Shown here: positions 1 through 64,000 of the stretch, one piece after another
How positions within the stretch are numbered: position 1 is the first letter of the stretch
How the letters are laid out: every line of letters starts with the position of its first letter
Origin: Rhodospirillales bacterium
Lineage (GTDB): Bacteria > Pseudomonadota > Alphaproteobacteria > Reyranellales > Reyranellaceae
Assembly (NCBI GenBank): GCA_009377525.1
Contig: WHTW01000021.1
Location: 1-64,000 of the forward strand
DNA length: 64,000 bases
Reading direction: 5' to 3'
The notes under the pieces: generated by a model
The model's database searches: none
Told to the model about the DNA's origin: nothing
The model's input: only the letters and a program-made list of their open reading frames with translations
Made by a program: the position numbers and the translations under genes

Positions 1-70
1 CTCATGAATCATGAGCGAGCCGGAGGCTCGCGGTCCGGAAGAGCATGAGCGGGCCGGAGGGCTGCGCTCC
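1..70. repeat. Dispersed palindromic intergenic repeat, copy 1
   Basis: This stretch carries the modules CATGAGCGAGCCGGAGG, CTCGCGGTCCGGAAGAGC and CATGAGCGGGCCGGAGG, ending in GCTGCGCTCC just after the stop of the leftward acyl-CoA synthetase gene. The same modules recur at 8707-8835, 15361-15410 and 39624-39716. It is non-coding and lies 3' of a gene, as REP/BIME-type repeats do. The element may begin upstream of the window edge. Confidence 0.75.
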
Positions 71-71
71 A

Positions 72-1604
72 CTAAGTGATCGCCGGCTTGTCCGCGCCGA
101 CGAACTGAACCCGAAGCTCGCGTTTCAGCACCTTGCCCGTGGCGTTGCGCGGCAGGACGTCGACGAAGGCGACCGACTGCGGCACCTTGAACTTGGCGAG
201 ATTGCCGAGGCAATGGCGGATGACATCGCCTTCCTCCAGCGTTTCGCCGGGCTTGCGCACGATGACGGCCAGCCCGACCTCGCCCCAGCGCTCGTTGGGC
301 ACGCCGATGACGGCGGCATCGGCGACCGCCGGGATCTGGAACAGCACGTTCTCGACCTCGGCCGGATAAACGTTCTCGCCGCCCGAGATGTACATGTCCT
401 TCCAGCGATCGACGATATAGACGAAGCCTTCCTCGTCCCGGCGCGCGGCGTCGCCGGTATGCAGCCAGCCGTCGGTGAAGGCCTTGGCGGTGGCCTCGGG
501 CTTGTTCCAGTAGCCCGGCGTGATGTTGGGGCCCTTGATCAGCAGCTCGCCAATGCCGCCCGCTGGCACGTCGCGGCTCTCGTCGTCGACGATGCGAATG
601 GCCGTGTGCATCAGCGCCTTGCCGGCCGAACCGACCTTGCGGATGGCGTCTGCGGCATCGAGCATGGTGCCGGCGGGGCTGGTCTCGGTCATGCCCCAGC
701 CCTGGACCAGCGGCACGCCGCGCGCACCCCAGCCTTCCAGGATGGCCAGCGCGCAGGGTGCGCCGCCGACGCCGGCGATCCTGAGGCGCGACAGGTCGGC
801 GGCCTGGAACTTCGGATGATGCATCATGAACTGGTAGGGCGCGGGTACACCGAAGAAGTGGGTGATGCCGAGCGCGGGATCGGAGATGCAGTCGAGCGCC
901 GCGCCGGGATCGAAGGTGCGCATCACCAGGAGGGTGCCGCCGGCATGCAGCACGGGATTGGCGTAGCAATTGAGGCCGCCGGTATGGAACAGCGGCAGGA
1001 TCACGAGCTGCACGGTCTCGGGCGTGATCATTGCCGGAATGCCGAGGTTCACGCAGTTCCAGAAGTTCATGCCGTGCGTGATGATGGCGCCCTTGGGATG
1101 TCCGGTCGTGCCGGACGTGTACATCACCATGGCGATGTCGTCGTGGCTGAGCACGACCGGCGGGGCAGCTGGGGGCGCCGACGCCAGCGCCCGCTCGTAG
1201 GCGCTGTCTGGCCGGTCGTGATCGATCTCGAGCAGATGCGTCGAAAGCTGTCGAGACTGGTCGGCGAAGCTCTTGTCGTGGATCAGGAGCGACGGCGTCG
1301 AATCGGACAGGATGTACTGCAGCTCCGGCACGGCGAGCCGCCAGTTGAGCGGCAGCATGACGGCGCCCAGCCGTCCGCAGGCAAACTGCAGCTCGAAATA
1401 TTCCGCGCAATTGGGCGCCAGCAGGGCGACACGATCGCCTTTGCCGATGCCTCTGGCGGCGAGCGCAGCCGCAAGCCTGTCGATGCGGGCATGGAGGCCG
1501 GCGTAGCTGACCCTGCGATTGGTCTGCAGGTCATGGATCGCAAGCCTGCCCGGCCGACGGCCGGCGTGATGGGCGATCCAGTCGTAGTAGGGAATGGCGG
1601 GCAT
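72..1604 (-). CDS. Acyl-CoA synthetase (AMP-forming, class I adenylate-forming family)
   Basis: A 510-residue adenylate-forming ligase predicted to join a carboxylic acid to CoA through an acyl-AMP intermediate in the cytoplasm. The P-loop-like motif YTSGTTGHPKG lies near residues 162-172, a GWGMTETSP motif follows, and the C-terminal hinge and lysine region reads RNATGKVLKREL. The start at ATG 1604 was chosen because the family usually begins close to this Met (MPAIPYYDW); a longer in-frame extension to 1685 has no family character. It is a paralogue of the ligase at 1889-3448, with the same C-terminal layout (GGENVYPAEVEN). The acid substrate cannot be told from sequence; fatty, aryl or dicarboxylic acids are all possible. 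Confidence 0.9.
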   Translation of the reverse strand: MPAIPYYDWIAHHAGRRPGRLAIHDLQTNRRVSYAGLHARIDRLAAALAARGIGKGDRVALLAPNCAEYFELQFACGRLGAVMLPLNWRLAVPELQYILSDSTPSLLIHDKSFADQSRQLSTHLLEIDHDRPDSAYERALASAPPAAPPVVLSHDDIAMVMYTSGTTGHPKGAIITHGMNFWNCVNLGIPAMITPETVQLVILPLFHTGGLNCYANPVLHAGGTLLVMRTFDPGAALDCISDPALGITHFFGVPAPYQFMMHHPKFQAADLSRLRIAGVGGAPCALAILEGWGARGVPLVQGWGMTETSPAGTMLDAADAIRKVGSAGKALMHTAIRIVDDESRDVPAGGIGELLIKGPNITPGYWNKPEATAKAFTDGWLHTGDAARRDEEGFVYIVDRWKDMYISGGENVYPAEVENVLFQIPAVADAAVIGVPNERWGEVGLAVIVRKPGETLEEGDVIRHCLGNLAKFKVPQSVAFVDVLPRNATGKVLKRELRVQFVGADKPAIT

Positions 1605-1675
1605 CTCAGATTGACTTGAATTCGAAGGGCCATGCGCCTTCAATGGCGCACCTTGCCTTATAAACGGGGGATACA

Positions 1676-1879
1676 GTGTTCTCACTCATCAAGGATCTCG
1701 GCCTTCGCGTTGCCGCCAAGCAGGAGGCGGTGCCGTTCCTGATCTCCTTCGCCATCGCCGAGTTCTTCTTCAAGTTCAAGAGTTTCGCGCTCGAGTGCCT
1801 GGCCTTCCTGGCCGTCTGGTTCGTGCTGAGCTTCCTGCAATCCCTCGTCTTCCCGCACACCAAGGAACAGCGCTCCTGA
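1676..1879 (+). CDS. Small hydrophobic membrane protein, unknown function
   Basis: A 67-residue protein with a GTG start (MFSLIKDLGLRVAAKQEAV). Residues about 20-58 are strongly hydrophobic and form one or two membrane segments (FLISFAIAEFFFKFKS, ECLAFLAVWFVLSFLQSL), with a charged tail ending KEQRS. It sits alone on the plus strand between two leftward acyl-CoA synthetase genes, so it is transcribed from the short gap at 1605-1675. The length, the absence of low-complexity character and the clean hydrophobic pattern favour a real gene over a chance frame. I recognise no named family. A link to the neighbouring ligases is only positional. Confidence 0.6.
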   Translation: MFSLIKDLGLRVAAKQEAVPFLISFAIAEFFFKFKSFALECLAFLAVWFVLSFLQSLVFPHTKEQRS

Positions 1880-1888
1880 GCCTCCGGC

Positions 1889-3448
1889 TCAGTTCACCGC
1901 CTTGGTGAAGCCCTTCCAATAGGGCTCGCGCAGTTGCCGCTTCAGCACCTTGCCGGCGCCCGAGAGCGGCAACGGCGTGTCGCGGAAGTCGATGCTGCGC
2001 GGGCACTTGTAGCCGGCGATCTGGCTGCGGCAGTGCTCCATGACGTCGTCGACGCTGAGCGCGACGCCGGGCTTGGGGACAATGATGGCGTGTACGTGCT
2101 CGCCCCAGCGCTCGTCCGGCACGCCGATCACCGCCACTTCGCTCACGCCGGCCAGCAGCGATATCGCGTTCTCGACCTCGGCCGAGTAGACGTTCTCGCC
2201 GCCCGAGATGATCATGTCCTTGAGCCGGTCGACGATATAGACGAAGCCTTGGTCGTCCATGTAGGCGCCGTCGCCGGAATAGTACCAGCCGTCCTTGAGC
2301 ACGGCCTCGGTCTCGGCCGGCTTGTTCCAGTAACCTTCCATGATGTTGGCGCCGCGGATCGCGAGCTCACCCGCGGTGCCGCGCGGCACTTCCTCGCGAT
2401 TGGCATCGACAACCTTGATCTCGCAGCCCAAGGCCACCTGGCCGCAGGACTTGAGCCTGCCGGCGAACGGGCCGTCGAGTGTGGTGTAGCGCGGATCGAG
2501 CAGGGTCACGATAGGCGCCGCCTCGGTCATGCCGTAGGCATGCATCAGCTTCACGTGCGGCATCACCTGCATGGCCCGCCGCAGTACGCCCTCGGGCATC
2601 GGCGAGGCGCCGTACAGGATGAACTGCAGCGTGCGCATGTCGAACTCGGCGAAGCGCGGGTGGTTGACGATCATGTTGATCATGGTCGGCACGAACTGCG
2701 CGTGCGTCACCTTCTCGGTCTGGATGGTCTGCAGCACCTCGACCGGCTCGAAGCGCGGCACGAAAGCGTGGCGTCCGCCTGACATGGTGACGCCGAAGGT
2801 CGAGGCGCCGTCGGCGAGATGGAACATCGGCCCGGAGTGGATGTAGGTCGTGTCGCCGGTGAAGCCGACGCCGGCCACGCCGTTCAGCGCGTTCACCACC
2901 AGGTTGGTGTGGGTGAGCATCACGCCCTTGGAGCGTCCCGTTGTGCCGCCGGTATAGAAAAGACCCGCCAGGTCGTCATTGGCCGCGCCGACATCGAGCG
3001 CCGGATCGTAGTTGGTGAGGTCCTCGAAATGCAGCAGGCCTTCCGGGCCGGACGTGTCGTCGAGCCAGATGACCTCGCGCACGCCCGGCATCTTGTCCTC
3101 GAGCGGCGTCAGGTGGTGCGACATGGCGGCATCGACGAACAGCGCCACGGCGCCCGAATCGGACAGGATGTACTCGATCTCCGGCGCGGCAAGCCGGGTG
3201 TTGATCGGCACCATGGCCACGCCGATCCAGGGGATGGCATACATCAGCTCGAAGTAGCGGTCGCTGTTGAGCGCCAGGATCGCCACCCGGTCGCCGGGTC
3301 GCACGCCCAGCGCGAATAGTGCGCCGGCGATGCGGCTCACCCGGTCCATCGTCTGCTGCCAGGTGCGGCGGCGGCCGGCGAAGTGGGTCGAGATGCCGTT
3401 GGGCTTGGTCTGGGCGGCGCGGCGTAGTCCCTGGGTCAGTGCAAACAT
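1889..3448 (-). CDS. Acyl-CoA synthetase (AMP-forming), second paralogue
   Basis: A 519-residue AMP-forming CoA ligase starting MFALTQGLRRAAQ. The phosphate-binding loop reads YTGGTTGRSKGVMLTH, with Gly in place of the usual Ser after YT, a tolerated variant. HAYGMTEAAP is the adenine/acyl-pocket motif, YYSGDGAYMD the ribose-binding region, and GAGKVLKRQL holds the catalytic lysine. It runs in the same direction as the ligase at 72-1604 and both share the GGENVY(P/S)AEVEN hinge, but they are interrupted by the opposite-strand small membrane gene, so they are not a simple operon. The role is inferred as carboxylic acid activation for beta-oxidation-like degradation; the substrate is unknown. 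Confidence 0.9.
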   Translation of the reverse strand: MFALTQGLRRAAQTKPNGISTHFAGRRRTWQQTMDRVSRIAGALFALGVRPGDRVAILALNSDRYFELMYAIPWIGVAMVPINTRLAAPEIEYILSDSGAVALFVDAAMSHHLTPLEDKMPGVREVIWLDDTSGPEGLLHFEDLTNYDPALDVGAANDDLAGLFYTGGTTGRSKGVMLTHTNLVVNALNGVAGVGFTGDTTYIHSGPMFHLADGASTFGVTMSGGRHAFVPRFEPVEVLQTIQTEKVTHAQFVPTMINMIVNHPRFAEFDMRTLQFILYGASPMPEGVLRRAMQVMPHVKLMHAYGMTEAAPIVTLLDPRYTTLDGPFAGRLKSCGQVALGCEIKVVDANREEVPRGTAGELAIRGANIMEGYWNKPAETEAVLKDGWYYSGDGAYMDDQGFVYIVDRLKDMIISGGENVYSAEVENAISLLAGVSEVAVIGVPDERWGEHVHAIIVPKPGVALSVDDVMEHCRSQIAGYKCPRSIDFRDTPLPLSGAGKVLKRQLREPYWKGFTKAVN

Positions 3449-3494
3449 GGTGAGATGCTAGAGCACCGTCCGTGCAGCTTGAAACAGTTTTCCT

Positions 3495-3619
3495 CCGTCA
3501 TCCCGACCGGAGCCTCGCGAAGCGAGGCGTAGTGGAGGGACCTGTTCTCGCGGCGCCGGCGGCAAAAAAGAGGTCCCTCGACTACGCCACCCTGCGGGTG
3601 GCTTCGCTCGGGATGACGG
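3495..3619. repeat. Long imperfect hairpin repeat (CGTCATCCCGA type)
   Basis: Two 49-base arms, 3495-3543 and 3571-3619, are inverted copies. The outer ends CCGTCATCCCGA and TCGGGATGACGG and the inner ends GGAGGGACCT and AGGTCCCTCG pair, with imperfect middles. The spacer of 27 bases is GC-rich. The element lies between the divergent acyl-CoA synthetase and P450 genes. Hairpins with this CGTCATCCCGA terminus are widespread intergenic repeats in proteobacterial genomes; function here is unknown. Confidence 0.8.
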
Positions 3620-3663
3620 CAAAGGGGAAGCACCCTCGTTCGGTTCGTGCTAAGGAAATGGCC

Positions 3664-4902
3664 ATGAACGACATGACCCCGCCCGTCGCGAATGGCACGC
3701 CGCTCGAGTTCAATCCGCTCGATCCGGCCTTCATCGCCGACCCCTATCCGTTCTATCGCCGCCTGCGCGAGACGGCACCGGTCTTCAAGACGCCGCAGGG
3801 GTTCTGGCTGATCACGCGCTACGAGGACGTGGCTTTCGCCCTGCGCGACAAGCGCTTCGGCAAGGACTTCGTCGGCAACATTCAGCGTCGCTATGGCGAC
3901 ATCGACCGCATGAGCGAGCCGGCCATCGCCAGCCTCGCGCGCACCATGCTGGTGCAGGATCCGCCCGACCATACGCGGCTCCGCGGCCTGGTCACCAAGG
4001 CCTTTACCGCCCGCCGCGTCGCCGACATGCGGCCGCGCATCAGGAAGATCGTCGACGAGCAGCTCGATCGCGTGGCCGACAAGGGCGAGATGGACGTCAT
4101 GCGCGACCTCGCCCATCGCCTGCCGGTGATCGTGATCTGCGATATGCTGGGCATCCCCGAGGATCACCGCGCGCCGTTCCTGGCCGGCAGCAACGTCAAC
4201 GGCCGCATCCTCGAGCCGGTGCCGATGACCCGCGAGGAGATCGACCAGGCCAACCTCAACACCCAGATGGCGGGTGTCTACTTCCGGCAGCTCTGCGAGC
4301 TGCGCCGCCGCGAGCCGCAGGACGATCTCACCACCGAGCTGGTCCGCGCCGAGGAGGCGGGCGACAAGCTCACCGCCGAGGAGCTGGAGGCCAATATCGG
4401 CCTGCTGTTCGGCGCCGGCCACGAGACCACCACGAACCTGATCGGCAACGGCCTCTTGGCGCTGCATCGCCAGCCCGACCAGTGGGAGCGACTGAAGGCC
4501 GACCCGTCGCTGATCGCCAACGCCGTCGAGGAGCTGCTGCGCTACGATTCGTCGGTACAGCTCACCGGCCGCGTCACCAACACCGAGGTTGAGATCGGCG
4601 GCGTGAAGCTGGCCGAGCACGAGAGCATCGTGGCCCTCTTGGGCGCGGCCAACCGCGATCCGGCGCAGTATCCCGATCCGGACCGGCTCGATGTCGGCCG
4701 CGAGCACATCAGGCCGATGTCGTTCGGCGGCGGCATCCACCATTGTCTGGGCGCCCAGCTTGCCCGCCTTGAAGCGGAGCTGGTCTTTGCCGCCTTGATC
4801 GAGCGCATGCCGAACCTCACCTTGCCGGAGAAGGACACGCCGGCCTGGCGGCGCAGCTTCACCCTGCGCGGGCTGAGCAGGCTGCCGGCGGTGTGGCACT
4901 AG
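3664..4902 (+). CDS. Cytochrome P450 (bacterial class I type)
   Basis: A 412-residue soluble P450 predicted to insert one oxygen atom into an organic substrate using electrons from a ferredoxin partner. The heme-binding loop reads FGGGIHHCLGAQLARLE, with Cys361 as thiolate ligand. The I-helix oxygen-activation motif is GAGHETT, and the K-helix ExxR appears in VEELLRYDSSVQ. The Met at 3664 is preceded by AAGGA seven bases upstream, which favours it over ATG 3658; the frame stays open far upstream through the hairpin repeat, which is not coding. No ferredoxin or reductase gene is adjacent. It ends 15 bases before the PP2C gene, so the two may be cotranscribed. The substrate cannot be deduced. 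Confidence 0.93.
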   Translation: MNDMTPPVANGTPLEFNPLDPAFIADPYPFYRRLRETAPVFKTPQGFWLITRYEDVAFALRDKRFGKDFVGNIQRRYGDIDRMSEPAIASLARTMLVQDPPDHTRLRGLVTKAFTARRVADMRPRIRKIVDEQLDRVADKGEMDVMRDLAHRLPVIVICDMLGIPEDHRAPFLAGSNVNGRILEPVPMTREEIDQANLNTQMAGVYFRQLCELRRREPQDDLTTELVRAEEAGDKLTAEELEANIGLLFGAGHETTTNLIGNGLLALHRQPDQWERLKADPSLIANAVEELLRYDSSVQLTGRVTNTEVEIGGVKLAEHESIVALLGAANRDPAQYPDPDRLDVGREHIRPMSFGGGIHHCLGAQLARLEAELVFAALIERMPNLTLPEKDTPAWRRSFTLRGLSRLPAVWH

Positions 4903-4917
4903 AAGTGGGCATCGGAC

Positions 4918-5625
4918 ATGGCGGGACGATGGCGGGGCGAGGGCGGCCAGCATCAGGGCGCCCGGCCCTATCAGGAAGACAGTTGGGCGCTGCGCACGCT
5001 GGGTGACGGCTCGCTGCTGGCCGTGATCGCCGATGGCATGGGCGGTCATGCCGGCGGTGCGGTGGCCAGCAAGGTCGCGGTCGAGGCCTTCGTCCACGCC
5101 GTCGAGCAGGGCGGCGGCCTGCCGGACGGACTTCAGGAGGCCAATGACGCGGTCGGCCGGACCGCCGCGGGCAAGGCCGAGCTTTCTGGCATGGGCGCGA
5201 CCCTGGTGGCGGTGCAGGTGCGCGGCGACGAGGTGCGTTGGATCAGCGTGGGCGATTCGCCGTTCTTCCTGGTGTCGTCCGGCCGCATCGAGAGGTTGAA
5301 CGCCGACCACTCGATGGCGCCGCAGATCGACGCCCTGGTCAGGCGCGGCATGCTGACGGAGGACGAGGCCGAGCATCATCCCGGCCGCCATACGTTGCGC
5401 GAGGCCGTGATGGGCCAGCCGCTCAGCCTCATCGACAAGGGCAGCCGCACGCTCGGCCCGGACGTCAAGCTGCTGCTGTGCAGCGACGGCGTGCAGTCGC
5501 TCAGCGAAGCGGAGATCGCGGCCAGCGCCATCAAGCCGGTCGACGGGTTGATCAAAGCCGTGTTGGCGGCCGCCAAGGAGCATCAGGACAACATCACGGT
5601 GATCAAGCTGGAGCGCGCGCGATGA
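4918..5625 (+). CDS. PP2C-family serine/threonine protein phosphatase
   Basis: A 235-residue Mg/Mn-dependent protein phosphatase, single domain without membrane segments. PP2C motifs occur in order: the N-terminal acidic motif RPYQEDSWA, the metal-binding motif IADGMGGHAGG, the SVGDSPFF strand, the LLLCSDGVQSL motif and the terminal DNITVIKL. Family members reverse Ser/Thr phosphorylation. No partner kinase gene lies within the window, so its target is unknown. Its TGA overlaps the ATG of the asparaginase gene (ATGA at 5622-5625), implying translational coupling, and the P450 gene ends 15 bases upstream. Confidence 0.9.
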   Translation: MAGRWRGEGGQHQGARPYQEDSWALRTLGDGSLLAVIADGMGGHAGGAVASKVAVEAFVHAVEQGGGLPDGLQEANDAVGRTAAGKAELSGMGATLVAVQVRGDEVRWISVGDSPFFLVSSGRIERLNADHSMAPQIDALVRRGMLTEDEAEHHPGRHTLREAVMGQPLSLIDKGSRTLGPDVKLLLCSDGVQSLSEAEIAASAIKPVDGLIKAVLAAAKEHQDNITVIKLERAR

Positions 5626-6620
5626 GCAAGCCGGTCGTCATCGAGGTGACGCGTGGGCCGGTGATCGAGAGCCGGCACGAGGGTATCGCGGCGGTCGTGA
5701 AGCCTGACGGTTCGGTCGTGGCGTCGTGGGGCGACATCGACTCTCTCATCCTGCCGCGCTCGGCCAACAAGCCGATCCAGGCCATGGCGTTCGTCGAAAG
5801 CGGCGCCGTCGAGCACTTCGGTCTCGGCGACGAGCATATCGCGCTGGCCTGCGCCTCGCACAGTGGCGAGAAGCGGCACGTCGAGACAGTGCGCGCGTGG
5901 CTCGCCAAGGTGGGCTTGAGCGAGGCGGACCTCGAATGCGGTACCCACGCGCCGCGCCTGCAGGGCACGATCGATGAGCTGGCGCGCGAGGGCAGGACAC
6001 CGACGCCGGCGTTCAACAACTGCTCGGGCAAGCACAGCGGCTTCCTGACCACGGCCGTGCAATACGACGAGCCGATCAAGGGCTACATCAAGTACAACCA
6101 TCCGGTGCAGCGCCGACTGCGCGAGATCATGACCGATCTCTGCGGCACGGACGCCAATGCCTTTCCCTATGGCACCGACGGCTGCGGAATTCCCACCCTG
6201 GCGACGCCGCTGAAAAGCCTGGCGCGCGCCTTGGCCAACATGGCCGAGCCGTCGCGCCTGTCGAACAAGCACGCCGAGGCGGCGGGGCGAATCCGCGCTG
6301 CCATCAGCGCCGAGCCTTTCATGATGGCGGGCACCGGCCGTTTCTGCACGCGCATCAATGCGGCGCTGCCCGGCGTGGCGCAGATCAAGACCGGCGCTGA
6401 GGGCGTGTTCTGCGGCATGCTGCCGACGCTTGGCCTGGGTGTGGCGATCAAGATGTGGGACGGCGCCGCCCGCGCCGCCGAGGTGGCGATGGCGAACCTG
6501 CTCGACCATCTTGGCGTGCTGCCGGCCGGCCAGCGCGACGAGATCGTCCATCCGCCGGTGAAGAACGTCGTCGGCCTGCTGGTCGGCGAGATGCGTCCGG
6601 CCAAGAGCTGGCTGGGATGA
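5622..6620 (+). CDS. L-asparaginase, type II rhizobial family
   Basis: A 332-residue protein of the asparaginase II family first known from Rhizobium etli, unrelated to E. coli AnsA/AnsB. It is expected to hydrolyse L-asparagine to aspartate and ammonia. Recognisable blocks are RSANKPIQAMAFVESGA, ACASHSGEKRHV, NNCSGKHSGF and GTDGCGIPTLATPL, with a C-terminal GAEGVFCGMLP. The start ATG overlaps the stop of the PP2C gene, and its own TGA overlaps the next gene's ATG (6617), so three genes in a row are coupled. The family assignment is firm; the substrate is taken from the family. Confidence 0.88.
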   Translation: MSKPVVIEVTRGPVIESRHEGIAAVVKPDGSVVASWGDIDSLILPRSANKPIQAMAFVESGAVEHFGLGDEHIALACASHSGEKRHVETVRAWLAKVGLSEADLECGTHAPRLQGTIDELAREGRTPTPAFNNCSGKHSGFLTTAVQYDEPIKGYIKYNHPVQRRLREIMTDLCGTDANAFPYGTDGCGIPTLATPLKSLARALANMAEPSRLSNKHAEAAGRIRAAISAEPFMMAGTGRFCTRINAALPGVAQIKTGAEGVFCGMLPTLGLGVAIKMWDGAARAAEVAMANLLDHLGVLPAGQRDEIVHPPVKNVVGLLVGEMRPAKSWLG

Positions 6621-7909
6621 TTCGACCGGCGGATGCGAGCGTTGCGCTCGACATCCTGGAGATCGGCGCACGCGGCGACGGCATCGCCGAGCGCGAGGGA
6701 CGCCGCTACTTCGTGCCCTTCACCCTGCCGGGCGAGACCGTCATGGCCGCGCCGCGCGACAAGCGGGGCGAAGGGATTGCCGCCGATCTTCTGGAAGTCC
6801 TCGCGCCGTCGCGCCATCGCGAACCGGCGCCCTGTGCACACTTCAGGGTCTGTGGCGGCTGCGCCCTGCAGCATTGGCGTCGCGACGCCTATACAGCCTG
6901 GAAGGTCGAGCTGATCACCCGCTCGCTGGCGCAACGCGGCGTCGACGCGCCGCGCTTCGAACCGCCTCTGGTCGGCGCGCCCGGCGAGCGGCGTCGCGCC
7001 GACTTCGTGCTGCGCCGGCAAGGCAGGCGCGTGCTTGCCGGTTTCCACGAGCGCACGAGCCTGCGTATCGTCGATGTCGGGGTCTGCGTCGTTGCCCGGC
7101 CGACCCTTGGCGCGCTTCTGGAGCCGTTGCGGACCGCCCTGTCATCGATCCTGCCGGATGGCGCGGTGGCCGATGCCGTGGTCAACGAGACCGACAGCGG
7201 CATCGACCTGTTGCTGCGGCCGCACAGACGTCTCGACCTGTCGTTGGAACGGCGCGAGGCGCTGGTGGCGCTGGCCGAACGCGCCGACCTGGCGCGGCTG
7301 AGCTGGGGCGACCGGGCGTCGGCCGAGCCCGTCGTCGTGCGCCGCCCGCCGCTTCTTCTGTTCGGCGACGCTCGTGTCGAGCCGCCGCCCGGAGCTTTCC
7401 TTCAGGCAACCAAGCGTGCCGAGCAGGCCATGCGCGCCGCGGTCGCGGCATGGGCTGGGGACGCTTCGCGGCTTGCCGACCTGTTTGCCGGTGTGGGAGC
7501 GCTGTCGATCGGCCGGCCAGGAAAGGCCGCGCTGTTCGAAAGCGACAAGCCGGCCGTTGCTGCGGCTGAAGCGGCGGCGCGCCGGTTGGGCGGGCGGGTG
7601 ACTGTCGAGCGGCGCGATCTCTTCCGCAATCCGCTGACAGCGGCGGAGCTCAATGGCTTCGACGCCGTGCTGCTCGATCCGCCGCGCGCCGGGGCGGCCG
7701 CGCAGTCGGCCGAGCTGGCGCGTTCGAAGGTGGCGCGCATGGTCTACGCTTCGTGCGATCCCGGCAGCTTCGCGCGTGACGCGCGCAGCTTGCAGGAGGG
7801 CGGATACCGGCTGGAGAAACTGCTGCCGATCGATCAGTTCCTGTGGTCGGCGCATGTCGAGTTGATTGCGCTGTTCGCCCACGCGCCGCTAAGGTCGGCC
7901 AAGATTTGA
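6617..7909 (+). CDS. 23S rRNA (uracil-5)-type class I RNA methyltransferase (RumA/RlmD-like)
   Basis: A 430-residue SAM-dependent RNA m5U methyltransferase. An N-terminal TRAM-like beta domain (DILEIGARGDGIAER...FTLPGETV) is followed by an iron-sulfur cysteine cluster motif CAHFRVCGGCALQHW, then a Rossmann fold with FAGVGALSIG and the catalytic region DPPRAGAAAQ and YASCDPGSFARD, whose Cys should attack the uracil C6. The start ATG 6617 overlaps the asparaginase stop. The protein is shorter in its central domain than E. coli RlmD-type enzymes. Whether it modifies 23S rRNA position 1939, another site or tRNA is not decidable here. Confidence 0.88.
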   Translation: MIRPADASVALDILEIGARGDGIAEREGRRYFVPFTLPGETVMAAPRDKRGEGIAADLLEVLAPSRHREPAPCAHFRVCGGCALQHWRRDAYTAWKVELITRSLAQRGVDAPRFEPPLVGAPGERRRADFVLRRQGRRVLAGFHERTSLRIVDVGVCVVARPTLGALLEPLRTALSSILPDGAVADAVVNETDSGIDLLLRPHRRLDLSLERREALVALAERADLARLSWGDRASAEPVVVRRPPLLLFGDARVEPPPGAFLQATKRAEQAMRAAVAAWAGDASRLADLFAGVGALSIGRPGKAALFESDKPAVAAAEAAARRLGGRVTVERRDLFRNPLTAAELNGFDAVLLDPPRAGAAAQSAELARSKVARMVYASCDPGSFARDARSLQEGGYRLEKLLPIDQFLWSAHVELIALFAHAPLRSAKI

Positions 7910-7937
7910 GAAACGTTGAAGGCGAGGAGACGGCGCG

Positions 7938-8705
7938 ATGATGTTCGATCTGACCGGCAAGGTGGCAGTGGTGACCGGCGGCAGCCGCGGCATCGGCCGC
8001 TCGATCTGCGAGCAGATGGCGGCGCACGGCGCCAAGGTCGTCGTGTCGAGCCGCAAGCTGCCGGCCTGCGAGGAGGTCGTGAAGGCCATCAAGGCCAACG
8101 GCGGCGAGGCGACCGCCGTTGCCGCCAGCATCTCCGACAAGACGCAGCTCGAGAACCTGGTCGCCGCGGCACGCAAGGCCTACGGCCGGATCGACATCAT
8201 GGTCTGCAACGCCGCCTCCAATCCCTACTTCGGCCCGCTGACCGGGCTCAAGGAGGAGGTGTTCGCCAAGATCATGCAGAACAACGTCATGTCCAACCTG
8301 TGGCTGATGAACATGGTCGGGCCGGAGATGGCCGAACGGAAGGACGGCGTGTTCATCGTCGTGTCGTCGATCGGCGCACTGATCGGCTCGGCGCATATCG
8401 CCGCTTACAACATGAGCAAGGCGGCAGACCTCTCCCTGGTGAAGTCGCTCGCCATGGAATGGGGCAAGCACAACATCCGCGTCAACGCCATCGCGCCCGG
8501 CCTGATCCAGACCGACTTCGCCAAGGCCTTATGGGACAATCCCGACATCCGCCGCGCCAACGAGAGCAAGGCTGCCTTGAAGCGCATCGGCCAGCCCGAC
8601 GACATCGGCGGCGTGGCGGTGTTCCTGGCCTCGAAGGCCGGCAACTTCGTCTGCGGCCAATGCATCATCGCCGACGGTGGCGTGATCGGCTCGGGGGCGG
8701 AGTAG
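7938..8705 (+). CDS. SDR-family NAD(P)-dependent oxidoreductase
   Basis: A 255-residue short-chain dehydrogenase. The cofactor-binding motif TGGSRGIGRSI is near the N terminus, the NAAS stabilising motif follows, and the catalytic Ser-Tyr-Lys set lies in VVSSIGALIG and AAYNMSKAADLSL. The C terminus ends with ADGGVIGSG, typical of 3-oxoacyl-ACP-reductase-like SDRs. Shine-Dalgarno-like AAGGCGAGGAG lies just upstream of the ATG. It is the last gene of the plus-strand run starting at the P450. The substrate is unknown; a hydroxyacyl-CoA or alcohol is plausible given the region. Confidence 0.88.
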   Translation: MMFDLTGKVAVVTGGSRGIGRSICEQMAAHGAKVVVSSRKLPACEEVVKAIKANGGEATAVAASISDKTQLENLVAAARKAYGRIDIMVCNAASNPYFGPLTGLKEEVFAKIMQNNVMSNLWLMNMVGPEMAERKDGVFIVVSSIGALIGSAHIAAYNMSKAADLSLVKSLAMEWGKHNIRVNAIAPGLIQTDFAKALWDNPDIRRANESKAALKRIGQPDDIGGVAVFLASKAGNFVCGQCIIADGGVIGSGAE

Positions 8706-8706
8706 T

Positions 8707-8835
8707 GGAGCGTAGGCCTCCGGCCCGCTCATGCTCTTCCGGACCGCGCGCATCCTGCGCGCTCATGATCATGAGCGAGCCGGAGGCTCGCGGTCCAATA
8801 GAGCATGACATGAGCGGGCCGGAGGCCTGCGCTCC
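8707..8835. repeat. Dispersed palindromic intergenic repeat, copy 2 (compound)
   Basis: A compound of two inverted modules fills the gap between convergent SDR and xthA genes: GGCCTCCGGCCCGCTCATG followed by CTCTTCCGGACCGCG on one side, then CTCATGATCATGAGCGAG, CCGGAGGCTCGCGGTCC and CATGAGCGGGCCGGAGG on the other. The second half is nearly identical to positions 13-70 of this window. Its position between two convergent genes suggests a transcript-end structure or a REP-like element. Confidence 0.8.
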
Positions 8836-8836
8836 C

Positions 8837-9622
8837 TTATGCCAGATCCAGCTCGCACCACACCGGGACGTGGTCGGACGGGTCGGGGCGGCCGCGCTCG
8901 GGCTTGTCGATGCCGGCGGCGGTGAGCCGATCGGCGGCCTGCGGCGAGAGCAAGAGATGGTCGATGCGCAGGCCCCAGTTCTTCGCCCAGCAGCCGGCCT
9001 GGTAGTCCCAGAAGGTGTATACGGGCGCGTCGGGCTCGAAGGTGCGCACCGCGTCGGTCAGGCCGAGGTTGAGCAGGCTGCGCAACGCGGCACGCGACTG
9101 CGGCTGGCAGAGCGCGTCGTTGGCGAAGGCCTTGGGGTCGTAGACGTCCATCTCGGTGGGGCAGACGTTGTAGTCGCCGCCCAGCACGAACATCTCCTCG
9201 CTGGCCAGCAGCTCGCGGGCGCGCTGGTTGAGGCGATCCATCCAGGCGATCTTGTAGGCGAATTTCTCGGTGCCGATGGGATTGCCGTTGGGCAGGTAGA
9301 GGCCGCCGACCGTGAGCGGCCCCTTGGGCGTCGTGATGCGGCCCTCGATGTAGCGGGCGGGCTCGTCGGCCATTGCATCGGGCAGGGCGCGGGCGGTGAT
9401 CTCGACCGGATGCTGCGACAGCATGGCCACGCCGTTGAACCCCTTCTGGCCCACGATTTCGACCTTGTAGCCGGCGGCCTCGACCTCGAGCCGCGGGAAC
9501 TGCGCCTCCTGCGCCTTGATCTCCTGCAGCACGACGACATCCGGTTTGGTCTGCTCCAGCCACGCCAGGAGGTTTTCAGTCCGCTTGCGGACGGAATTGA
9601 CGTTCCAGGTCGCGATCTTCAT
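8837..9622 (-). CDS. xthA: Exodeoxyribonuclease III
   Basis: A 261-residue exonuclease III of the AP endonuclease family, expected to cut at abasic sites and degrade 3' ends during base excision repair. Conserved blocks are MKIATWNVNSVRKR, the metal-binding LQEIKAQ, GGDYNVCPTEMDV, IDHLLLS and the terminal SDHVPVWCELD with the catalytic Asp-His pair. Length matches the family. It follows erpA by 10 bases on the same strand, so the two are likely one transcript. Confidence 0.95.
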   Translation of the reverse strand: MKIATWNVNSVRKRTENLLAWLEQTKPDVVVLQEIKAQEAQFPRLEVEAAGYKVEIVGQKGFNGVAMLSQHPVEITARALPDAMADEPARYIEGRITTPKGPLTVGGLYLPNGNPIGTEKFAYKIAWMDRLNQRARELLASEEMFVLGGDYNVCPTEMDVYDPKAFANDALCQPQSRAALRSLLNLGLTDAVRTFEPDAPVYTFWDYQAGCWAKNWGLRIDHLLLSPQAADRLTAAGIDKPERGRPDPSDHVPVWCELDLA

Positions 9623-9632
9623 CGCAGCCGGA

Positions 9633-9965
9633 TCAGACGCTGAAGGAGTTGCCGCAGCCGCAGGACGAGGTGGCGTTGGGGTTCTTCACCTGGAAGGACG
9701 ATCCGACCATCTCCTCGACATAGTCGAGCTCGCTGCCCTTGAGCAGCTCCAGCGACGTGCTGTCGACCAGCACGGCGGCGCCGCTGCGCTCGATCACCAG
9801 GTCGTCGTCGTTGCGCTGGTCCTCGAACGAGAAGTTGTACTGGAAGCCCGAGCAGCCGCCGCCCAGCACCGCCACCCGCATCATGACGGGCTTGGCTTCC
9901 TTGGCGGCCAGGAAGGCGATCCGCTTGGCCGCACTGTCGCTCACGGAAAAGGTGGTTTCGGTCAT
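9633..9965 (-). CDS. erpA: Iron-sulfur cluster insertion protein ErpA (HesB/IscA family)
   Basis: A 110-residue A-type Fe-S carrier. The three conserved cysteines appear in LGGGCSGFQY and in the C-terminal SSCGCGNSFSV. The start is ATG 9965 (MTETTFSVSDSAAKR); the longer open frame upstream lacks family character. A-type carriers pass assembled clusters to apo-proteins. The gene precedes xthA with a 10-base gap. ErpA rather than IscA or SufA is my preference because no isc or suf genes are adjacent; this distinction is inference. Confidence 0.88.
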   Translation of the reverse strand: MTETTFSVSDSAAKRIAFLAAKEAKPVMMRVAVLGGGCSGFQYNFSFEDQRNDDDLVIERSGAAVLVDSTSLELLKGSELDYVEEMVGSSFQVKNPNATSSCGCGNSFSV

Positions 9966-10071
9966 GCCTACAAGATGTGGTTGGAAGGCCGGTTCGTCAA
10001 TGCTCCAGCCGGCGAATGCCCGCAAACGGCCTGCGGACAATAGTCCCCAGCCGACAAGGCCTTGGACCCCG

Positions 10072-10968
10072 TCACGTCAGGGAGACCAGGGCCCGTTCGC
10101 GCGCCCGGACGCGCTCGCGGTGCAGGATATAGAGGCCCGAGCCGATCACCAGCGGCAGGCCGAACCAGACCGTCCAGGACGGCTCCTCCTTGAACCAGAG
10201 GTAGCCGAACAGCATGGCCAGCACGATCGAGGTGTAGTCGAAGGGCGCCAAAACGGCCGTCTGGGCCAACCGCCAGGCGCGCGTGTTCAGGATCTGCGCA
10301 ACGCCGCCCAGAAGGCCCATCACGATCAGCCAGACCCAGTCGATCGGCGTGGGCCACACCCAGGCGGGAACGGCGCCGACCAGCGAGGCCGCGCTGGTCC
10401 CCAGCGACAGCCAGAAGAGGGCGACGACATCGGAGTCGTGGCGGCTCAGCAGCCGCAGCATCACGGTCGACAGGGCGTAGCAAAAGGTCGCCCCCAGCAC
10501 GATCAGCGACATGGCATGGATCTCCATGCCCCACGGATCGAGCATGATCAGCACGCCCGCGAAGCCCACCACCACGGCGGTCCAGCGTCGCCAGCCGACC
10601 GGTTCGCCCAGCATGGGCACCGACAGCGCCACCATGAACAGGGGCGCGGCGAAGGAGATCGCATAGGCGTCGACCAGCGGCATGCGCGGGAAGACGTAGA
10701 AGAAGCCCAGCGTGCTGCCGAACGCCACGACGATGCGCGCCGCCTGCATCCAGGGCCGATTGGGGCGCACCGACTTCATGCCGCCCGAACGCCAGATGAT
10801 GACGGCTACCGGCGCCATGGCGATGACGCTCCTGAACAGCATGAGCTGGAAGGCGTCGTAGGTGCTGCCCAGCGCCTTCACCATGGCATCCATGGTGCAG
10901 AACAGCACCAGCGATCCGAGCTTCAGGTAGATGCCGAAGAGTGCCGCGTGTTTGGGGATGATCGACAA
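10072..10968 (-). CDS. DMT-family transporter (EamA, RhaT-like permease)
   Basis: A 298-residue inner-membrane protein with about ten hydrophobic segments arranged as two EamA repeats (for example VAFGSTLGFFYVFPRMPLVDAY in the first half, and the GGVAQILNTRAWRLA and PFDYTSIVLAMLFGYLWF blocks in the second). Family members export amino acids or other small metabolites; the substrate here is unknown. It is divergent from the cyclase gene at 11033, and its 3' end is 106 bases before the erpA start. Confidence 0.88.
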   Translation of the reverse strand: MSIIPKHAALFGIYLKLGSLVLFCTMDAMVKALGSTYDAFQLMLFRSVIAMAPVAVIIWRSGGMKSVRPNRPWMQAARIVVAFGSTLGFFYVFPRMPLVDAYAISFAAPLFMVALSVPMLGEPVGWRRWTAVVVGFAGVLIMLDPWGMEIHAMSLIVLGATFCYALSTVMLRLLSRHDSDVVALFWLSLGTSAASLVGAVPAWVWPTPIDWVWLIVMGLLGGVAQILNTRAWRLAQTAVLAPFDYTSIVLAMLFGYLWFKEEPSWTVWFGLPLVIGSGLYILHRERVRARERALVSLT

Positions 10969-10978
10969 GGTGCGCTAT

Positions 10979-11006
10979 TTGGCAAGGCCCGCATCCCTAG
11001 TAAAGT
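10979..11006 (+). promoter_or_regulatory. Candidate sigma-70-type promoter for the CHASE2 cyclase operon
   Basis: TTGGCA at 10979-10984 is followed after 16 bases by TAAAGT at 11001-11006. AGGGGGA at 11016-11022 is a good ribosome binding site for ATG 11033. The position between the divergent DMT and cyclase genes fits, but this is an eye match only. Confidence 0.4.
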
Positions 11007-11032
11007 GACCGCTGCAGGGGGACCACTGCCGA

Positions 11033-13279
11033 ATGCGCATGGGATGGTTGTTTGGCCGGGGCAATGTGCGCGCGCCGTGGATCGTCGCCATCCTCGTGCT
11101 GATCAACGCGCTCCTGCTGCGCGCCATCGATCCGCCTGAGCTGTCGCGCTGGCGCGACCTCGCTTTCGACAGCTATCAGCGGCTGAAGCCCCGTGCCTAC
11201 AATCCCGCCGTGCCGGTGCGTATCGTCGACATCGACGAGGAGGCGCTCGCCGAGCACGGCCAGTGGCCGTGGCCGCGCACCATCGTGGCCCGCCTGGTCG
11301 ACAAGCTCACCGAGCAGGGCGCGATCGTCATTGCCTTCGACGTGGTGTTCGCCGAGCCCGACCGCTCGTCGATCAGCCGCATGGTGCGCGACCTCGTCGC
11401 CTACACTGATCCCGAGACGGTGCAGAAGCTCGCCGCGGCGGTCCAGGACAACGACCAGGTGCTGGCCGACGCGATGGCCCAGTCGCGCGTGGTCCTGGGC
11501 TTCGGCTTCGATCTCAAGGGGCGCAGCACGCCGCCCAGGCGCTACCACGGCATGGCCTTCGCCGGTGACAATCCGCTGCAGTTCCTGCCGGTGCAGCAGG
11601 GCACCGTGAAGGCCATCCCGCTGCTCGAGGCCGCGGCCAAGGGCAACGGCAGCGTCAACACCGACCTGGAAACGGTCGTGATCCGCCGCGTGCCCATGCT
11701 GTTCCGCCTGGCCGGGCAGGACGGCATCTTTCCTGCATTGTCGATCGAGACAATGAGGGTGGCGCAGGGCGCCAACAGCTACGTGATCAAGTCATCCGGC
11801 GCCAACCAGGAGGAGTCGTTCGGCATCAAGAGCGGCATCGTCGCCGTCAAGACCGGCGATCTCGAGGTCCGCACGGACGGACGCGGGCGCATGATCCTCT
11901 ACGACTCCGGCCATCGCAGCGAGCGCTATGTCTCGGCGGCCGCCGTGCTGAAGGGAACGGCGCCTGCCGACAAGATCGACGGCCAGATCGTCTTCATCGG
12001 CACCAGCGCCATCGGCCTCAAGGACATGCGCAGCACGCCGGTCGACGATGCGATGCCCGGCGTCGAGGTCCACGCCCAGCTCGCCGAGCAGATGCTCGAG
12101 CAGGAGTTCCTGTCCCGGCCGGATTTCGCCGACGGCGCGGAATTCCTCTATCTCGGGCTCATCGGCATCCTGTTGGTGGCGCTGCTGCCGCGCCTGTCGG
12201 CCGGCCGCATGGCGATTGTCGCCGCGATCTTCATCGGCGTCGGGCTCGCCGTCCCGTGGTTCGCCTTCTCGGAATATCATCTGCTGTTCGATCCGATCTA
12301 TCCGCCGGTGACGTTGGCGGCGATCTACGTCAGCGGCACGGCGCTCGCCTTCATGCGCACCGAGCGCGAGCGCGCCGCGATCCGCGGCGCCTTCGGCCTC
12401 TACCTGTCGCCCGACGTGGTCGAGCAGGTCGCCCGCCACCCCGAGCTGCTGCAGCTCGGCGGCGAGCAACGCGAGATCACCGTGATGTTCACCGACGTGC
12501 GCGGCTTCACGCGCCTCTCCGAGCAGTTCGATCCGCACGGCCTGACGCGGTTCATGAACCGGTTCCTGACGCCGATGACCGACGTGGTGCTGGGCAATCG
12601 CGGCACGATCGACAAGTACATGGGCGATGCCATCATGGCGTTCTGGAACGCCCCGCTGGCCGTCGAGGGTCACGCAGCGCGCGCCTGCGACACAGCGCTC
12701 GCCATGCAGGATCGGTTGCGCGCGCTGAACGAGGAACTGCGCGCAGAGGCGGAGGCCGACGGCCGAGAGCACATCCCGATCGCGATCGGCATCGGCCTCA
12801 ACACCGGCAACGCCTCGGTCGGCAATTTCGGCTCGACGCAGCGTTTCACCTATTCCTGCCTGGGCAACGACGTGAACCTCGCCTCGCGCCTGGAGGGGCA
12901 GTGCAAGACCTATCGCGTCGGCATCATCATCGGTGACCGCACACGCCAGCAGGCGCCGGGCTACGCTGCCCTCGAGCTCGACCTGATCATGCTGAAGGGC
13001 AAGACCGAACCCGAGCGTGCCCATGCGCTGTTGGGCGGCGTTGCCATGGCCGAGATGCCTGCCTATCAGGAGCTGGTGCGGTGCCAGACGGCGTTTCTGG
13101 CGCAGTACCGGTCGGGCGGCTTCGCCGAGGCGTTGGAACTCATTCCGGCCTGCCAGGCGGCGGCGGATGCAATCGGCTGGAACCAGGGATACTACGAGAT
13201 CATGCGTGCGCGCGTTGACGGCCTGATCGACGACTCGCCGCCCGACTGGACGGGAGTGTATGTCGCCAAGGAAAAGTGA
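11033..13279 (+). CDS. CHASE2-domain adenylate/guanylate cyclase (class III)
   Basis: A 748-residue membrane signalling enzyme predicted to make cyclic nucleotide. An N-terminal membrane anchor (WIVAILVLINALLL) is followed by an extracytoplasmic CHASE2 sensor domain (VDIDEEALAEHGQWPW, IAFDVVFAEPDRSS, about residues 35-360), three closely spaced membrane segments, and a C-terminal class III catalytic domain. Metal-binding Asp488 lies in MFTDVRGF and Asp532 in KYMGDAIMAFW; NDVNLASRLEG supplies the transition-state Asn and Arg, and LKGKTEP follows. All key residues look intact. The last 20 bases overlap the next gene, so the two are probably cotranslated. The ligand sensed by CHASE2 is unknown. 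Confidence 0.92.
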   Translation: MRMGWLFGRGNVRAPWIVAILVLINALLLRAIDPPELSRWRDLAFDSYQRLKPRAYNPAVPVRIVDIDEEALAEHGQWPWPRTIVARLVDKLTEQGAIVIAFDVVFAEPDRSSISRMVRDLVAYTDPETVQKLAAAVQDNDQVLADAMAQSRVVLGFGFDLKGRSTPPRRYHGMAFAGDNPLQFLPVQQGTVKAIPLLEAAAKGNGSVNTDLETVVIRRVPMLFRLAGQDGIFPALSIETMRVAQGANSYVIKSSGANQEESFGIKSGIVAVKTGDLEVRTDGRGRMILYDSGHRSERYVSAAAVLKGTAPADKIDGQIVFIGTSAIGLKDMRSTPVDDAMPGVEVHAQLAEQMLEQEFLSRPDFADGAEFLYLGLIGILLVALLPRLSAGRMAIVAAIFIGVGLAVPWFAFSEYHLLFDPIYPPVTLAAIYVSGTALAFMRTERERAAIRGAFGLYLSPDVVEQVARHPELLQLGGEQREITVMFTDVRGFTRLSEQFDPHGLTRFMNRFLTPMTDVVLGNRGTIDKYMGDAIMAFWNAPLAVEGHAARACDTALAMQDRLRALNEELRAEAEADGREHIPIAIGIGLNTGNASVGNFGSTQRFTYSCLGNDVNLASRLEGQCKTYRVGIIIGDRTRQQAPGYAALELDLIMLKGKTEPERAHALLGGVAMAEMPAYQELVRCQTAFLAQYRSGGFAEALELIPACQAAADAIGWNQGYYEIMRARVDGLIDDSPPDWTGVYVAKEK

Positions 13280-14177
13280 TGCCGAGCGGATCGCCGCCAT
13301 TGAAGCGCTGGTCTGCCGTGACGTCGGCCGCAAGACAGCGGAGCTGATCGCAGCGAGCGCCGGTGGGCTCGCCGCCGCGGGCCGGGCGCTGGCCGGCGCC
13401 ACGAGCGTCGGCCTGATCACCGGCTTCTTCGTGCCGCGCGGCGAGGTTGCCGCACCAGAGACCGACGGCCCCGTCGGCACGGCGCTGCTTGCCGCGGCGC
13501 TCTCGGCTTGCGGCTTGCCGGCGCGCATCGCCGTCGACACACCCTGCGCCGGCGCCGTGCGCGCGGCGGTTGATGCCGCAGGCGGCGGTGTGGGCGTCGA
13601 TGAGGTCGGCGTCGACGATCGAGCCGAACTCGAACGCCTGGTGCGGGACTGGCGAGGGGCGGGCGTCAGCCATGCCGTCGCCATCGAGCGCTGCGGCCGC
13701 AGCGTCGATGGTCGGCCGCGCAACATGCGCGGTGTCGACGTTGCCCAGTGGACCGCGCCGCTCGACGATCTTTTCCTCGCCGGGCCCTGGGCGAAGCTCG
13801 CGGTCGGGGATGGTGGCAACGAGATCGGCATGGGCCGTTTGCCGGCGGGCCTGATCGCCCGCACGGTCCCGAACGGTGAGAAGATCGCGTGCGTCACGTC
13901 GTGCGATCATCTCGTCGTGGCCGGTGTCTCCAACTGGGGTGCCTATGGGCTGATGGCCGTGCTTGCTGTCCTGCGGCCGGACTGGTCGGCAACGATCGCC
14001 AAGTTCCTGACGGCAGAACGCGACCTCGCGGTGACACGGGCGACCGTCGAAAAGGCAGGCGCCGTCGACGGCGTGACGGCGCAGCGCGAGGCCACCGTCG
14101 ACGGCTTCGGCCCGGAGATCCATGGCCCGCTGGTCGACGAGCTTGGTCGCATTGCACGGGGGCAGGCGGCGGACTAG
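13260..14177 (+). CDS. D-glutamate cyclase-like protein (DUF4392)
   Basis: A 305-residue protein matching what I know of the DUF4392/GLUCM-like family, the bacterial counterpart of the catalytic part of vertebrate D-glutamate cyclase. Supporting blocks are TGFFVPRG, the ETDGPVGTALLAAAL segment, ERCGRSVDGRPRNMRG and the conserved glycine loop AVGDGGNEIGMGRLP, followed by CDHLVVAGVSNWGAYG. Family members convert D-glutamate to 5-oxo-D-proline. The gene begins inside the last 20 bases of the CHASE2 cyclase gene in another frame, which is a strong sign of an operon. Function is inferred from the family. Confidence 0.75.
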   Translation: MSPRKSDAERIAAIEALVCRDVGRKTAELIAASAGGLAAAGRALAGATSVGLITGFFVPRGEVAAPETDGPVGTALLAAALSACGLPARIAVDTPCAGAVRAAVDAAGGGVGVDEVGVDDRAELERLVRDWRGAGVSHAVAIERCGRSVDGRPRNMRGVDVAQWTAPLDDLFLAGPWAKLAVGDGGNEIGMGRLPAGLIARTVPNGEKIACVTSCDHLVVAGVSNWGAYGLMAVLAVLRPDWSATIAKFLTAERDLAVTRATVEKAGAVDGVTAQREATVDGFGPEIHGPLVDELGRIARGQAAD

Positions 14178-14188
14178 TTTCGCGCGCC

Positions 14189-15355
14189 ATGGAAAATCCC
14201 TACGCCCCGACACACCCTGAAATCCGCGATGCGGTCCGCCAGCTCTGCCTCAAGTTCGATGGCGCCTACTGGCGCAAGCTCGATCGCGACCGCGGCTATC
14301 CGACGGAGTTCGTGCAGGCGCTGACCGAGGCCGGCTGGCTCGCGATCCTGATCCCCGAGGAGTATGGTGGCTCCGGGCTCGGCATCTCGGCGGCGGCCGC
14401 GGTGCTCGAGGAGGTCCAGCGTGCCGGCTGCAACGGCGCTGCCTGCCATGCTCAGATGTACATCATGGGCACGCTGCTGCGGCACGGCAGCAAGGAGCAG
14501 AAGGAACGCTATCTGCCCAAGATCGCCAGCGGCGAGTTGCGCCTGCAGGCGTTCGGCGTCACCGAGCCGACCAGCGGCACCGATACCCTGGCGCTGCGCA
14601 CGACGGCGGTGAAGAAGGACAAAAGCACCTACATCGTGAACGGCCAGAAGGTGTGGACCAGCCGTGCCGAGCATTCCGACCTCATGCTGCTGCTCGCCCG
14701 CACCACGCCCAAGGAGCAGGCGAAGAAGCGCACCGAGGGGCTCTCGGTGTTCCTGGTCGACATGCGCGAGACGCTGGGCAAGGGCCTCACCATCCGGCCG
14801 ATCCGCACCATGATGAACCACAACAGCACCGAAGTGTTCTTCGACAACATGGAAGTGCCCGCCGAGAACCTGATCGGTGAGGAAGGGCAGGGCTTCCGCT
14901 ACATCCTGAGCGGCATGAACGCCGAGCGCGTGCTGATCGCCGCCGAGACCATCGGCGATTCGCGCTGGTTCATCGAGAAGGCGACCGAGTACGCCAAGGG
15001 CCGCAAGCTGTTCGGCCGCGCCATCGGCCAGAACCAGGGCGTGCAGTTCCCGATCGCGCGCGCCTACGCGCAGACCGAGGCGGCTGACCTGATGGTGCGC
15101 AAGGCGGCCACGCTCTACGAGGCGGGCCTGCCGTGCGGCGCGGAAGCCAACATGGCCAAGATGCTGGGCTCGGAAGCGGCATGGGCCGCCGCCGATATGT
15201 GCGTGCAGACCCACGGCGGCTTCGGCTTCGCCGAGGAGTACGACGTCGAGCGCAAGTTCCGCGAAACGCGCCTCTACATGGTGGCGCCGATCTCGACCAA
15301 CATGATCCTGAACTTCATCTCCGAGCACGTGCTCGACCTGCCGCGGTCGTACTGA
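14189..15355 (+). CDS. Acyl-CoA dehydrogenase
   Basis: A 388-residue FAD-dependent acyl-CoA dehydrogenase. The N-terminal helical domain (AGWLAILIPEEYGGSGLGIS) leads to the FAD- and substrate-binding block AFGVTEPTSGTDT and the beta-domain VWTSRAEHSDLMLLLART. The C-terminal domain contains GRAIGQNQGVQFPIARAYAQ and the QTHGGFGFAEEYDVERKFRE block near the expected active-site region. The start ATG 14189 lies 11 bases after the previous stop. It would introduce an alpha-beta double bond into an acyl-CoA and pass electrons to ETF. The chain type is not readable. Confidence 0.92.
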   Translation: MENPYAPTHPEIRDAVRQLCLKFDGAYWRKLDRDRGYPTEFVQALTEAGWLAILIPEEYGGSGLGISAAAAVLEEVQRAGCNGAACHAQMYIMGTLLRHGSKEQKERYLPKIASGELRLQAFGVTEPTSGTDTLALRTTAVKKDKSTYIVNGQKVWTSRAEHSDLMLLLARTTPKEQAKKRTEGLSVFLVDMRETLGKGLTIRPIRTMMNHNSTEVFFDNMEVPAENLIGEEGQGFRYILSGMNAERVLIAAETIGDSRWFIEKATEYAKGRKLFGRAIGQNQGVQFPIARAYAQTEAADLMVRKAATLYEAGLPCGAEANMAKMLGSEAAWAAADMCVQTHGGFGFAEEYDVERKFRETRLYMVAPISTNMILNFISEHVLDLPRSY

Positions 15356-15360
15356 TCATC

Positions 15361-15410
15361 GGAGCGCGGGCCTCCGGCCCGCTCATGATGCGGGCGGAGG
15401 CCCGCGCTCC
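15361..15410. repeat. Dispersed palindromic repeat, copy 3 (50-base near-perfect hairpin)
   Basis: Arms beginning GGAGCGCGGGCCTCCGGCC and ending GGCGGAGGCCCGCGCTCC are inverted copies with one base of length difference, around a short TCATGATG centre. It sits between the convergent acyl-CoA dehydrogenase and Rieske oxygenase genes and touches the latter's stop codon. It may serve as a bidirectional transcript terminator in addition to being a repeat copy; no T-run follows. Confidence 0.85.
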
Positions 15411-16534
15411 TATGAAATCGGCGAGGACCCGTTCAGCGCCCGCACGACCATCTTCTGGAAATGGATCACGAGCTGCTCGCTGTTGGTGAGGAAGCGGCCG
15501 CGCTCGGGCAATCCGCCCGTCAACCCGCGCTGGACGGAGTCGGTCAGTTCGTCATCCTCCAGGGCGACCTGCTTGTTGAAGGCGATCAGCGACTGCGCGA
15601 ATTGCTCGCTGACGCCCGGCCCGAAGAACTGCTCCGAGAAGCCGCGGGTCGCGTTGGGGCCGTCCGGCAGCCAGACGTCGATCGAGAGGTTCGGGAAGCC
15701 CGGGTTGATGTTGATGGTGAGGTTCGGCCACAGAAAGTGGTACTGCGATTCGCCGACCTCGCCGCGCACGTCGTAGAGCTCGACCTTGGCCTTGCCTTCG
15801 AGCGCGGCGGTCCGCACGCGGCCGGCCTGGCTCGAGAACCAGCCGTGCGGCGCCAGGCTGTAGACGTCGGGCCGCACGTCGATCGCCGCGCTGAAGCCCG
15901 GATGGGCGACGGCGCAGTGGTAGCATTCGAGGTAGTTCTCCAGCATCGCCTTCCAGTTGGCGCGCGCCTGCCACTCGTTGCGGCTGTGGAGCTGGATGGT
16001 GGCGAGATCGATGCCGCTCCTGGCGATGATGTCGAGCACGGGCCCGAAACAGTCCCTGGCCGACGGCGCCTCTCGATCGAGGTTGACGAAGACGAACGGC
16101 CCCAGCGCCTCGGCCCGGATGGGCAGCAGCGGGAAGTCTTCCAGTCGGAAATCGGGCTCGGCCGCCGAGCGCGGCGCACGCCGCAGCCCACCGGCGAGGT
16201 CGTAGGTCCAGGCGTGGTAGCCGCATTGCATCAGGCTGGCGTTGCCGCGGCCCTTCATTACCTGGTGGCGGCGATGGCGGCAGACATTGACGAAGCCCGC
16301 CAGCCCCTTGTCGTTGCGCACGACCACCACCGGCACGCTGCCGGCATGGCCGGTGACGTAGTCGCCGACGTTGGCGAGCTCGGCGAGCGGCCCGACATAG
16401 TTCCAGCTCTTGCGAAAGACGAGCAGCGGCTCCTGCTCTGTGATCGACGGATCGGTGTACCAGCGGGCCGGCAGCGATTCGCCGCGGTCGAGCGCGCAGA
16501 GCAAATCGGCACAGGTTCGGCTGGGCTGAGTCAT
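15410..16534 (-). CDS. Rieske non-heme iron oxygenase, alpha subunit
   Basis: A 374-residue aromatic-ring-hydroxylating dioxygenase-type large subunit. The Rieske 2Fe-2S ligands are in CRHRRHQVMKGRG and CGYHAWTYDLAGGL. The mononuclear iron region reads ENYLECYHCAVAHPGFS, giving the expected His pair and the preceding bridging Glu. It would hydroxylate or demethylate an organic substrate using electrons from a reductase. No small subunit, ferredoxin or reductase gene adjoins, which is common for the monooxygenase/demethylase branch. The substrate is unknown. Confidence 0.92.
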   Translation of the reverse strand: MTQPSRTCADLLCALDRGESLPARWYTDPSITEQEPLLVFRKSWNYVGPLAELANVGDYVTGHAGSVPVVVVRNDKGLAGFVNVCRHRRHQVMKGRGNASLMQCGYHAWTYDLAGGLRRAPRSAAEPDFRLEDFPLLPIRAEALGPFVFVNLDREAPSARDCFGPVLDIIARSGIDLATIQLHSRNEWQARANWKAMLENYLECYHCAVAHPGFSAAIDVRPDVYSLAPHGWFSSQAGRVRTAALEGKAKVELYDVRGEVGESQYHFLWPNLTININPGFPNLSIDVWLPDGPNATRGFSEQFFGPGVSEQFAQSLIAFNKQVALEDDELTDSVQRGLTGGLPERGRFLTNSEQLVIHFQKMVVRALNGSSPIS

Positions 16535-16791
16535 CCATCGATCCTAGCAGCTTGCCACAGAGGTTTTGACGGGTTGGAGTAGAATCACGCAAGGATTTAC
16601 AGCTCCGTGGCCGGATGAGGATCGTGACGAAGCCGTTGCGCGGGCGGCCGCCTGTCGCGGCGTGGTGTTGGCGTAGAAAGCATTGCTGGCAACACAAGGA
16701 ATGGCGTGGTCGCCCGCTCGACCCGCCAAAACGTGACCCCCTCCCTCTACGGTGCGAAAAAACTCGCGAAAACGAAATTGGCGACTTCTGC

Positions 16792-16828
16792 ACTGAAGTG
16801 CTTGACAAGAATGCACTTGAGTTATAAT
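16792..16828 (+). promoter_or_regulatory. Near-consensus sigma-70 promoter embedded in an operator-like dyad
   Basis: TTGACA (16802-16807) and TATAAT (16823-16828) both match consensus exactly, with a 15-base spacer, slightly short. The half sites ACTGAAGTGC (16792-16801) and GCACTTGAGT (16813-16822) are inverted copies matching at 9 of 10 positions; they flank the -35 box and abut the -10 box. Such geometry suits repression by a dimeric regulator. No convincing gene follows on the plus strand, so an RNA product or an element remnant is possible. Confidence 0.6.
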
Positions 16829-16982
16829 ATCGGTCTGTCGCGTTGCTTTCGCGTTGTCGCTTTTTGCATCGTTGATCCGAGACCAAAGGTCAGGCTAGGC
16901 ACCGCGCCCGTCCCGTCCGGCCGCTTGCGTCCGGACGGGATGGGGCTCGGGGCTCGGCTCATCGATGCGGCGATTCCGGTTG

Positions 16983-17262
16983 CGCGTAACTATCCGAACT
17001 CGGAATGAGGCCCGACCGATAGGGAGTACGATCTCAAAGGGCCACGCACAGAGGTCAGCGCAAAATGCAGAAAATGCTGAAATTCGCAAAACCCTTGAAA
17101 AACGCGCATCGGATCACTCCCCGCGGATCCTGCCGTAAATAGCCGAAAATGCAGAAAATCGCGTCATGCTCTCCGGGCCGCCAGCCTTTGCCGCGTTCGA
17201 AAACCAATAGCTAAACTTGCGTAACTATCCGAATTCGCCGCCGAGCCCCATCGATAGCGGGT
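16983..17262. repeat. Internal direct-repeat pair in the gene-free region
   Basis: CGCGTAACTATCCGAACTCG (16983-17002) recurs as TGCGTAACTATCCGAATTCG (17218-17237), 18 of 20 identical. Each copy is followed by a weakly similar GAG-CCC-CGATAG-GGG stretch, making each unit about 45 bases. A second short pair, AAAATGCAGAAAAT, occurs near 17062 and 17147. No coding explanation was found. Confidence 0.6.
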
Positions 17263-17489
17263 CGACTTCCGAGGCACCCCTACGACCTCTGAATGAGCTC
17301 GCCTCCGTCATCGGTTCGTGGCCGAGGAAGGGGCATTGTCGTTGCTGTCGCTGTTCAGGCGACAGCGCCCGGCCGCCGCCAGTGCCCGAAGGAGCAGAGG
17401 CATCAATGACTTGCGGCGATTTCCGGAGAGGCGCAGCGAACGCGATCCCGTTTGCCATTCAGCCCGTCAAAACCCCTGTGACGAAGATG

Positions 17490-18116
17490 CTAGTCGGTCA
17501 GGGAGCGCTTAATTGTGGCGACGACCGTCATGACGGCGGCGTGACCCATCATCAGCAGGAAAATTGTCCAGACAGCCGTGATGACGCTGAACAGCCAGCC
17601 GGCCATGGCCATCACGCCGTCATCTTCGATCAAGGCGAGGCAGAAGAACATGATCGCCCATGCCGGGAACAGATTGTCGAACGGAATGGGCAACGCCAGG
17701 ATCACGATGTTGATCGCCCATGCGGCAAGCAGTGCGCGCCGCGGCATGCCGCTGATCCACCACTCGTGCCGGACGTGGACGGTGTCCTCGAGCCACCGGA
17801 TGAAACGGCGTGAGCGGTCGAGGAAGACCTGAAGCTTGCCGCGCCGCAGGCCGCGGCGGCCGACCAACGCCGGCAGCTTCGGCACCTCGCGGCCGACGAA
17901 GAACTGCACCAGCAGGAACGCCATCGGCAAGCCGGTTATGGTGGAGAGCCAGGGGATTCCCGTGGGGATGCAGTTCGGTACGTTGAGGGCCGCGATCGCG
18001 AAGGCGTAGGAGCGTCCGTGCAGCCCGCCGAGGAATTCGTCGAGAGTGAGTAACGACTGTCGATCGCCCGCGAAGAGCAGCTCGAGCGTCTGCAGAAGAC
18101 CGAAATTGTCCTTCAT
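17490..18116 (-). CDS. ExoD-like exopolysaccharide synthesis membrane protein
   Basis: A 208-residue protein resembling ExoD of rhizobia: a soluble N terminus (MKDNFGLLQTLELLF...LTLDEFLGGLHGRSYAF), then hydrophobic segments around ALNVPNCIPTGIPWLSTITG and two C-terminal membrane pairs (LLAAWAINIVILALPIPF, GWLFSVITAVWTIFLLMMG). ExoD-family proteins influence exopolysaccharide production and alkali tolerance; the mechanism is not established. The start ATG overlaps the stop of the upstream CitE-like gene (ATGA), so translation is coupled. The stop codon lies inside the right inverted repeat of the 949-base element, so the present C terminus may have been shaped by insertion. Confidence 0.75.
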   Translation of the reverse strand: MKDNFGLLQTLELLFAGDRQSLLTLDEFLGGLHGRSYAFAIAALNVPNCIPTGIPWLSTITGLPMAFLLVQFFVGREVPKLPALVGRRGLRRGKLQVFLDRSRRFIRWLEDTVHVRHEWWISGMPRRALLAAWAINIVILALPIPFDNLFPAWAIMFFCLALIEDDGVMAMAGWLFSVITAVWTIFLLMMGHAAVMTVVATIKRSLTD

Positions 18117-18973
18117 CCACCCGTCCGGCCGAGAAGCCGACGCGCCAAGGTAAGGTGCGGCTTGTCCAGCATCTTGCCGTCGAGCGTCAGCACACCGGAG
18201 CCGGGGTTGCTCTCGAACGTCTCGACGACACGCTTCGCCCAATCGACCTCCTGCGCCGTCGGCGTGAAGACCTCGTGGATGATCGCGACTTGGTCGGGAT
18301 GGATGGCGATCTTGCCGCCATAGCCCATGCGCCGCGCATCGGTCGCCTCGGCGCGCAGGCCGGCGACGTTCTTGATGTCGGGGTAGACGGTGTCGTAGGC
18401 GGTGACGCCGGCCGCCACCGAGGCCATCAGGTTGACGGTGCGCGCGAGCCTGAAGGTGTCGTCGTATTCGCCGGGCGAGGGGCCTTTGGCCAGCGCGCCA
18501 AGGTCGGCCATCAGATCCTCGCCGCCCCACGAATGGCCGATCAATCGTGCATGCTTGGCGGGCGCTGCCGTCAACGCCAGGACGGCGGCCGCGCTTTCGG
18601 CGATGGTCAGGATCCTGGTGGCGCCGGCTTCGATGCCTTCCCGCGCCTCCAGGGCGTCGAGATAGTGGGCCAGCAGGTCGACGTTGGCCTGGCCGACGCA
18701 CTTGGGGAACACGATGCCGTCGGGCAGGCCCTGCATGACGACAGCGAGGTCACCCAGGGTCAGCCCAGTGTCGAGCGCATTGACGCGCACATAGAGCTTG
18801 GGGCCCGCGCGATTGGCCGACTTCAGGTAGGCCAGTACCATGTCGCGCGCGATCTTCTTGCGGTCGGTGGCGACCGAATCCTCGAGATCGAGGATCAATC
18901 CGTCGGGACCGGACGAAGGGCCCTTGGCGAGCTTGCGCTCGGAATCGCCGGGAACGAACAGGAACGAACGCAT
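18113..18973 (-). CDS. HpcH/HpaI-family CoA-ester lyase (CitE-like)
   Basis: A 286-residue TIM-barrel lyase starting MRSFLFVPGDSERKL, the typical CitE/malyl-CoA lyase N terminus. LILDLEDSVATDRK carries the substrate/metal acidic motif, YVRVNALDTG follows, and AAIHP-like GGKIAIHPDQVAIIHE is near the C terminus. The family cleaves 3-hydroxy-acyl-CoA esters such as citramalyl-, malyl- or citryl-CoA. A longer in-frame start at 19024 would overlap the MaoC gene and lacks family character. It lies 5 bases after the MaoC gene on the same strand, indicating a shared pathway in which hydration feeds lyase cleavage. Confidence 0.85.
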   Translation of the reverse strand: MRSFLFVPGDSERKLAKGPSSGPDGLILDLEDSVATDRKKIARDMVLAYLKSANRAGPKLYVRVNALDTGLTLGDLAVVMQGLPDGIVFPKCVGQANVDLLAHYLDALEAREGIEAGATRILTIAESAAAVLALTAAPAKHARLIGHSWGGEDLMADLGALAKGPSPGEYDDTFRLARTVNLMASVAAGVTAYDTVYPDIKNVAGLRAEATDARRMGYGGKIAIHPDQVAIIHEVFTPTAQEVDWAKRVVETFESNPGSGVLTLDGKMLDKPHLTLARRLLGRTGG

Positions 18974-18978
18974 CTGTC

Positions 18979-19437
18979 TTAAGAGTCCTTTGGCTTCTTG
19001 CGCATCAGCGCCTGGCGCGTGCATTGCGCGACGGTCTCGCCGCGCTGGTTGATGGCGACGTGGCTGAACTCGACGATGCCGGCATCCGGCCGCGACTTGC
19101 TCTCGCGCAGGCTCAAAACGGTTGTCTTCACGCGCAGCGTGTCACCGTGGAACACCGGCTTGGGGAAGCGCACGTCGGTCATGCCGAGGTTGGCGACGGT
19201 GGTGCCGAGCGTCGTGTCGTTCACGGTGATGCCGATCATCAGGCCGAGCGTGAACAGGCTGTTGACGATGCGCTGGCCGAACTCGGTCTTGGAGGCGAAC
19301 TCCTCGTCGAGGTGCAGGGGCTGCACGTTCATGGTCAGCGAGCTGTACAGCACGTTGTCCATTTCAGTGACCGTGCGCGTCCAGGCATGGTCGAACACCC
19401 GGCCCACCGTGAATTCTTCGAAATAGAGCCCCGCCAT
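18979..19437 (-). CDS. MaoC-family hot-dog dehydratase/hydratase
   Basis: A 152-residue single hot-dog protein. [21 protein letters not shown] contains the hydratase signature with catalytic Asp/His-like residues (the usual reading is N-x-x-H-x-D), followed by [14 protein letters not shown] and the [20 protein letters not shown] strand. It would add water to, or remove it from, an enoyl-CoA. It leads the minus-strand set MaoC, CitE-like lyase, ExoD-like and is divergent from the quinone oxidoreductase gene at 19541. Single-domain length argues against the longer double-hot-dog mesaconyl-C1-CoA hydratases. Confidence 0.87.
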
Positions 19438-19540
19438 CTTCCTCCCCGCGAACAGGCCCTTCTAGCATGGATGGACGCTGCCCGGCCCCCATCGTATCAA
19501 TGCCGCCACAGGACGAAACATCGATGACGGAGCGGAACCG

Positions 19541-20518
19541 ATGCGCGCAATGATGAGCGAAACGCCGGGCGGGCCCGAGAGCCTGAAGCTCATGGAACTG
19601 CCCTCCCAGCCGCTGGGCAAGGGCCAGGTCCGCGTCGCCGTCAAGGCCGCCGGTGTGAACTTTCCCGACACGCTGATCATCGCCGACAAGTACCAGTTCA
19701 AGCCGCCGCGTCCGTTCGCGCCGGGCCATGAGATCGCGGGCGACATCACCGAGGTCGGCGACGGCGTCAGCGGCTACAAGAAAGGCGACCGCGTCATCGG
19801 CATGATCGGCCATGGCGGCTATGCCACGGAGGCCGTCGTCGACCAGGGCGCGCTCCTGCCGATGCCGCCGAACATGAGCTACGAGGACGGCTCGGCCTTC
19901 ACCATGACCTACGGCACGTCCTACTATGCGCTGAAGCAGAGGAGCGACTACAAGCCCGGCGAGACGCTGCTGGTGACGGGCGCCTCGGGCGGCGTCGGCC
20001 TGACCGCGGTGGAGCTCGGCGCGCTGATGGGGCTGAAGGTGATCGCGGCCGTCGGCTCGGACGAGAAGATGGAGATCTGCAGGAAGTACGGCGCCACGAT
20101 GTTCGTGAACTACGTCAAGGAGAAGATGCGCGACAAGGTCAAGGAGCTGACCGGCGGCAATGGTGCCGACATCATCTACGACGCGGTCGGCGGCGACGCC
20201 TTCGACGAGGCGATCCGCTGCATCGCCTGGTACGGCCGCCTGCTGGTGGTCGGCTTCGCGGCCGGCCGCATCCCCTCGCTGCCGGCCAACCTCGCACTGC
20301 TCAAGAGCTGCGACGTGCGCGGCGTGTTCTACGGCGCCTGGCGCGCGCGCGAGCCCGCCGAGGCGCGCAAGAACTTCGACGAGCTCCTGAAGTGGTATAG
20401 CGAGGGCAAGCTCAAGCCGCACATCTCCATGCGCTTCCCGCTGGAAAAGGGCGCCGACGCGATGAATGCGCTGCTCTCGCGCAAGGCGACGGGCAAGGTC
20501 GTCCTGACGGTGGCGTGA
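19541..20518 (+). CDS. NADPH:quinone oxidoreductase-like MDR enzyme
   Basis: A 325-residue medium-chain reductase of the QOR branch, lacking the zinc-binding cysteines of alcohol dehydrogenases. The GroES-like N-terminal domain has the AAGVNFPDTLIIADKYQF block and APGHEIAGDITEVGDGV; the Rossmann domain has LLVTGASGGVGLTAVELG for NADPH binding and SDEKMEICRKYGATMFVNY. It likely reduces a quinone, enal or enone. It is divergent from the MaoC gene and followed, after a short relic, by an SDR gene on the same strand. Confidence 0.9.
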   Translation: MRAMMSETPGGPESLKLMELPSQPLGKGQVRVAVKAAGVNFPDTLIIADKYQFKPPRPFAPGHEIAGDITEVGDGVSGYKKGDRVIGMIGHGGYATEAVVDQGALLPMPPNMSYEDGSAFTMTYGTSYYALKQRSDYKPGETLLVTGASGGVGLTAVELGALMGLKVIAAVGSDEKMEICRKYGATMFVNYVKEKMRDKVKELTGGNGADIIYDAVGGDAFDEAIRCIAWYGRLLVVGFAAGRIPSLPANLALLKSCDVRGVFYGAWRAREPAEARKNFDELLKWYSEGKLKPHISMRFPLEKGADAMNALLSRKATGKVVLTVA

Positions 20519-20526
20519 GGCCGGCG

Positions 20527-20616
20527 ATGATCGGCCGGCGCCGACTCACCGCTTTCCTCGGCGCGTCGCTGCTGCCGTTGCCGGCGCGGGCGGCTCCGCT
20601 CGAGATGACGGAGTAG
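20527..20616 (+). pseudogene. Signal-peptide-like 29-residue relic
   Basis: ATG 20527 opens MIGRRRLTAFLGASLLPLPA followed by RAAPLEMTE and a stop. The arginine run, hydrophobic core and Ala-x-Ala-like end look like a twin-arginine or Sec export signal whose mature protein is missing. Many Bug/TctC receptors in such genomes begin this way, so this may be the front end of a deleted receptor gene. It could also be a chance frame or a tiny leader peptide for the SDR gene 12 bases downstream. Confidence 0.4.
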
Positions 20617-20628
20617 TAGGAGACATCA

Positions 20629-21384
20629 TTGACCAGACTCACCGGAAAGATCGCCATCGTCACCGGAGCTGCCTCCGGCATTGGCGCGGCGTCGGCCAGG
20701 CTTTTCGCCGACGAGGGTGCGCAGGTGTTGGCGGTCGACCGGCCGGAATCGGCGATCGACCAGGCGCATGCCGGCAACAACGCCATCGCCGCCTTCGGCT
20801 GTGACGTCACCGGCGACGATGCGCCCAAGAAGATCGTGGCTGCGGCGCTCGGCAAGTTCGGCGCCATCGACGTCCTGTTCAACAATGCCGGCGTCAGCGG
20901 CCGCGCTTTCGTCGAGGAGATGACTGACGAGCATTGGGACCATGTCAATGGCGTGAACGTGCGCGCCATGTTCCGCCTGTGCCGTGAGGCCATTCCGGTC
21001 CTGAAGGCCCGCGCCAAGGAGAAGGGCCGCGCGCGCATCGTCAACACCGCCTCGGTCATGGCCTTCGATACGGACTACGGGTTGGCCGCCTACTGCGCTT
21101 CCAAAGCGGGCGTCGGCGGATTGACGCGCACGCTGGCGCTCGAGCTCGGCAAGTTCAACATCACCGCCAACTATGTCTGTCCCGGCGCCATCTATACCGG
21201 CATGACGCGCACCAACTTCGACAATCCCGAGATCCGCGCGGTCTGGGAGAAGAAGGCGGCCTTGCGCCGGCTTGGCCAGCCGATCGATATTGCCCGCGGC
21301 GCGCTCCTGTTGGCGTCCGACGAGGCCGACTTCATCACCGGGCACGAGCTGGTGGTCGATGGCGGGCTCACCCTGCGTACCTGA
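20629..21384 (+). CDS. SDR-family oxidoreductase
   Basis: A 251-residue short-chain dehydrogenase with a TTG start, supported by AGTAGGAGA seven to nine bases upstream and by the match MTRLTGKIAIVTGAASGIGAA directly after it. NNAGVSGRAF, the catalytic serine region NTASVMAFDTDYGL and AAYCASKAGVGGLTRTLALE with Tyr and Lys are all present; the C terminus ends LVVDGGLTLRT. The substrate is unknown. It is likely cotranscribed with the M14-like peptidase gene 9 bases downstream. Confidence 0.88.
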   Translation: MTRLTGKIAIVTGAASGIGAASARLFADEGAQVLAVDRPESAIDQAHAGNNAIAAFGCDVTGDDAPKKIVAAALGKFGAIDVLFNNAGVSGRAFVEEMTDEHWDHVNGVNVRAMFRLCREAIPVLKARAKEKGRARIVNTASVMAFDTDYGLAAYCASKAGVGGLTRTLALELGKFNITANYVCPGAIYTGMTRTNFDNPEIRAVWEKKAALRRLGQPIDIARGALLLASDEADFITGHELVVDGGLTLRT

Positions 21385-21393
21385 GTATCCACC

Positions 21394-22494
21394 ATGGCCA
21401 ACATCCATTCCTTTGCGGCTTCCTACAGCGAGGCGCGCGACAAGTTCCTGGCGGCGGCGCGCGTCGCCGGCGCCACGACCTGGCGCTATGACAATCCGAC
21501 GAAGGGTCCGAAGGGCGAATCGCTCTCGACCGACGTCGCGCGGCTCGGTCCCGACGATGCGTCGCGTGTCGTGGTGACGATCTCCAGCACCCACGGCGTG
21601 GAGGGCTATTGCGGGTCGGGCTTCCAGGTCGACTGGCTGGCGAGCGTCGGCGCCGCCGGCCTGCCGCCCAAGGACACAGCGGCGGTGTTCGTGCACGCCA
21701 TAAACCCCTACGGCTTTGCCTGGACGCGGCGGGTGACGGAAGAGGGCAATGACCTCAACCGCAACTACGTCGATCACAGCAAGCCCTATCCGGTAAACGA
21801 GGGCTATCTCGAGATCGCCGACTTCCTGGTGCCGGCCGATCTCAGCCAGGCGACCATCGACGCCGCCGATGCCAAGCTTGCCGCCTATCGCAAGAAGGTG
21901 GGCGACGTCGCCTACTTCCGCGCGGTGTCCGGCGGCCAGTACAGTCATCCCGACGGCATGTTCTTCGGCGGCGGCGGCCCGTCCTGGTCGAACCGTACGC
22001 TGCATGCCGTCACCGACCGCTTCCTCAAGGGGCGCCAGGACGTCGCTGTCATCGATTTCCATACCGGCCTGGGTCCGTATGGCTACGGCGAGCCGATCAC
22101 CCATTACGACATCAACACGCCGGCCTCGCGTCGCGTGCGCGCCTTCTGGGGGGAATCGGTCACGGAGTCCAAGCGCGGCCAGACGGCGTCGCAGGCACGC
22201 GACGGACTTGGCCACTACGGTTTGAACCGCGTGCTGACCGAGCCCGAGACCCGGCTCACCATGTGCACCCTGGAATACGGCACCTTCGATCGCGAAAGCG
22301 GCCAGAAGGCCTTCCGGGCCGACCACTGGCTGCACAAGTACGGCGATCCGCTGGGCAGGGAGGCAGGACCCGTGCGGGCGGCGATGCGCCGGCAGTTCTA
22401 CCCCGAGACCGATGACTGGAAGGAGGCCGTGCTTTTCCGCGGCCATCAGATCGTCCGCCAGGCCATCGCCGGTATTCAGCACGGCGCGCTTTAG
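21394..22494 (+). CDS. M14-type metallopeptidase-like protein (DUF2817)
   Basis: A 366-residue protein of the DUF2817 family, related to M14 carboxypeptidases. The zinc-binding His-x-x-Glu pair is in SSTHGVEGYCGSGFQ; HAINPYGFAWTRRV and EGNDLNRNYVDH match the family arginine/asparagine block; VIDFHTGLGPYGYGE holds the third zinc His region, and CTLEYGTFD fits the catalytic Glu position. No signal peptide is seen, so cytoplasmic hydrolysis of a small peptide or amide is likely. The natural substrate is not known. Confidence 0.82.
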   Translation: MANIHSFAASYSEARDKFLAAARVAGATTWRYDNPTKGPKGESLSTDVARLGPDDASRVVVTISSTHGVEGYCGSGFQVDWLASVGAAGLPPKDTAAVFVHAINPYGFAWTRRVTEEGNDLNRNYVDHSKPYPVNEGYLEIADFLVPADLSQATIDAADAKLAAYRKKVGDVAYFRAVSGGQYSHPDGMFFGGGGPSWSNRTLHAVTDRFLKGRQDVAVIDFHTGLGPYGYGEPITHYDINTPASRRVRAFWGESVTESKRGQTASQARDGLGHYGLNRVLTEPETRLTMCTLEYGTFDRESGQKAFRADHWLHKYGDPLGREAGPVRAAMRRQFYPETDDWKEAVLFRGHQIVRQAIAGIQHGAL

Positions 22495-22576
22495 TCTCGC
22501 CGGACGAGAACTTTCTGGGGACAAACCGCCTGCGAAAAGCCACACGTCGCGCAACTGATCCTGCTAAAAGCCTCCC

Positions 22577-24511
22577 ATGCGTGTCCTGGTGGCGCTGATC
22601 GCCTTTGTGGCTATCGCCGCGCTTAATCTCTTGTGGTGGTGGTGGCCAAACAGGCCGGTCGAAATCGCCGGCTGGACCAACGCACCATTGCAGAGCGTGT
22701 CGTTCGCACCCTACCGGCCGGGCCAGAGTCCGCTCACGCGCACCTTCCCGACACCCGATCAGATCGAAGACGATCTGCGCCGCGTGCAGGGCAAGGTCCG
22801 CGCGGTCCGAACCTATTCTGCGGGCGAAAACCTCGAGACCGTTCCGCAGCGCGCCGGCAAGTACGGGCTGAAGGTCTGGCACGGCGCCTGGCTGAACGAC
22901 AACGACAAGGAGAACCTCGAGCAGATCAATCTGCTGATCGACCACGCCAACAAGTACAAGGACGCGGTCGAGCGGGTGATCGTCGGCAACGAGGTGCTGC
23001 TGCGCAAGGATCTGACGGCCAATCAGCTCCGTCGCTACATCCGCCAGGTCAAGCAGCGCGTGTCGCAGCCCGTGACCTATGCCGATGTCTGGGAATTCTG
23101 GATGCGCAACCCGTCGCTGGCCGACGAGGTCGACTTCATCACCATCCATATCCTGCCGTACTGGGAGGACGTACCGATCGGGCTGGATCGTCGCGAGCCC
23201 GACGGCAAGCCGACCATCGAGAAGCATATCGTCGACATCTACAAGAAGGTGCAGGAGCGCTTCCCGGGCAAGCCGATCGTGATCGGCGAGACCGGCTGGC
23301 CGAGCGACGGCCGCATGCGCTCGGATGCGCGGCCTGGCCGGATCGAGCAGGTGCGCTACTTCTCGACCTTCCGCGGCATCGCCGACCGCGAGAAGTTCGA
23401 CTACAACATCGTCGAAGCCTTTGACCAGTACTGGAAGGCCCGACAGGAAGGCACCGTGGGGGCAGCCTGGGGCCTGCTGGACGCACAACGTCGCGACAAG
23501 TTCGAGCTCGGCAAGCCGGTGTCGGCCGAGCCGCACTGGCCGATCCTGTTCACCGTGTCGACGCTGGCCGGCGGCCTGGTGCTGGGCGGCGTCGTCGTGA
23601 TGCGCCGACAGGCGCGCGGCAAGGCGATCGCGATCTTCGCGGTCTTCGCGCAGATCGTCGCGACCTGCTACGTGCAGACGGCCTGGATCGACCTCTCACG
23701 CACCTTCTACTTCGAGAAGATGGTTGGCATGGTCTTCTGGGCCGTGCTGCTGGGGCTGTTCAGCTACGCCTTGCTGCGCGGCATCGCCGACAGCCTGACC
23801 GGCAAGATGGCCGATCCCTCGCTCTACGGAGCGCGGGTGCGCGAGGCGTGGCGCGCCTGGCGCGAGCTGCCGCGCTACCGCATCCTGCAGCGCGCCGACC
23901 TGATGGCTCAGGCCCTCTACCTCGTGCTGACGATGATCTGCATCTTCTACCTGATCGTCATCAGCATCGACTGGTACGACGGCGTGATCCGCATCGGCGA
24001 GACCTGGTACCGCCAGATTGCCATCGACGGCCGCTACCGCGATTTCCCGATCTGGAGCTTCGTCATTCCGTCGATCGTGCTGATGGCCTGGAAGACGCTG
24101 ACCATCGTGCGCCGCGAGCCGGTGTCGCGCGCCGACCGCTGGGCCAAGGCGCTGTCGTTCGGCCGCCTGCTGGGCTACGACGGCAGCAGGGGCTTCGTGC
24201 GCATGGACCGGTCGTACAGCCGCGTCCGGCCGATCCTGCCGGAAATTGCCCTTTCGTTCCTGCTGATCTTCTGGGCTGTCGTCATGGTCGTCACCGAGGG
24301 GGCGATCAAGCTGCATGATGGCGGCTCCGGCGGCTTCGTCGCCGTCGACGGCGGCCGCTGGGTCATCGGCACGCTGTTCTGGAACACCCAGGCCGACTGG
24401 TTCGGTGGCCTAGCCATCCTGATGGCCACACCCTATCTCGCGACCATCTATGTGTCGCTGCGCGAGCCACTGGCAGAACCGCCGCCGGACTCCTATACCA
24501 GCAAGTGGTAG
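22577..24511 (+). CDS. Membrane-bound GH17-type beta-1,3-glucanase/glucanosyltransferase-like protein
   Basis: A 644-residue integral membrane protein. An N-terminal anchor (VLVALIAFVAIAALNLLWWW) precedes a glycoside hydrolase family 17-like domain, about residues 30-320, with the acid/base Glu139 in VIVGNEVLL and the nucleophile Glu238 in IGETGWPSDG. The second half has about seven membrane segments, for example YLVLTMICIFYLIVIS and EIALSFLLIFWAVVMVV. Bradyrhizobium NdvC, involved in cyclic beta-(1,3),(1,6)-glucan synthesis, has a comparable plan, so a role in periplasmic or surface glucan processing is inferred. No glucan synthase gene is adjacent. Confidence 0.75.
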   Translation: MRVLVALIAFVAIAALNLLWWWWPNRPVEIAGWTNAPLQSVSFAPYRPGQSPLTRTFPTPDQIEDDLRRVQGKVRAVRTYSAGENLETVPQRAGKYGLKVWHGAWLNDNDKENLEQINLLIDHANKYKDAVERVIVGNEVLLRKDLTANQLRRYIRQVKQRVSQPVTYADVWEFWMRNPSLADEVDFITIHILPYWEDVPIGLDRREPDGKPTIEKHIVDIYKKVQERFPGKPIVIGETGWPSDGRMRSDARPGRIEQVRYFSTFRGIADREKFDYNIVEAFDQYWKARQEGTVGAAWGLLDAQRRDKFELGKPVSAEPHWPILFTVSTLAGGLVLGGVVVMRRQARGKAIAIFAVFAQIVATCYVQTAWIDLSRTFYFEKMVGMVFWAVLLGLFSYALLRGIADSLTGKMADPSLYGARVREAWRAWRELPRYRILQRADLMAQALYLVLTMICIFYLIVISIDWYDGVIRIGETWYRQIAIDGRYRDFPIWSFVIPSIVLMAWKTLTIVRREPVSRADRWAKALSFGRLLGYDGSRGFVRMDRSYSRVRPILPEIALSFLLIFWAVVMVVTEGAIKLHDGGSGGFVAVDGGRWVIGTLFWNTQADWFGGLAILMATPYLATIYVSLREPLAEPPPDSYTSKW

Positions 24512-24570
24512 GCGCATCGTCGACGCCTCACCCTTCGGGGTGAGTGGGCGCTTCAGCCAGGAGTTACCGG

Positions 24571-25188
24571 ATGGAAATCAAGGGCGAGTACAGGATCGCG
24601 GCCCCGCGCGATAAGGTTTTTGCAGCATTGAATGACCCGGCCGTGCTGCAGGCTTGTATTCCGGGCTGCGAATCGCTGGAAAAGACGTCGGACACCGAAA
24701 TGAAAGCCAAGGTGCGCATGCGCATCGGCCCGGTCAGCGCGAGCTTCGCCGGTAAGGTCACGCTGTCCGATATCGACCCGCCCAATGGCTACAAGATCTC
24801 CGGCGAAGGGCAGGGTGGAGCAGCCGGCTTCGCCAAGGGCGGGGCCGTGGTCACGCTGCGCGAGGACGCCGGCGATACGGTGCTCAATTACAACGTCGAC
24901 GCCCAGGTCGGCGGCAAGATCGCCCAGGTCGGCGCCCGCCTGATCGATGGCACGGCCAAGAAGCTGGCCGACGAGTTCTTCGGCAAGTTCGCCGCCATGG
25001 TCGGCGGCGCCCCACCGGTTGCCGCGGTCGGCGGGACGCCCTCGGCCGATGCCGCGCCTACTGCGGCGCCCGACACGCTCGCGCCACCGTCACCGCCGGC
25101 CGCTGCAGCGCAGCGAGGCTATAGGCACTGGTTGGTAATCGGTATCGGTGCAGCTGTTCTGATCCTGATTTTTCTTGCGAGTCGTTAG
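24571..25188 (+). CDS. CoxG-like SRPBCC protein with C-terminal membrane anchor
   Basis: A 205-residue member of the carbon monoxide dehydrogenase subunit G family. The N-terminal 150 residues form the SRPBCC domain (MEIKGEYRIAAPRDKVFAAL, LQACIPGCESLEK, DPPNGYKISGEGQGGAAGFA). A Pro/Ala-rich linker leads to a terminal membrane helix (WLVIGIGAAVLILIFLASR). In Oligotropha, CoxG attaches the hydroxylase to the membrane; the tail anchor here fits. It is the first gene of the coxG-S-L-M type cluster, about 150 bases before the small subunit. Confidence 0.85.
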   Translation: MEIKGEYRIAAPRDKVFAALNDPAVLQACIPGCESLEKTSDTEMKAKVRMRIGPVSASFAGKVTLSDIDPPNGYKISGEGQGGAAGFAKGGAVVTLREDAGDTVLNYNVDAQVGGKIAQVGARLIDGTAKKLADEFFGKFAAMVGGAPPVAAVGGTPSADAAPTAAPDTLAPPSPPAAAAQRGYRHWLVIGIGAAVLILIFLASR

Positions 25189-25335
25189 CACCGGCTGCCG
25201 TCGGCGAGGGCAGTCGGTTGTCATCCGCAATTCGCTTGACCGGCGCCAGAGCGGCTTGCGAGAGTCGCTTAAACGCCTTGTGGGTGTGCATTGGCGCGCC
25301 TGCGCAGAAACCAACAATGTGAGGGAGACGAATAC

Positions 25336-25821
<486 letters not shown>

Positions 25822-25823
25822 CC

Positions 25824-28205
25824 ATGACTGCCGCCACCGGAATCGGCGCCCGTGTCCTTCGGACGGAAGACAAGCGCTTCCTGACCGGGACAGGCCGCTA
25901 TGTCGACGACCTGCCGCTCGCACGCGCGACCTACGCGCACTTCGTGCGCTCGCCGCACGCTCACGCCAAGATCAAGAGCATCGACACCTCGGCCGCCAGG
26001 GCGATGCCGGGCGTGGTCGCGATCTTCACCGGCAAGGACATCGCCGATGCCAAGGTCGGCGGCCTGATCTGCGGCTGGGTGGTCAAGGACAAGCACGGCC
26101 AGCCGCACAAGGCGCCGCCGCATCCGGTGATGGCCGCCGACACCGTGCGCTATGTCGGCGACACCGTGGCGATGGTCGTGGCCAACAGCCATGACGAGGC
26201 CAAGGACGCCGCCGAGGCGATCAAGGTCGACTATGACGCGAAGCCGGCCAACGTCGATCTCGCCAAGGCGCTCGACAAGGGCGCGCCCGAGGTCCACCCG
26301 GAAGCGCCGGGCAACCTGATCTATGACTGGGAGATCGGCGTAAAGGCCGATGTCGACGCCGCCTTCGCCAAGGCCGCGCACGTCACCAAGATCGACATTG
26401 TCAACAATCGCCTGATCCCCAACGCCATGGAGCCGCGCGCCGCGGCGGCGGAATACGACAAGGGCACGGGCAACTACACGCTGTGGTCGACGTCGCAGAA
26501 CCCGCACGTGCTGCGCCTGATCCTGTCGGCCTTCGTGCTGGGCATCCCCGAGCACAAGCTGCGCGTCATCGCCCCCGACGTGGGCGGCGGCTTCGGCAGC
26601 AAGATCTTCTGCTACAACGAAGAGACCATGGTCACCTGGGCGGCGAGCCGCGTCGGCCGCCCCATCAAGTGGACCGCCGAGCGCAGCGAATCGTTCCAGA
26701 CCGATGCGCATGGCCGCGACCACGTCACCCATGCCGAGCTGGCGCTCGACAAGGACGGGAAGTTCCTGGCGCTGAAGGTCGAGACCATCGCCAACATGGG
26801 CGCGTATCTGTCGACCTTTTCCACGGCGGTGCCGACCTATCTCTACGCCACCCTGCTGGCCGGTCAGTACACGACGCCGCTGATCTACGCCAACGTGAAG
26901 GCGGCACTGACGAACACCGCGCCGGTCGACGCCTATCGCGGCGCCGGACGGCCCGAGGCGACCTATGTGATCGAGAGCATCGTCAGCAAGGCGGCCAAGG
27001 AACTGAAGATGGATCCGGCTGACTTGCGCCGGAAGAACTTCATCCCGTCGACCGCCTTCCCGTACCAGACGCCGGTGGCGCTGCAGTACGATTCGGGCAA
27101 CTACCCGCCGATCATCGACGAAGCGATCAAGATCGCAGACTACAAGGGCTTCGAGGCCCGTCGCGCAGAGGCCAAGTCGCGTGGCAAGCTGCGCGGCATC
27201 GGCTTCTCGTCCTACATCGAGGCCTGTGGGCTGGCGCCTTCCCAGGTGATCGGCCAGTTGGGCGGCGGCGTCGGCCAGTGGGAATCGGCGCAGCTCAAGT
27301 TCAATCCGACGGGCAACATCCAGATCCTGACCGGGGCGCACAGCCACGGCCAGGGCCACGAGACGACTTTCGCCCAGCTCATCTCGGACAAGCTCGGCGT
27401 GCCGATGGACCAGATCGAGGTCGTCCACGGCGACACGGCGACGACGCCGTTCGGCATGGGCAGCTACGGCAGCCGTTCCCTGGCGGTCGGCGGCTCGGCC
27501 ATCATGAAGGCGGCCGACAAGATCATCGCCAAGGGCAAGAAGATCGCCGCGCACTTGATGGAAGCGTCGGTTGCCGACGTCGTGTTCGAGAACGGCACCT
27601 TCAAGGTCGCCGGCACCGACAAGGCGGTGCCGCTCGGCCAGGCGGTGTTCGCGGCCTACGTGCCGCACAACTATCCGCTGGCCGAGATCGAGCCCGGCAT
27701 GGACGAGAACGCCTTCTACGATCCGGCGAACTTCGTCTATCCGGCCGGCACGCAGATCTGCGAGGTCGAGATCGATCCCGAGACCGGGGTGGTCGAGGTC
27801 GTCAACCACACCGCGGTCGACGATTTCGGCAACATCATCAATCCGATGATCGTCGAGGGCCAGGTGCATGGCGGTATCGTGCAGGGCGTCGGCCAGGCGC
27901 TGCTCGAGAACGCCGTTTACGACAAGGAGACAGGCCAGCTCATCAGCGGCTCGTATATGGACTACACCATGCCGCGCGCCGACGACGTGCCGTCGTTCAA
28001 GCTCGGCTACAAGGTCACGCCCTGTCCGCACAATCCGCTGGGCGTGAAGGGATGCGGCGAGGCCGGTGCGATCGCCGCACCCGCCGCCGTGATGAATGCC
28101 GTCCACGATGCGCTGGCGCCGCTCGGCGTCAGCCACGTGCCGATGCCCGCCACGCCGCTCAACGTGTGGCAGGCAATCCATGGCGCGCGCGCGGCGGCCG
28201 AGTAA
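25824..28205 (+). CDS. Molybdenum hydroxylase large subunit, form II CoxL-like
   Basis: A 793-residue xanthine oxidase-family molybdopterin subunit. The active-site loop reads AYRGAGR (residues 370-376), the form II signature, not the AYxCSFR of true aerobic CO dehydrogenase. Other blocks are [26 protein letters not shown] and the catalytic Glu746 in [11 protein letters not shown]. Start ATG 25824 is two bases after the small-subunit stop. Form II enzymes oxidise various aldehydes or heterocycles, and CO oxidation by them is disputed, so the substrate is open. Confidence 0.93.
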
Positions 28206-28219
28206 CGGGAGGATCAGAG

Positions 28220-29017
28220 ATGTACGACTTTCACTACCATCGCCCCAAGACGCTGGCCGACGCGGTCAACCTGCTGAAGGGCAAGGATGAGGCCCGCCCG
28301 ATGTCGGGCGGCATGACCCTGATCCCGACGCTGAAGCAGCGCCTGGCCAGGCCGAGCGACGTCGTCGATCTCGGCGGCATCAAGGAACTGGCCGGCATCA
28401 AGGTCGAGGGCAACAACGTGGTGATCGGCGGCATGACCCGCCACGCCGATGTCGCGAGCTCGGCCGACGTGAAAAGCGCGATCCCCGCGCTGGCCTATCT
28501 CGCGGAGCACATCGGTGATCCGCAGGTGCGCAACCGCGGCACGATCGGCGGCTCGATCGCCAACAACGACCCGGCGGCCGACTATCCGGGGGCCGTGGTG
28601 GGGCTCAACGCCACTGTCACGACCAACACCGGCAAGCACACGGCCGACAGCTTCTTCAAGGGGCTGTTCGAGACGGCGTTGAGCGACGGCGAGCTCGTCA
28701 CTTCGGTGAGCTTCCCCAAGGCCGAGAAGGCCGCCTACATGAAGTTCCCCAACCCGGCCTCGCGCTACGCCATGGTCGGCGTGTTCGTCGCCAAGACGGC
28801 AGGCGGCGTACGCGTCGCCGTCACCGGCGCAGGCCCCTGCGTGTTCCGCGTCAAGGCGATGGAAGACGCGCTCGCCAAGAACTTCTCCTCGGACGCCATC
28901 AAGGACATCAAGGTCCCGGCCGACGGGCTGAACAGCGACATCCACGCCAGCGCCGAGTATCGCGCCCACCTGGTCAACGTCATGGCCCGCCGAGCCGTCG
29001 ACGCGGCCAACAAGTAG
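28220..29017 (+). CDS. Molybdenum hydroxylase medium subunit, FAD-binding (CoxM-like)
   Basis: A 265-residue flavoprotein subunit. MSGGMTLIPTLKQRLA corresponds to the first FAD motif and NRGTIGGSIANNDPAADYP to the second. The C-terminal CO-dehydrogenase-flavoprotein domain begins near KFPNPASRYAMVGVFVA. GGAGGATCAGAG immediately upstream is the ribosome binding site. It ends the operon and is followed 30 bases later by a strong terminator. Confidence 0.93.
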   Translation: MYDFHYHRPKTLADAVNLLKGKDEARPMSGGMTLIPTLKQRLARPSDVVDLGGIKELAGIKVEGNNVVIGGMTRHADVASSADVKSAIPALAYLAEHIGDPQVRNRGTIGGSIANNDPAADYPGAVVGLNATVTTNTGKHTADSFFKGLFETALSDGELVTSVSFPKAEKAAYMKFPNPASRYAMVGVFVAKTAGGVRVAVTGAGPCVFRVKAMEDALAKNFSSDAIKDIKVPADGLNSDIHASAEYRAHLVNVMARRAVDAANK

Positions 29018-29046
29018 CCGACGGCTCAAGGAACGACTAACGTCAG

Positions 29047-29069
29047 GGGCGCCCGTCGGGCGCCCTTTT
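29047..29069 (+). terminator. Rho-independent terminator of the cox-type operon
   Basis: GGGCGCCC (29047-29054), loop GTC, GGGCGCCC (29058-29065), then TTTT. The eight-base perfect GC stem followed by Ts lies 30 bases after the CoxM-like stop. Confidence 0.88.
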
Positions 29070-29088
29070 CGTTTGCGATGGACTGGAC

Positions 29089-29730
29089 ATGAAGGCTTTG
29101 GTGACGGGCTTCGATCCGTTCGGCGGGGACGGGGTGAATCCGTCCTCTTTGGCGGTCGGCAGGCTGAAAAAGCGGATCGGCGGCATCGCCGTACACACGG
29201 CCGAACTGCCGACGTCCTACGCGAAGTCAGCGGGCGTGCTGCGGGCCGCGATCGACAAGGTCCGGCCCGATATCGTGTTGTGCGTCGGCCAGGCGGGCGG
29301 CCGCAGCGAGCTTTGCCTGGAGCGCGTCGGCATCAATGTCCAGGACGCCCGCATCCGCGACAACGACGGCAAGCAGCCGATCGACAAGCCGGTGGTGAAG
29401 GCCGGTCCGGCGGCCTACTTCGCCACGCTGCCGATCAAGGCCTGTGTGGCGGCGATGCGCAAGGCGGGCCTGCCGGCAGCGGTGTCGAACACGGCCGGGA
29501 CCTTCGTCTGCAACCACATCCTCTATTCGCTGATGGACATCGCCCAGGACCATCCCGCAGCTTTCCGCGGCGGCTTCCTGCACATCCCGTACGTGCCCGA
29601 GCAGGTCGCCCGCGTCGGCGCTGCGCCCTCAATGGCGCTGGATGACATCGCGCGCGGCATCGAGATCATCCTCGAGGTAAGCGCGGCGCGCACCGTCGAC
29701 ATCCATACGGTCGAGGGGCGCATTTCCTGA
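29089..29730 (+). CDS. pcp: Pyroglutamyl-peptidase I (C15 family)
   Basis: A 213-residue cysteine peptidase removing N-terminal pyroglutamate from peptides. MKALVTGFDPFGGDGVNPS is the family N terminus. The catalytic triad fits Glu79 in CLERVGIN, Cys141 in SNTAGTFVCNHILY and His165 in GFLHIPYVP, all at the usual spacing, and the length is normal. It lies just after the cox-type terminator and so needs its own promoter in the 19 bases between or read-through. It ends 6 bases before the convergent RND permease stop. Confidence 0.94.
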   Translation: MKALVTGFDPFGGDGVNPSSLAVGRLKKRIGGIAVHTAELPTSYAKSAGVLRAAIDKVRPDIVLCVGQAGGRSELCLERVGINVQDARIRDNDGKQPIDKPVVKAGPAAYFATLPIKACVAAMRKAGLPAAVSNTAGTFVCNHILYSLMDIAQDHPAAFRGGFLHIPYVPEQVARVGAAPSMALDDIARGIEIILEVSAARTVDIHTVEGRIS

Positions 29731-29736
29731 GGTCTT

Positions 29737-32700
29737 TCACTCGGCGGCAAGCGCCAGCGGCGGTGGCAGGCCTTCGATCAACTTGGACTTCTCGGCCGGC
29801 CGCCTGACCCGGAACCAGGCGGCATAGAGCGCCGGCAGGAAGAGCAGGGTGAGGGCGGTCGCCACCAAGAGGCCGCCCATCAGCGCCACCGCCATCGGGC
29901 CCCAGAACACGCTCCTGGAGAGCGGGATCATGGCGAAGATGGCGGTGCCGGCGGTCAGCAGGATCGGCCGGGCGCGGCGCACCGTGGCGTCGATCACGGC
30001 GTCCCAGGCGCTATGGCCGGCGGCGATGTCCTGGTCGATCTGGTCGACCAGGATCACCGAGTTGCGCATGATCATGCCGGCGAGCGCGATGACGCCGAGC
30101 AGCGAGACGAAGCCGAAGGGCTGGTTGAACACCAGCAGGAACAGCGACACGCCGATCAGCCCCAGCGGCGCCGTCAGCACGACCAGCGCGAGCTTGGAGA
30201 AGCTCTGAAGCTGCACCATCAGGAACAGCATCATCAGGAAAGCCATGACCGGCATCATCTTGAAGATCGAGCCCTGGCTCTTGGCGCTCTCCTCGCTATC
30301 GCCGCCGACCTCGATGCGGTAGCCGGTAGGCAGCGCGGTGCGCACCGGCGCCAGCGCCTTGTCGATACGGGCGGCGACGTCGGGGCCTTGCGCGCCGTCG
30401 ATCACGCCGGCGCGCACCGTCATCAGGAGGTCCTTGTTGCGACGCCACAGGATCGGCTCCTCGAGCTCGAAGCGCAGCGTCGCGAGCTGGGCGAGCGACA
30501 CCACGCCGCCATTGCCGGTGCGCAGGTTGATCGCCTCCAGGCCCTCGACGCTGAGGCGTTCGGCGGCGACGGCGCGGGCCACCACGTCGATCGTCTCGGT
30601 GCGCTCGCGGTATTGCGTCACGGTCACGCCCGACAGCAGCGTCTGCAGCGTGTTGCCCAAAAGCTGCGAATCGACGCCGAGCGCGCGCGCCTTGTTCTGG
30701 TCGACCTCCAGCCGCACCGTCTTGGCGAGCTCGTTCCAGTCGAAGTTGATGTCGCGCGTCGCAGGATCGGCCTTGAACACCTGGCGGACCTTCTCGGCGA
30801 CGGCGCGGACCTGCTGCGGATCGTCGCCCAGCACGCGGAACATCACCGGGTAGCTGACGGGCGGGCCGTTCTGCAGGCGCTGCACGCGGGCGCGCACCGC
30901 CTCGAAGCCGTGGGCGAACAACTGGCTCAGGTCGGTGACCACGCGCTCGCGCGCCTTCAGGTCCTTGGTCATGACGATGACCTGGCCGAAGTTCGCATTG
31001 GACAATTCCGGCACGGTCGGCAGGTAGAAGCGCGGGCTGCCGGCGCCGACATAGGACGTGTAGAAGGCGACGTCGTGGTTTTCGCCCAGCCACTTCTCCA
31101 GGCGGCGCACTTCGCGGTCGGTGGCGGCCCACGAGGCACCCTGCGCCAGCTTCAGGTCGACGATCAGCTCGGGCCGGTTGGCCGTCGGGAAGAACTGCTT
31201 CTGCACCAGGGTGAAGGCGCCCAGGGACGCGACGAAGGCCAGTGCGGTGATGGCGATCGTGGTCTTGCGCCAGGTCACGCACCACACGACCAGCTTGCGG
31301 AAGGCGGTGTAGAGCCGCCCGCCATAGGGATCGTGATGATGGACCTTGGGCGTCGGCAGCAGGTGATAGCCCATCCACGGCGTGAACAGCACGGCCACGA
31401 ACCACGAGATGATCAGCGACAGCCCGACCACCCAGAAGATCGAGTTGGTGTACTCGCCGGCGCTCGAGCGGGCGAAGCCCACCGGCACGAAGCCGACGGC
31501 GGTGACCAGCGTGCCCGTCAGCATGGGGAAGGCGGTCGAGGTGTAAGCGAAGGTCGCGGCCTCGAGCCGGCTCGCGCCCTGTTCCAGCTTCACCATCATC
31601 ATCTCGACGGCGATGATGGCGTCGTCGACCAGCAGGCCGAGCGCGATGATCAGCGCGCCGAGTGAGATCCGCTGGAAGTCGATGCCCAAAAGCAGCATGC
31701 CGACGAAGGTGATGGCCAGCACCAGCGGCACCGACATCGCGACGATCACGCCGGTGCGCACGCCCAGGCTGATGAACGACACGACCAGCACGATGGCCAG
31801 CGCTTCCAGGAGCGAGGAGATGAACTCCTCGAACGACTTGTCGACCACCTCGGGCTGGTTGGCGACGCGATGCACGGTGATGCCGACCGGCAGGTCCTTT
31901 TCGACCTCGGCCATCACCTTGTCGAGCGCCTTGCCCAGCGTCTGGACGTTGCCGCCCTGGGCCATCACCACGCCAAGCCCGATCACCGGCTTGCCCTTGT
32001 AGCGCATGGAGATCTGTTGCGGGTCCTGGTAGCCGCGCTTGATCTCGGCCACGTCGCTCAACATCAGCGTGCGGCCGTTGGCGCTGAAGGGCAGGGATGC
32101 CAGATCTTCGGCCGACACGGGCGCACCCTCGACGCGCACCGACACGCGCTCGCCCTTGGTCTCGACCGTGCCGGCGGCGACGATGGCGTTCTGGCGGCGC
32201 ACGACTTCCAGGATCTGGTCGACCGGCACGCCCAGCATGGCGAGCCGGGCATGGCTGAACTCGATATAGATCTTCTCGTCCTGCAGGCCGATCAGGTCGG
32301 CCTTGGTGACGTCGGGCACCCGGAGCAGGCGCTGGCGGACGGCCTTCGCGATCTCCTTGACTTCGGCCGGCGAGAAGCCGTCGGCTTCGAAGGCCCAGAT
32401 CAGGCTGTAAGTGTCGCCGTATTCGTCGTTGAAGAACGGCCCGGCGACGCCCTGCGGCAGCGAGCCCCTGATGTCGCCGACCTTCTTGCGCACCTGGTAC
32501 CAGAGGTCGGGCACTTTGCCGGGCGGGGTGTCGTCGCGCAGCGAGACGTAGATCACCGTCTCGCCGGGCTTGGTATAGCTGTTGACGAAATTGATGTAGG
32601 GCAGCTCCTGCAGCTTGGTCTCGATCTTCTCGGTGACCTGCTGCTCCATCTCGCGCGAGGTGGAGCCCGGCCAGGCGGCCGACACCACCATCTGCTTGAT

Positions 32701-32835
32701 GGTGAAGGGCGGATCCTCGCCGCGGCCAAGATTGAAGAAGGCGTAAACGCCCGCCGCGACCAGCGCGATCATGAAGAACACGGTCAACGTGCTGTACTTC
32801 AGCGCGAGCGCCGACAGGTTGGTGCGCGTGCTCAT
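29737..32835 (-). CDS. RND efflux transporter permease (AcrB/HAE1 type)
   Basis: A 1032-residue inner-membrane pump with the duplicated RND plan: TM1 near residues 13-33 (YSTLTVFFMIALVAAGVYAF), a large periplasmic loop, a TM2-6 block (LGALIIALGLLVDDAIIAVE holds the paired Asp of proton relay), TM7 near the middle (TIAITALAFVASLGAFTLV) and a second block ending LMGGLLVATALTLLFLPALYAAWF. It should export drugs, lipophilic acids or solvents, powered by protons. It follows the adaptor gene at 32866; no outer-membrane channel gene is nearby. Confidence 0.93.
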   Translation of the reverse strand: MSTRTNLSALALKYSTLTVFFMIALVAAGVYAFFNLGRGEDPPFTIKQMVVSAAWPGSTSREMEQQVTEKIETKLQELPYINFVNSYTKPGETVIYVSLRDDTPPGKVPDLWYQVRKKVGDIRGSLPQGVAGPFFNDEYGDTYSLIWAFEADGFSPAEVKEIAKAVRQRLLRVPDVTKADLIGLQDEKIYIEFSHARLAMLGVPVDQILEVVRRQNAIVAAGTVETKGERVSVRVEGAPVSAEDLASLPFSANGRTLMLSDVAEIKRGYQDPQQISMRYKGKPVIGLGVVMAQGGNVQTLGKALDKVMAEVEKDLPVGITVHRVANQPEVVDKSFEEFISSLLEALAIVLVVSFISLGVRTGVIVAMSVPLVLAITFVGMLLLGIDFQRISLGALIIALGLLVDDAIIAVEMMMVKLEQGASRLEAATFAYTSTAFPMLTGTLVTAVGFVPVGFARSSAGEYTNSIFWVVGLSLIISWFVAVLFTPWMGYHLLPTPKVHHHDPYGGRLYTAFRKLVVWCVTWRKTTIAITALAFVASLGAFTLVQKQFFPTANRPELIVDLKLAQGASWAATDREVRRLEKWLGENHDVAFYTSYVGAGSPRFYLPTVPELSNANFGQVIVMTKDLKARERVVTDLSQLFAHGFEAVRARVQRLQNGPPVSYPVMFRVLGDDPQQVRAVAEKVRQVFKADPATRDINFDWNELAKTVRLEVDQNKARALGVDSQLLGNTLQTLLSGVTVTQYRERTETIDVVARAVAAERLSVEGLEAINLRTGNGGVVSLAQLATLRFELEEPILWRRNKDLLMTVRAGVIDGAQGPDVAARIDKALAPVRTALPTGYRIEVGGDSEESAKSQGSIFKMMPVMAFLMMLFLMVQLQSFSKLALVVLTAPLGLIGVSLFLLVFNQPFGFVSLLGVIALAGMIMRNSVILVDQIDQDIAAGHSAWDAVIDATVRRARPILLTAGTAIFAMIPLSRSVFWGPMAVALMGGLLVATALTLLFLPALYAAWFRVRRPAEKSKLIEGLPPPLALAAE

Positions 32836-32865
32836 GGCCCTCTCCCCCGGACCTGGCTCGTTGGG

Positions 32866-34023
32866 CTAGCGCGAGGCCTGCAGCTGCGCGGGGACGGGCT
32901 TCACTTTCTGTCCCGCCTCGAGCTTGTGGACGCCGGCGGTGGCGATCAGCTCACCGTTCTTGACGCCCGAGGCGATGGCGGCGGTCTCGTCGAGCCAGCG
33001 CGCGATGGTGACGGCGCGCAAGGCGACGGTGCCGTTCTCCTTGTCGACCACCCACACGGCGGGCTGGGTGCCGCGCTGGAAGATCGCCGACAAAGGCACC
33101 TCGGCGACCGACTGCGCGTCGGGCCGCTCGAAGGCCAGCGTCGCGGTCATGCCGAGGCCGATGAAGGGCGGGGGCTCGGCGATGCTGAAGCGCGCCGGAT
33201 AGGTCCGGGTCATGGGATCGGCGCTGGGCGACAGCTCGCGCAGGCGAACGGCATGGCGCTGACCGGGATCGGCCCACAGCTCGAAGCTCGCGGCGCGGGC
33301 CTCGCGCACGGCCTTCAGGCGGTGCTCGGGTACGCCGACCACGATCTCCAGCTCGTCGGTGCGCGCCACGCGCACCACGCCCTGGCCCTGGGCCATGACC
33401 TGACCGACCTCGGCCTGCACGGCGGTGACCACGCCGTCGGTATCGGAGCGCAGCTCGGTGTAGGCGAGGTTGTTCTCGGCCGAGGAGAGCTGGCTCTTGG
33501 CCTGCTCGACACGCGCCCGGGCTGTGGCGGCGAGCGACTGGCGCTGCTCCATTGTCTGCGCCGTGAACACCGCCGTGCCGCGCAGGTTGAGGTAGCGCTC
33601 ATGGTCGGCTCTGGCCCGCGAATGATCAGCTTCCGCCGAGGCCAGCACGGCGCGGGCGTTGTCGACGGCCAGGCGATAGTCGGCAGGATCGAGCTGGGCG
33701 ATCAGGTCGCCGGGCTTGACGATGGTGCCGAGATCGACGGAACGGGTGACGATCTTGCCGGCGACCCGGAAGCCGAGATTGGTCTCGATGCGCGGCACGA
33801 CGGTGCCGGCCAGGATCAGCGACTGGGTGCGGCGTTGGTAGGCAATTTCCATGACCCGCGCCGGACGGATCACGGGCTCGGCGACCGCGGTCGGACGCGA
33901 GGCATTGGCTGTCGTCCAGGAGAGGGCGGCGAAGCCGGCAGCGGCCACGGCACCGGCACCAATGACGATGGCCACCGCCTTGAACGGAACCTTGCCGAGC
34001 AGCTGGGCGTACGGGACACGCAT
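32866..34023 (-). CDS. RND efflux periplasmic adaptor (MFP) subunit
   Basis: A 385-residue membrane-fusion protein. The N-terminal hydrophobic anchor (AVAIVIGAGAVAAAGFAALSW) is followed by the lipoyl half GTVVPRIETNLGFRVAGKIV, a coiled-coil hairpin (about residues 110-180, DNARAVLASAEADHSRARADH), the second lipoyl half and a beta-barrel region. ATG 34023 was chosen over an in-frame TTG at 34041 because GGAAGGA sits nine bases upstream. It is divergent from the TetR gene at 34137 and both share an operator region (34052-34108), so it is probably repressed by that regulator. Confidence 0.92.
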   Translation of the reverse strand: MRVPYAQLLGKVPFKAVAIVIGAGAVAAAGFAALSWTTANASRPTAVAEPVIRPARVMEIAYQRRTQSLILAGTVVPRIETNLGFRVAGKIVTRSVDLGTIVKPGDLIAQLDPADYRLAVDNARAVLASAEADHSRARADHERYLNLRGTAVFTAQTMEQRQSLAATARARVEQAKSQLSSAENNLAYTELRSDTDGVVTAVQAEVGQVMAQGQGVVRVARTDELEIVVGVPEHRLKAVREARAASFELWADPGQRHAVRLRELSPSADPMTRTYPARFSIAEPPPFIGLGMTATLAFERPDAQSVAEVPLSAIFQRGTQPAVWVVDKENGTVALRAVTIARWLDETAAIASGVKNGELIATAGVHKLEAGQKVKPVPAQLQASR

Positions 34024-34051
34024 GGCTAACCGTCCTTCCAAGGTTTACAAT

Positions 34052-34108
34052 GTTCAGGAGACCACCTGAACGGCGTTAACTGAACATTGATAAGTTATCG
34101 GCGTTCAG
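34052..34108. promoter_or_regulatory. Dyad operator between RND efflux operon and its TetR regulator
   Basis: A 29-base dyad is centred at 34094: outer arms CTGAAC (34080-34085) and GTTCAG (34103-34108), and a perfect inner GATAAGTTATC (34089-34099). A second dyad lies beside it: GTTCAGG (34052-34058), six-base spacer, CCTGAAC (34065-34071). All four outer half sites share GTTCAG/CTGAAC. Divergent placement before a TetR gene strongly suggests that regulator's binding sites. Confidence 0.75.
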
Positions 34109-34136
34109 ATAAGAGTCAAGTGGAAGGAGATCGTTT

Positions 34137-34799
34137 TTGACAGGGTTCGCTACAGTGTTGCCGGCCGGCCGCAAGCGCCGCGGCGAGGGCCATACCCGCC
34201 GGGAGGAGATCCTCCACGCCGCCAAAGACCTGTTCCTGGAGCAGGGCTACGACTCGACCACGATCCGGCGGATCGCCGATCGCGTCGGCATTTCAGCACC
34301 GGCGCTGTATCTGTATTTCAAGGACAAGGAAGCGCTGATGCTGGCGCTTTGCGATCAGACCTTCGGGCATCTGATCGAGGCGATCGGCGAGATTGAGAAG
34401 ACCATCGCCGATCCACTGCAGCGGGTCCGGCGCTTTGGCGAGGCCTATGCGCACTTCGGGCTGACGCACCCCGACGAGTATCGGCTGGTGTTCTTGGGCG
34501 CCAACATCCCCGAATCGATCCGCAAAGTGGGCCATCGCGCACCGACCGACGACCCGACGCAGCCGGGAGTGGGAGGGGCTCTGGTCTTCAAGCGGCTCGT
34601 GGAGTTCCTCTCCGAGCTCGAGACATCGGGCACCAAGCTTAACTACCCGCCGGACACCTGCGCCGAGCTGTGCTGGATGGGTATCCATGGGCTGGTGGCG
34701 GCGATGATCATGAAGCCCGAATTTCCCTGGTCCGATCGCGAGCTGCTGATCAACGGCATGCTCGACATCCACCTCAAGGGCATCCTGCGCAACCCCTAG
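34137..34799 (+). CDS. TetR/AcrR-family repressor of the divergent RND pump
   Basis: A 220-residue TetR-type regulator with a TTG start supported by GGAAGGAGA six bases upstream. The DNA-binding domain spans about residues 20-66: TRREEILHAAKDLFLEQGYD, then STTIRRIADRVGISAPALYLY and FKDKEALMLAL. The C-terminal ligand domain is all-helical and of TetR_C type. It is divergently arranged with the MFP-RND operon across a gap holding two dyads, the classic layout for autoregulated efflux control. The inducer is unknown. Confidence 0.9.
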   Translation: MTGFATVLPAGRKRRGEGHTRREEILHAAKDLFLEQGYDSTTIRRIADRVGISAPALYLYFKDKEALMLALCDQTFGHLIEAIGEIEKTIADPLQRVRRFGEAYAHFGLTHPDEYRLVFLGANIPESIRKVGHRAPTDDPTQPGVGGALVFKRLVEFLSELETSGTKLNYPPDTCAELCWMGIHGLVAAMIMKPEFPWSDRELLINGMLDIHLKGILRNP

Positions 34800-34851
34800 T
34801 GTTGCCGTACAATCCTGCGACCACGCCCACTACCTGGAAGGCGGACAAGCC

Positions 34852-35659
34852 GTGGGATCCTTTCGCGACACCGAGCTCGCCGGCCGGACCGCGCGAGCGG
34901 CGAGCTATGACGAGCTCTTTGTTCCAATAACCAATCAGATCATCAGTCCGATGATTGCGGCGCTGGGGTCCCTGCACGGGAAGCGCGTGCTCGATGTGTG
35001 CTGCGGGCCTGGGCATCTGGCGGCAGCAATGGCCAGGAAGGGTGCCACGGTCGAAGGCATTGATTTCGCGGTGACGATGGTCGCCAAGGCGCGTGAAAAC
35101 TATCCTGCCCTTCGATTTCGCGAAGCCGACGCGGAAGCATTGCCCTACGATAACGGTGCGTTCGACGATGTCGCGTGTGCGTTCGGCGTCATGCACTTCG
35201 ACAGGCCCGACGTGGCAGTCGCCGAGGCGTTTCGCGTGCTGCGGCCCGGCGGGCGGTATGCCTTCACGCAGTGGGGCATGGAGGACGATGTGCTCAACAT
35301 CGTCGGCGGGGCGCTTGCCGAGCATGCAGCGCCAGCCCCCCGGTTTGCCCCAGGCACCGCCGCCGAGGCGGTTCAGCGATCCCGTCGAATGCCGTCGGGT
35401 TCTCGAGGCCACCGGATTTGCCCAGGCGGTCGACCAGTGCGTCGAGGTCACGTGGAAGGCCGAGCGGCCGGAAGCTCTGCTTGATCTCATCTACGCCGGT
35501 GCGGTGCGCGTCGCGATGGTCCTGGAAGCGCAGCCGCCGGAACGCCGCGAACGGATCCACGAGGCGATCCTTGCTGCGGTGACAAGTCGCGCCGTCGGGA
35601 GCACGTTCGTGCTTCGAAGGCCCGTCGTGCTGGCGTCTGGCGTCAAGCCTGCGAACTAA
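34852..35659 (+). pseudogene. Class I SAM-dependent methyltransferase split by a frameshift
   Basis: The first part (GTG 34852 onward) encodes an intact SAM-binding fold: KRVLDVCCGPGHLAAAMARK, VEGIDFAVTMVAKAR, FREADAEALPYDNGAFD and FRVLRPGGRYAFTQWG. After the run of six Cs at 35336-35341 the frame loses meaning, and the expected C terminus continues in the next frame (RRFSDPVECRRVLEATGFAQ onward to a stop at 35659). A single-base indel in or near the C-run would rejoin about 268 residues. It may be a true pseudogene or a sequencing error. It follows the TetR gene by 52 bases. Confidence 0.8.
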
Positions 35660-35749
35660 CGGCCCTTCGGCCAGACTCTCAGGAACAAATTACAGCGAAC
35701 ACGCGGCGCAGGCGGACGACGCCGTCGCGGTCGTAGGCGTCGTTGGTGA

Positions 35750-36052
35750 TCAAGCGCTCTGCAGGACGTGCACGGCGCGGTTGGCCACGAGATCCTTGTT
35801 CTTGGCGCCGTAGGCCTTCATGTGCTCCGAGGCACCGTGAGCCTTGAGATCGTCCATGGTCTCCCACTTCTCGATGACGACGAAGGTATCGGGGCCGAAC
35901 TTGGCGAACGGGCCGCCGTCGGTGTCGATCGTGGCGCCGTACTCGATGCAGCCCTTCTCGGCGTGCACCGCAGGGACGTTCGCCTTGAAGTTCTTGAGGA
36001 TTTCATCGCGCTTGCCGGGCTTGGCAGTGATGATGGCGACGACGTGGATCAT
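35750..36052 (-). CDS. Antibiotic biosynthesis monooxygenase (ABM)-domain protein
   Basis: A 100-residue dimeric alpha/beta-barrel protein of the YgiN-like quinol monooxygenase type: MIHVVAIITAKPGKRDEIL, EKGCIEYGATIDTD, FVVIEKWETMDDLKAHGASE, HMKAYGAK. Members oxidise quinols or act as small-molecule monooxygenases without cofactor. It is 22 bases downstream of the D-aminoacylase gene on the same strand. The biological substrate is unknown. Confidence 0.87.
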   Translation of the reverse strand: MIHVVAIITAKPGKRDEILKNFKANVPAVHAEKGCIEYGATIDTDGGPFAKFGPDTFVVIEKWETMDDLKAHGASEHMKAYGAKNKDLVANRAVHVLQSA

Positions 36053-36074
36053 GGTCTCCTCCCGTTTCAGGTAA

Positions 36075-37760
36075 CTACGCGGCTCTGCCGTGACGCAGCA
36101 GGCGTCCCGGCAGCTTGTCGTTTGCGGCGACGGCGTCCTTGCCGTCGCGGCGGATGAGCTTGCCGTTGACGATCACGGCATCGATGCCGCTCGCCTCCGA
36201 CACGAGCCGGTCGGCGCCGGCGGGCAGATCGTGAACGCGCTTCAGCGGGCCGGGGCCAACCGTCTTGGGGTCGAACACCACGACGTCCGCCGGCCTGTCT
36301 TGGGCCAGCAAGCCGCGATCGGTGATGCCGAACATCTCGGCCGGCCGTTGCGTCAGATTGTGAACGGCCTGCTCGACGGTGAAGGTCTTGCGTTCACGCA
36401 CCCAGTGGCCGAGCAGGTAGGTCGAATAGCAGGCATCGCAGAGCTGGCTGGCATGGGCGCCGGCGTCGGACAAGGCGATGATCGTGTTGGGGTCGGTGAT
36501 GAGCTCGGCCACTTCCTTCTCGTCGAAGTTCATCACGGCCATGCGGAAGCGCGCCTGCAGGTCGTTGGCGAGTGCGAGATCGAGGGCGAGGTCGACCGGA
36601 TCCTTGCCGAGCCTGGCGGCCGCTTGGGCGAGCGGCTGCTCCTCGAGCTCACGCGCCGACGGCGCCCAGGCGATGATCACGCGCTCCCACCAGTTGCGGA
36701 ACAGGGGCGTCACCTCGCTGCGCAGCTTCTCGCGCCACGCCGGATCGGCATAGGCGCGGCGGCGCGTGCCCGGCGCCTTGGCGTCCTCGACCGCAAGCTC
36801 GTTCATGAACTTCATGACGTCGAAGATGAACGGCTCGGCGAAGGTGAACTCGAAGTTGAGCGGCCGGCAGCTCACCTGCGGGATCACCAGAGCGCCGGAC
36901 TTGCGCTGCTCGGCGGCGATGTCGAGTTGTTTGCGATGGCCGCCGGGCCCGTAGAGGTAGGAGAGCAGGGCAGTCCAGGTGACGGGCACGCCGTATTTTC
37001 GGCTGACCTCGGCCATGTGCCGGGTCGAGAAGTCGCGGCCGATGGTGATCTGCATCAGGCCGCGCTTCAACTCGCCCATGACCGAGACCAGGGCGTCCAT
37101 CTCCTCGACGGTGGCCTGCCGGCTGGGCACGGGCTTGCCGGCATAGCCGTTGTGGCTCACCGACACAGAGGTGCCGAAGCCGATGGCGCCGGCATCCATG
37201 GCCTCGCGCACCAGCTTCTTCATTGCCGCGATTTCGTCGACCGTGGCGGCTCGTTCGGTCGATTCCTCGCCCATGACGTAAAGACGCAGCGGCGTGTGGC
37301 CGAATAGGGCCGCGACATTGATCGCCGAGCCGCGCTTCTCAAGGGCGTCGAGGTATTCCGGGAAGGTCTCGAACGGCCAGTCGACGCCAAGGCCCGCCTC
37401 GAGCGCTTCGAGACTCATGCCCTCGACTTTCTCGAGCGTCTGCATGATGAGCTTGCGATGGATCGCCTTGGTGGGCGCGACGCCGAAGCCGCAATTGCCG
37501 ATCACCGTGGTGGTCACGCCATGCCAAGGCGAGATACTGAGCATGCGATCCCACAGGATCTGGGCATCGTAGTGGGTGTGCACGTCGACGAAGCCCGGCG
37601 AGACCACCTTGCCCTTGGCGTCGATGGTCGTGTCGGCAGCGCCCTCGGCCTTGCCCAGAGCCACCACCTTGCTGTCCTTGATGCCGAGGTTACCGGCGAA
37701 GCCGGGCTTGCCCGAGCCGTCGACGATCGTGCCGCCCGTGATCTTGAGGTCGTAGGTCAT
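36075..37760 (-). CDS. N-acyl-D-amino-acid deacylase (D-aminoacylase) family amidohydrolase
   Basis: A 561-residue metal-dependent amidohydrolase. VSPGFVDVHTHYDAQILWD holds the HxH metal ligands, TTVIGNCGFGVAP the metal-ligand Cys region typical of D-aminoacylases, and IIALSDAGAHASQLCDACYS the conserved Asp near the C terminus, followed by the HWVRERKTFTVEQAVHNLTQ block. ATG 37760 has GGAG six bases upstream. It likely hydrolyses N-acyl-D-amino acids or a related amide; many proteins in this family remain untested. It is divergent from the dehydrogenase gene at 37817. Confidence 0.85.
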   Translation of the reverse strand: MTYDLKITGGTIVDGSGKPGFAGNLGIKDSKVVALGKAEGAADTTIDAKGKVVSPGFVDVHTHYDAQILWDRMLSISPWHGVTTTVIGNCGFGVAPTKAIHRKLIMQTLEKVEGMSLEALEAGLGVDWPFETFPEYLDALEKRGSAINVAALFGHTPLRLYVMGEESTERAATVDEIAAMKKLVREAMDAGAIGFGTSVSVSHNGYAGKPVPSRQATVEEMDALVSVMGELKRGLMQITIGRDFSTRHMAEVSRKYGVPVTWTALLSYLYGPGGHRKQLDIAAEQRKSGALVIPQVSCRPLNFEFTFAEPFIFDVMKFMNELAVEDAKAPGTRRRAYADPAWREKLRSEVTPLFRNWWERVIIAWAPSARELEEQPLAQAAARLGKDPVDLALDLALANDLQARFRMAVMNFDEKEVAELITDPNTIIALSDAGAHASQLCDACYSTYLLGHWVRERKTFTVEQAVHNLTQRPAEMFGITDRGLLAQDRPADVVVFDPKTVGPGPLKRVHDLPAGADRLVSEASGIDAVIVNGKLIRRDGKDAVAANDKLPGRLLRHGRAA

Positions 37761-37816
37761 GGCTTGCTCCAAAACACCCGTCCAGTATACGTCGTTCGGC
37801 GCCGCAGGAGGAAAGC

Positions 37817-38884
37817 ATGGCCAAGCACAAGATCGCGCTCATTCCGGGGGACGGAATCGGCAAGGAGGTTCTGCCCGAAGGCGTGCGCGTGCTCGAAGCC
37901 GCGGCGCGGCGCTTCAACTTCCAACTGGAATTCACCGACTTCGACTGGTCGTGCGATCGGCTGTTGCAGACCGGCAAGATGATGCCGGACGACGGCATGG
38001 AGCAGCTCAAGGCCTTCGAGAGTATCTTTCTCGGCGCGGTCGGCTGGCCGGGCGTGCCCGACCATGTCTCGCTGTGGGGCCTGCTGATCCCGATCCGCCG
38101 CGACTTCGACGAGTACGTGAACCTGCGGCCCGTGCGCCTGTTCGAGGGCGTGCCGTCACCGCTCGCCAATCGCAAGCCGGGCGAGATCGACTTCTGGGTC
38201 GTGCGCGAGAACACGGAGGGCGAATACAGCCAGCTCGGCGGCCGCATGTTCCAGGGCACCGAGAACGAGATGGCGGTGCAGGAGGCGGTGTTCACGCGCA
38301 AGGGCGTCGACCGCGTGCTGAAGTTCGCCTTCGAGTTCGCCAGCAAGACCAAGAAGAAGCACGTGACGTCGGCGACCAAGTCCAACGGCATCATCCATAC
38401 GATGCCGTTCTGGGATGAGCGCTTCGCCGAGATGAAGAAGAACTATCCACACATCAAGGCCGACCAGTACCACATCGATATACTGACCGCGCATTTCGTT
38501 CGCAATCCCGACTGGTTCGACGTCGTGGTCGGCTCCAACCTGTTCGGCGACATCCTGTCGGACCTCGGCCCCGCGCTGACCGGTTCGATCGGCGTGGCGC
38601 CCTCGGGCAACATCAACCCCGAGCGCAAGTTCCCCTCGATGTTCGAGCCCGTGCACGGCTCGGCTCCCGACATCGCCGGCAAGGGGATCGCCAACCCGAT
38701 CGGCCAGATCTGGTCGGGCGCCATGATGGCGCGACATCTCGGCTACCCCGAGGCCGCCGAGGCCATCGAGCGGGCAATTGCGGCATCCCTGGTGGAAGGC
38801 GGGCCCCGGACGCGGGACCTAGGCGGAAATGGCGACACCAAGACCGTGGGCGCGGCCATTGCGGAGCTGGTGAAGACGGTGTAG
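37817..38884 (+). CDS. Tartrate/D-malate dehydrogenase-type beta-decarboxylating enzyme
   Basis: A 355-residue isocitrate/isopropylmalate dehydrogenase-superfamily protein. IALIPGDGIGKEV is the N-terminal signature, LLIPIRRDFDEYVNLRPVRL the substrate-binding arginine region, VVRENTEGEYSQLGGR the family block, KSNGIIHTMPFWDERF the catalytic lysine region, and NLFGDILSDLGPALTGSIGV the metal-binding Asp region. The overall wording fits tartrate dehydrogenase/D-malate dehydrogenase better than LeuB, but I cannot separate these substrates firmly. AGGAGGAAAGC upstream is a strong ribosome binding site. Confidence 0.87.
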   Translation: MAKHKIALIPGDGIGKEVLPEGVRVLEAAARRFNFQLEFTDFDWSCDRLLQTGKMMPDDGMEQLKAFESIFLGAVGWPGVPDHVSLWGLLIPIRRDFDEYVNLRPVRLFEGVPSPLANRKPGEIDFWVVRENTEGEYSQLGGRMFQGTENEMAVQEAVFTRKGVDRVLKFAFEFASKTKKKHVTSATKSNGIIHTMPFWDERFAEMKKNYPHIKADQYHIDILTAHFVRNPDWFDVVVGSNLFGDILSDLGPALTGSIGVAPSGNINPERKFPSMFEPVHGSAPDIAGKGIANPIGQIWSGAMMARHLGYPEAAEAIERAIAASLVEGGPRTRDLGGNGDTKTVGAAIAELVKTV

Positions 38885-38969
38885 CTCGCCGCCAGGTTGA
38901 TCGCTTCAGGGCATTTTCGACGAAAAGGCGCACTCTGCTTGCCGCGACGGCGGCGAGCGGGCCTGCGGC

Positions 38970-39571
38970 CATGCCCATTGGCGGCGCCGGCGGCACGATC
39001 GGCGTGGCCAAGGTCGCGCGCGCGGCACCCGACGGCTGGTGCTGGTCACCGAGAAGGACCTGCCGGCCAAGACCTTCCAGGAGTTCCAGGCCTACGTGAA
39101 GGCCAACGAGAAGAAGGTGCAGTACGGCATGGCCGGCATTGGCGCTGCCTCGCGTCTCGGCGGCCGGATGCTGAACAGCATGATGAAGGTCGACGTGCTG
39201 GAGATTCCGTACAAGGGAACCGGTCGGCGCTGAACGATCTCGTCTCCGGCCAGTTCGACTACATGGTCAGCCAGGTGGTGAACGTGCTGCCGCAGATCAA
39301 GAGCGGAAACAGCAAGGCACTGGGCGTGTCGACGACCAAGCGCCTGTCGCAGCTCCCCGACGTGCCGACCATCGATGAGGCAGGTCTGAAGGGCCACGAG
39401 GTCACGATCTGGAACGGCTTCTTCGCGCCCAGGGCACGCCCAAAAACGTCATCGCCAAGCAATCAGGCGCCGGTCACGACGTTGTCCGACGAAGCGCTGA
39501 CCGCCCAGCTCAAGGCCTCGATCGACAAGTGGGTAGCCGCCGTGCGCGCCGCCGGCGTCAAGCCGGAGTAG
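38970..39571 (+). pseudogene. Degraded Bug/TctC tricarboxylate-binding receptor
   Basis: Fragments of a periplasmic Bug-family receptor lie in different frames: GAGGTIGVAKVARAAPDGW near 38980-39036, then LVTEKDLPAKTFQEFQAYVK to VLEIPYKGTG (39042-39224), then LNDLVSGQFDYMVSQVVNVL to FFAPR, and a final KASIDKWVAAVRAAGVKPE ending at 39571. The signal peptide and first third are gone, a block between APDGW and the next fragment is missing, and at least two frameshifts remain. It is followed by an intact terminator at 39590, suggesting recent decay of a once-functional gene. Confidence 0.8.
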
Positions 39572-39589
39572 AAACGACGATTGCCGAAG

Positions 39590-39620
39590 ACAGGGCCGCC
39601 CAGCAGGCGGCCCTGTTTCG
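39590..39620 (+). terminator. Rho-independent-like terminator after the receptor pseudogene
   Basis: ACAGGGCCGCC (39590-39600), loop CAGCA, GGCGGCCCTGT (39606-39616), then TTCGTTT. The eleven-base perfect stem is a convincing terminator and outlives the gene it served. Confidence 0.85.
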
Positions 39621-39623
39621 TTT

Positions 39624-39716
39624 GCGGACCGCGGGCCTCCAGACCCGCTTATGCTCTTCTGGACGCCGAGCCTCGCTCATGATCATGAGCGCGCAGGGAT
39701 GCGCGCGGTCCGGAAG
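39624..39716. repeat. Dispersed palindromic intergenic repeat, copy 4
   Basis: GCGGACCGCGGGCCTCC, CTTATGCTCTTCTGGAC and CTCATGATCATGAGCGCGC, then GCGCGCGGTCCGGAAG, reproduce the modules at 1-70 and 8707-8835, with more divergence. It fills the gap between the terminator and the convergent PhoD-like gene; 39717-39820 downstream holds a further degenerate CCGG-rich tail and nothing coding. Confidence 0.7.
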
Positions 39717-39820
39717 ACGAAGACTATAACCGGACCTGGAGATCCGCGGTCTGGCAAGACAGCTAGCCCGGATATCTCAAAGCCTGCGAGGGACACCATC
39801 CCTCGGTGCAATCTGCGCAA

Positions 39821-40879
39821 TTACTTGGCAAGCTGCAGTTCATCGAAGGTGATGACGACGGAGCGCTGCGGCGTGCCGGCCTCGTCGCGCAGGGCCAGCG
39901 TGACGTGACGCGCCCACCAGTCGACGTCTATGACGCCGAAGTTCGGCGCCGCGTAGAGCGCGCCGAGTCGATTGGGACCGGGCTCCTTGGCGGCGGAAAA
40001 GGCCTTGTTGATGCCGCTCGACGTCACCTCGTAGAGCGGCGGCATGTCCGGCGGCGCCTCGCGATAGAGCGCGCCGATATGGCGATCGCCCGACAGCAGC
40101 ACGACGCCCCTGGCGCGCGATTCACGAATGGTATCGAAGAGCTTCTGGCGCTCGAGCGGGAAGTTGCCCCAGCGCTCCCAGCCGTGGCCCTCCGCGAGCA
40201 CCTGGATGCTAGACACCAGCAATCGCACTTCAGCGGGCTTGCGCAGTTCGCCGGCGAGCCAGGCCCATTGCGTCTCGCCCAGCATCGTCTTGGCCGGGTC
40301 GGGATCGGGCAGGTAGCGCTCCTTGCCAGGGGCGCGCTGGTCGGTGAGCTTGAGCGGCGAGCGGAACCAGCGGACGTCGAGCAGGATCACCTGCACGCGC
40401 ATGCCGGGCGGGCCGATGATGCGCGAATCGTAGATGCCCTCGCGCGTGCGCCGCACGTCGCTCGCCGGCACCTTCCAGAAATCCAGGAACAGGTCCTTCG
40501 CTACGGCCTTGTAGGGGAAGTCGCCGCCGCCGTCGTTCCGCCCGTAGTCGTGGTCGTCCCAGACCGCGAGATGGCTCACGCTGTCGCGCAGCTTGTTGTA
40601 CCCCGCAACGGCGTTAGCCATGGCGTAAGCCTTGCGCAGGGGGCCTGCGCCGGCGGTATTGAAATCGCCATAGACGTTGTCGCCGGCAAAGATGAAAAGC
40701 TCAGGCTTATAGGCGAGAATGGCATCCCATATGGGTTGCGAATCGGCCTGTTCGGCGCACGAGCCGAAGGCGACGCGGGTCAGCGGACGGCGGGCCTTGG
40801 CCGAGAGTCCGGCCGGCACCAGCGCGGCCGCGGCCATGAGCTGGGCAAGAGTGCGACGGTAGAACATGGTAGTGGTCAC
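39821..40879 (-). CDS. Alkaline phosphatase D (PhoD)-family phosphodiesterase/phosphatase
   Basis: A 352-residue metallophosphatase. The N terminus FYRRTLAQLMAAAALVPAGL is an export signal with a twin-arginine-like start. VAFGSCAEQADSQPIWDAI, FIFAGDNVYGD, AVWDDHDYGRNDGG and VVLLSGDRHIGALY supply the metal-binding Asp, Asn and His ligands of PhoD-like enzymes. It would release phosphate from phosphate esters in the periplasm. The start could be ATG 40879 or ATG 40867. It is divergent from a small membrane protein gene starting 36 bases away. Confidence 0.88.
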   Translation of the reverse strand: MTTTMFYRRTLAQLMAAAALVPAGLSAKARRPLTRVAFGSCAEQADSQPIWDAILAYKPELFIFAGDNVYGDFNTAGAGPLRKAYAMANAVAGYNKLRDSVSHLAVWDDHDYGRNDGGGDFPYKAVAKDLFLDFWKVPASDVRRTREGIYDSRIIGPPGMRVQVILLDVRWFRSPLKLTDQRAPGKERYLPDPDPAKTMLGETQWAWLAGELRKPAEVRLLVSSIQVLAEGHGWERWGNFPLERQKLFDTIRESRARGVVLLSGDRHIGALYREAPPDMPPLYEVTSSGINKAFSAAKEPGPNRLGALYAAPNFGVIDVDWWARHVTLALRDEAGTPQRSVVITFDELQLAK

Positions 40880-40915
40880 CCAAATGCCAGGATTGCAGCT
40901 TTAGTTGTCACTATC

Positions 40916-41425
40916 GTGAAACGCCATCTCAAATACGCCCTCGAACTGCTGTTCGTGCCGATTGCGGCAGCGATCGTCTTCTTTGAAGAGACGCTGCTGC
41001 ATTATCTCGGGTTGGCCATGGCGGCGTTGGCCAAGTGGCCGCCCGTGGCGCGTCTGGAGACGTGGCTGCGCGGCCTGCCGCCGTGGGGTGCCCTGCTGGC
41101 CTTCGTCGCCCCCTCGCTGCTGGTCGTTCCGATCAAACTTTCCGCTGTCTGGTTTGCCTTTCATCATCGCTATGGGCTTTCGGCGCTCAGTGTTGTCGTT
41201 GGCAAGATGCTGGCTACAGCCCTGGTGGCGCGCCTCTACCAGGTCCTGCGGCCGACGATGGTGAAGATGCCGTGGTACCTGCGCGCCGAGACCTGGCTGT
41301 TCGAGTGGCGTGACCGGCTGTACGCCTTCGTGCGCGCCCTGCCGGCCTGGCAGCGGGCCAAGGCGCTGATCCAGCGCGCGCGGGTCTGGATGCGCGAAAT
41401 GATCTTTCGCGCCTCGTCACGCTAG
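40916..41425 (+). CDS. Hypothetical membrane protein
   Basis: A 169-residue protein with a GTG start (MKRHLKYALELLFVPIAAAI). Hydrophobic segments run at about residues 9-35 and 55-100 (GALLAFVAPSLLVVPIKLS, LSALSVVVGKMLATALVARLY), followed by an arginine- and tryptophan-rich cytoplasmic-looking tail (AETWLFEWRDRLYAFVR). I do not recognise a named family. It lies 10 bases before the TauD-like gene on the same strand and may share its transcript. Confidence 0.7.
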   Translation: MKRHLKYALELLFVPIAAAIVFFEETLLHYLGLAMAALAKWPPVARLETWLRGLPPWGALLAFVAPSLLVVPIKLSAVWFAFHHRYGLSALSVVVGKMLATALVARLYQVLRPTMVKMPWYLRAETWLFEWRDRLYAFVRALPAWQRAKALIQRARVWMREMIFRASSR

Positions 41426-41435
41426 GCTTTGCAGC

Positions 41436-42275
41436 ATGCCTGAAGTTGTTCCTTGCCAGGGGCCGCTCGGCGCACGGATCGAGGGACTCGATCGTAGCCG
41501 CGCCAACGAGCCCGAGACGGCAGCGCTCCTGAACCGAGCCCTGGCCGAGCACCTGCTGGTCGTGGTTCCCGGCGAACGTATGGCGCCCTGCGAGACGCTC
41601 GCCTTTGCCCGCGCCTTCGGCATGCCCCGCACACAGTTGCTGCGCTACAAGCGCAGCGGTGAGGTGCCGGAAGTGTCGATCATGGTGTCGACGCTGATGG
41701 CCGACGGCACGACCGACAAGACGGCGATCCGCGCCGAGGACTGGCACACCGACGATTCGTACTTCGCCATACCCGCCAAGGCGACGTTGCTGCACGGCAT
41801 AGAGATCCCGAGCCGCGGCGGCTCGATGTGGTTCTGCAACATGCGCTCCGTCTACGAGGCGGTGCCCGCGGAGCTCAGGCAGCGCCTCGACGGCATGCAT
41901 GCCATCCACGGCTACGATACGCCGCGTGCCTGCAACCGGCCCTCGGCACGCACGCCGCAGGAGATCGCCGAAACGCCGGACGTCGAGCATCCCCTGGTGC
42001 GCACACATCCCGAGACCGGCCGCAAGGCGCTCTATCTCAATCCCAACCGGCTCGACCGTATCGTCGGCCTGGAGCGTGTCGAGAGCGATGCGCTGCTCGA
42101 CGAGCTGGCCGACGAGGCGCGCAAGCCGCGGCACCATTTCGGCCATGTCTGGACGGCGGGCGATATCGTGATCTGGGACAACCGCGCCACCATGCACCGC
42201 GTCATGATCGACTATCCGGTGGGCGAGCCGCGCGTCATGCAACGCGTTCTGATCGAGGGCGACAAGCCGTTCTGA
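41436..42275 (+). CDS. TauD/TfdA-family Fe(II)/2-oxoglutarate dioxygenase
   Basis: A 279-residue dioxygenase. WHTDDSYFAIPAKATLL gives the His-x-Asp iron ligands; the distal His is in DNRATMHRV, and the RVMQRVLIEG arginine region binds 2-oxoglutarate. Family members hydroxylate taurine, sulfonates, phenoxyacetates or carnitine-like compounds; no sulfonate transport genes adjoin, so the substrate is open. The next gene downstream is the FecI-type sigma factor, 126 bases later, across a Fur-box-like dyad. Confidence 0.88.
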   Translation: MPEVVPCQGPLGARIEGLDRSRANEPETAALLNRALAEHLLVVVPGERMAPCETLAFARAFGMPRTQLLRYKRSGEVPEVSIMVSTLMADGTTDKTAIRAEDWHTDDSYFAIPAKATLLHGIEIPSRGGSMWFCNMRSVYEAVPAELRQRLDGMHAIHGYDTPRACNRPSARTPQEIAETPDVEHPLVRTHPETGRKALYLNPNRLDRIVGLERVESDALLDELADEARKPRHHFGHVWTAGDIVIWDNRATMHRVMIDYPVGEPRVMQRVLIEGDKPF

Positions 42276-42363
42276 TCCCGCGAGCCGGTTCGAGCTGCAG
42301 ATTCGGCCGGCGCGCGACGGCGAAGGCTTGCCGCGAAAGTCACTGCGACCTATAAGAAGTCAG

Positions 42364-42380
42364 TTGCGAACCATTCGCAA
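42364..42380. promoter_or_regulatory. Fur-box-like dyad before the FecI-type sigma factor
   Basis: TTGCGAA, spacer CCA, TTCGCAA forms a perfect 7-3-7 palindrome 21 bases before the GTG start at 42402. Its right half with flank, CATTCGCAAT, recurs exactly at 44046-44055 before the receptor gene. The core resembles Fur boxes of the TGCGAAT-ATTCGCA type. Iron control is inferred from this and from the FecI-FecR-receptor context. Confidence 0.55.
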
Positions 42381-42401
42381 TAGAAGGGACTGACCTCAGG
42401 C

Positions 42402-42926
42402 GTGTCGCCGGCCGATTCGACGCTGACGCTCTACATGGCGCATCGGGGCGAACTCGTGAACTACGCCAGCGGCATCATCGGCGACCGGGCACGCGCCGAG
42501 GACGTCGTGCAGGAGGCTTTTCTCCGGTTCTCCGATGCCTCCGCTCGGCGCCTGCTCGACGAGCCGCTGGGCTACCTCTACCGCATCGTGCGCAACCTGG
42601 CCCTCGACGGACGCCGCCGGCAGGCCCACGAGGAGCGCTACCTTTCGTCCGAAAACGATGTGGATTTGAGCCGGACGGCGGAGGCACGGCCGTCTCCAGA
42701 GGTCGAGGCCGTCGATCGTGCCGAGCTGCGGGTCGTCATGGAGGCGCTTGCTGAACTGCCAGAACGGACGCGCCTCGCCCTGGAAATGCATCGCTTCGGC
42801 GGCCGCAAGCTCCGTGAGATCGCCGGCCGTCTCGGCATTTCGGTGACGCTGGCGCATTCGCTGGTCGCCGAGGCGGTGGAGCACTGCCGCGAACGTCTGC
42901 GGACGCGCTCCCGGCCGCCCCCCTGA
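42402..42926 (+). CDS. ECF sigma factor, FecI type
   Basis: A 174-residue RNA polymerase sigma factor of the iron-starvation ECF group. Region 2 includes LVNYASGIIGDRARAEDVV and QEAFLRFSD; region 4 includes LPERTRLALEMHRFGGRKLR and EIAGRLGISVTLAHSLVAEA. A GTG start at 42402 follows a Fur-box-like dyad. FecR-like anti-sigma and TonB receptor genes follow in the classic order, so it should activate the receptor gene when a ferric siderophore is sensed. Confidence 0.9.
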   Translation: MSPADSTLTLYMAHRGELVNYASGIIGDRARAEDVVQEAFLRFSDASARRLLDEPLGYLYRIVRNLALDGRRRQAHEERYLSSENDVDLSRTAEARPSPEVEAVDRAELRVVMEALAELPERTRLALEMHRFGGRKLREIAGRLGISVTLAHSLVAEAVEHCRERLRTRSRPPP

Positions 42927-42986
42927 AAAACCGTCGCGCCGGTGCGTTTACTAAAGAGGGGAGCCGTTGCGGCCGGTGAAAGCGTT

Positions 42987-43973
42987 ATGGCGATGACGAG
43001 CGACAGCGAGGACCGGCGCGCCGCGGCGAAAGAGGCGACAGGCTGGCTCATTGCCCTGCGCGAGGAACCTGACGACGGGGCACTGCGGGCGCGGTTCGAC
43101 GCCTGGCTCGTCGCCAGCCCGGCGAACCAGACGGCCTGGAGCGAGACGCGCCATGTCGATGAGCTGATCGGCCGGGCGCGGCCTGCGCTTGGCGCACATG
43201 CCCAGCCCACACCGGTCGACCTTGGGAGCGCACGCAGGCGCTGGCGGCCGCGGCGCCTCGCGGTCGCGGCCGCAGCGTTCGCCATCGCGGCCTGCGTGCT
43301 GCTGGTCTTCACGCCCGGCATCCTGCTGTGGTTCCAGGCGGCACACACGACGTCGACGGCCGAGCTCCGCTTGTTGCGGCTTGAGGATGGCAGCGTGGTG
43401 CAACTCGGCCCGGCGAGCGCGATCGACATGACCTTCGTGCCGGCGGAGCGCCGGGTTCGCCTGCTCAAGGGCGAGGCCTTCTTCGAGGTCGTGCGGGACG
43501 CCGCGAGGCCGTTCATCGTGGAGAGCGGCGACGTGCGCACGACGGTCCTGGGCACCAGCTTCGAGGTCCGTCTTTCCAGTGAAGGCACTGATGTCGCGGT
43601 GCGCTCTGGCCTCGTCCGCGTCGCGGTCGACGGGCCGGGGCCGCCGGTCTCCGAACAGCTCGCAGCGGGAGACCGTTTGCGGATTGGCTCGGTCGGCCAG
43701 GTGGAGCGGAGCAGGGGCGCTCCCGACGAGGCGGCTGCGTGGCTGCAGGGCCAGATCGTCGCCCGTGACCGCTCGGTGGCCGATATCGTCGACGAGCTTG
43801 GACGCTACCATCGCGGCACGATCCTAATCGCCGACGACACGCTTGCGCGCGAGCGCGTGACGGGTGTCTACAATCTCGCCGACCCGCGGGCCGCGCTGCG
43901 TGCCGTAGCGAGCGCACACGGCGCGACCGTGCGCGAGATCACCCCGTGGCTCACCGTCTTTTCGCGGAACTGA
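42987..43973 (+). CDS. FecR-like anti-sigma/sigma regulator
   Basis: A 328-residue single-pass inner-membrane regulator. The cytoplasmic N-terminal domain (KEATGWLIALREEPDDGALR to NQTAWSETRHVDEL) binds the sigma factor; the membrane helix is LAVAAAAFAIAACVLLVFTP; the periplasmic FecR domain follows (LEDGSVVQLGPASAIDMTFV, LKGEAFFEVVRDAARPFIVE, TTVLGTSFEVRL) and a C-terminal STN-like region begins GQIVARDRSVADIVDELGRY. The start at ATG 42987 is preferred over an upstream in-frame start at 42942 that is close to the sigma gene; this is a judgement. Confidence 0.88.
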   Translation: MAMTSDSEDRRAAAKEATGWLIALREEPDDGALRARFDAWLVASPANQTAWSETRHVDELIGRARPALGAHAQPTPVDLGSARRRWRPRRLAVAAAAFAIAACVLLVFTPGILLWFQAAHTTSTAELRLLRLEDGSVVQLGPASAIDMTFVPAERRVRLLKGEAFFEVVRDAARPFIVESGDVRTTVLGTSFEVRLSSEGTDVAVRSGLVRVAVDGPGPPVSEQLAAGDRLRIGSVGQVERSRGAPDEAAAWLQGQIVARDRSVADIVDELGRYHRGTILIADDTLARERVTGVYNLADPRAALRAVASAHGATVREITPWLTVFSRN

Positions 43974-44017
43974 AGCCCACGCAAAATCGGCCCCTGAAAA
44001 ATTCCGGGAGCCGTGCG

Positions 44018-44055
44018 TTGACATAGTAGGAGTACGTCTAAGTCGCATTCGCAAT
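44018..44055 (+). promoter_or_regulatory. Candidate regulatory region of the TonB receptor gene
   Basis: TTGACA at 44018-44023 lies 79 bases before the receptor start, without a good TATAAT partner. CATTCGCAAT at 44046-44055 repeats the right half of the dyad before the sigma gene. A FecI-type or Fur-linked site is possible; the evidence is limited to these two words. Confidence 0.35.
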
Positions 44056-44101
44056 TCGGCGCGGGCTTGCTCCAAACCTGGTTGGCTTGGGTCCTGGAGC
44101 T

Positions 44102-46552
44102 ATGACGACATCATTCAAACGTATGCGCAGGCAACCGGTGCTGGCGGCAGGTGTCCTGCTGATGGCGTGCTCGATGGCGCAGCCGGTCGCGGTGCGCGCG
44201 CAGGTGTCGGCTCAGGCGCCCCTCGCAGGACAGGCGCGCACGTTCGACATTCCGGCCCAACCATTGGCAGACGGCATGACGGCATTCGGACGCCAGTCGG
44301 GCCTGCAAGTGAGCGTCGATGCCACCCTCGTGCGTGATGTATCCACGTCAGGGGTCTCGGGCACGCTGCCGCCCAGCCAAGCCTTGGCGACGCTTCTCGC
44401 CGGCACGGGGCTGGTGTTCCGCTTTGTCAACGCGACGACCGTGACGCTGGAACGCCCTGGCGCCGCCGCGCCGCGGCCGGGACCCGTGCAGCTTGATCCA
44501 GTGCGAGTGCAGGGGAACCAGATGCCTGCCCAGGCGGACATCGGCAACCTGATGCCGCCTTATGCCGGCGGAATGGTCGCCACCGGCGGCCGCGTCGGCA
44601 TCCTCGGCAATCGGGACTACATGGACACGCCGTTCAGCACGATCGTCTACACCGAAAAAATGATCGAGGATCAGCAGGCGCGCACGGTGGTCGATATCGT
44701 CGCCAACGATCCGTCGATCCGCTCCCAGTATGGACAAGCCACCTACGACGACCGCCTGTTCATTCGAGGCTTCCCTGTCTACACGCAGGATTTCTCCTTC
44801 AACGGACTCTATGGCGTGTCGTCGCCCTATGCGATCGATCTGGCGGGCATCGAGCGCGTGGAGATCTTCCACGGTCCGACCGCGCTGCTCAACGGCATGT
44901 CGCCGCTGGGCGCCGTCGGCGGCACGATCAATCTCGTGCCCAAGCGCGCCACCGCCGAACCGCTGACGCGCCTCACGGCGCTCTACCTTTCGGACACCCA
45001 GCTCGGCGGACAGGCCGATATCGGCCGTCGGTTCGGCCCGGACGATAGCCTCGGTCTGCGATTGAACGCGGCCTATACCGGCGGCAACACGCCGGTGCAG
45101 TGGAACTCCGACAAGCTCCTGTCGCTGACCGCCGGCTTCGACTTTCGCAGCGACTCAACCCGCGTCGATGCCGACCTGGGCTACCTGCAGCGCTTCGTCG
45201 ACGGTTCCCGGCCCAACACGACGATCGCCGCCGGACTGCAGCTGCCTGCGGCACCCAATTCGCGTCTCAACGACAACCAGCCCTGGAGCCATTACTACTT
45301 CAACGACCTCTATGGCATGTTGCGCTTCGAGCACGATTTCACGCCCGACATCACCGCCTATGCCAAGGTCGGCGGTCGCCGCTCCAATGGCCGGTTCATC
45401 ATCGGCGCGCCACAGATACTCGATGCGCAGGGCGACACGCTCATGACGCCGCGCCGATCGGTCAACTACAGCGAATCGCTGTCGGCGGAGGTCGGCGGCA
45501 AGGCCAAGTTCACTACCGGACCGGTGCGCCACGAGATGGCCCTGAGCGGCAGCTATTTGCTGACCGAAAGTGGCAGCCTCAACGTCACTCTGCCGGCGGT
45601 GCGCTCCAACATCTACGCGCCTGTGACCGCGCCGGCGCCCAGCCTCGCGGGAATCCCGACACAGCCGGTCAGGACGTCGCAGACGTTGATGACAGGCGTC
45701 GCGTTGGCCGACAGCCTCTCCGCGCTCGACGACAAGCTGCAGCTCATCATCGGCGGCCGGTTGCAGCGCGTCCAGGTCTCCAACTACAGCGCCGTCACCG
45801 GCCTCACGACTGCGGCAACGCCGGGCTACGACCAGAGCGCGCTGACGCCGGCCGTCGGGTTTGTCGTCCGACCTTGGAAGGCGTTGTCGTTCTACGGCAA
45901 CTATATCGAGGCGCTGCAGCAAGGTCCGGTGGCGGCAGCCGGCACGACCAACGCCGGTCAGGTCTTTCCGCCCTTCGTGTCGAACCAGTACGAGCTCGGC
46001 GTGAAGCTCGATCTGGGAACGTTCGGCGCAACCTTGAGTGCATTCCAGATCACCCAGCCCAGCGCCATCGTCAACGCGACGACCAACACGCTGAGCGTCG
46101 ACGGCGAGCAGCGCAATCGCGGGCTGGAATTGAGCATGTTCGGCGAGCCGTTCCAGGGCTTCAAGCCACTCGGAGGCATCACCTTCCTCGAGGGGGTTCT
46201 CGCGAGCACGGCGGGCGGTGTGAACAACGGCAAGATCGCGCCGGGCGTCCCCGCCGTGCAGATGAACCTCGGTTTCGATTGGGACACATGGTTCATCAAG
46301 AGGTTCGCGGTGTCGGCACGCGTCATCTACACCAGCCTTGCCTACCTCGACGCTGCCAACCAGCAGCCGGTGCCGGCCTGGACGCGCGTCGATCTCGGCG
46401 CGCGCTACTCGATCGTGCGGGCCGACGGCAAGCCGGTGACGCTGCGCGCCGACGTGGTCAACGTCGGCAACAACAATTATTGGACGGCGTCCGGCACCCT
46501 CTCGCAAAGTCCGCCGCGCACGTTCCTGTTGTCGCTCAGCGCCGACTTCTGA
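44102..46552 (+). CDS. TonB-dependent siderophore receptor with N-terminal STN signalling domain
   Basis: An 816-residue outer-membrane receptor of the FecA transducer type. A signal peptide (PVLAAGVLLMACSMAQPVAV) is followed by the STN domain (FDIPAQPLADGMTAFGRQSG to FVNATTVTLERPG), which signals to FecR-like proteins, then the plug (EKMIEDQQARTVVDIVANDP, DRLFIRGFPVYTQDFSFNGL, GPTALLNGMSPLGAVGGTIN) and a 22-strand barrel ending in Phe (TFLLSLSADF). The start is uncertain: ATG 44102 has GGAG only two bases upstream, and a TTG at 44087 is possible. The ferric chelate it takes up is unknown. Confidence 0.92.
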   Translation: MTTSFKRMRRQPVLAAGVLLMACSMAQPVAVRAQVSAQAPLAGQARTFDIPAQPLADGMTAFGRQSGLQVSVDATLVRDVSTSGVSGTLPPSQALATLLAGTGLVFRFVNATTVTLERPGAAAPRPGPVQLDPVRVQGNQMPAQADIGNLMPPYAGGMVATGGRVGILGNRDYMDTPFSTIVYTEKMIEDQQARTVVDIVANDPSIRSQYGQATYDDRLFIRGFPVYTQDFSFNGLYGVSSPYAIDLAGIERVEIFHGPTALLNGMSPLGAVGGTINLVPKRATAEPLTRLTALYLSDTQLGGQADIGRRFGPDDSLGLRLNAAYTGGNTPVQWNSDKLLSLTAGFDFRSDSTRVDADLGYLQRFVDGSRPNTTIAAGLQLPAAPNSRLNDNQPWSHYYFNDLYGMLRFEHDFTPDITAYAKVGGRRSNGRFIIGAPQILDAQGDTLMTPRRSVNYSESLSAEVGGKAKFTTGPVRHEMALSGSYLLTESGSLNVTLPAVRSNIYAPVTAPAPSLAGIPTQPVRTSQTLMTGVALADSLSALDDKLQLIIGGRLQRVQVSNYSAVTGLTTAATPGYDQSALTPAVGFVVRPWKALSFYGNYIEALQQGPVAAAGTTNAGQVFPPFVSNQYELGVKLDLGTFGATLSAFQITQPSAIVNATTNTLSVDGEQRNRGLELSMFGEPFQGFKPLGGITFLEGVLASTAGGVNNGKIAPGVPAVQMNLGFDWDTWFIKRFAVSARVIYTSLAYLDAANQQPVPAWTRVDLGARYSIVRADGKPVTLRADVVNVGNNNYWTASGTLSQSPPRTFLLSLSADF

Positions 46553-46648
46553 TGTTGCAGGCCTCGACCTTCCTGTGCGGGTGGTTCGTGAAGCCAGGCC
46601 GTCCGTCATTTGCGTCCGGTCCTGCGGAGCAAGTGTGGTCGGGCGACT

Positions 46649-47842
46649 TCAACGTGCCGCGCCATCCGCCAGCAGGGTGTCGATCTCGTCGCGACCGTAA
46701 CCGGCTTCCGCCAGCACCTCGCGCGTGTGCTCGCCCAGCCGCGGAGCATGGGTCTCCGTGGCGCGCTCGCCGCCGGAGAATTTGTTGGCCCGTCGCGATC
46801 TGCGGATGCGGCCTTCGCTCGGATGGTCCTCGGGCTGGAAGAAGCCGACGTCGGCGAGGTGAGGATCGGTCAGCAAGTCGTCGATCGAGTTGTAGCGGGC
46901 GGCCGGGATGTCGAGCTCGTCGAAGATTTTCAGCCATTCGGCCGTCGTCTTCTGGGCCAGCCCTGCCTTGCGCACGTCGAAGTAGGCCGCGGCATTGGCG
47001 GTCCGCACCCCCGGGCTGTCGAAGCGCGGGTCGGTCTTGAGCTCGGGCCGGCCGATGGCGTCGAAAAAGGCGAAGGCCTGGCGGTTGGTGTTGGGGCCAA
47101 CCGTGATGTAGCCGTCCTTGGTCGGCAGCGGCCGGTAGTCGGGGCTGAGCAGGCGGTTGTCGCCGCTGGGGCCGACCGGCGGATCGAAGGTCATGGCGCC
47201 CATGTGCTCGCTGGAAACGAACGAGGCCATGTTCTCCAGCATCGGCACGTCGATCGCCTCGCCCTTGCCGGTCCTCTCGCGGCGATAGAGGGCGAAGCCG
47301 ATGGCTTGCGCGGCGATCAGGCCGCTGGTGTGGTCGCTCATCACCATGGGCACGAAGCGCGGCTCGCCGACCGCGCGGGCGAAGGTTCCGGCGACGCCCG
47401 ACAGGCTCTGCACGATGGGGTCGTAGGCGGGCCGGTTGTAGTACCGGCCGCCGCGGCCGAACGCCAGGATCGAGCAGTGGATCAGCCTGGGGTTCTTGGG
47501 CGCCAGGCTCTTGTGGTCGAGGCCGGCGCGGGCAAGCCCCTCGGGCCGCACGTTGCTCACGAACACGTCGGCGCGCGCGATCAGGCGCTTCATTGCCTCG
47601 AGCCCTTCGGCCTTCTTGAAGTCGAGCACGATCGAGCGCTTGTTGCGGTTGAAGTTGATGAACTTGCCCGACATGCCGGGATTGCGGCTGCCCTGCGCCA
47701 TGGTTCGCAAAAGGTCGCCGCCCGGCGCTTCGACCTTGATCACGTCGGCGCCGTAGTCCGCCAGGGTACGCGTGCAGATCGGCCCGACCACGACCGTCGT
47801 CAGGTCGACGACGCGCACGCCGTCGAGGGGACCGCCATTCAT
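46649..47842 (-). CDS. CaiB/BaiF-family class III CoA-transferase
   Basis: A 397-residue CoA-transferase. LDGVRVVDLTTVVVGPICTR opens the protein, ADYGADVIKVEAPGGDLLR follows with the catalytic Asp region further on, then NRNKRSIVLDFKKAEG, VSNVRPEGLARAGLDHKSL and NPRLIHCSILAFGRGG. Such enzymes move CoA between carboxylic acids. The start ATG 47842 overlaps the stop of the upstream dehydratase gene (ATGA), so the two proteins are made together. The pairing with a FAS1-like dehydratase resembles mesaconyl-CoA C1-C4 transferase plus mesaconyl-C4-CoA hydratase, which is a hypothesis only. Confidence 0.9.
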   Translation of the reverse strand: MNGGPLDGVRVVDLTTVVVGPICTRTLADYGADVIKVEAPGGDLLRTMAQGSRNPGMSGKFINFNRNKRSIVLDFKKAEGLEAMKRLIARADVFVSNVRPEGLARAGLDHKSLAPKNPRLIHCSILAFGRGGRYYNRPAYDPIVQSLSGVAGTFARAVGEPRFVPMVMSDHTSGLIAAQAIGFALYRRERTGKGEAIDVPMLENMASFVSSEHMGAMTFDPPVGPSGDNRLLSPDYRPLPTKDGYITVGPNTNRQAFAFFDAIGRPELKTDPRFDSPGVRTANAAAYFDVRKAGLAQKTTAEWLKIFDELDIPAARYNSIDDLLTDPHLADVGFFQPEDHPSEGRIRRSRRANKFSGGERATETHAPRLGEHTREVLAEAGYGRDEIDTLLADGAAR

Positions 47843-48705
47843 TGTGCGAACTCCAGGTCCATCTCGCCGCACAGCACGCCGTTCTTGTCGGCCGCCCAGA
47901 TCCGGAGCTTGCCGTCCTTCTGCTCGTCGCCGCGCACCTCGATGGAATCGCCGACCCACAGCGGATGGACGAGCCGCGTGGTGTAGCCCGTGAGCGTGCC
48001 CTTGGCGTGGCTGAGCGCCGCGTCGACCATCAAATGCATCGACAGACCGCCGTTGGAGACGAGGGCAGGGTAGCCTTCCTCGCTGCGCGTGTAGTCGCCG
48101 TCATAGTGGATGCGATGGGCATTCCAGGTCAGCGCCGAGAAGCGGAAGTTGAGGGTGTTGGTGAGCTCGGTGCGTTCGCTCCAGGCATGATCGGTGCGCG
48201 CCTGGGTCGGCACGGTCGCGCTGGTCTTCTGTCCCGCCGGCACCGCCGGCCGGTAGATCGCGTCCATTTCGTCGACGGCGATGGTCTTGCCGGCCTGCTC
48301 GTAGGTGTGGCGCATGGTCAGCACGAAGATGTCGCCCGAGCGGCCGCTCTTGGGGACGATGTCGGCGACCTCGGCCTTCTTGAGGGCGGGCTCGCCGGCA
48401 CGCAGGCGGCCCATGATCTTCACCCGCCGGCCGGCGCCCATGCGGCGCGGCATCGGGACCGGCGGCAGCACCACGCCCTTCTTGGCGTGGCCGTCGGGCC
48501 CGATGTCGTTCTGGCGCACGGTCTCGACGCCGATGAAGGTGAACCAGTGCGGCGGCAACTCGGTACCGCGCGAAAACGTCTCCGGATCCATGTCGAAGGC
48601 GCCGGCGGCGCGGCGCACCGCCATCAGCCCGACATCGTCCTCGACGGTACGCACGCGGCCGATCCAGGGCCGCAGATCCTTCATCGCCTCGTCCATCCAG
48701 CTCAT
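47839..48705 (-). CDS. FAS1-like/HTD2-type acyl-CoA dehydratase (MaoC-like double hot dog)
   Basis: A 288-residue protein with an N-terminal FAS1-like dehydratase half (GRVRTVEDDVGLMAVRRAAG, ELPPHWFTFIGVE, GAGRRVKIMGRLRAGEPALK) and a C-terminal hot-dog half with NFRFSALTWNAHRIHYDGDY, the catalytic His/Asp motif, then SEEGYPALVSNGGLSMHLMV. The length is near that of mesaconyl-C4-CoA hydratase. ATG 48705 has GGAGGA about eight bases upstream; an in-frame ATG 48720 is an alternative. It is translationally coupled to the CaiB gene. Confidence 0.85.
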   Translation of the reverse strand: MSWMDEAMKDLRPWIGRVRTVEDDVGLMAVRRAAGAFDMDPETFSRGTELPPHWFTFIGVETVRQNDIGPDGHAKKGVVLPPVPMPRRMGAGRRVKIMGRLRAGEPALKKAEVADIVPKSGRSGDIFVLTMRHTYEQAGKTIAVDEMDAIYRPAVPAGQKTSATVPTQARTDHAWSERTELTNTLNFRFSALTWNAHRIHYDGDYTRSEEGYPALVSNGGLSMHLMVDAALSHAKGTLTGYTTRLVHPLWVGDSIEVRGDEQKDGKLRIWAADKNGVLCGEMDLEFAQ

Positions 48706-48754
48706 CGCGTCATCCTCCATGGCGCGGAAAATCGCATGCATCACCGCAAAGAAG

Positions 48755-48778
48755 AAGGGCCTGCTTTCGCAGGCCCTT
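48755..48778 (-). terminator. Rho-independent terminator after the NTF2-like gene
   Basis: AAGGGCCTGC, loop TTTC, GCAGGCCCTT forms a ten-base stem. Read on the minus strand, it follows the stop at 48801 by about 22 bases and continues into CTTCTTTGC. Confidence 0.8.
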
Positions 48779-48800
48779 TCCACGGATCGGAAAGTGACAG

Positions 48801-49214
48801 TCAGGATTTGCGGATCGTCAGCAGCGCCTTGAGGCCCTGCCAGCCCCAGTAGACCCGGTGATAGACGATCAGTCCGTTCTCGATGTCCATCGATTCGAAC
48901 AGGTCGACCTGCGTGCCGCTGAGCGTCAGCCGCGGATACTCCCACGTGAGAAGCCGGCCGTTGGAGAAGAAGAGGCCGTTGCGATAGAGCTCACTGAACT
49001 CGGTCTTGAGGTTTGCGAAGTTGCGGGCGAACAGTTTTTCGATCTCGCCGCGGCCGCGCAGGATGCCGTCGTCGCGGTCGGGGAACTGCGCCAGGACGGT
49101 GGGACTCTCGAACACGGCGTGCTCGGCGTAGAGCGCTACGAGGCCCGCGAGATCGCGGGACATCAGCGTGCTGTGCCACTGCTCGTAGATGTGACGGACT
49201 TGAGCTTCTGACAT
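48801..49214 (-). CDS. NTF2-like (SnoaL-type) protein
   Basis: A 137-residue small alpha-plus-beta barrel protein: MSEAQVRHIYEQWHSTLMSR, DLAGLVALYAEHAVFESPTV, GILRGRGEIEKLFARNFANL, GTQVDLFESMDIENGLIVYH. The pocket of this fold hosts many small ligands, with isomerase, hydratase or binding roles; nothing here identifies one. CCAGGAGAGCCGCC before ATG 49214 decides the start. It has its own terminator at 48755-48778. Confidence 0.82.
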   Translation of the reverse strand: MSEAQVRHIYEQWHSTLMSRDLAGLVALYAEHAVFESPTVLAQFPDRDDGILRGRGEIEKLFARNFANLKTEFSELYRNGLFFSNGRLLTWEYPRLTLSGTQVDLFESMDIENGLIVYHRVYWGWQGLKALLTIRKS

Positions 49215-49254
49215 GGCGGCTCTCCTGGTGAATGGGAGCAAGCCATAGTCCGTT

Positions 49255-49280
49255 GCTGCTGACAGCGTTGTGTCAGCAGC
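49255..49280. other. Perfect 10-base inverted repeat between glnA and the NTF2-like gene
   Basis: GCTGCTGACA (49255-49264), loop GCGTTG, TGTCAGCAGC (49271-49280). It lies 41-66 bases before the NTF2-like start and beyond the glnA terminator. It may be an operator or a second RNA hairpin. Confidence 0.5.
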
Positions 49281-49291
49281 GCGCGAAAAGA

Positions 49292-49315
49292 AAAGGGGAC
49301 CCGAGGGTCCCCTTT
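49292..49315 (-). terminator. Rho-independent terminator of glnA
   Basis: AAAGGGGACCC, GA, GGGTCCCCTTT form an 11-base stem; on the minus strand it lies about 20 bases after the glnA stop and runs into TTCTTTTCG. Confidence 0.85.
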
Positions 49316-49335
49316 CCGTCGATCTGCAGCGTCGC

Positions 49336-50742
49336 TCAGATGCTGTAGTACATCTTGTACTCGACCGGGGCCGGCTGGTGTTCCCAGTTGTAGACCTCTT
49401 CCCACTTGAGCTCCATGTAGGCGTCGATCTGGTCGTCGGTGAACACGCCGCCCTTGGTCAGGAAGGTGCGGTCGGCGTCGAGCGAGTTCAGCGCCTCGCG
49501 CAGCGAGCCCGCCACGGTCGGAACCTTGGTCAGCTCCTCCGGCGGCAGGTCGTACAGGTTCTTGTCCATCGGGTCGCCCGGATGGATCTTGTTCTGGATG
49601 CCGTCGATGCCGGCCATCAGCATCGCCGCGAAGGCGAGGTACGGATTGGCCGACGGATCGGGGAAGCGGACTTCCACGCGCTTGCCCTTCGGCGAGGCCG
49701 AGTAGGGGATGCGGCACGAAGCCGAGCGGTTGCGCGAGGAGTAGGCCAGCAGCACCGGCGCCTCGAAACCCGGGATGACGCGCTTGTAGGAGTTGGTGCT
49801 GGCGTTGCAGAAGGCGTTGAGCGCCTTGGCGTGCTTGATGATGCCGCCGATGTAGTACAGCGCCGTCTCCGACAGGTCGGCATAGCCCGAACCGGCGAAC
49901 AGCGGCTTGCTGTCCTTCCAGATCGACTGGTGGGTGTGCATGCCCGAGCCGTTGTCGCCATAGAGCGGCTTCGGCATGAAGGTCACCGACTTGCCGTAGC
50001 TGTGGGCGACGTTGTGCAGGGTGTACTTGTACTTCTGCACGTTATCGGCCGTCGTCACCAGGGTGTCGAAGCGGAAGCCGAGCTCGTTCTGCGCCGGCGC
50101 CACCTCGTGGTGATGGATCTCCATGACCAGGCCCATGTCGGTGCAGACTGACATCATCTCGGCGCGCAGGTCGTTCAGCGAATCGACGGGCTGGACCGGG
50201 AAGTAGCCGCCCTTGACGCCGGGACGATGGCCCATGTTGCCGCCTTCGTACTCGGCGCCGGTGTTCCACGGCGATTCGCTCGAGGTGACCTTGTAGAAGC
50301 TGCCGGCCATCGAGACGTCAAAGCGCACGTCGTCGAACACGAAGAACTCGAGCTCGGGGCCGAACACGGCAGTGTCGCCGACGCCGGACGACTTCAGGAA
50401 CGACTCGGCGCGCTTGGCGGTCGAGCGCGGGCAACGGGCATAGAGCTGGCCGGTCGAGGGCTCGACGACGTCGCAGTTGATGATCAGCGTCGTCTGCGCG
50501 GCGAAGGGATCGAGCACGGCGGTCGACGTGTCGGGCATCAGGATCATGTCGGACTCGTTGATCGCCTTCCAGCCGGCGATCGAGGAGCCGTCGAACATCA
50601 CGCCGTCGTCGAAAGTGCCCTCATCGGTGGCCGAGGCCATGCGCGCGGTGTGCTGCCACTTGCCGCGCGGATCGGTGAAACGGAAGTCGACGAACTTGAC
50701 GTCCTTTTCCTTGATCAGCGCGAGAACCTGTTTGGCGTCCAT
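49336..50742 (-). CDS. glnA: Glutamine synthetase type I
   Basis: A 468-residue GSI enzyme that condenses glutamate and ammonia with ATP. The N-terminal beta-grasp region ([20 protein letters not shown]) is followed by the catalytic alpha/beta domain with [29 protein letters not shown] and the ARG-type block [20 protein letters not shown]. Tyr397 in NLYDLPPEE is the adenylylation site, at the canonical position, so activity should be controlled by GlnE with PII. It follows glnB on the same strand with a 57-base gap, the usual alphaproteobacterial glnBA operon, and ends at a clear terminator. Confidence 0.97.
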
Positions 50743-50799
50743 CTGTCGTGCTTCCCTTTGCTGTGGTCACTCTTTGCCTCTGCCCCCAGAGGCTAGGTC

Positions 50800-51225
<426 letters not shown>

Positions 51226-51339
51226 TTATCAACAACGGCTAGCCGTGAATTGGACGCCTTGGGTGATCATCCGTTGAGCTGATTGTCGAATTTCAAGGCA
51301 GAAAACTGCACAAGAAGAGATCACAGACGAGCGCGCCTT

Positions 51340-52506
51340 ATGAAACCCATGAATTCATTGATGTCCGGCCTCGGTACGACGGTCTTCGAGGTGATGTCGG
51401 CCCTGGCCCGCGAGCATCAGTCCGTGAACCTCGGCCAGGGCTTTCCAGACGACAAGGGTCCGGACGAGGTGAGGGTGGCGGCGGCCGACTACCTGATGAA
51501 GGGCCACAACCAGTATCCGCCGATGATGGGCATCCCGGAGCTGCGCCAGGCCGTCGCCGAGCACGCCAAGCGTTTCCAGGACCTCGAGGTCGACTGGCAG
51601 AGCGAGGTGCTGGTGACCTCAGGCGCGACCGAGGCGCTGGGCGACTGCCTGTTCGGCCTGATCGAGCCGGGCGACGAGGTCGTGCTGATCGAGCCACTGT
51701 ACGACTCCTACCTGCCGATCGTGCGCCGGGCAGGGGGCATCCCCAAGCTGGCGCGGCTGGAGCCGCCGACGTGGCGGCTGCCGAGGGAAGAGCTGGCGGC
51801 CGCATTCAGTGACCGCACCAAGCTCATCCTGTTCAATACGCCGATGAATCCCTGCTCCAAAGTGTTCGATCGCGACGAGCTCGACTTCATCGCCGGGCTT
51901 TGCCTCAAGCACGACGCCTATGCCGTGTGCGACGAAGTCTACGAGCACATCATCTTCGACGATCGCCGGCATCTGTCGATCATGACGCTGCCGGGCATGC
52001 GCGAGCGCACGGTGCGCATCGGCTCGGCCGGCAAGAGTTTCAGCCTGACGGGCTGGAAGGTCGGCTATGTGACCGCGGCGCGCGAGCTGATGAAGGTCAT
52101 CGCCAAGACCCACCAGTTCATGACCTTTACCACGCCGCCCAACCTGCAATGGGGCGCGGCGACCGGCCTTCGCTTGGGCGACGGCTATTTCTCCGGCCTC
52201 GCGGCCGACATGCAGCGCAAGCGGGACCGTCTGGCGCACGCCTTGTCGGATATCGGCTTCGACGTGCTGCCGGCGCACGGCACCTACTTCGTGACGACTG
52301 ACTTCCGGCCGCTGGGCTTCAACGGCACGGACGAGGACTTCTGCCGGCACATGACGGTCGAGGCCGGGGTGACCGCCGTTCCGGTCAGCGCGTTTTACGA
52401 CGCCCCCGAACGCGCGCCGCGCCACCTGGCTCGCTTCTGTTTTTGCAAGCATGACGAGACGCTGGACAGCGCGATTGATCGCCTAGGACGCCACTTTCGA
52501 AAATAA
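51340..52506 (+). CDS. Class I/II pyridoxal-phosphate aminotransferase
   Basis: A 388-residue fold-type I aminotransferase. MSALAREHQSVNLGQGFPDD is the N-terminal substrate-loop motif, YPPMMGIPELRQAVAEHAKR follows, NTPMNPCSKVFDRDEL aligns with the PLP-binding Asn, and the Schiff-base lysine lies in GSAGKSFSLTGWKVGYV. It resembles DapC/kynurenine aminotransferase-like or methionine aminotransferases; the specific amino acid is not decidable. It is divergent from glnB across about 200 bases with no named site seen. The start could be ATG 51340 or ATG 51349; neither has a strong ribosome binding site. Confidence 0.9.
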   Translation: MKPMNSLMSGLGTTVFEVMSALAREHQSVNLGQGFPDDKGPDEVRVAAADYLMKGHNQYPPMMGIPELRQAVAEHAKRFQDLEVDWQSEVLVTSGATEALGDCLFGLIEPGDEVVLIEPLYDSYLPIVRRAGGIPKLARLEPPTWRLPREELAAAFSDRTKLILFNTPMNPCSKVFDRDELDFIAGLCLKHDAYAVCDEVYEHIIFDDRRHLSIMTLPGMRERTVRIGSAGKSFSLTGWKVGYVTAARELMKVIAKTHQFMTFTTPPNLQWGAATGLRLGDGYFSGLAADMQRKRDRLAHALSDIGFDVLPAHGTYFVTTDFRPLGFNGTDEDFCRHMTVEAGVTAVPVSAFYDAPERAPRHLARFCFCKHDETLDSAIDRLGRHFRK

Positions 52507-52560
52507 TCCCAATACACTAGCTGTCTTTCTTCACGTTAAGACCGGCGTCATGATCGTTAC

Positions 52561-52632
52561 AATTTGCAGCACAGACTACCCCTAACTGCACATGTACTTA
52601 CTGCATCTTGATTGCTAATATATTTATTGCAG
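52561..52632. promoter_or_regulatory. Shared motif region upstream of the first TetR-array gene
   Basis: AATTTGCAGC at 52561-52570 and TTATTGCAG at 52624-52632 lie in an AT-rich gap (52507-52697) before the first regulator gene. Both words recur before the fourth gene of the array (54602-54651). Autoregulatory binding sites are a reasonable reading. Confidence 0.45.
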
Positions 52633-52697
52633 CCGGACCCGCCGAGACGCGAAATGCCGTGTCGCAGCGCCCGGCGACACCTGACCTGACGAGCACC

Positions 52698-53324
52698 GTG
52701 TCCATAACCACTGCCTCAAGACCTGCCCGTATCGATGGTCGCCGCCTGCGCAGCGAGCGGACCAAGCAGCTGATCATCGAGGCCTACCTCGCGCTCCTGC
52801 GCGAGAACCCGATGACGCCGATGCCGACGGCGGCGCGCATCGCCGAGCGTGCCGGCTATTCGGTGCGCTCGATCTTCGAGCGCTTTCCCGATCTCAACAA
52901 GCTCAGGGCCGCGGCGGCGGACTACCAGCTTGCGCAGGCGGCGGCACTGGCCCCGCCGCGCAACATCGATGGCGACCGGCAGACCAGGATCAAGTCCCAG
53001 GTCGAGACTCGCGCCGGCACGTGCGAGCGCGGCGTGGCGTTGTGGCGCGTGCTGATCTTCAGCGTCGATCAGGACGAAGAGTTGAAGCCGCGGGTCCGCA
53101 CCGCCCGCGAGCGCACCATCGAGCGTATGGAGATCATGTATCGGCCCGAGCTCTCGACACTGTCGGAACGGGACCGCAAGCACATGCTGATCGCGCTCGA
53201 GGCCATCACCGACATCGAGAGCTGGGCGCGCATGCGCGAGCTCTACGGCCTGTCATTCGAGGAAGCGTGCGGCGTGTGGATTCGCGCCATCGACCGCATG
53301 CTGCCGCCGACGCCGTCGAGCTGA
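52698..53324 (+). CDS. TetR-type regulator, array member 1
   Basis: A 208-residue regulator. The N-terminal block DGRRLRSERTKQLIIEAYLA leads into the helix-turn-helix (PTAARIAERAGYSVRSIFER, FPDLNKLRAA). The C-terminal ligand-binding half contains KSQVETRAGTCERGVALWRV, ERMEIMYRPELSTLSERDRK and FEEACGVWIRAIDRMLPPTP. GTG 52698 was chosen by comparison with its three paralogues downstream; the frame is open to a TTG at 52608, giving a 30-residue extension without family character. It is 8 bases from member 2. The ligand and targets are unknown. Confidence 0.82.
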   Translation: MSITTASRPARIDGRRLRSERTKQLIIEAYLALLRENPMTPMPTAARIAERAGYSVRSIFERFPDLNKLRAAAADYQLAQAAALAPPRNIDGDRQTRIKSQVETRAGTCERGVALWRVLIFSVDQDEELKPRVRTARERTIERMEIMYRPELSTLSERDRKHMLIALEAITDIESWARMRELYGLSFEEACGVWIRAIDRMLPPTPSS

Positions 53325-53332
53325 GGACGACG

Positions 53333-53947
53333 ATGGCCCTGCCTTCGTCTTCCCCGGACGGTCGGCGCCTGCGCAGCGAACGAACCAAGCAGTCGATCAT
53401 GGAGGCCTATATCGAGCTGCTGCGCGAAAGGCCCGAGATTCCCACCGCTGCCCAGATCGCCGCTCGTGCCGGGATTTCCACGCGGTCGATCTTCGAGCGG
53501 TTCGTCGATCTGCAGGGCCTCAGCCTCGCGACCGTGGACCATGCCTTCGCGATGGGCGAGGCGCAGGCCGTCGCGCGCAACGTCGATGGCGACCGGCCGA
53601 CCCGTCTCAGGTCGCACGTCGAGACCCGCGCCCATACCTGCGAGCAGTGGCTGCCGGTATGGCGCGTTGTCGTCGCCAACCAAGGCAAGCTGGAGGAGCT
53701 GCGCGACCGCGTCCGCTTCATTCGGCAGGCGATCGTCAAGCGCATGGAGCTGATGTATCGGCCGGAGCTCGGGGTGCTTCCGGCCGAGGAGCGGCGCGAC
53801 CTGCTGATCGCGCTCGAATCGCTGATCGATTTCGAGAGTTGGGGCCGCATGCGCGAGGTTCATGGCCTGTCGTTCGACGAAGCGTGTTCGGTGTGGATGC
53901 GCGTGATCGATCGCATGCTTCCGCCGACGCCTCCAGCCCGACCATGA
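53333..53947 (+). CDS. TetR-type regulator, array member 2
   Basis: A 204-residue paralogue. MALPSSSPDGRRLRSERTKQ is followed by the helix-turn-helix PTAAQIAARAGISTRSIFER and a C-terminal half with RLRSHVETRAHTCEQWLPVW, KRMELMYRPELGVLPAEERR, LIALESLIDFESWGRMREVH and CSVWMRVIDRMLPPTPPARP. Its recognition helix (GISTRSIFERFVD) departs most from the others (GYSVRS(I/V)FERFPD), so its DNA target may differ. Its stop overlaps the start of member 3 (ATGA). Confidence 0.83.
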   Translation: MALPSSSPDGRRLRSERTKQSIMEAYIELLRERPEIPTAAQIAARAGISTRSIFERFVDLQGLSLATVDHAFAMGEAQAVARNVDGDRPTRLRSHVETRAHTCEQWLPVWRVVVANQGKLEELRDRVRFIRQAIVKRMELMYRPELGVLPAEERRDLLIALESLIDFESWGRMREVHGLSFDEACSVWMRVIDRMLPPTPPARP

Positions 53948-54573
53948 GCAGGACTGACATGTCGCTGCCCAGGCCCACTCGCGTCGATGGCCGCCGCCTG
54001 CGCAGCGAGCGGACCAAGCAGTTGATCATCGAAGCCTACCTGGCGCTTGCGCAGGAGAACTCGCCGCAGGTGCCGACGGCCGCCGAGATCGCCCATCGCG
54101 CCGGCTACTCCGTGCGCTCGGTGTTCGAGCGCTTTCCCGACATCCGCACCTTGCAGGTCGCGGCAGTCGACTACGCCCTGGTCCAGGTGGCCGCACTCGC
54201 GCCGGCGCGCGATAGCCACGGCGATCGCGCGACGCGCATCAAAACCCAGGTCGAGACGCGCGGCCAGAGCTGCGAGCGCTGGCTGCCGCTGTGGCGCTCG
54301 CTGGTTGCCAATCAGGGCGATTCGCCGGAGCTCAAGCAGCGGATCGTCCTGTCGCGCGAGCGCGTCGTGGCGCGGCTGGAGTTCATGTATGCGCCGGAAC
54401 TGTCGACGCTGGCCGATACTGAGCGTCGCCATGTCCTGATCGTGCTGGAAGCCCTGACCGATGTCGAAAGCTGGGCGCGGATGCGGGAATTCTTCGGCCT
54501 GTCCTTCGAGGAGGCCTGTCTTGCTTGGCGGCAGGCGATTGATCGACTGCTGCCGCCGACTCCGTCGCCCTGA
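53944..54573 (+). CDS. TetR-type regulator, array member 3
   Basis: A 209-residue paralogue starting MSRTDMSLPRPTRVDGRRLR. The helix-turn-helix reads PTAAEIAHRAGYSVRSVFER. The ligand half has TRGQSCERWLPLWRSLVANQ, ARLEFMYAPELSTLADTERR, VLEALTDVESWARMREFFGL and WRQAIDRLLPPTPSP. The start overlaps the stop of member 2, so synthesis of the two is coupled. It is followed by a 153-base gap carrying repeat motifs before member 4. Confidence 0.83.
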   Translation: MSRTDMSLPRPTRVDGRRLRSERTKQLIIEAYLALAQENSPQVPTAAEIAHRAGYSVRSVFERFPDIRTLQVAAVDYALVQVAALAPARDSHGDRATRIKTQVETRGQSCERWLPLWRSLVANQGDSPELKQRIVLSRERVVARLEFMYAPELSTLADTERRHVLIVLEALTDVESWARMREFFGLSFEEACLAWRQAIDRLLPPTPSP

Positions 54574-54601
54574 TAGTTACTGCGCGGTAACTTCTGGCCT
54601 C

Positions 54602-54651
54602 TTATTGCAGTAACGGCTAAAATTTGCAGCGACACTTTCACAATTTGCAGC
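54602..54651. promoter_or_regulatory. Shared motif region upstream of the fourth TetR-array gene
   Basis: TTATTGCAG (54602-54610), AATTTGCAGC (54621-54630) and AATTTGCAGC (54642-54651) are three spaced copies of a TTGCAG core in a 153-base AT-rich gap. The last two are 21 bases apart, two helical turns. The same words precede member 1. Confidence 0.5.
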
Positions 54652-54726
54652 GTTGGTTTCGTTGCCGGACTGTCCGATCCGGACTTCAGATTGCAGATGA
54701 TCAACCTGACCGTGACTTGAAAATCC

Positions 54727-55368
54727 TTGTCCTCCGCAACCGCTTCTAAATCTACCCGGATCGACGGTCGCCGCCTGCGCAGTGCGCGGACCAAGCAGTT
54801 GATCATCGAGGCCTACCTCACGCTGCTGCGCGAAAGCCCGCAAATCCCGACGGCTGCGACCATCGCCGAGCGGGCGGGTTATTCCGTCCGCTCCGTGTTC
54901 GAGCGCTTTCCCGACCTGCATGCGCTGCGTGTGGCGGCCACGGATTACGCCTTCACGCAGGGCACGGCGCAGGCCGTAGCGCGCGACTTTTCCGGCGATC
55001 GTCTGACCCGCCTGAAATCCCATGTCGAGACACGGAGCTGGATCTGCGAGCAGTGGTTGCCGCTGTGGCGTGCGCTGAACGCCAACCAGGGCGATTCGAG
55101 TGAGCTCAAATCCAGGATCCTGCTGATACGCCAGGCGATCCTCAAGCGCATCGAGCTGATGTACGAGCCCGAGCTTTCGACCCTGGACGAAACCGAGCAC
55201 CGGCAGACCTTGATCGCGATCGAGAGCCTGATCGACTTCGAGAGCTGGGCGCGCATGCGGGACTTCAGCGGCCTGTCCGTCGAGGAGGCGCGCGAGGTGT
55301 GGGTCAAATCCATCGACCTGCTGCTGCCGCCGACTCCGGCCGCCAGGCAGGCGCCGCCTGTTTCTTGA
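54727..55368 (+). CDS. TetR-type regulator, array member 4
   Basis: A 213-residue paralogue with an inferred TTG start (MSSATASKSTRIDGRRLRSA). The helix-turn-helix reads PTAATIAERAGYSVRSVFER with FPDLHALRVAATDYAF. The C-terminal half has RLKSHVETRSWICEQWLPLW, KRIELMYEPELSTLDETEHR, AIESLIDFESWARMRDFSGL and WVKSIDLLLPPTPAARQ. The basic block before the helix has Ala in place of Glu (RLRSARTKQ) compared with the others. It ends 53 bases before tRNA-His. Confidence 0.82.
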   Translation: MSSATASKSTRIDGRRLRSARTKQLIIEAYLTLLRESPQIPTAATIAERAGYSVRSVFERFPDLHALRVAATDYAFTQGTAQAVARDFSGDRLTRLKSHVETRSWICEQWLPLWRALNANQGDSSELKSRILLIRQAILKRIELMYEPELSTLDETEHRQTLIAIESLIDFESWARMRDFSGLSVEEAREVWVKSIDLLLPPTPAARQAPPVS

Positions 55369-55421
55369 CGCTTTGTGTCGGCAAGCGTAGGAAGGCGCCG
55401 CTTCGCGGGAGCGACCACGGT

Positions 55422-55499
55422 GGCGGCCGTAGCTCAGGTGGTTAGAGCGCCAGATTGTGATTCTGGATGTCGCCGGTTCAAGTCCGGTCGGCCGCCCCA
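55422..55499 (+). tRNA. tRNA-His (anticodon GTG)
   Basis: The acceptor stem GCGGCCG pairs fully with CGGCCGC. The anticodon stem CCAGA/TCTGG encloses loop TTGTGAT with anticodon GTG. The T-arm is GCCGG-TTCAAGT-CCGGT. An encoded G lies at position -1 (55422) opposite the discriminator C, the tRNA-His identity feature, and CCA is encoded at 55497-55499. Confidence 0.97.
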
Positions 55500-55555
55500 G
55501 TCGCTCGCACGCCCGCTTGCTTGGCTGCTCGCGCACCTTGGCCGTTGAGCCTTCG

Positions 55556-57049
55556 GTGCGTGATCTAAAGCCCCGCGACGACCTCGCCCTCCTGACCTGC
55601 GCCGAGATGGCCCGAGCCGACGCCGCCGCGATCGCGGCCGGCGTGCCGGGCATCGACCTGATGGAGGCCGCCGGCCGGGCGGTGGCCGCTGCCGTCACGG
55701 CGCACCATGCGCGGCAGCCGGTCGTCGTGCTGTGCGGCCCCGGCAACAATGGCGGCGACGGTTTCGTGGCGGCGCGGCATCTCCAGGCGAGGCGCTGGCC
55801 GGTACGGTTGGGCCTGCTCGGCGAGCGTGGCGCGTTGAAAGGCGATGCGGCCTGGGCCGCCGCCAGTTGGGCCGGCGATGTGGCGCCGCTGTCGCTCGAT
55901 CTCCTCGATGGTCGCCCACTGGTGATCGATGCGCTGTTCGGCGCGGGCCTGGCGCGGCCCATCGAAGGCATCGCCGGTCAGCTCATCGATCGCATCAATG
56001 GCGAGGCGCTCACGACGGTGGCTGTCGACGTGCCCAGCGGGCTGCATGGCGACAGTGGCGAGATCATGGGCCGCGCGCCGATGGCGGCGCGGACGGTGAC
56101 GTTCTTTCGTGCCAAGCCCGGCCACTATTCGCTCGAAGGATTGCGCCGCTGCGGCGCGCTCGAAGTCGCCGACATCGGCATAGCGCCAAGCGTGCTGCAC
56201 GAGATCGCGCCGCGCCTTTGGCTGAACGCACCGGCGCTCTGGCAACAGCATTTACTGCGCGAGGACCGCGGCGACCACAAGTATGCGCGCGGCCATGCCA
56301 CCATCCTGGCGGGCGAGATCGCCACCGGCGCGGCGCGGCTGTCCGCACTCGGCGCACGCCGTGCCGGAGCAGGGCTCGTCACCATCGCCACGCCGCCAGC
56401 GGCGCTGGCGGTCTATCAGTCCGCCGAGCCGGGCAATCTCGTCACGGTGTGCGAGGACGGCGACGCCTTCGGTCGCCTGCTCGAGGATGAGCGTCGCAAC
56501 GCCATCCTGGTCGGGCCTGGCTCCGGCATCGGCGAGCGCACGCGCGCCGCCACGTTGGCCGCCCTGGCGACGCGCCGTCCGGTCGTGCTCGATGCCGACG
56601 CCATCACTGTCTTCGGCTCTGCGCCCGCCGACCTGTTCGCGGCCGTCCACGGCCCGGCCTTGCTCACGCCCCATGAAGGCGAATTCCGCCGGCTGTTTCC
56701 GGACTTAGCGTCGATCTCCGCGAAGATCGAGCGCGCTCGACAGGCGGCGCACCGCAGCGGGGCGACGGTGCTTCTGAAGGGGCCCGACACCGTGATCGCC
56801 GCGCCCGACGGCCGCGCGGCCATCAACGTTCATGCCTCGCCTGGTCTCGCTACGGCAGGGGCGGGCGACGTCCTTGCCGGCATCGCCGTCGGCCTCATGG
56901 CGCAGGGCCTGTCGCCGTTCGCGGCCGCAGCGGCGGCGGCCTGGCTGCATGGCGAATGCGCGCTGCGGTTCGCTCGCCCCGGTCTCATTGCCGAGGACCT
57001 CGTTGGGCAAATTCCCGACGCTTTGCAGACGGCGTTCGCAGCGAATTGA
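55556..57049 (+). CDS. nnr: Bifunctional NAD(P)H-hydrate epimerase / ADP-dependent dehydratase
   Basis: A 497-residue two-domain repair enzyme. The N-terminal YjeF_N epimerase has MARADAAAIAAGVPGIDLME, VVLCGPGNNGGDGFVAARHL and AVDVPSGLHGDSGE. The C-terminal ribokinase-like dehydratase has LTPHEGEFRRLFP, VLLKGPDTVIAAPDGRAAIN and SPGLATAGAGDVLAGIAVGL. It converts damaged hydrated NAD(P)H back to cofactor. The frame is open upstream into the tRNA-His gene, so the start must lie after 55500; GTG 55556 is preferred, TTG 55538 is possible. Confidence 0.92.
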   Translation: MRDLKPRDDLALLTCAEMARADAAAIAAGVPGIDLMEAAGRAVAAAVTAHHARQPVVVLCGPGNNGGDGFVAARHLQARRWPVRLGLLGERGALKGDAAWAAASWAGDVAPLSLDLLDGRPLVIDALFGAGLARPIEGIAGQLIDRINGEALTTVAVDVPSGLHGDSGEIMGRAPMAARTVTFFRAKPGHYSLEGLRRCGALEVADIGIAPSVLHEIAPRLWLNAPALWQQHLLREDRGDHKYARGHATILAGEIATGAARLSALGARRAGAGLVTIATPPAALAVYQSAEPGNLVTVCEDGDAFGRLLEDERRNAILVGPGSGIGERTRAATLAALATRRPVVLDADAITVFGSAPADLFAAVHGPALLTPHEGEFRRLFPDLASISAKIERARQAAHRSGATVLLKGPDTVIAAPDGRAAINVHASPGLATAGAGDVLAGIAVGLMAQGLSPFAAAAAAAWLHGECALRFARPGLIAEDLVGQIPDALQTAFAAN

Positions 57050-57083
57050 CCGGCTGACGCGCACGGGCTACGGCGTCGGTCGA

Positions 57084-57168
57084 GCGGGCGTGGTGGAATT
57101 GGTAGACACGCGAGATTTAGGTTCTCGTGCCGCAAGGCGTGGGGGTTCAAGTCCCTCCGCCCGCACCA
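57084..57168 (+). tRNA. tRNA-Leu (anticodon TAG)
   Basis: The acceptor stem GCGGGCG pairs with CGCCCGC. The anticodon stem CGAGA/TCTCG encloses TTTAGGT with anticodon TAG. A long variable arm GTGCCGCAAGGCGT marks a class II tRNA, the T-arm is GGGGG-TTCAAGT-CCCTC, and CCA is encoded at 57166-57168. The 218-base gap to tig shows no gene. Confidence 0.97.
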
Positions 57169-57386
57169 AGCGCTAGAAGACGTAGCGCTACCATCGCGAT
57201 AGATGGCCCCTTGCGTGTAACAGCCAGTGCAGGTAGACGCTCGCATCCTTACGGGCCAATCGAAGACCGGCGTATACTGGAGACGTGGCACTGGGCTCGT
57301 GCCGTCAGACAAACCCCCAATGAAATCAGCATACTACGGTCGCTCCAACGCCCCCGCCGGCAGCAGATCAAAATGAAGGTAAGACG

Positions 57387-58745
57387 ATGCAAGTGACGGA
57401 ACTCCCGGCCGAAGGGCTGAAGCGGCAATTCAAGATCGTCGTCCCGGCGAGCGACCTGTCGGCCAAGGTCGACGAGCGCCTGGCCGAGCTGGCCAAGACC
57501 GCCCAGATGCCCGGCTTCCGCCAGGGCAAGGTGCCGGTCGGGCTGCTGAAGAAGCAGTATGGGCCGGCCCTGTTCGGTGAGGCCGTCGAGCAGGCGGTCA
57601 ACTCGAGCACCGCCAAGGCGATCGAGGATCGCGGGCTGAAGCCTGCACTGCAGCCGCGCGTCGACCTCAAGCAGCTCGAAGAGGGCAAGGACGTCGAGTT
57701 CGAGGTCGCGATCGAGGTGCTGCCCGAGGTCGGCAAGCTCGATTTCTCGGAGGTCGAGCTCGAGCGCCTGAAGGCCGTCGTGCCCGACAAGGACGTCGAG
57801 GATGCGATCGGCCGCATCGCCAAGGCCAATCGCGAGCAGAAGCCCGTCGACCCGCCGCGCCCGGCGCAGAAGGGTGACGCCATCAAGATCGACTTCGTGG
57901 GCTCGGTCGACGGCAAGGAATTCCCCGGTGGCGCCGCGCAGGACTACACGCTGGAGCTCGGCTCGGGCTCGTTCATCCCAGGTTTCGAGGACCAGCTCGT
58001 CGGCGCCGAGGTCGGCAAGGACGTTGACGTGAAGGTGACCTTCCCGGCCGACTACGGTGCGCCCGAACTCGCCGGCAAGGACACCGTGTTCAAGTGCACG
58101 ATCAAGGAGATCCACGAGTTCGTCGACAAGCCGGTCGACGATGAGCTCGCCAAGAAGAACAACTTTGAGAACCTCGACGCCATGCGCAAGGCAGTGGCCG
58201 ATCGCATCGGCCAGGACTACGCGCAGGTCTCTCGCACCATGATCAAGCGCCAGCTTCTCGACAAGCTCGCCGACATCCACAAGTTCGAGGTGCCCGAGGG
58301 CCTGGTCGAGGGTGAGTTCAACGCCATCTGGCAGCGCATCGAGGAGGCCAAGAAGGCCGGCCAGAAGATCGACGACGACGAAGAGAAGATGAAGACGGAG
58401 TACCGCGAGATCGCCGAGCGCCGGGTACGCCTCGGCCTGCTGCTGGCCGATGTCGGGCGCTCCAACTCGATCGACGTCACGGCCGAGGAGCTCAACCAGG
58501 CCGTGATGCGCGAGGCCATGCGCTATCCCGGCCAGGAGCGCCAGGTGCTGGAGTTCTACGGCAAGAACGCCGAGCTGAAGGAGCGCCTGCGCGCGCCGAT
58601 CTTCGAGGAGAAGACCGTCGACTTCATCCTCGAGCTGGCCAAGGTCAGCGAGAAGTCGGTTACGCCGGAGGAACTGCTGAAGGCCGCCCGCGAGGCCGAA
58701 GAGGCCGACGACGAGGACGAGCCGAAGGAGCAGGCGACGAATTGA
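57387..58745 (+). CDS. tig: Trigger factor (ribosome-associated chaperone and prolyl isomerase)
   Basis: A 452-residue chaperone. The ribosome-binding N domain carries the signature [17 protein letters not shown] (near residues 43-59). The FKBP-type isomerase domain lies near 155-240 ([40 protein letters not shown]). The C-terminal helical substrate cradle follows, ending with an acidic tail ([15 protein letters not shown]). It is first in the tig-clpP-clpX-lon-hup cluster, 77 bases before clpP. Confidence 0.96.
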
Positions 58746-58821
58746 TCCAGGGTGGAGCGATGGTCTTGAACCGGACCATTGCCGCTGCCACTTTTATGGT
58801 CAGTCAATATGGGGCCCCTCG

Positions 58822-59469
58822 ATGACTCGCGACCGCGATCCGCTCGAAATCTACAATAACTACTATGTGCCGATGGTCGTCGAGCAGTCGGCGCGCGGCG
58901 AACGCGGCTACGACATCTGGTCGAGGCTGCTCAAGGAACGGATCATCTTCCTGAACGGCCCGATCGAGGACAATGTCGCCGGCCTGGTCTGCGCCCAGCT
59001 CCTCTATCTGGAAGCCGACAATCCCACTAAGGACATTTCCTTTTACATCAACTCGCCGGGCGGCGTGGTGACCTCGGGCATGGCGGTCTACGACACCATG
59101 CAGTACATCCGCCCCCAGATCTCGACCCTGGTGTTTGGCCAGGCCGCGTCGGCCGGATCGCTGCTGCTGATGGCGGGGCAGAAGGGCAAGCGCTTCTCTC
59201 TGCCCAACGCCCGCATCATGATCCACCAGCCGTCAGGCGGCGCCCAAGGCCAGGCGACGGACATCGAGATCCATGCCCGTGAGATTCTTTCCACCCGGGC
59301 ACGTTTGAACCAGATGTACGTCACCCACACGGGCCGCACGATCGAGGAGATCGAACGGGCGATGGAGCGGGACAAGTTCTTCTCCCCGGCTGAGGCCAAG
59401 GAGTTCGGGTTGATCGACGACGTGTTCGAGAAGCGCCCGACTCCGACCATCCAGGCGGCTGCCTCCTGA
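58822..59469 (+). CDS. clpP: ATP-dependent Clp protease proteolytic subunit
   Basis: A 215-residue serine protease forming the 14-mer chamber. The catalytic Ser110 lies in [12 protein letters not shown] and His135 in [11 protein letters not shown]; the third residue, Asp, is near 184 in [11 protein letters not shown]. The short N-terminal propeptide fits [17 protein letters not shown]. It precedes clpX with a gap of about 150 bases, as in most alphaproteobacteria, and works with ClpX and ClpA. Confidence 0.97.
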
Positions 59470-59625
59470 GGATCAACTCCAAGGGGCAGTTGCGACCAAT
59501 TGTTTCCCGTTTGACCCTCGGCACACCATATTTTGAGGTTGTGGCGATCCGGGGGTCGAGTTTAACATAGTCTTGCGTGCGGGCCCGCAGGTCGGCGGGC
59601 TCCCCAAGCGGAGGTGCGTTCAGAA

Positions 59626-60897
59626 ATGCCAGCCGCCAAGTCCGGGGGCGACTCCCGCAACACCCTGTACTGTAGCTTCTGTGGGAAGAGCCAGCACGAG
59701 GTCAGGAAGCTCATTGCCGGCCCGACGGTGTTCATCTGCGATGAATGCGTCGAGCTCTGCATGGACATCATCCGGGAGGAGAGCAAGACCACCCTGGTCA
59801 AGTCCAAGGATGGCGTGCCTTCGCCCAAGGAAATCCGCCAGATCCTAGACGACTATGTGATCGGTCAGGACAAGGCCAAGCGCATCCTGGCCGTTGCGGT
59901 GCACAATCACTACAAGCGGCTGAGCCACGGCGGCAAGGCCAACGACGTCGAGATCGCCAAGTCGAACATCATGCTGATCGGCCCGACCGGCTGCGGCAAG
60001 ACCCTGCTGGCGCAGACCTTGGCGCGCATGCTCGACGTGCCGTTCACCATGGCCGACGCCACGACGCTGACCGAAGCCGGTTACGTCGGCGAGGACGTCG
60101 AGAACATCATCCTGAAGCTGCTGCAGTCGGCCGACTACAACGTCGAGCGCGCGCAGCGGGGCATCGTCTATATAGACGAGGTCGACAAGATCAGCCGCAA
60201 GTCCGACAACCCGTCGATCACGCGCGACGTGTCGGGCGAGGGCGTGCAACAGGCACTGCTCAAGATCATGGAAGGCACCGTCGCCTCCGTGCCGCCGCAG
60301 GGCGGGCGCAAGCATCCGCAGCAGGAGTTCCTGCAGGTCGACACGACCAACATCCTGTTCATCTGCGGCGGCGCCTTCTCGGGCCTCGACAAGATCATCT
60401 CGATGCGCCGTCAGGGCACGTCGATCGGCTTCGGCGCCGAGGTGCGCGGTCCGGAGGATCGCCGCACCGGCGAGGTGCTGCGCGATCTCGAGCCGGAAGA
60501 CCTCTTGAAATACGGCCTGATCCCCGAGTTCGTCGGCCGCCTGCCGGTGGTCGCGACGCTCGAGGACCTCGACGAGGGCGCCCTGATCGAGATCCTGACG
60601 CGGCCCAAGAACGCGCTGCTCAAGCAATATCAGCGGCTGTTCGACATGGAGAGCGTGAAGCTCAAATTCTCCGAGGACGCGCTGCGCGCCGTCGCCCAGA
60701 AGGCGATCCTGCGCAAGACCGGCGCGCGCGGCCTGCGCTCCATCATGGAGACCGTACTCCTCGACACGATGTACGATCTGCCGTCGCTCGACGGCGTCGA
60801 GGAAGTCGTCATCAACCGCGAAGTCATCGAAGGACGGGCTCAGCCGCTCTATGTGCACGGTGAGCGCAAGGAAGGCATCGCTGCCGCCCCGGCCTGA
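59626..60897 (+). CDS. clpX: Clp protease ATP-binding subunit ClpX
   Basis: A 423-residue AAA+ unfoldase. The N-terminal zinc-binding domain has [14 protein letters not shown] and [12 protein letters not shown]. The Walker A motif is [13 protein letters not shown], Walker B reads [11 protein letters not shown], and the sensor and pore regions follow ([16 protein letters not shown]-type [12 protein letters not shown]). It recognises tagged substrates and feeds ClpP. ATG 59626 is preferred; GCGGAGG lies 12 bases upstream, and GTG 59614 is unlikely since it abuts that site. Confidence 0.97.
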
Positions 60898-60906
60898 CTT
60901 TTGCTG

Positions 60907-60930
60907 CGCCGGCGGCAGCCCCCGCCGGCG
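60907..60930 (+). other. GC-rich hairpin after clpX
   Basis: CGCCGGCGG (60907-60915) and CCGCCGGCG (60922-60930) form a perfect nine-base stem just after the clpX stop. No T-run follows, so it is at best a weak terminator or RNA-stabilising structure. Confidence 0.45.
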
Positions 60931-60942
60931 TCCCGCCGTGGC

Positions 60943-60971
60943 CTTGAACAACCCTCCGTTCAGGCCAATCT
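60943..60971 (+). promoter_or_regulatory. Candidate heat-shock (RpoH-type) promoter of lon
   Basis: CTTGAA begins at 60943 and CCAATCT at 60965, an approximate match to alphaproteobacterial RpoH promoters (CTTG, 17-18 bases, CYTATNT with one mismatch). Placement about 100 bases before lon and known heat control of lon support it; the match alone is weak. Confidence 0.35.
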
Positions 60972-61069
60972 CTGCTAACGAGTGCGCGTGCCGGCAGGCC
61001 GCGGATCGCCCATTACGGGGATCGCGGCCGGGGTGCGGGTAGCTCTAACAGCGTATGTAGCGAGGCATC

Positions 61070-63484
<2,415 letters not shown>

Positions 63485-63508
63485 GCGGTCCGGGACAAAC
63501 GATTGAGC

Positions 63509-63540
63509 GAAGCCCCGGAGCAATCCGGGGCTTCGTCGTT
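63509..63540 (+). terminator. Rho-independent terminator of lon
   Basis: GAAGCCCCGGA (63509-63519), loop GCAA, TCCGGGGCTTC (63524-63534), then GTCGTTTG. The eleven-base perfect stem with a GNRA-like loop, 25 bases after the lon stop, is convincing. Confidence 0.87.
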
Positions 63541-63608
63541 TGGGTGCCGCTTTGGCGCTACCTATGCGGCCTCGAGCCGGCCCTCCCTACAAAATATGGT
63601 ATTCGACG

Positions 63609-63638
63609 TTGACGCCGTTTTCGGAGCGCCCTTACACT
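63609..63638 (+). promoter_or_regulatory. Sigma-70-type promoter of the HU gene
   Basis: TTGACG (63609-63614) and TACACT (63633-63638) are separated by 18 bases and lie 32 bases before the GTG start. The good -35 box and the position after the lon terminator support an independent promoter. Confidence 0.6.
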
Positions 63639-63669
63639 CGGCGCTTGCCGGATCATTGGGGGTCTGCCT

Positions 63670-63942
63670 GTGAACAAGCACGATTTGATTGCCGCCGTTG
63701 CCGCTTCGACCAACCTGTCCAAGACCGACGCTGCCGGTGCGATCGAAGCGATGCTGACGGTCATCACCAAATCGTTGAAGAAAAAGGAAAAGGTCCTTCT
63801 GGTCGGCTTCGGTACCTTTCAGGTCTCCAAGCGAAAGGCAGGCGAGGGGCGCAACCCGCAGACCGGCGAGAAGATCAAGATTCCCGCCGCCAACGTGCCG
63901 CGCTTCAAGGCCAGCAAGCAGCTCAAGGACGCGATCAACTAG
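63670..63942 (+). CDS. hup: HU-family DNA-binding protein
   Basis: A 90-residue histone-like protein with a GTG start: MNKHDLIAAVAASTNLSKTD, then KKEKVLLVGFGTFQVSKRKA, GEGRNPQTGEKIKIPAANVP and RFKASKQLKDAIN, the complete HU/IHF fold with its DNA-clasping arm around GRNPQTGE. HU bends DNA without sequence preference and organises the nucleoid. Its place after lon is typical. The remaining bases 63943-64000 show no feature. Confidence 0.96.
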   Translation: MNKHDLIAAVAASTNLSKTDAAGAIEAMLTVITKSLKKKEKVLLVGFGTFQVSKRKAGEGRNPQTGEKIKIPAANVPRFKASKQLKDAIN

Positions 63943-64000
63943 TCGCCCGATTCAGTCAGATCGAAGGGTAGAGGTGCTTGAGTTTGATGCGAGCGTCTGG

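Follow-up and report, generated by a model that had tools for sequence, protein, structure and literature searches.

The window, a stretch of 64,000 nucleotides from contig WHTW01000021.1 of a Rhodospirillales bacterium, contains an inserted element of 944 bp between two host genes, one encoding the alpha subunit of a Rieske / ring-hydroxylating oxygenase and the other an ExoD-like protein (Table 1). The start codon of the ring-hydroxylase gene is 12 bp away from the element, and on the other side the TAG stop codon of the exoD-like gene overlaps the target CTAG. The element parts the exoD-like gene from the next gene, with both read on the minus strand, and a polar effect of the insertion on these neighbours is likely.

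Table 1. Features of the inserted element and its two neighbouring genes (window positions; a point in the strand column marks features without orientation)
Feature	Position	Strand	Evidence
Host gene, left: Rieske / ring-hydroxylating oxygenase alpha subunit	15410..16534	-	Pfam PF00848 9.4e-27, PF00355 7.5e-14
TA target duplication, left copy	16545..16546	.	within CTAG 16544-16547; empty sites G014, G020, G009
Inserted element, whole	16547..17490	.	TA duplication; empty sites in relatives
Left TIR	16547..16577	+	end alignment; motif 60x in genome, control 1
Left sub-terminal region, possibly decayed 3' end of IS630-linked LexA-like HTH gene	16578..16660	-	alignment scores vs shuffles
A-rich conserved block upstream of promoter	16748..16782	+	34-copy alignment
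Sigma-70-like promoter TTGACA-N15-TATAAT with ACNNNAGTT-type motifs	16802..16828	+	sequence comparison of copies
Hairpin 1 of proposed RNA, loop shortened in window copy	16840..16854	+	folding, covariation
Box 1, consensus CTCTATGCATCGTYNATCCG; 2 mismatches in window copy	16860..16879	+	copy comparison
GC-rich hairpin 2, terminator-like, no U run	16907..16945	+	folds
Box 2 (GCGTAACTRTCCGAA)	16984..16998	+	copy alignments
Fragment 91% identical to L030 intergenic stretch, breaks usual family pattern	17045..17185	.	copy comparison
Box 2, second copy; also present in other subfamilies	17219..17233	+	copy comparison
Right-end module of another subfamily (L032, L035, L036; 82-86%)	17321..17490	.	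copy comparison
Right TIR	17460..17490	-	end alignment; motif counts
TA target duplication, right copy	17491..17492	.	belongs to TAG stop codon of ExoD-like gene
Host gene, right: ExoD-like	17490..18116	-	Pfam PF06055 1.9e-39

The stretch 16544-17493 carries CTAG at both extremities, and its ends are imperfect inverted repeats. The sequence-only reading had placed imperfect terminal inverted repeats (TIRs) of 33 and 34 bases here, and the repeats stand, with a local alignment score of 23 against a highest score of 14 in 2000 shuffles, but its left coordinate was one base out. Read inward, both TIRs give CTAGCANCTT..CACAG.GGTTTTGACGGG.TG. The interior is AT-richer, as that reading had said, with a GC content of 0.588 compared with 0.66 in the window, and only 2 of 631 sliding 944-bp windows are lower. 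Its remark that no transposase-like frame is present also holds: the longest internal ORF has 100 aa, and no ORF for a DDE transposase of its own was found within the 944-bp element, which is therefore non-autonomous and not an IS.

We looked for the ring-hydroxylase/exoD-like junction in 64 relatives, and in three of them the element is absent, with both flanks joining at a single CTAG in genomes G014 and G020 and at TTAG in G009. These syntenic junctions bear out the proposal that the stretch is inserted rather than ancestral, and because the flanks meet there without the element, they also set its borders and the duplicated TA. In G061 the flanks are approximately 37 bp apart, with neither the element nor CTAG between them, and G004 was not counted as an empty site, since it fits only the right flank plus about 25 bases of the left. 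By our own count of the matches, 25 further genomes have both flanking pieces at most 170 bp apart. Other family members occupy this same junction in G053 and G012, and this may reflect re-use of one target or turnover of an older insertion.

The element belongs to a dispersed family. A search of its own genome (G000) returned at least 53 matches, in pieces and at 69-100% identity, with 40 of the 164 candidates scored. Across 34 aligned copies the family left end is TAGCTCGTCACAGAGGTTTTGACGGG, and the right end is its imperfect inverse. With up to 3 mismatches allowed, the end motif occurs 60 times in G000 (reversed control 1) and 24 times in G012 (control 0), as well as 3 times in G004, twice in G014, 4 times in G020 and once in G009, where the control also gives 1; the ends are thus multi-copy and not single in the genome. 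For 58 distinct TIR copies in the stretches fetched from G000, CTAG is found at the predicted outside place in 31 and TA in 37, and CTAG at any other offset in at most 3. This preference for CTAG accounts for the landing of such an element in a TAG stop codon. The earlier suggestion of a MITE or other non-autonomous element agrees with copies that are dispersed and have TIRs in common, with the duplicated TA and with the empty sites. A non-coding, multi-copy element bounded by TIRs, it is longer at 944 bp than typical MITEs. Eighteen TIR copies of G000 (in loci L062-L094) are no more than 300 bp from a contig end, which indicates that the assembly breaks inside elements and that copy numbers are probably underestimated. 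Many G000 copies have variable 9-base tandem units (for example, GGAAAYGCC repeated 2-3 times) in their right third, before the right end; these units look iteron-like and differ between subfamilies. One sister copy (L010:2000-2500) is broken after box 2 by an apparent IS3-type element, recognised by eye from an OrfA-like frame, and L016 holds an apparent scar of that IS3-type element.

A full-length copy with a transposase had been named as something to look for, and similar ends do bound IS630 elements. Locus L090 contains, at 2914-4390, an IS630-family (Tc1/mariner) element of about 1.48 kb whose ends are related, not identical, to the MITE ends, and its 407-aa ORF is an IS630 transposase (NF033545, 5.3e-72; Pfam DDE_3, 6.2e-28). 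In locus L192 of G005 the left end, CTAGTAGCTCGTCACAGAGGATTTGACGAGTTGAG, is almost the MITE end, so that the IS end closest to that of the MITE sits in a genome that does not carry the internal module described below. An ORF encoding a LexA-like HTH protein comes after some of the TIR copies; the protein of L090 matches the LexA DNA-binding domain barely over the cut-off. This LexA-like winged HTH gene lies on the strand opposite to the transposase (L090:2954-3238, minus strand), and it is also seen at L063:2970-3272 (minus strand), where no intact transposase ORF was noted. Close relatives of the transposase (E <=1e-60) are present in 6 of 65 genus genomes, three of which carry the module box (G000, G053 and G020) and three of which do not (G005, G041 and G042). 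Seven of the approximately ten carriers (G004, G009, G012, G014, G055, G059 and G061) have no transposase relative at E <=1e-60, and their transposases must therefore be more distant, unassembled or lost. A second transposase match in G000 (L197) is 52% identical over part of its length and is without such ends, and no copy with both transposase and module was found in the loci examined.

The sequence-only reading had considered CTAG compatible with an IS5-group target site, and IS427-type elements do use CTAG. The CTAG target is, however, all that points to an IS5-group (IS427-like) derivative, which we consider extremely improbable, because the transposase found with similar TIRs is of the IS630 family and the duplication of TA within CTAG at the junction is the IS630 pattern. 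Judged by its TIRs, which are like those of transposase-bearing elements, its duplicated TA and its preference for CTAG, the window element is a non-autonomous member of the IS630 type and not of IS5.

The inside of the element is occupied by a module that recurs among the copies. In most copies TTGAC[AT] is followed 15-17 bases on by TATAAT or TATATT (TAGNGT-like in one class), at one of a few fixed distances to box 1, and L179 and L170 have no clear TTGAC. At least one ACNNNAGTT-type motif accompanies 139 of 157 copies and two accompany 72, compared with 2.65 and 0 in mononucleotide shuffles, and the paired motifs are spaced by 22-25 bp in 64 of those 72. Box 1, which lies downstream of the promoter, comprises 20 near-invariant bases and is the most conserved part. 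Hairpin 2 varies among subfamilies and often follows hairpin 1 and box 1, with box 2 coming after it. With at most one mismatch, box 1 is found in 11 of 65 genus genomes, with 71 copies in G053, 70 in G000, 54 in G012, 46 in G061, 30 in G014, 19 in G055, 15 in G020, 8 in G004, 2 in G009 and 1 each in G059 and G063, and the reversed control gives 0 in all; the match in G063 has no promoter, and the number of likely carriers is therefore 10 and not 11. Of the 76 genomes searched in the order, 9 contain an exact box 1, and every one of them is in this genus.

A scan of contigs gave at least 92 stretches with module matches (80 entries examined), and among the matches listed all are Reyranella or Rhodospirillales except three. 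One of these, in an Alphaproteobacteria MAG (L127), is identical from promoter to box to locus L228 of G009, and another is in a Chloroflexi MAG (L118), which may be mis-binned. The third, in a Syntrophobacteraceae MAG (L170), has no promoter and looks like chance. Since copies of groups A and B pair in different registers, the model built for a wider search was kept sequence-only, and with 10 candidates scored per genome in 385 genomes drawn from the class it matched its own genome only; the three other genus genomes among these results are non-carriers, and the outcome argues only weakly for absence. No match at E 1e-5 was obtained in plasmid and phage collections.

The ends and the module do not always go together. 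For 125 box copies with both flanks available, a good left TIR was seen in 43, a good right TIR in 28 and both in 14, with 0 for shuffled flanks. Divergent TIRs may be part of the explanation for box copies without good TIRs, and four copies (L228, L231, L237 and L229) look TIR-less, and such copies retain promoter and box. A second re-used spacer, before a gene that we take to be lepA, holds differing family members in G000, G012, G014, G053 and G061, and in G009 it holds a TIR-less unit (loci L228:630-930 and L252-L258). The G009 spacer measures approximately 235 bp between aligned flanks, whereas at least 15 relatives have only 7-52 bp there. Longer spacers do occur at this putative lepA site in some relatives, and in that of G043, which was inspected, no box was seen.

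To assess the structure that may follow the promoter, we folded the 26 bases before the box against dinucleotide shuffles, in copies with the longer promoter-box distance. Because choosing the copies of the alignments described below could flatter the structure, every eligible copy was folded, namely the 111 of 161 whose promoter lies at the expected distance (the other 50, which are of class C, short, contain N or have no promoter found, were dropped). Hairpin 1 has a mean folding z of -1.28, with 62 copies below -1, and the control stretch upstream of the promoter has a mean z of 0.04, with 14 copies below -1. RNAalifold gave a poor structure (-6.35 kcal/mol) for the mixed-subfamily alignment A1 (31 of 32 copies, with L040 left out and the short L015 and L024 dropped earlier), and the subfamilies were then split. 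Alignments A2 and A3 consist of selected copies with structures set by eye, A3 comprising 38 of 54 group-A copies plus L156 and L189 (those removed are mostly near-duplicates, together with misfits such as L110, L178 and L184) and A2 comprising 40 of 59 group-B copies (without the seven-copy L032/L035/L036/L042-L045 type and 12 others including L170). A further alignment, A4, combines 25 group-A and 24 group-B copies.

In A3, pairing is 88.3% and covariation is 0.292, a value as high in 0 of 500 shuffles and with a best slid value of 0.171. Of its 6 pairs, 3 show two-sided changes, but 48 of 500 shuffles do as well, and 22 of 40 copies have pair 11-20 broken. In A2, pairing is 95.8% and covariation is 0.141 (0 of 500 shuffles as high, best slid 0.098); two-sided changes affect 4 of its 7 pairs, as they do in 1 of 500 shuffles, but they involve just 4 cells and slid versions reach 3 pairs. 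As the shuffles ignore relatedness, we treat the covariation as support and not as proof. G-U pairs make up 74 of 212 paired cells in A3, and this abundance fits RNA better than a DNA palindrome. The conserved promoter is followed by a putative hairpin that is backed by folding and modest covariation, and the element may be a small-RNA-encoding MITE of the QMITE kind. A search of Rfam gave nothing above the gathering score in the window element or in L228:600-1050.

The module could be read as a small-peptide gene running from an ATG in box 1 to a TAA in box 2, and the ATG is retained in 153 of 161 copies, with 19 of the 28 copies that have box 2 in frame being open and some ending VAKLA. We regard this as very improbable and rejected it, for there is no consistent frame across copies: of 68 copies, 28 have box 2 in frame with the ATG but 20 and 20 have it in the other two frames, codon 4 is TGA in 29 of 161 copies and TAA in 1 of 161, and the length between the boxes varies widely. 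A more serious possibility, although on balance an unlikely one, is an ordinary IS630 MITE whose interior has no RNA role, with promoter and box serving as cis DNA sites (operators, or binding sites for transposase or host factors) or with a promoter that is incidental, as in Correia elements. The paired ACNNNAGTT-type motifs with their regular spacing resemble protein binding, modest covariation suits a DNA site, and sigma-70-like promoters are described in several bacterial MITEs (PMC10969869). It accommodates less readily that the post-promoter stretch folds better than both shuffled and control sequence, that pairing survives some two-sided changes with many G-U pairs, and that box 1, the most conserved part, lies downstream of the promoter and is kept with it in apparently TIR-less copies.

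The window copy is itself, to judge from comparison with other copies, a mosaic of two subfamilies and a foreign fragment. Its left part resembles group A, and its right end belongs to another subfamily (Table 1). The fragment between them matches L030:2507-2648, which lies beside an unrelated gene and has short A-rich repeats. With two mismatches in its box and a shortened hairpin loop, the window copy may be decaying. At the left, the sub-terminal region is similar to that end of IS630 elements which holds the HTH gene, most clearly in the hybrid L067, which scores 172 against L063 (shuffled maximum 40); sister copy L010 scores 43 against the IS of L192 (shuffled maximum 35), and the window copy has weak scores of 29, 25 and 31, equalled by 23, 92 and 10 of 500 shuffles. 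This likeness would suit descent from one IS whose transposase was removed by internal deletion, but we consider such an origin improbable, because the interior is a module common to several subfamilies and genomes, with copies by the dozen. The relic proposed by the sequence-only reading therefore survives at most for the ends, the interior being a conserved promoter and RNA-like module and not a decayed transposase.

We conclude, with a probability of about 0.78, that the element belongs to a mobile small-RNA gene family that is non-autonomous and moved in trans by an IS630-family (Tc1/mariner) transposase, the RNA being predicted from the module. The carriers in which no close transposase relative was found and the modest covariation count against this reading. 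An IS630-type transposase would act in trans on the element ends; the insertion itself took place into the TA of the CTAG that overlaps the exoD-like stop codon. The internal module would be transcribed as a small structured RNA of approximately 100-200 nt, and our preferred guess is that this RNA would regulate by base pairing through box 1. A stronger and doubtful version is that these are genus-specific, true mobile small-RNA genes, which arose when IS630-type ends took up an RNA gene whose promoter is under operator control. Selection would have retained the RNA while its copy number rose to about 70 per genome in some Reyranella species, also in TIR-less form; its near-invariant box would act in trans on messages of the host or of transposons, and the LexA-like HTH protein may regulate the promoter. 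If the family is what we propose, one RNA may be present in dozens of copies in several species of a single genus. If transcribed, these copies would amount to natural replicates of one regulatory RNA at dozens of loci, and would offer a direct way to ask if transposition spreads RNA genes and what maintains them.

Bacterial MITEs are usually regarded as short debris in which promoters are incidental, and Correia elements, for example, are about 100-150 bp long with a TA duplication. The resemblance of the present element to known IS630 members lies in its TA duplication, the placement of that TA in CTAG, its TIRs and the DDE transposase of the partner element: PMC2170065 describes ISY100 as an IS630-family element that duplicates TA, and a title by Tenzen and Ohtsubo cited there states that IS630 prefers TA in CTAG. 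It differs in that the window element has no transposase and the partner in L090 adds an opposite-strand LexA-like HTH gene. Correia elements of Neisseria are multi-copy and carry sigma-70-like promoters able to drive neighbouring genes (PMC10969869), whereas in the present family the promoter lies inside the element and a conserved RNA-like module comes after it. The nearest comparison is with QMITE1 and QMITE2 of Coxiella burnetii, which PMC5896051 presents as non-autonomous elements of about 50 copies each from which small RNAs arise, with sigma-70 promoters in QMITE1. MITEs with promoters (PMC10969869) and, in Coxiella, with small RNAs (PMC5896051) are thus already in print, and a search of the open-licence literature by title or abstract start gave no paper describing this Reyranella family. 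QMITEs are 150-400 bp long with other direct repeats (PMC5896051), whereas the family described here measures about 500-950 bp and has IS630-like ends and an RNA predicted from sequence; its single promoter-hairpin-box module is shared by several genomes, which belong to a different class from Coxiella. Transposon ends carry this one conserved unit in many subfamilies and in several species, and the cargo may therefore be the RNA unit itself.
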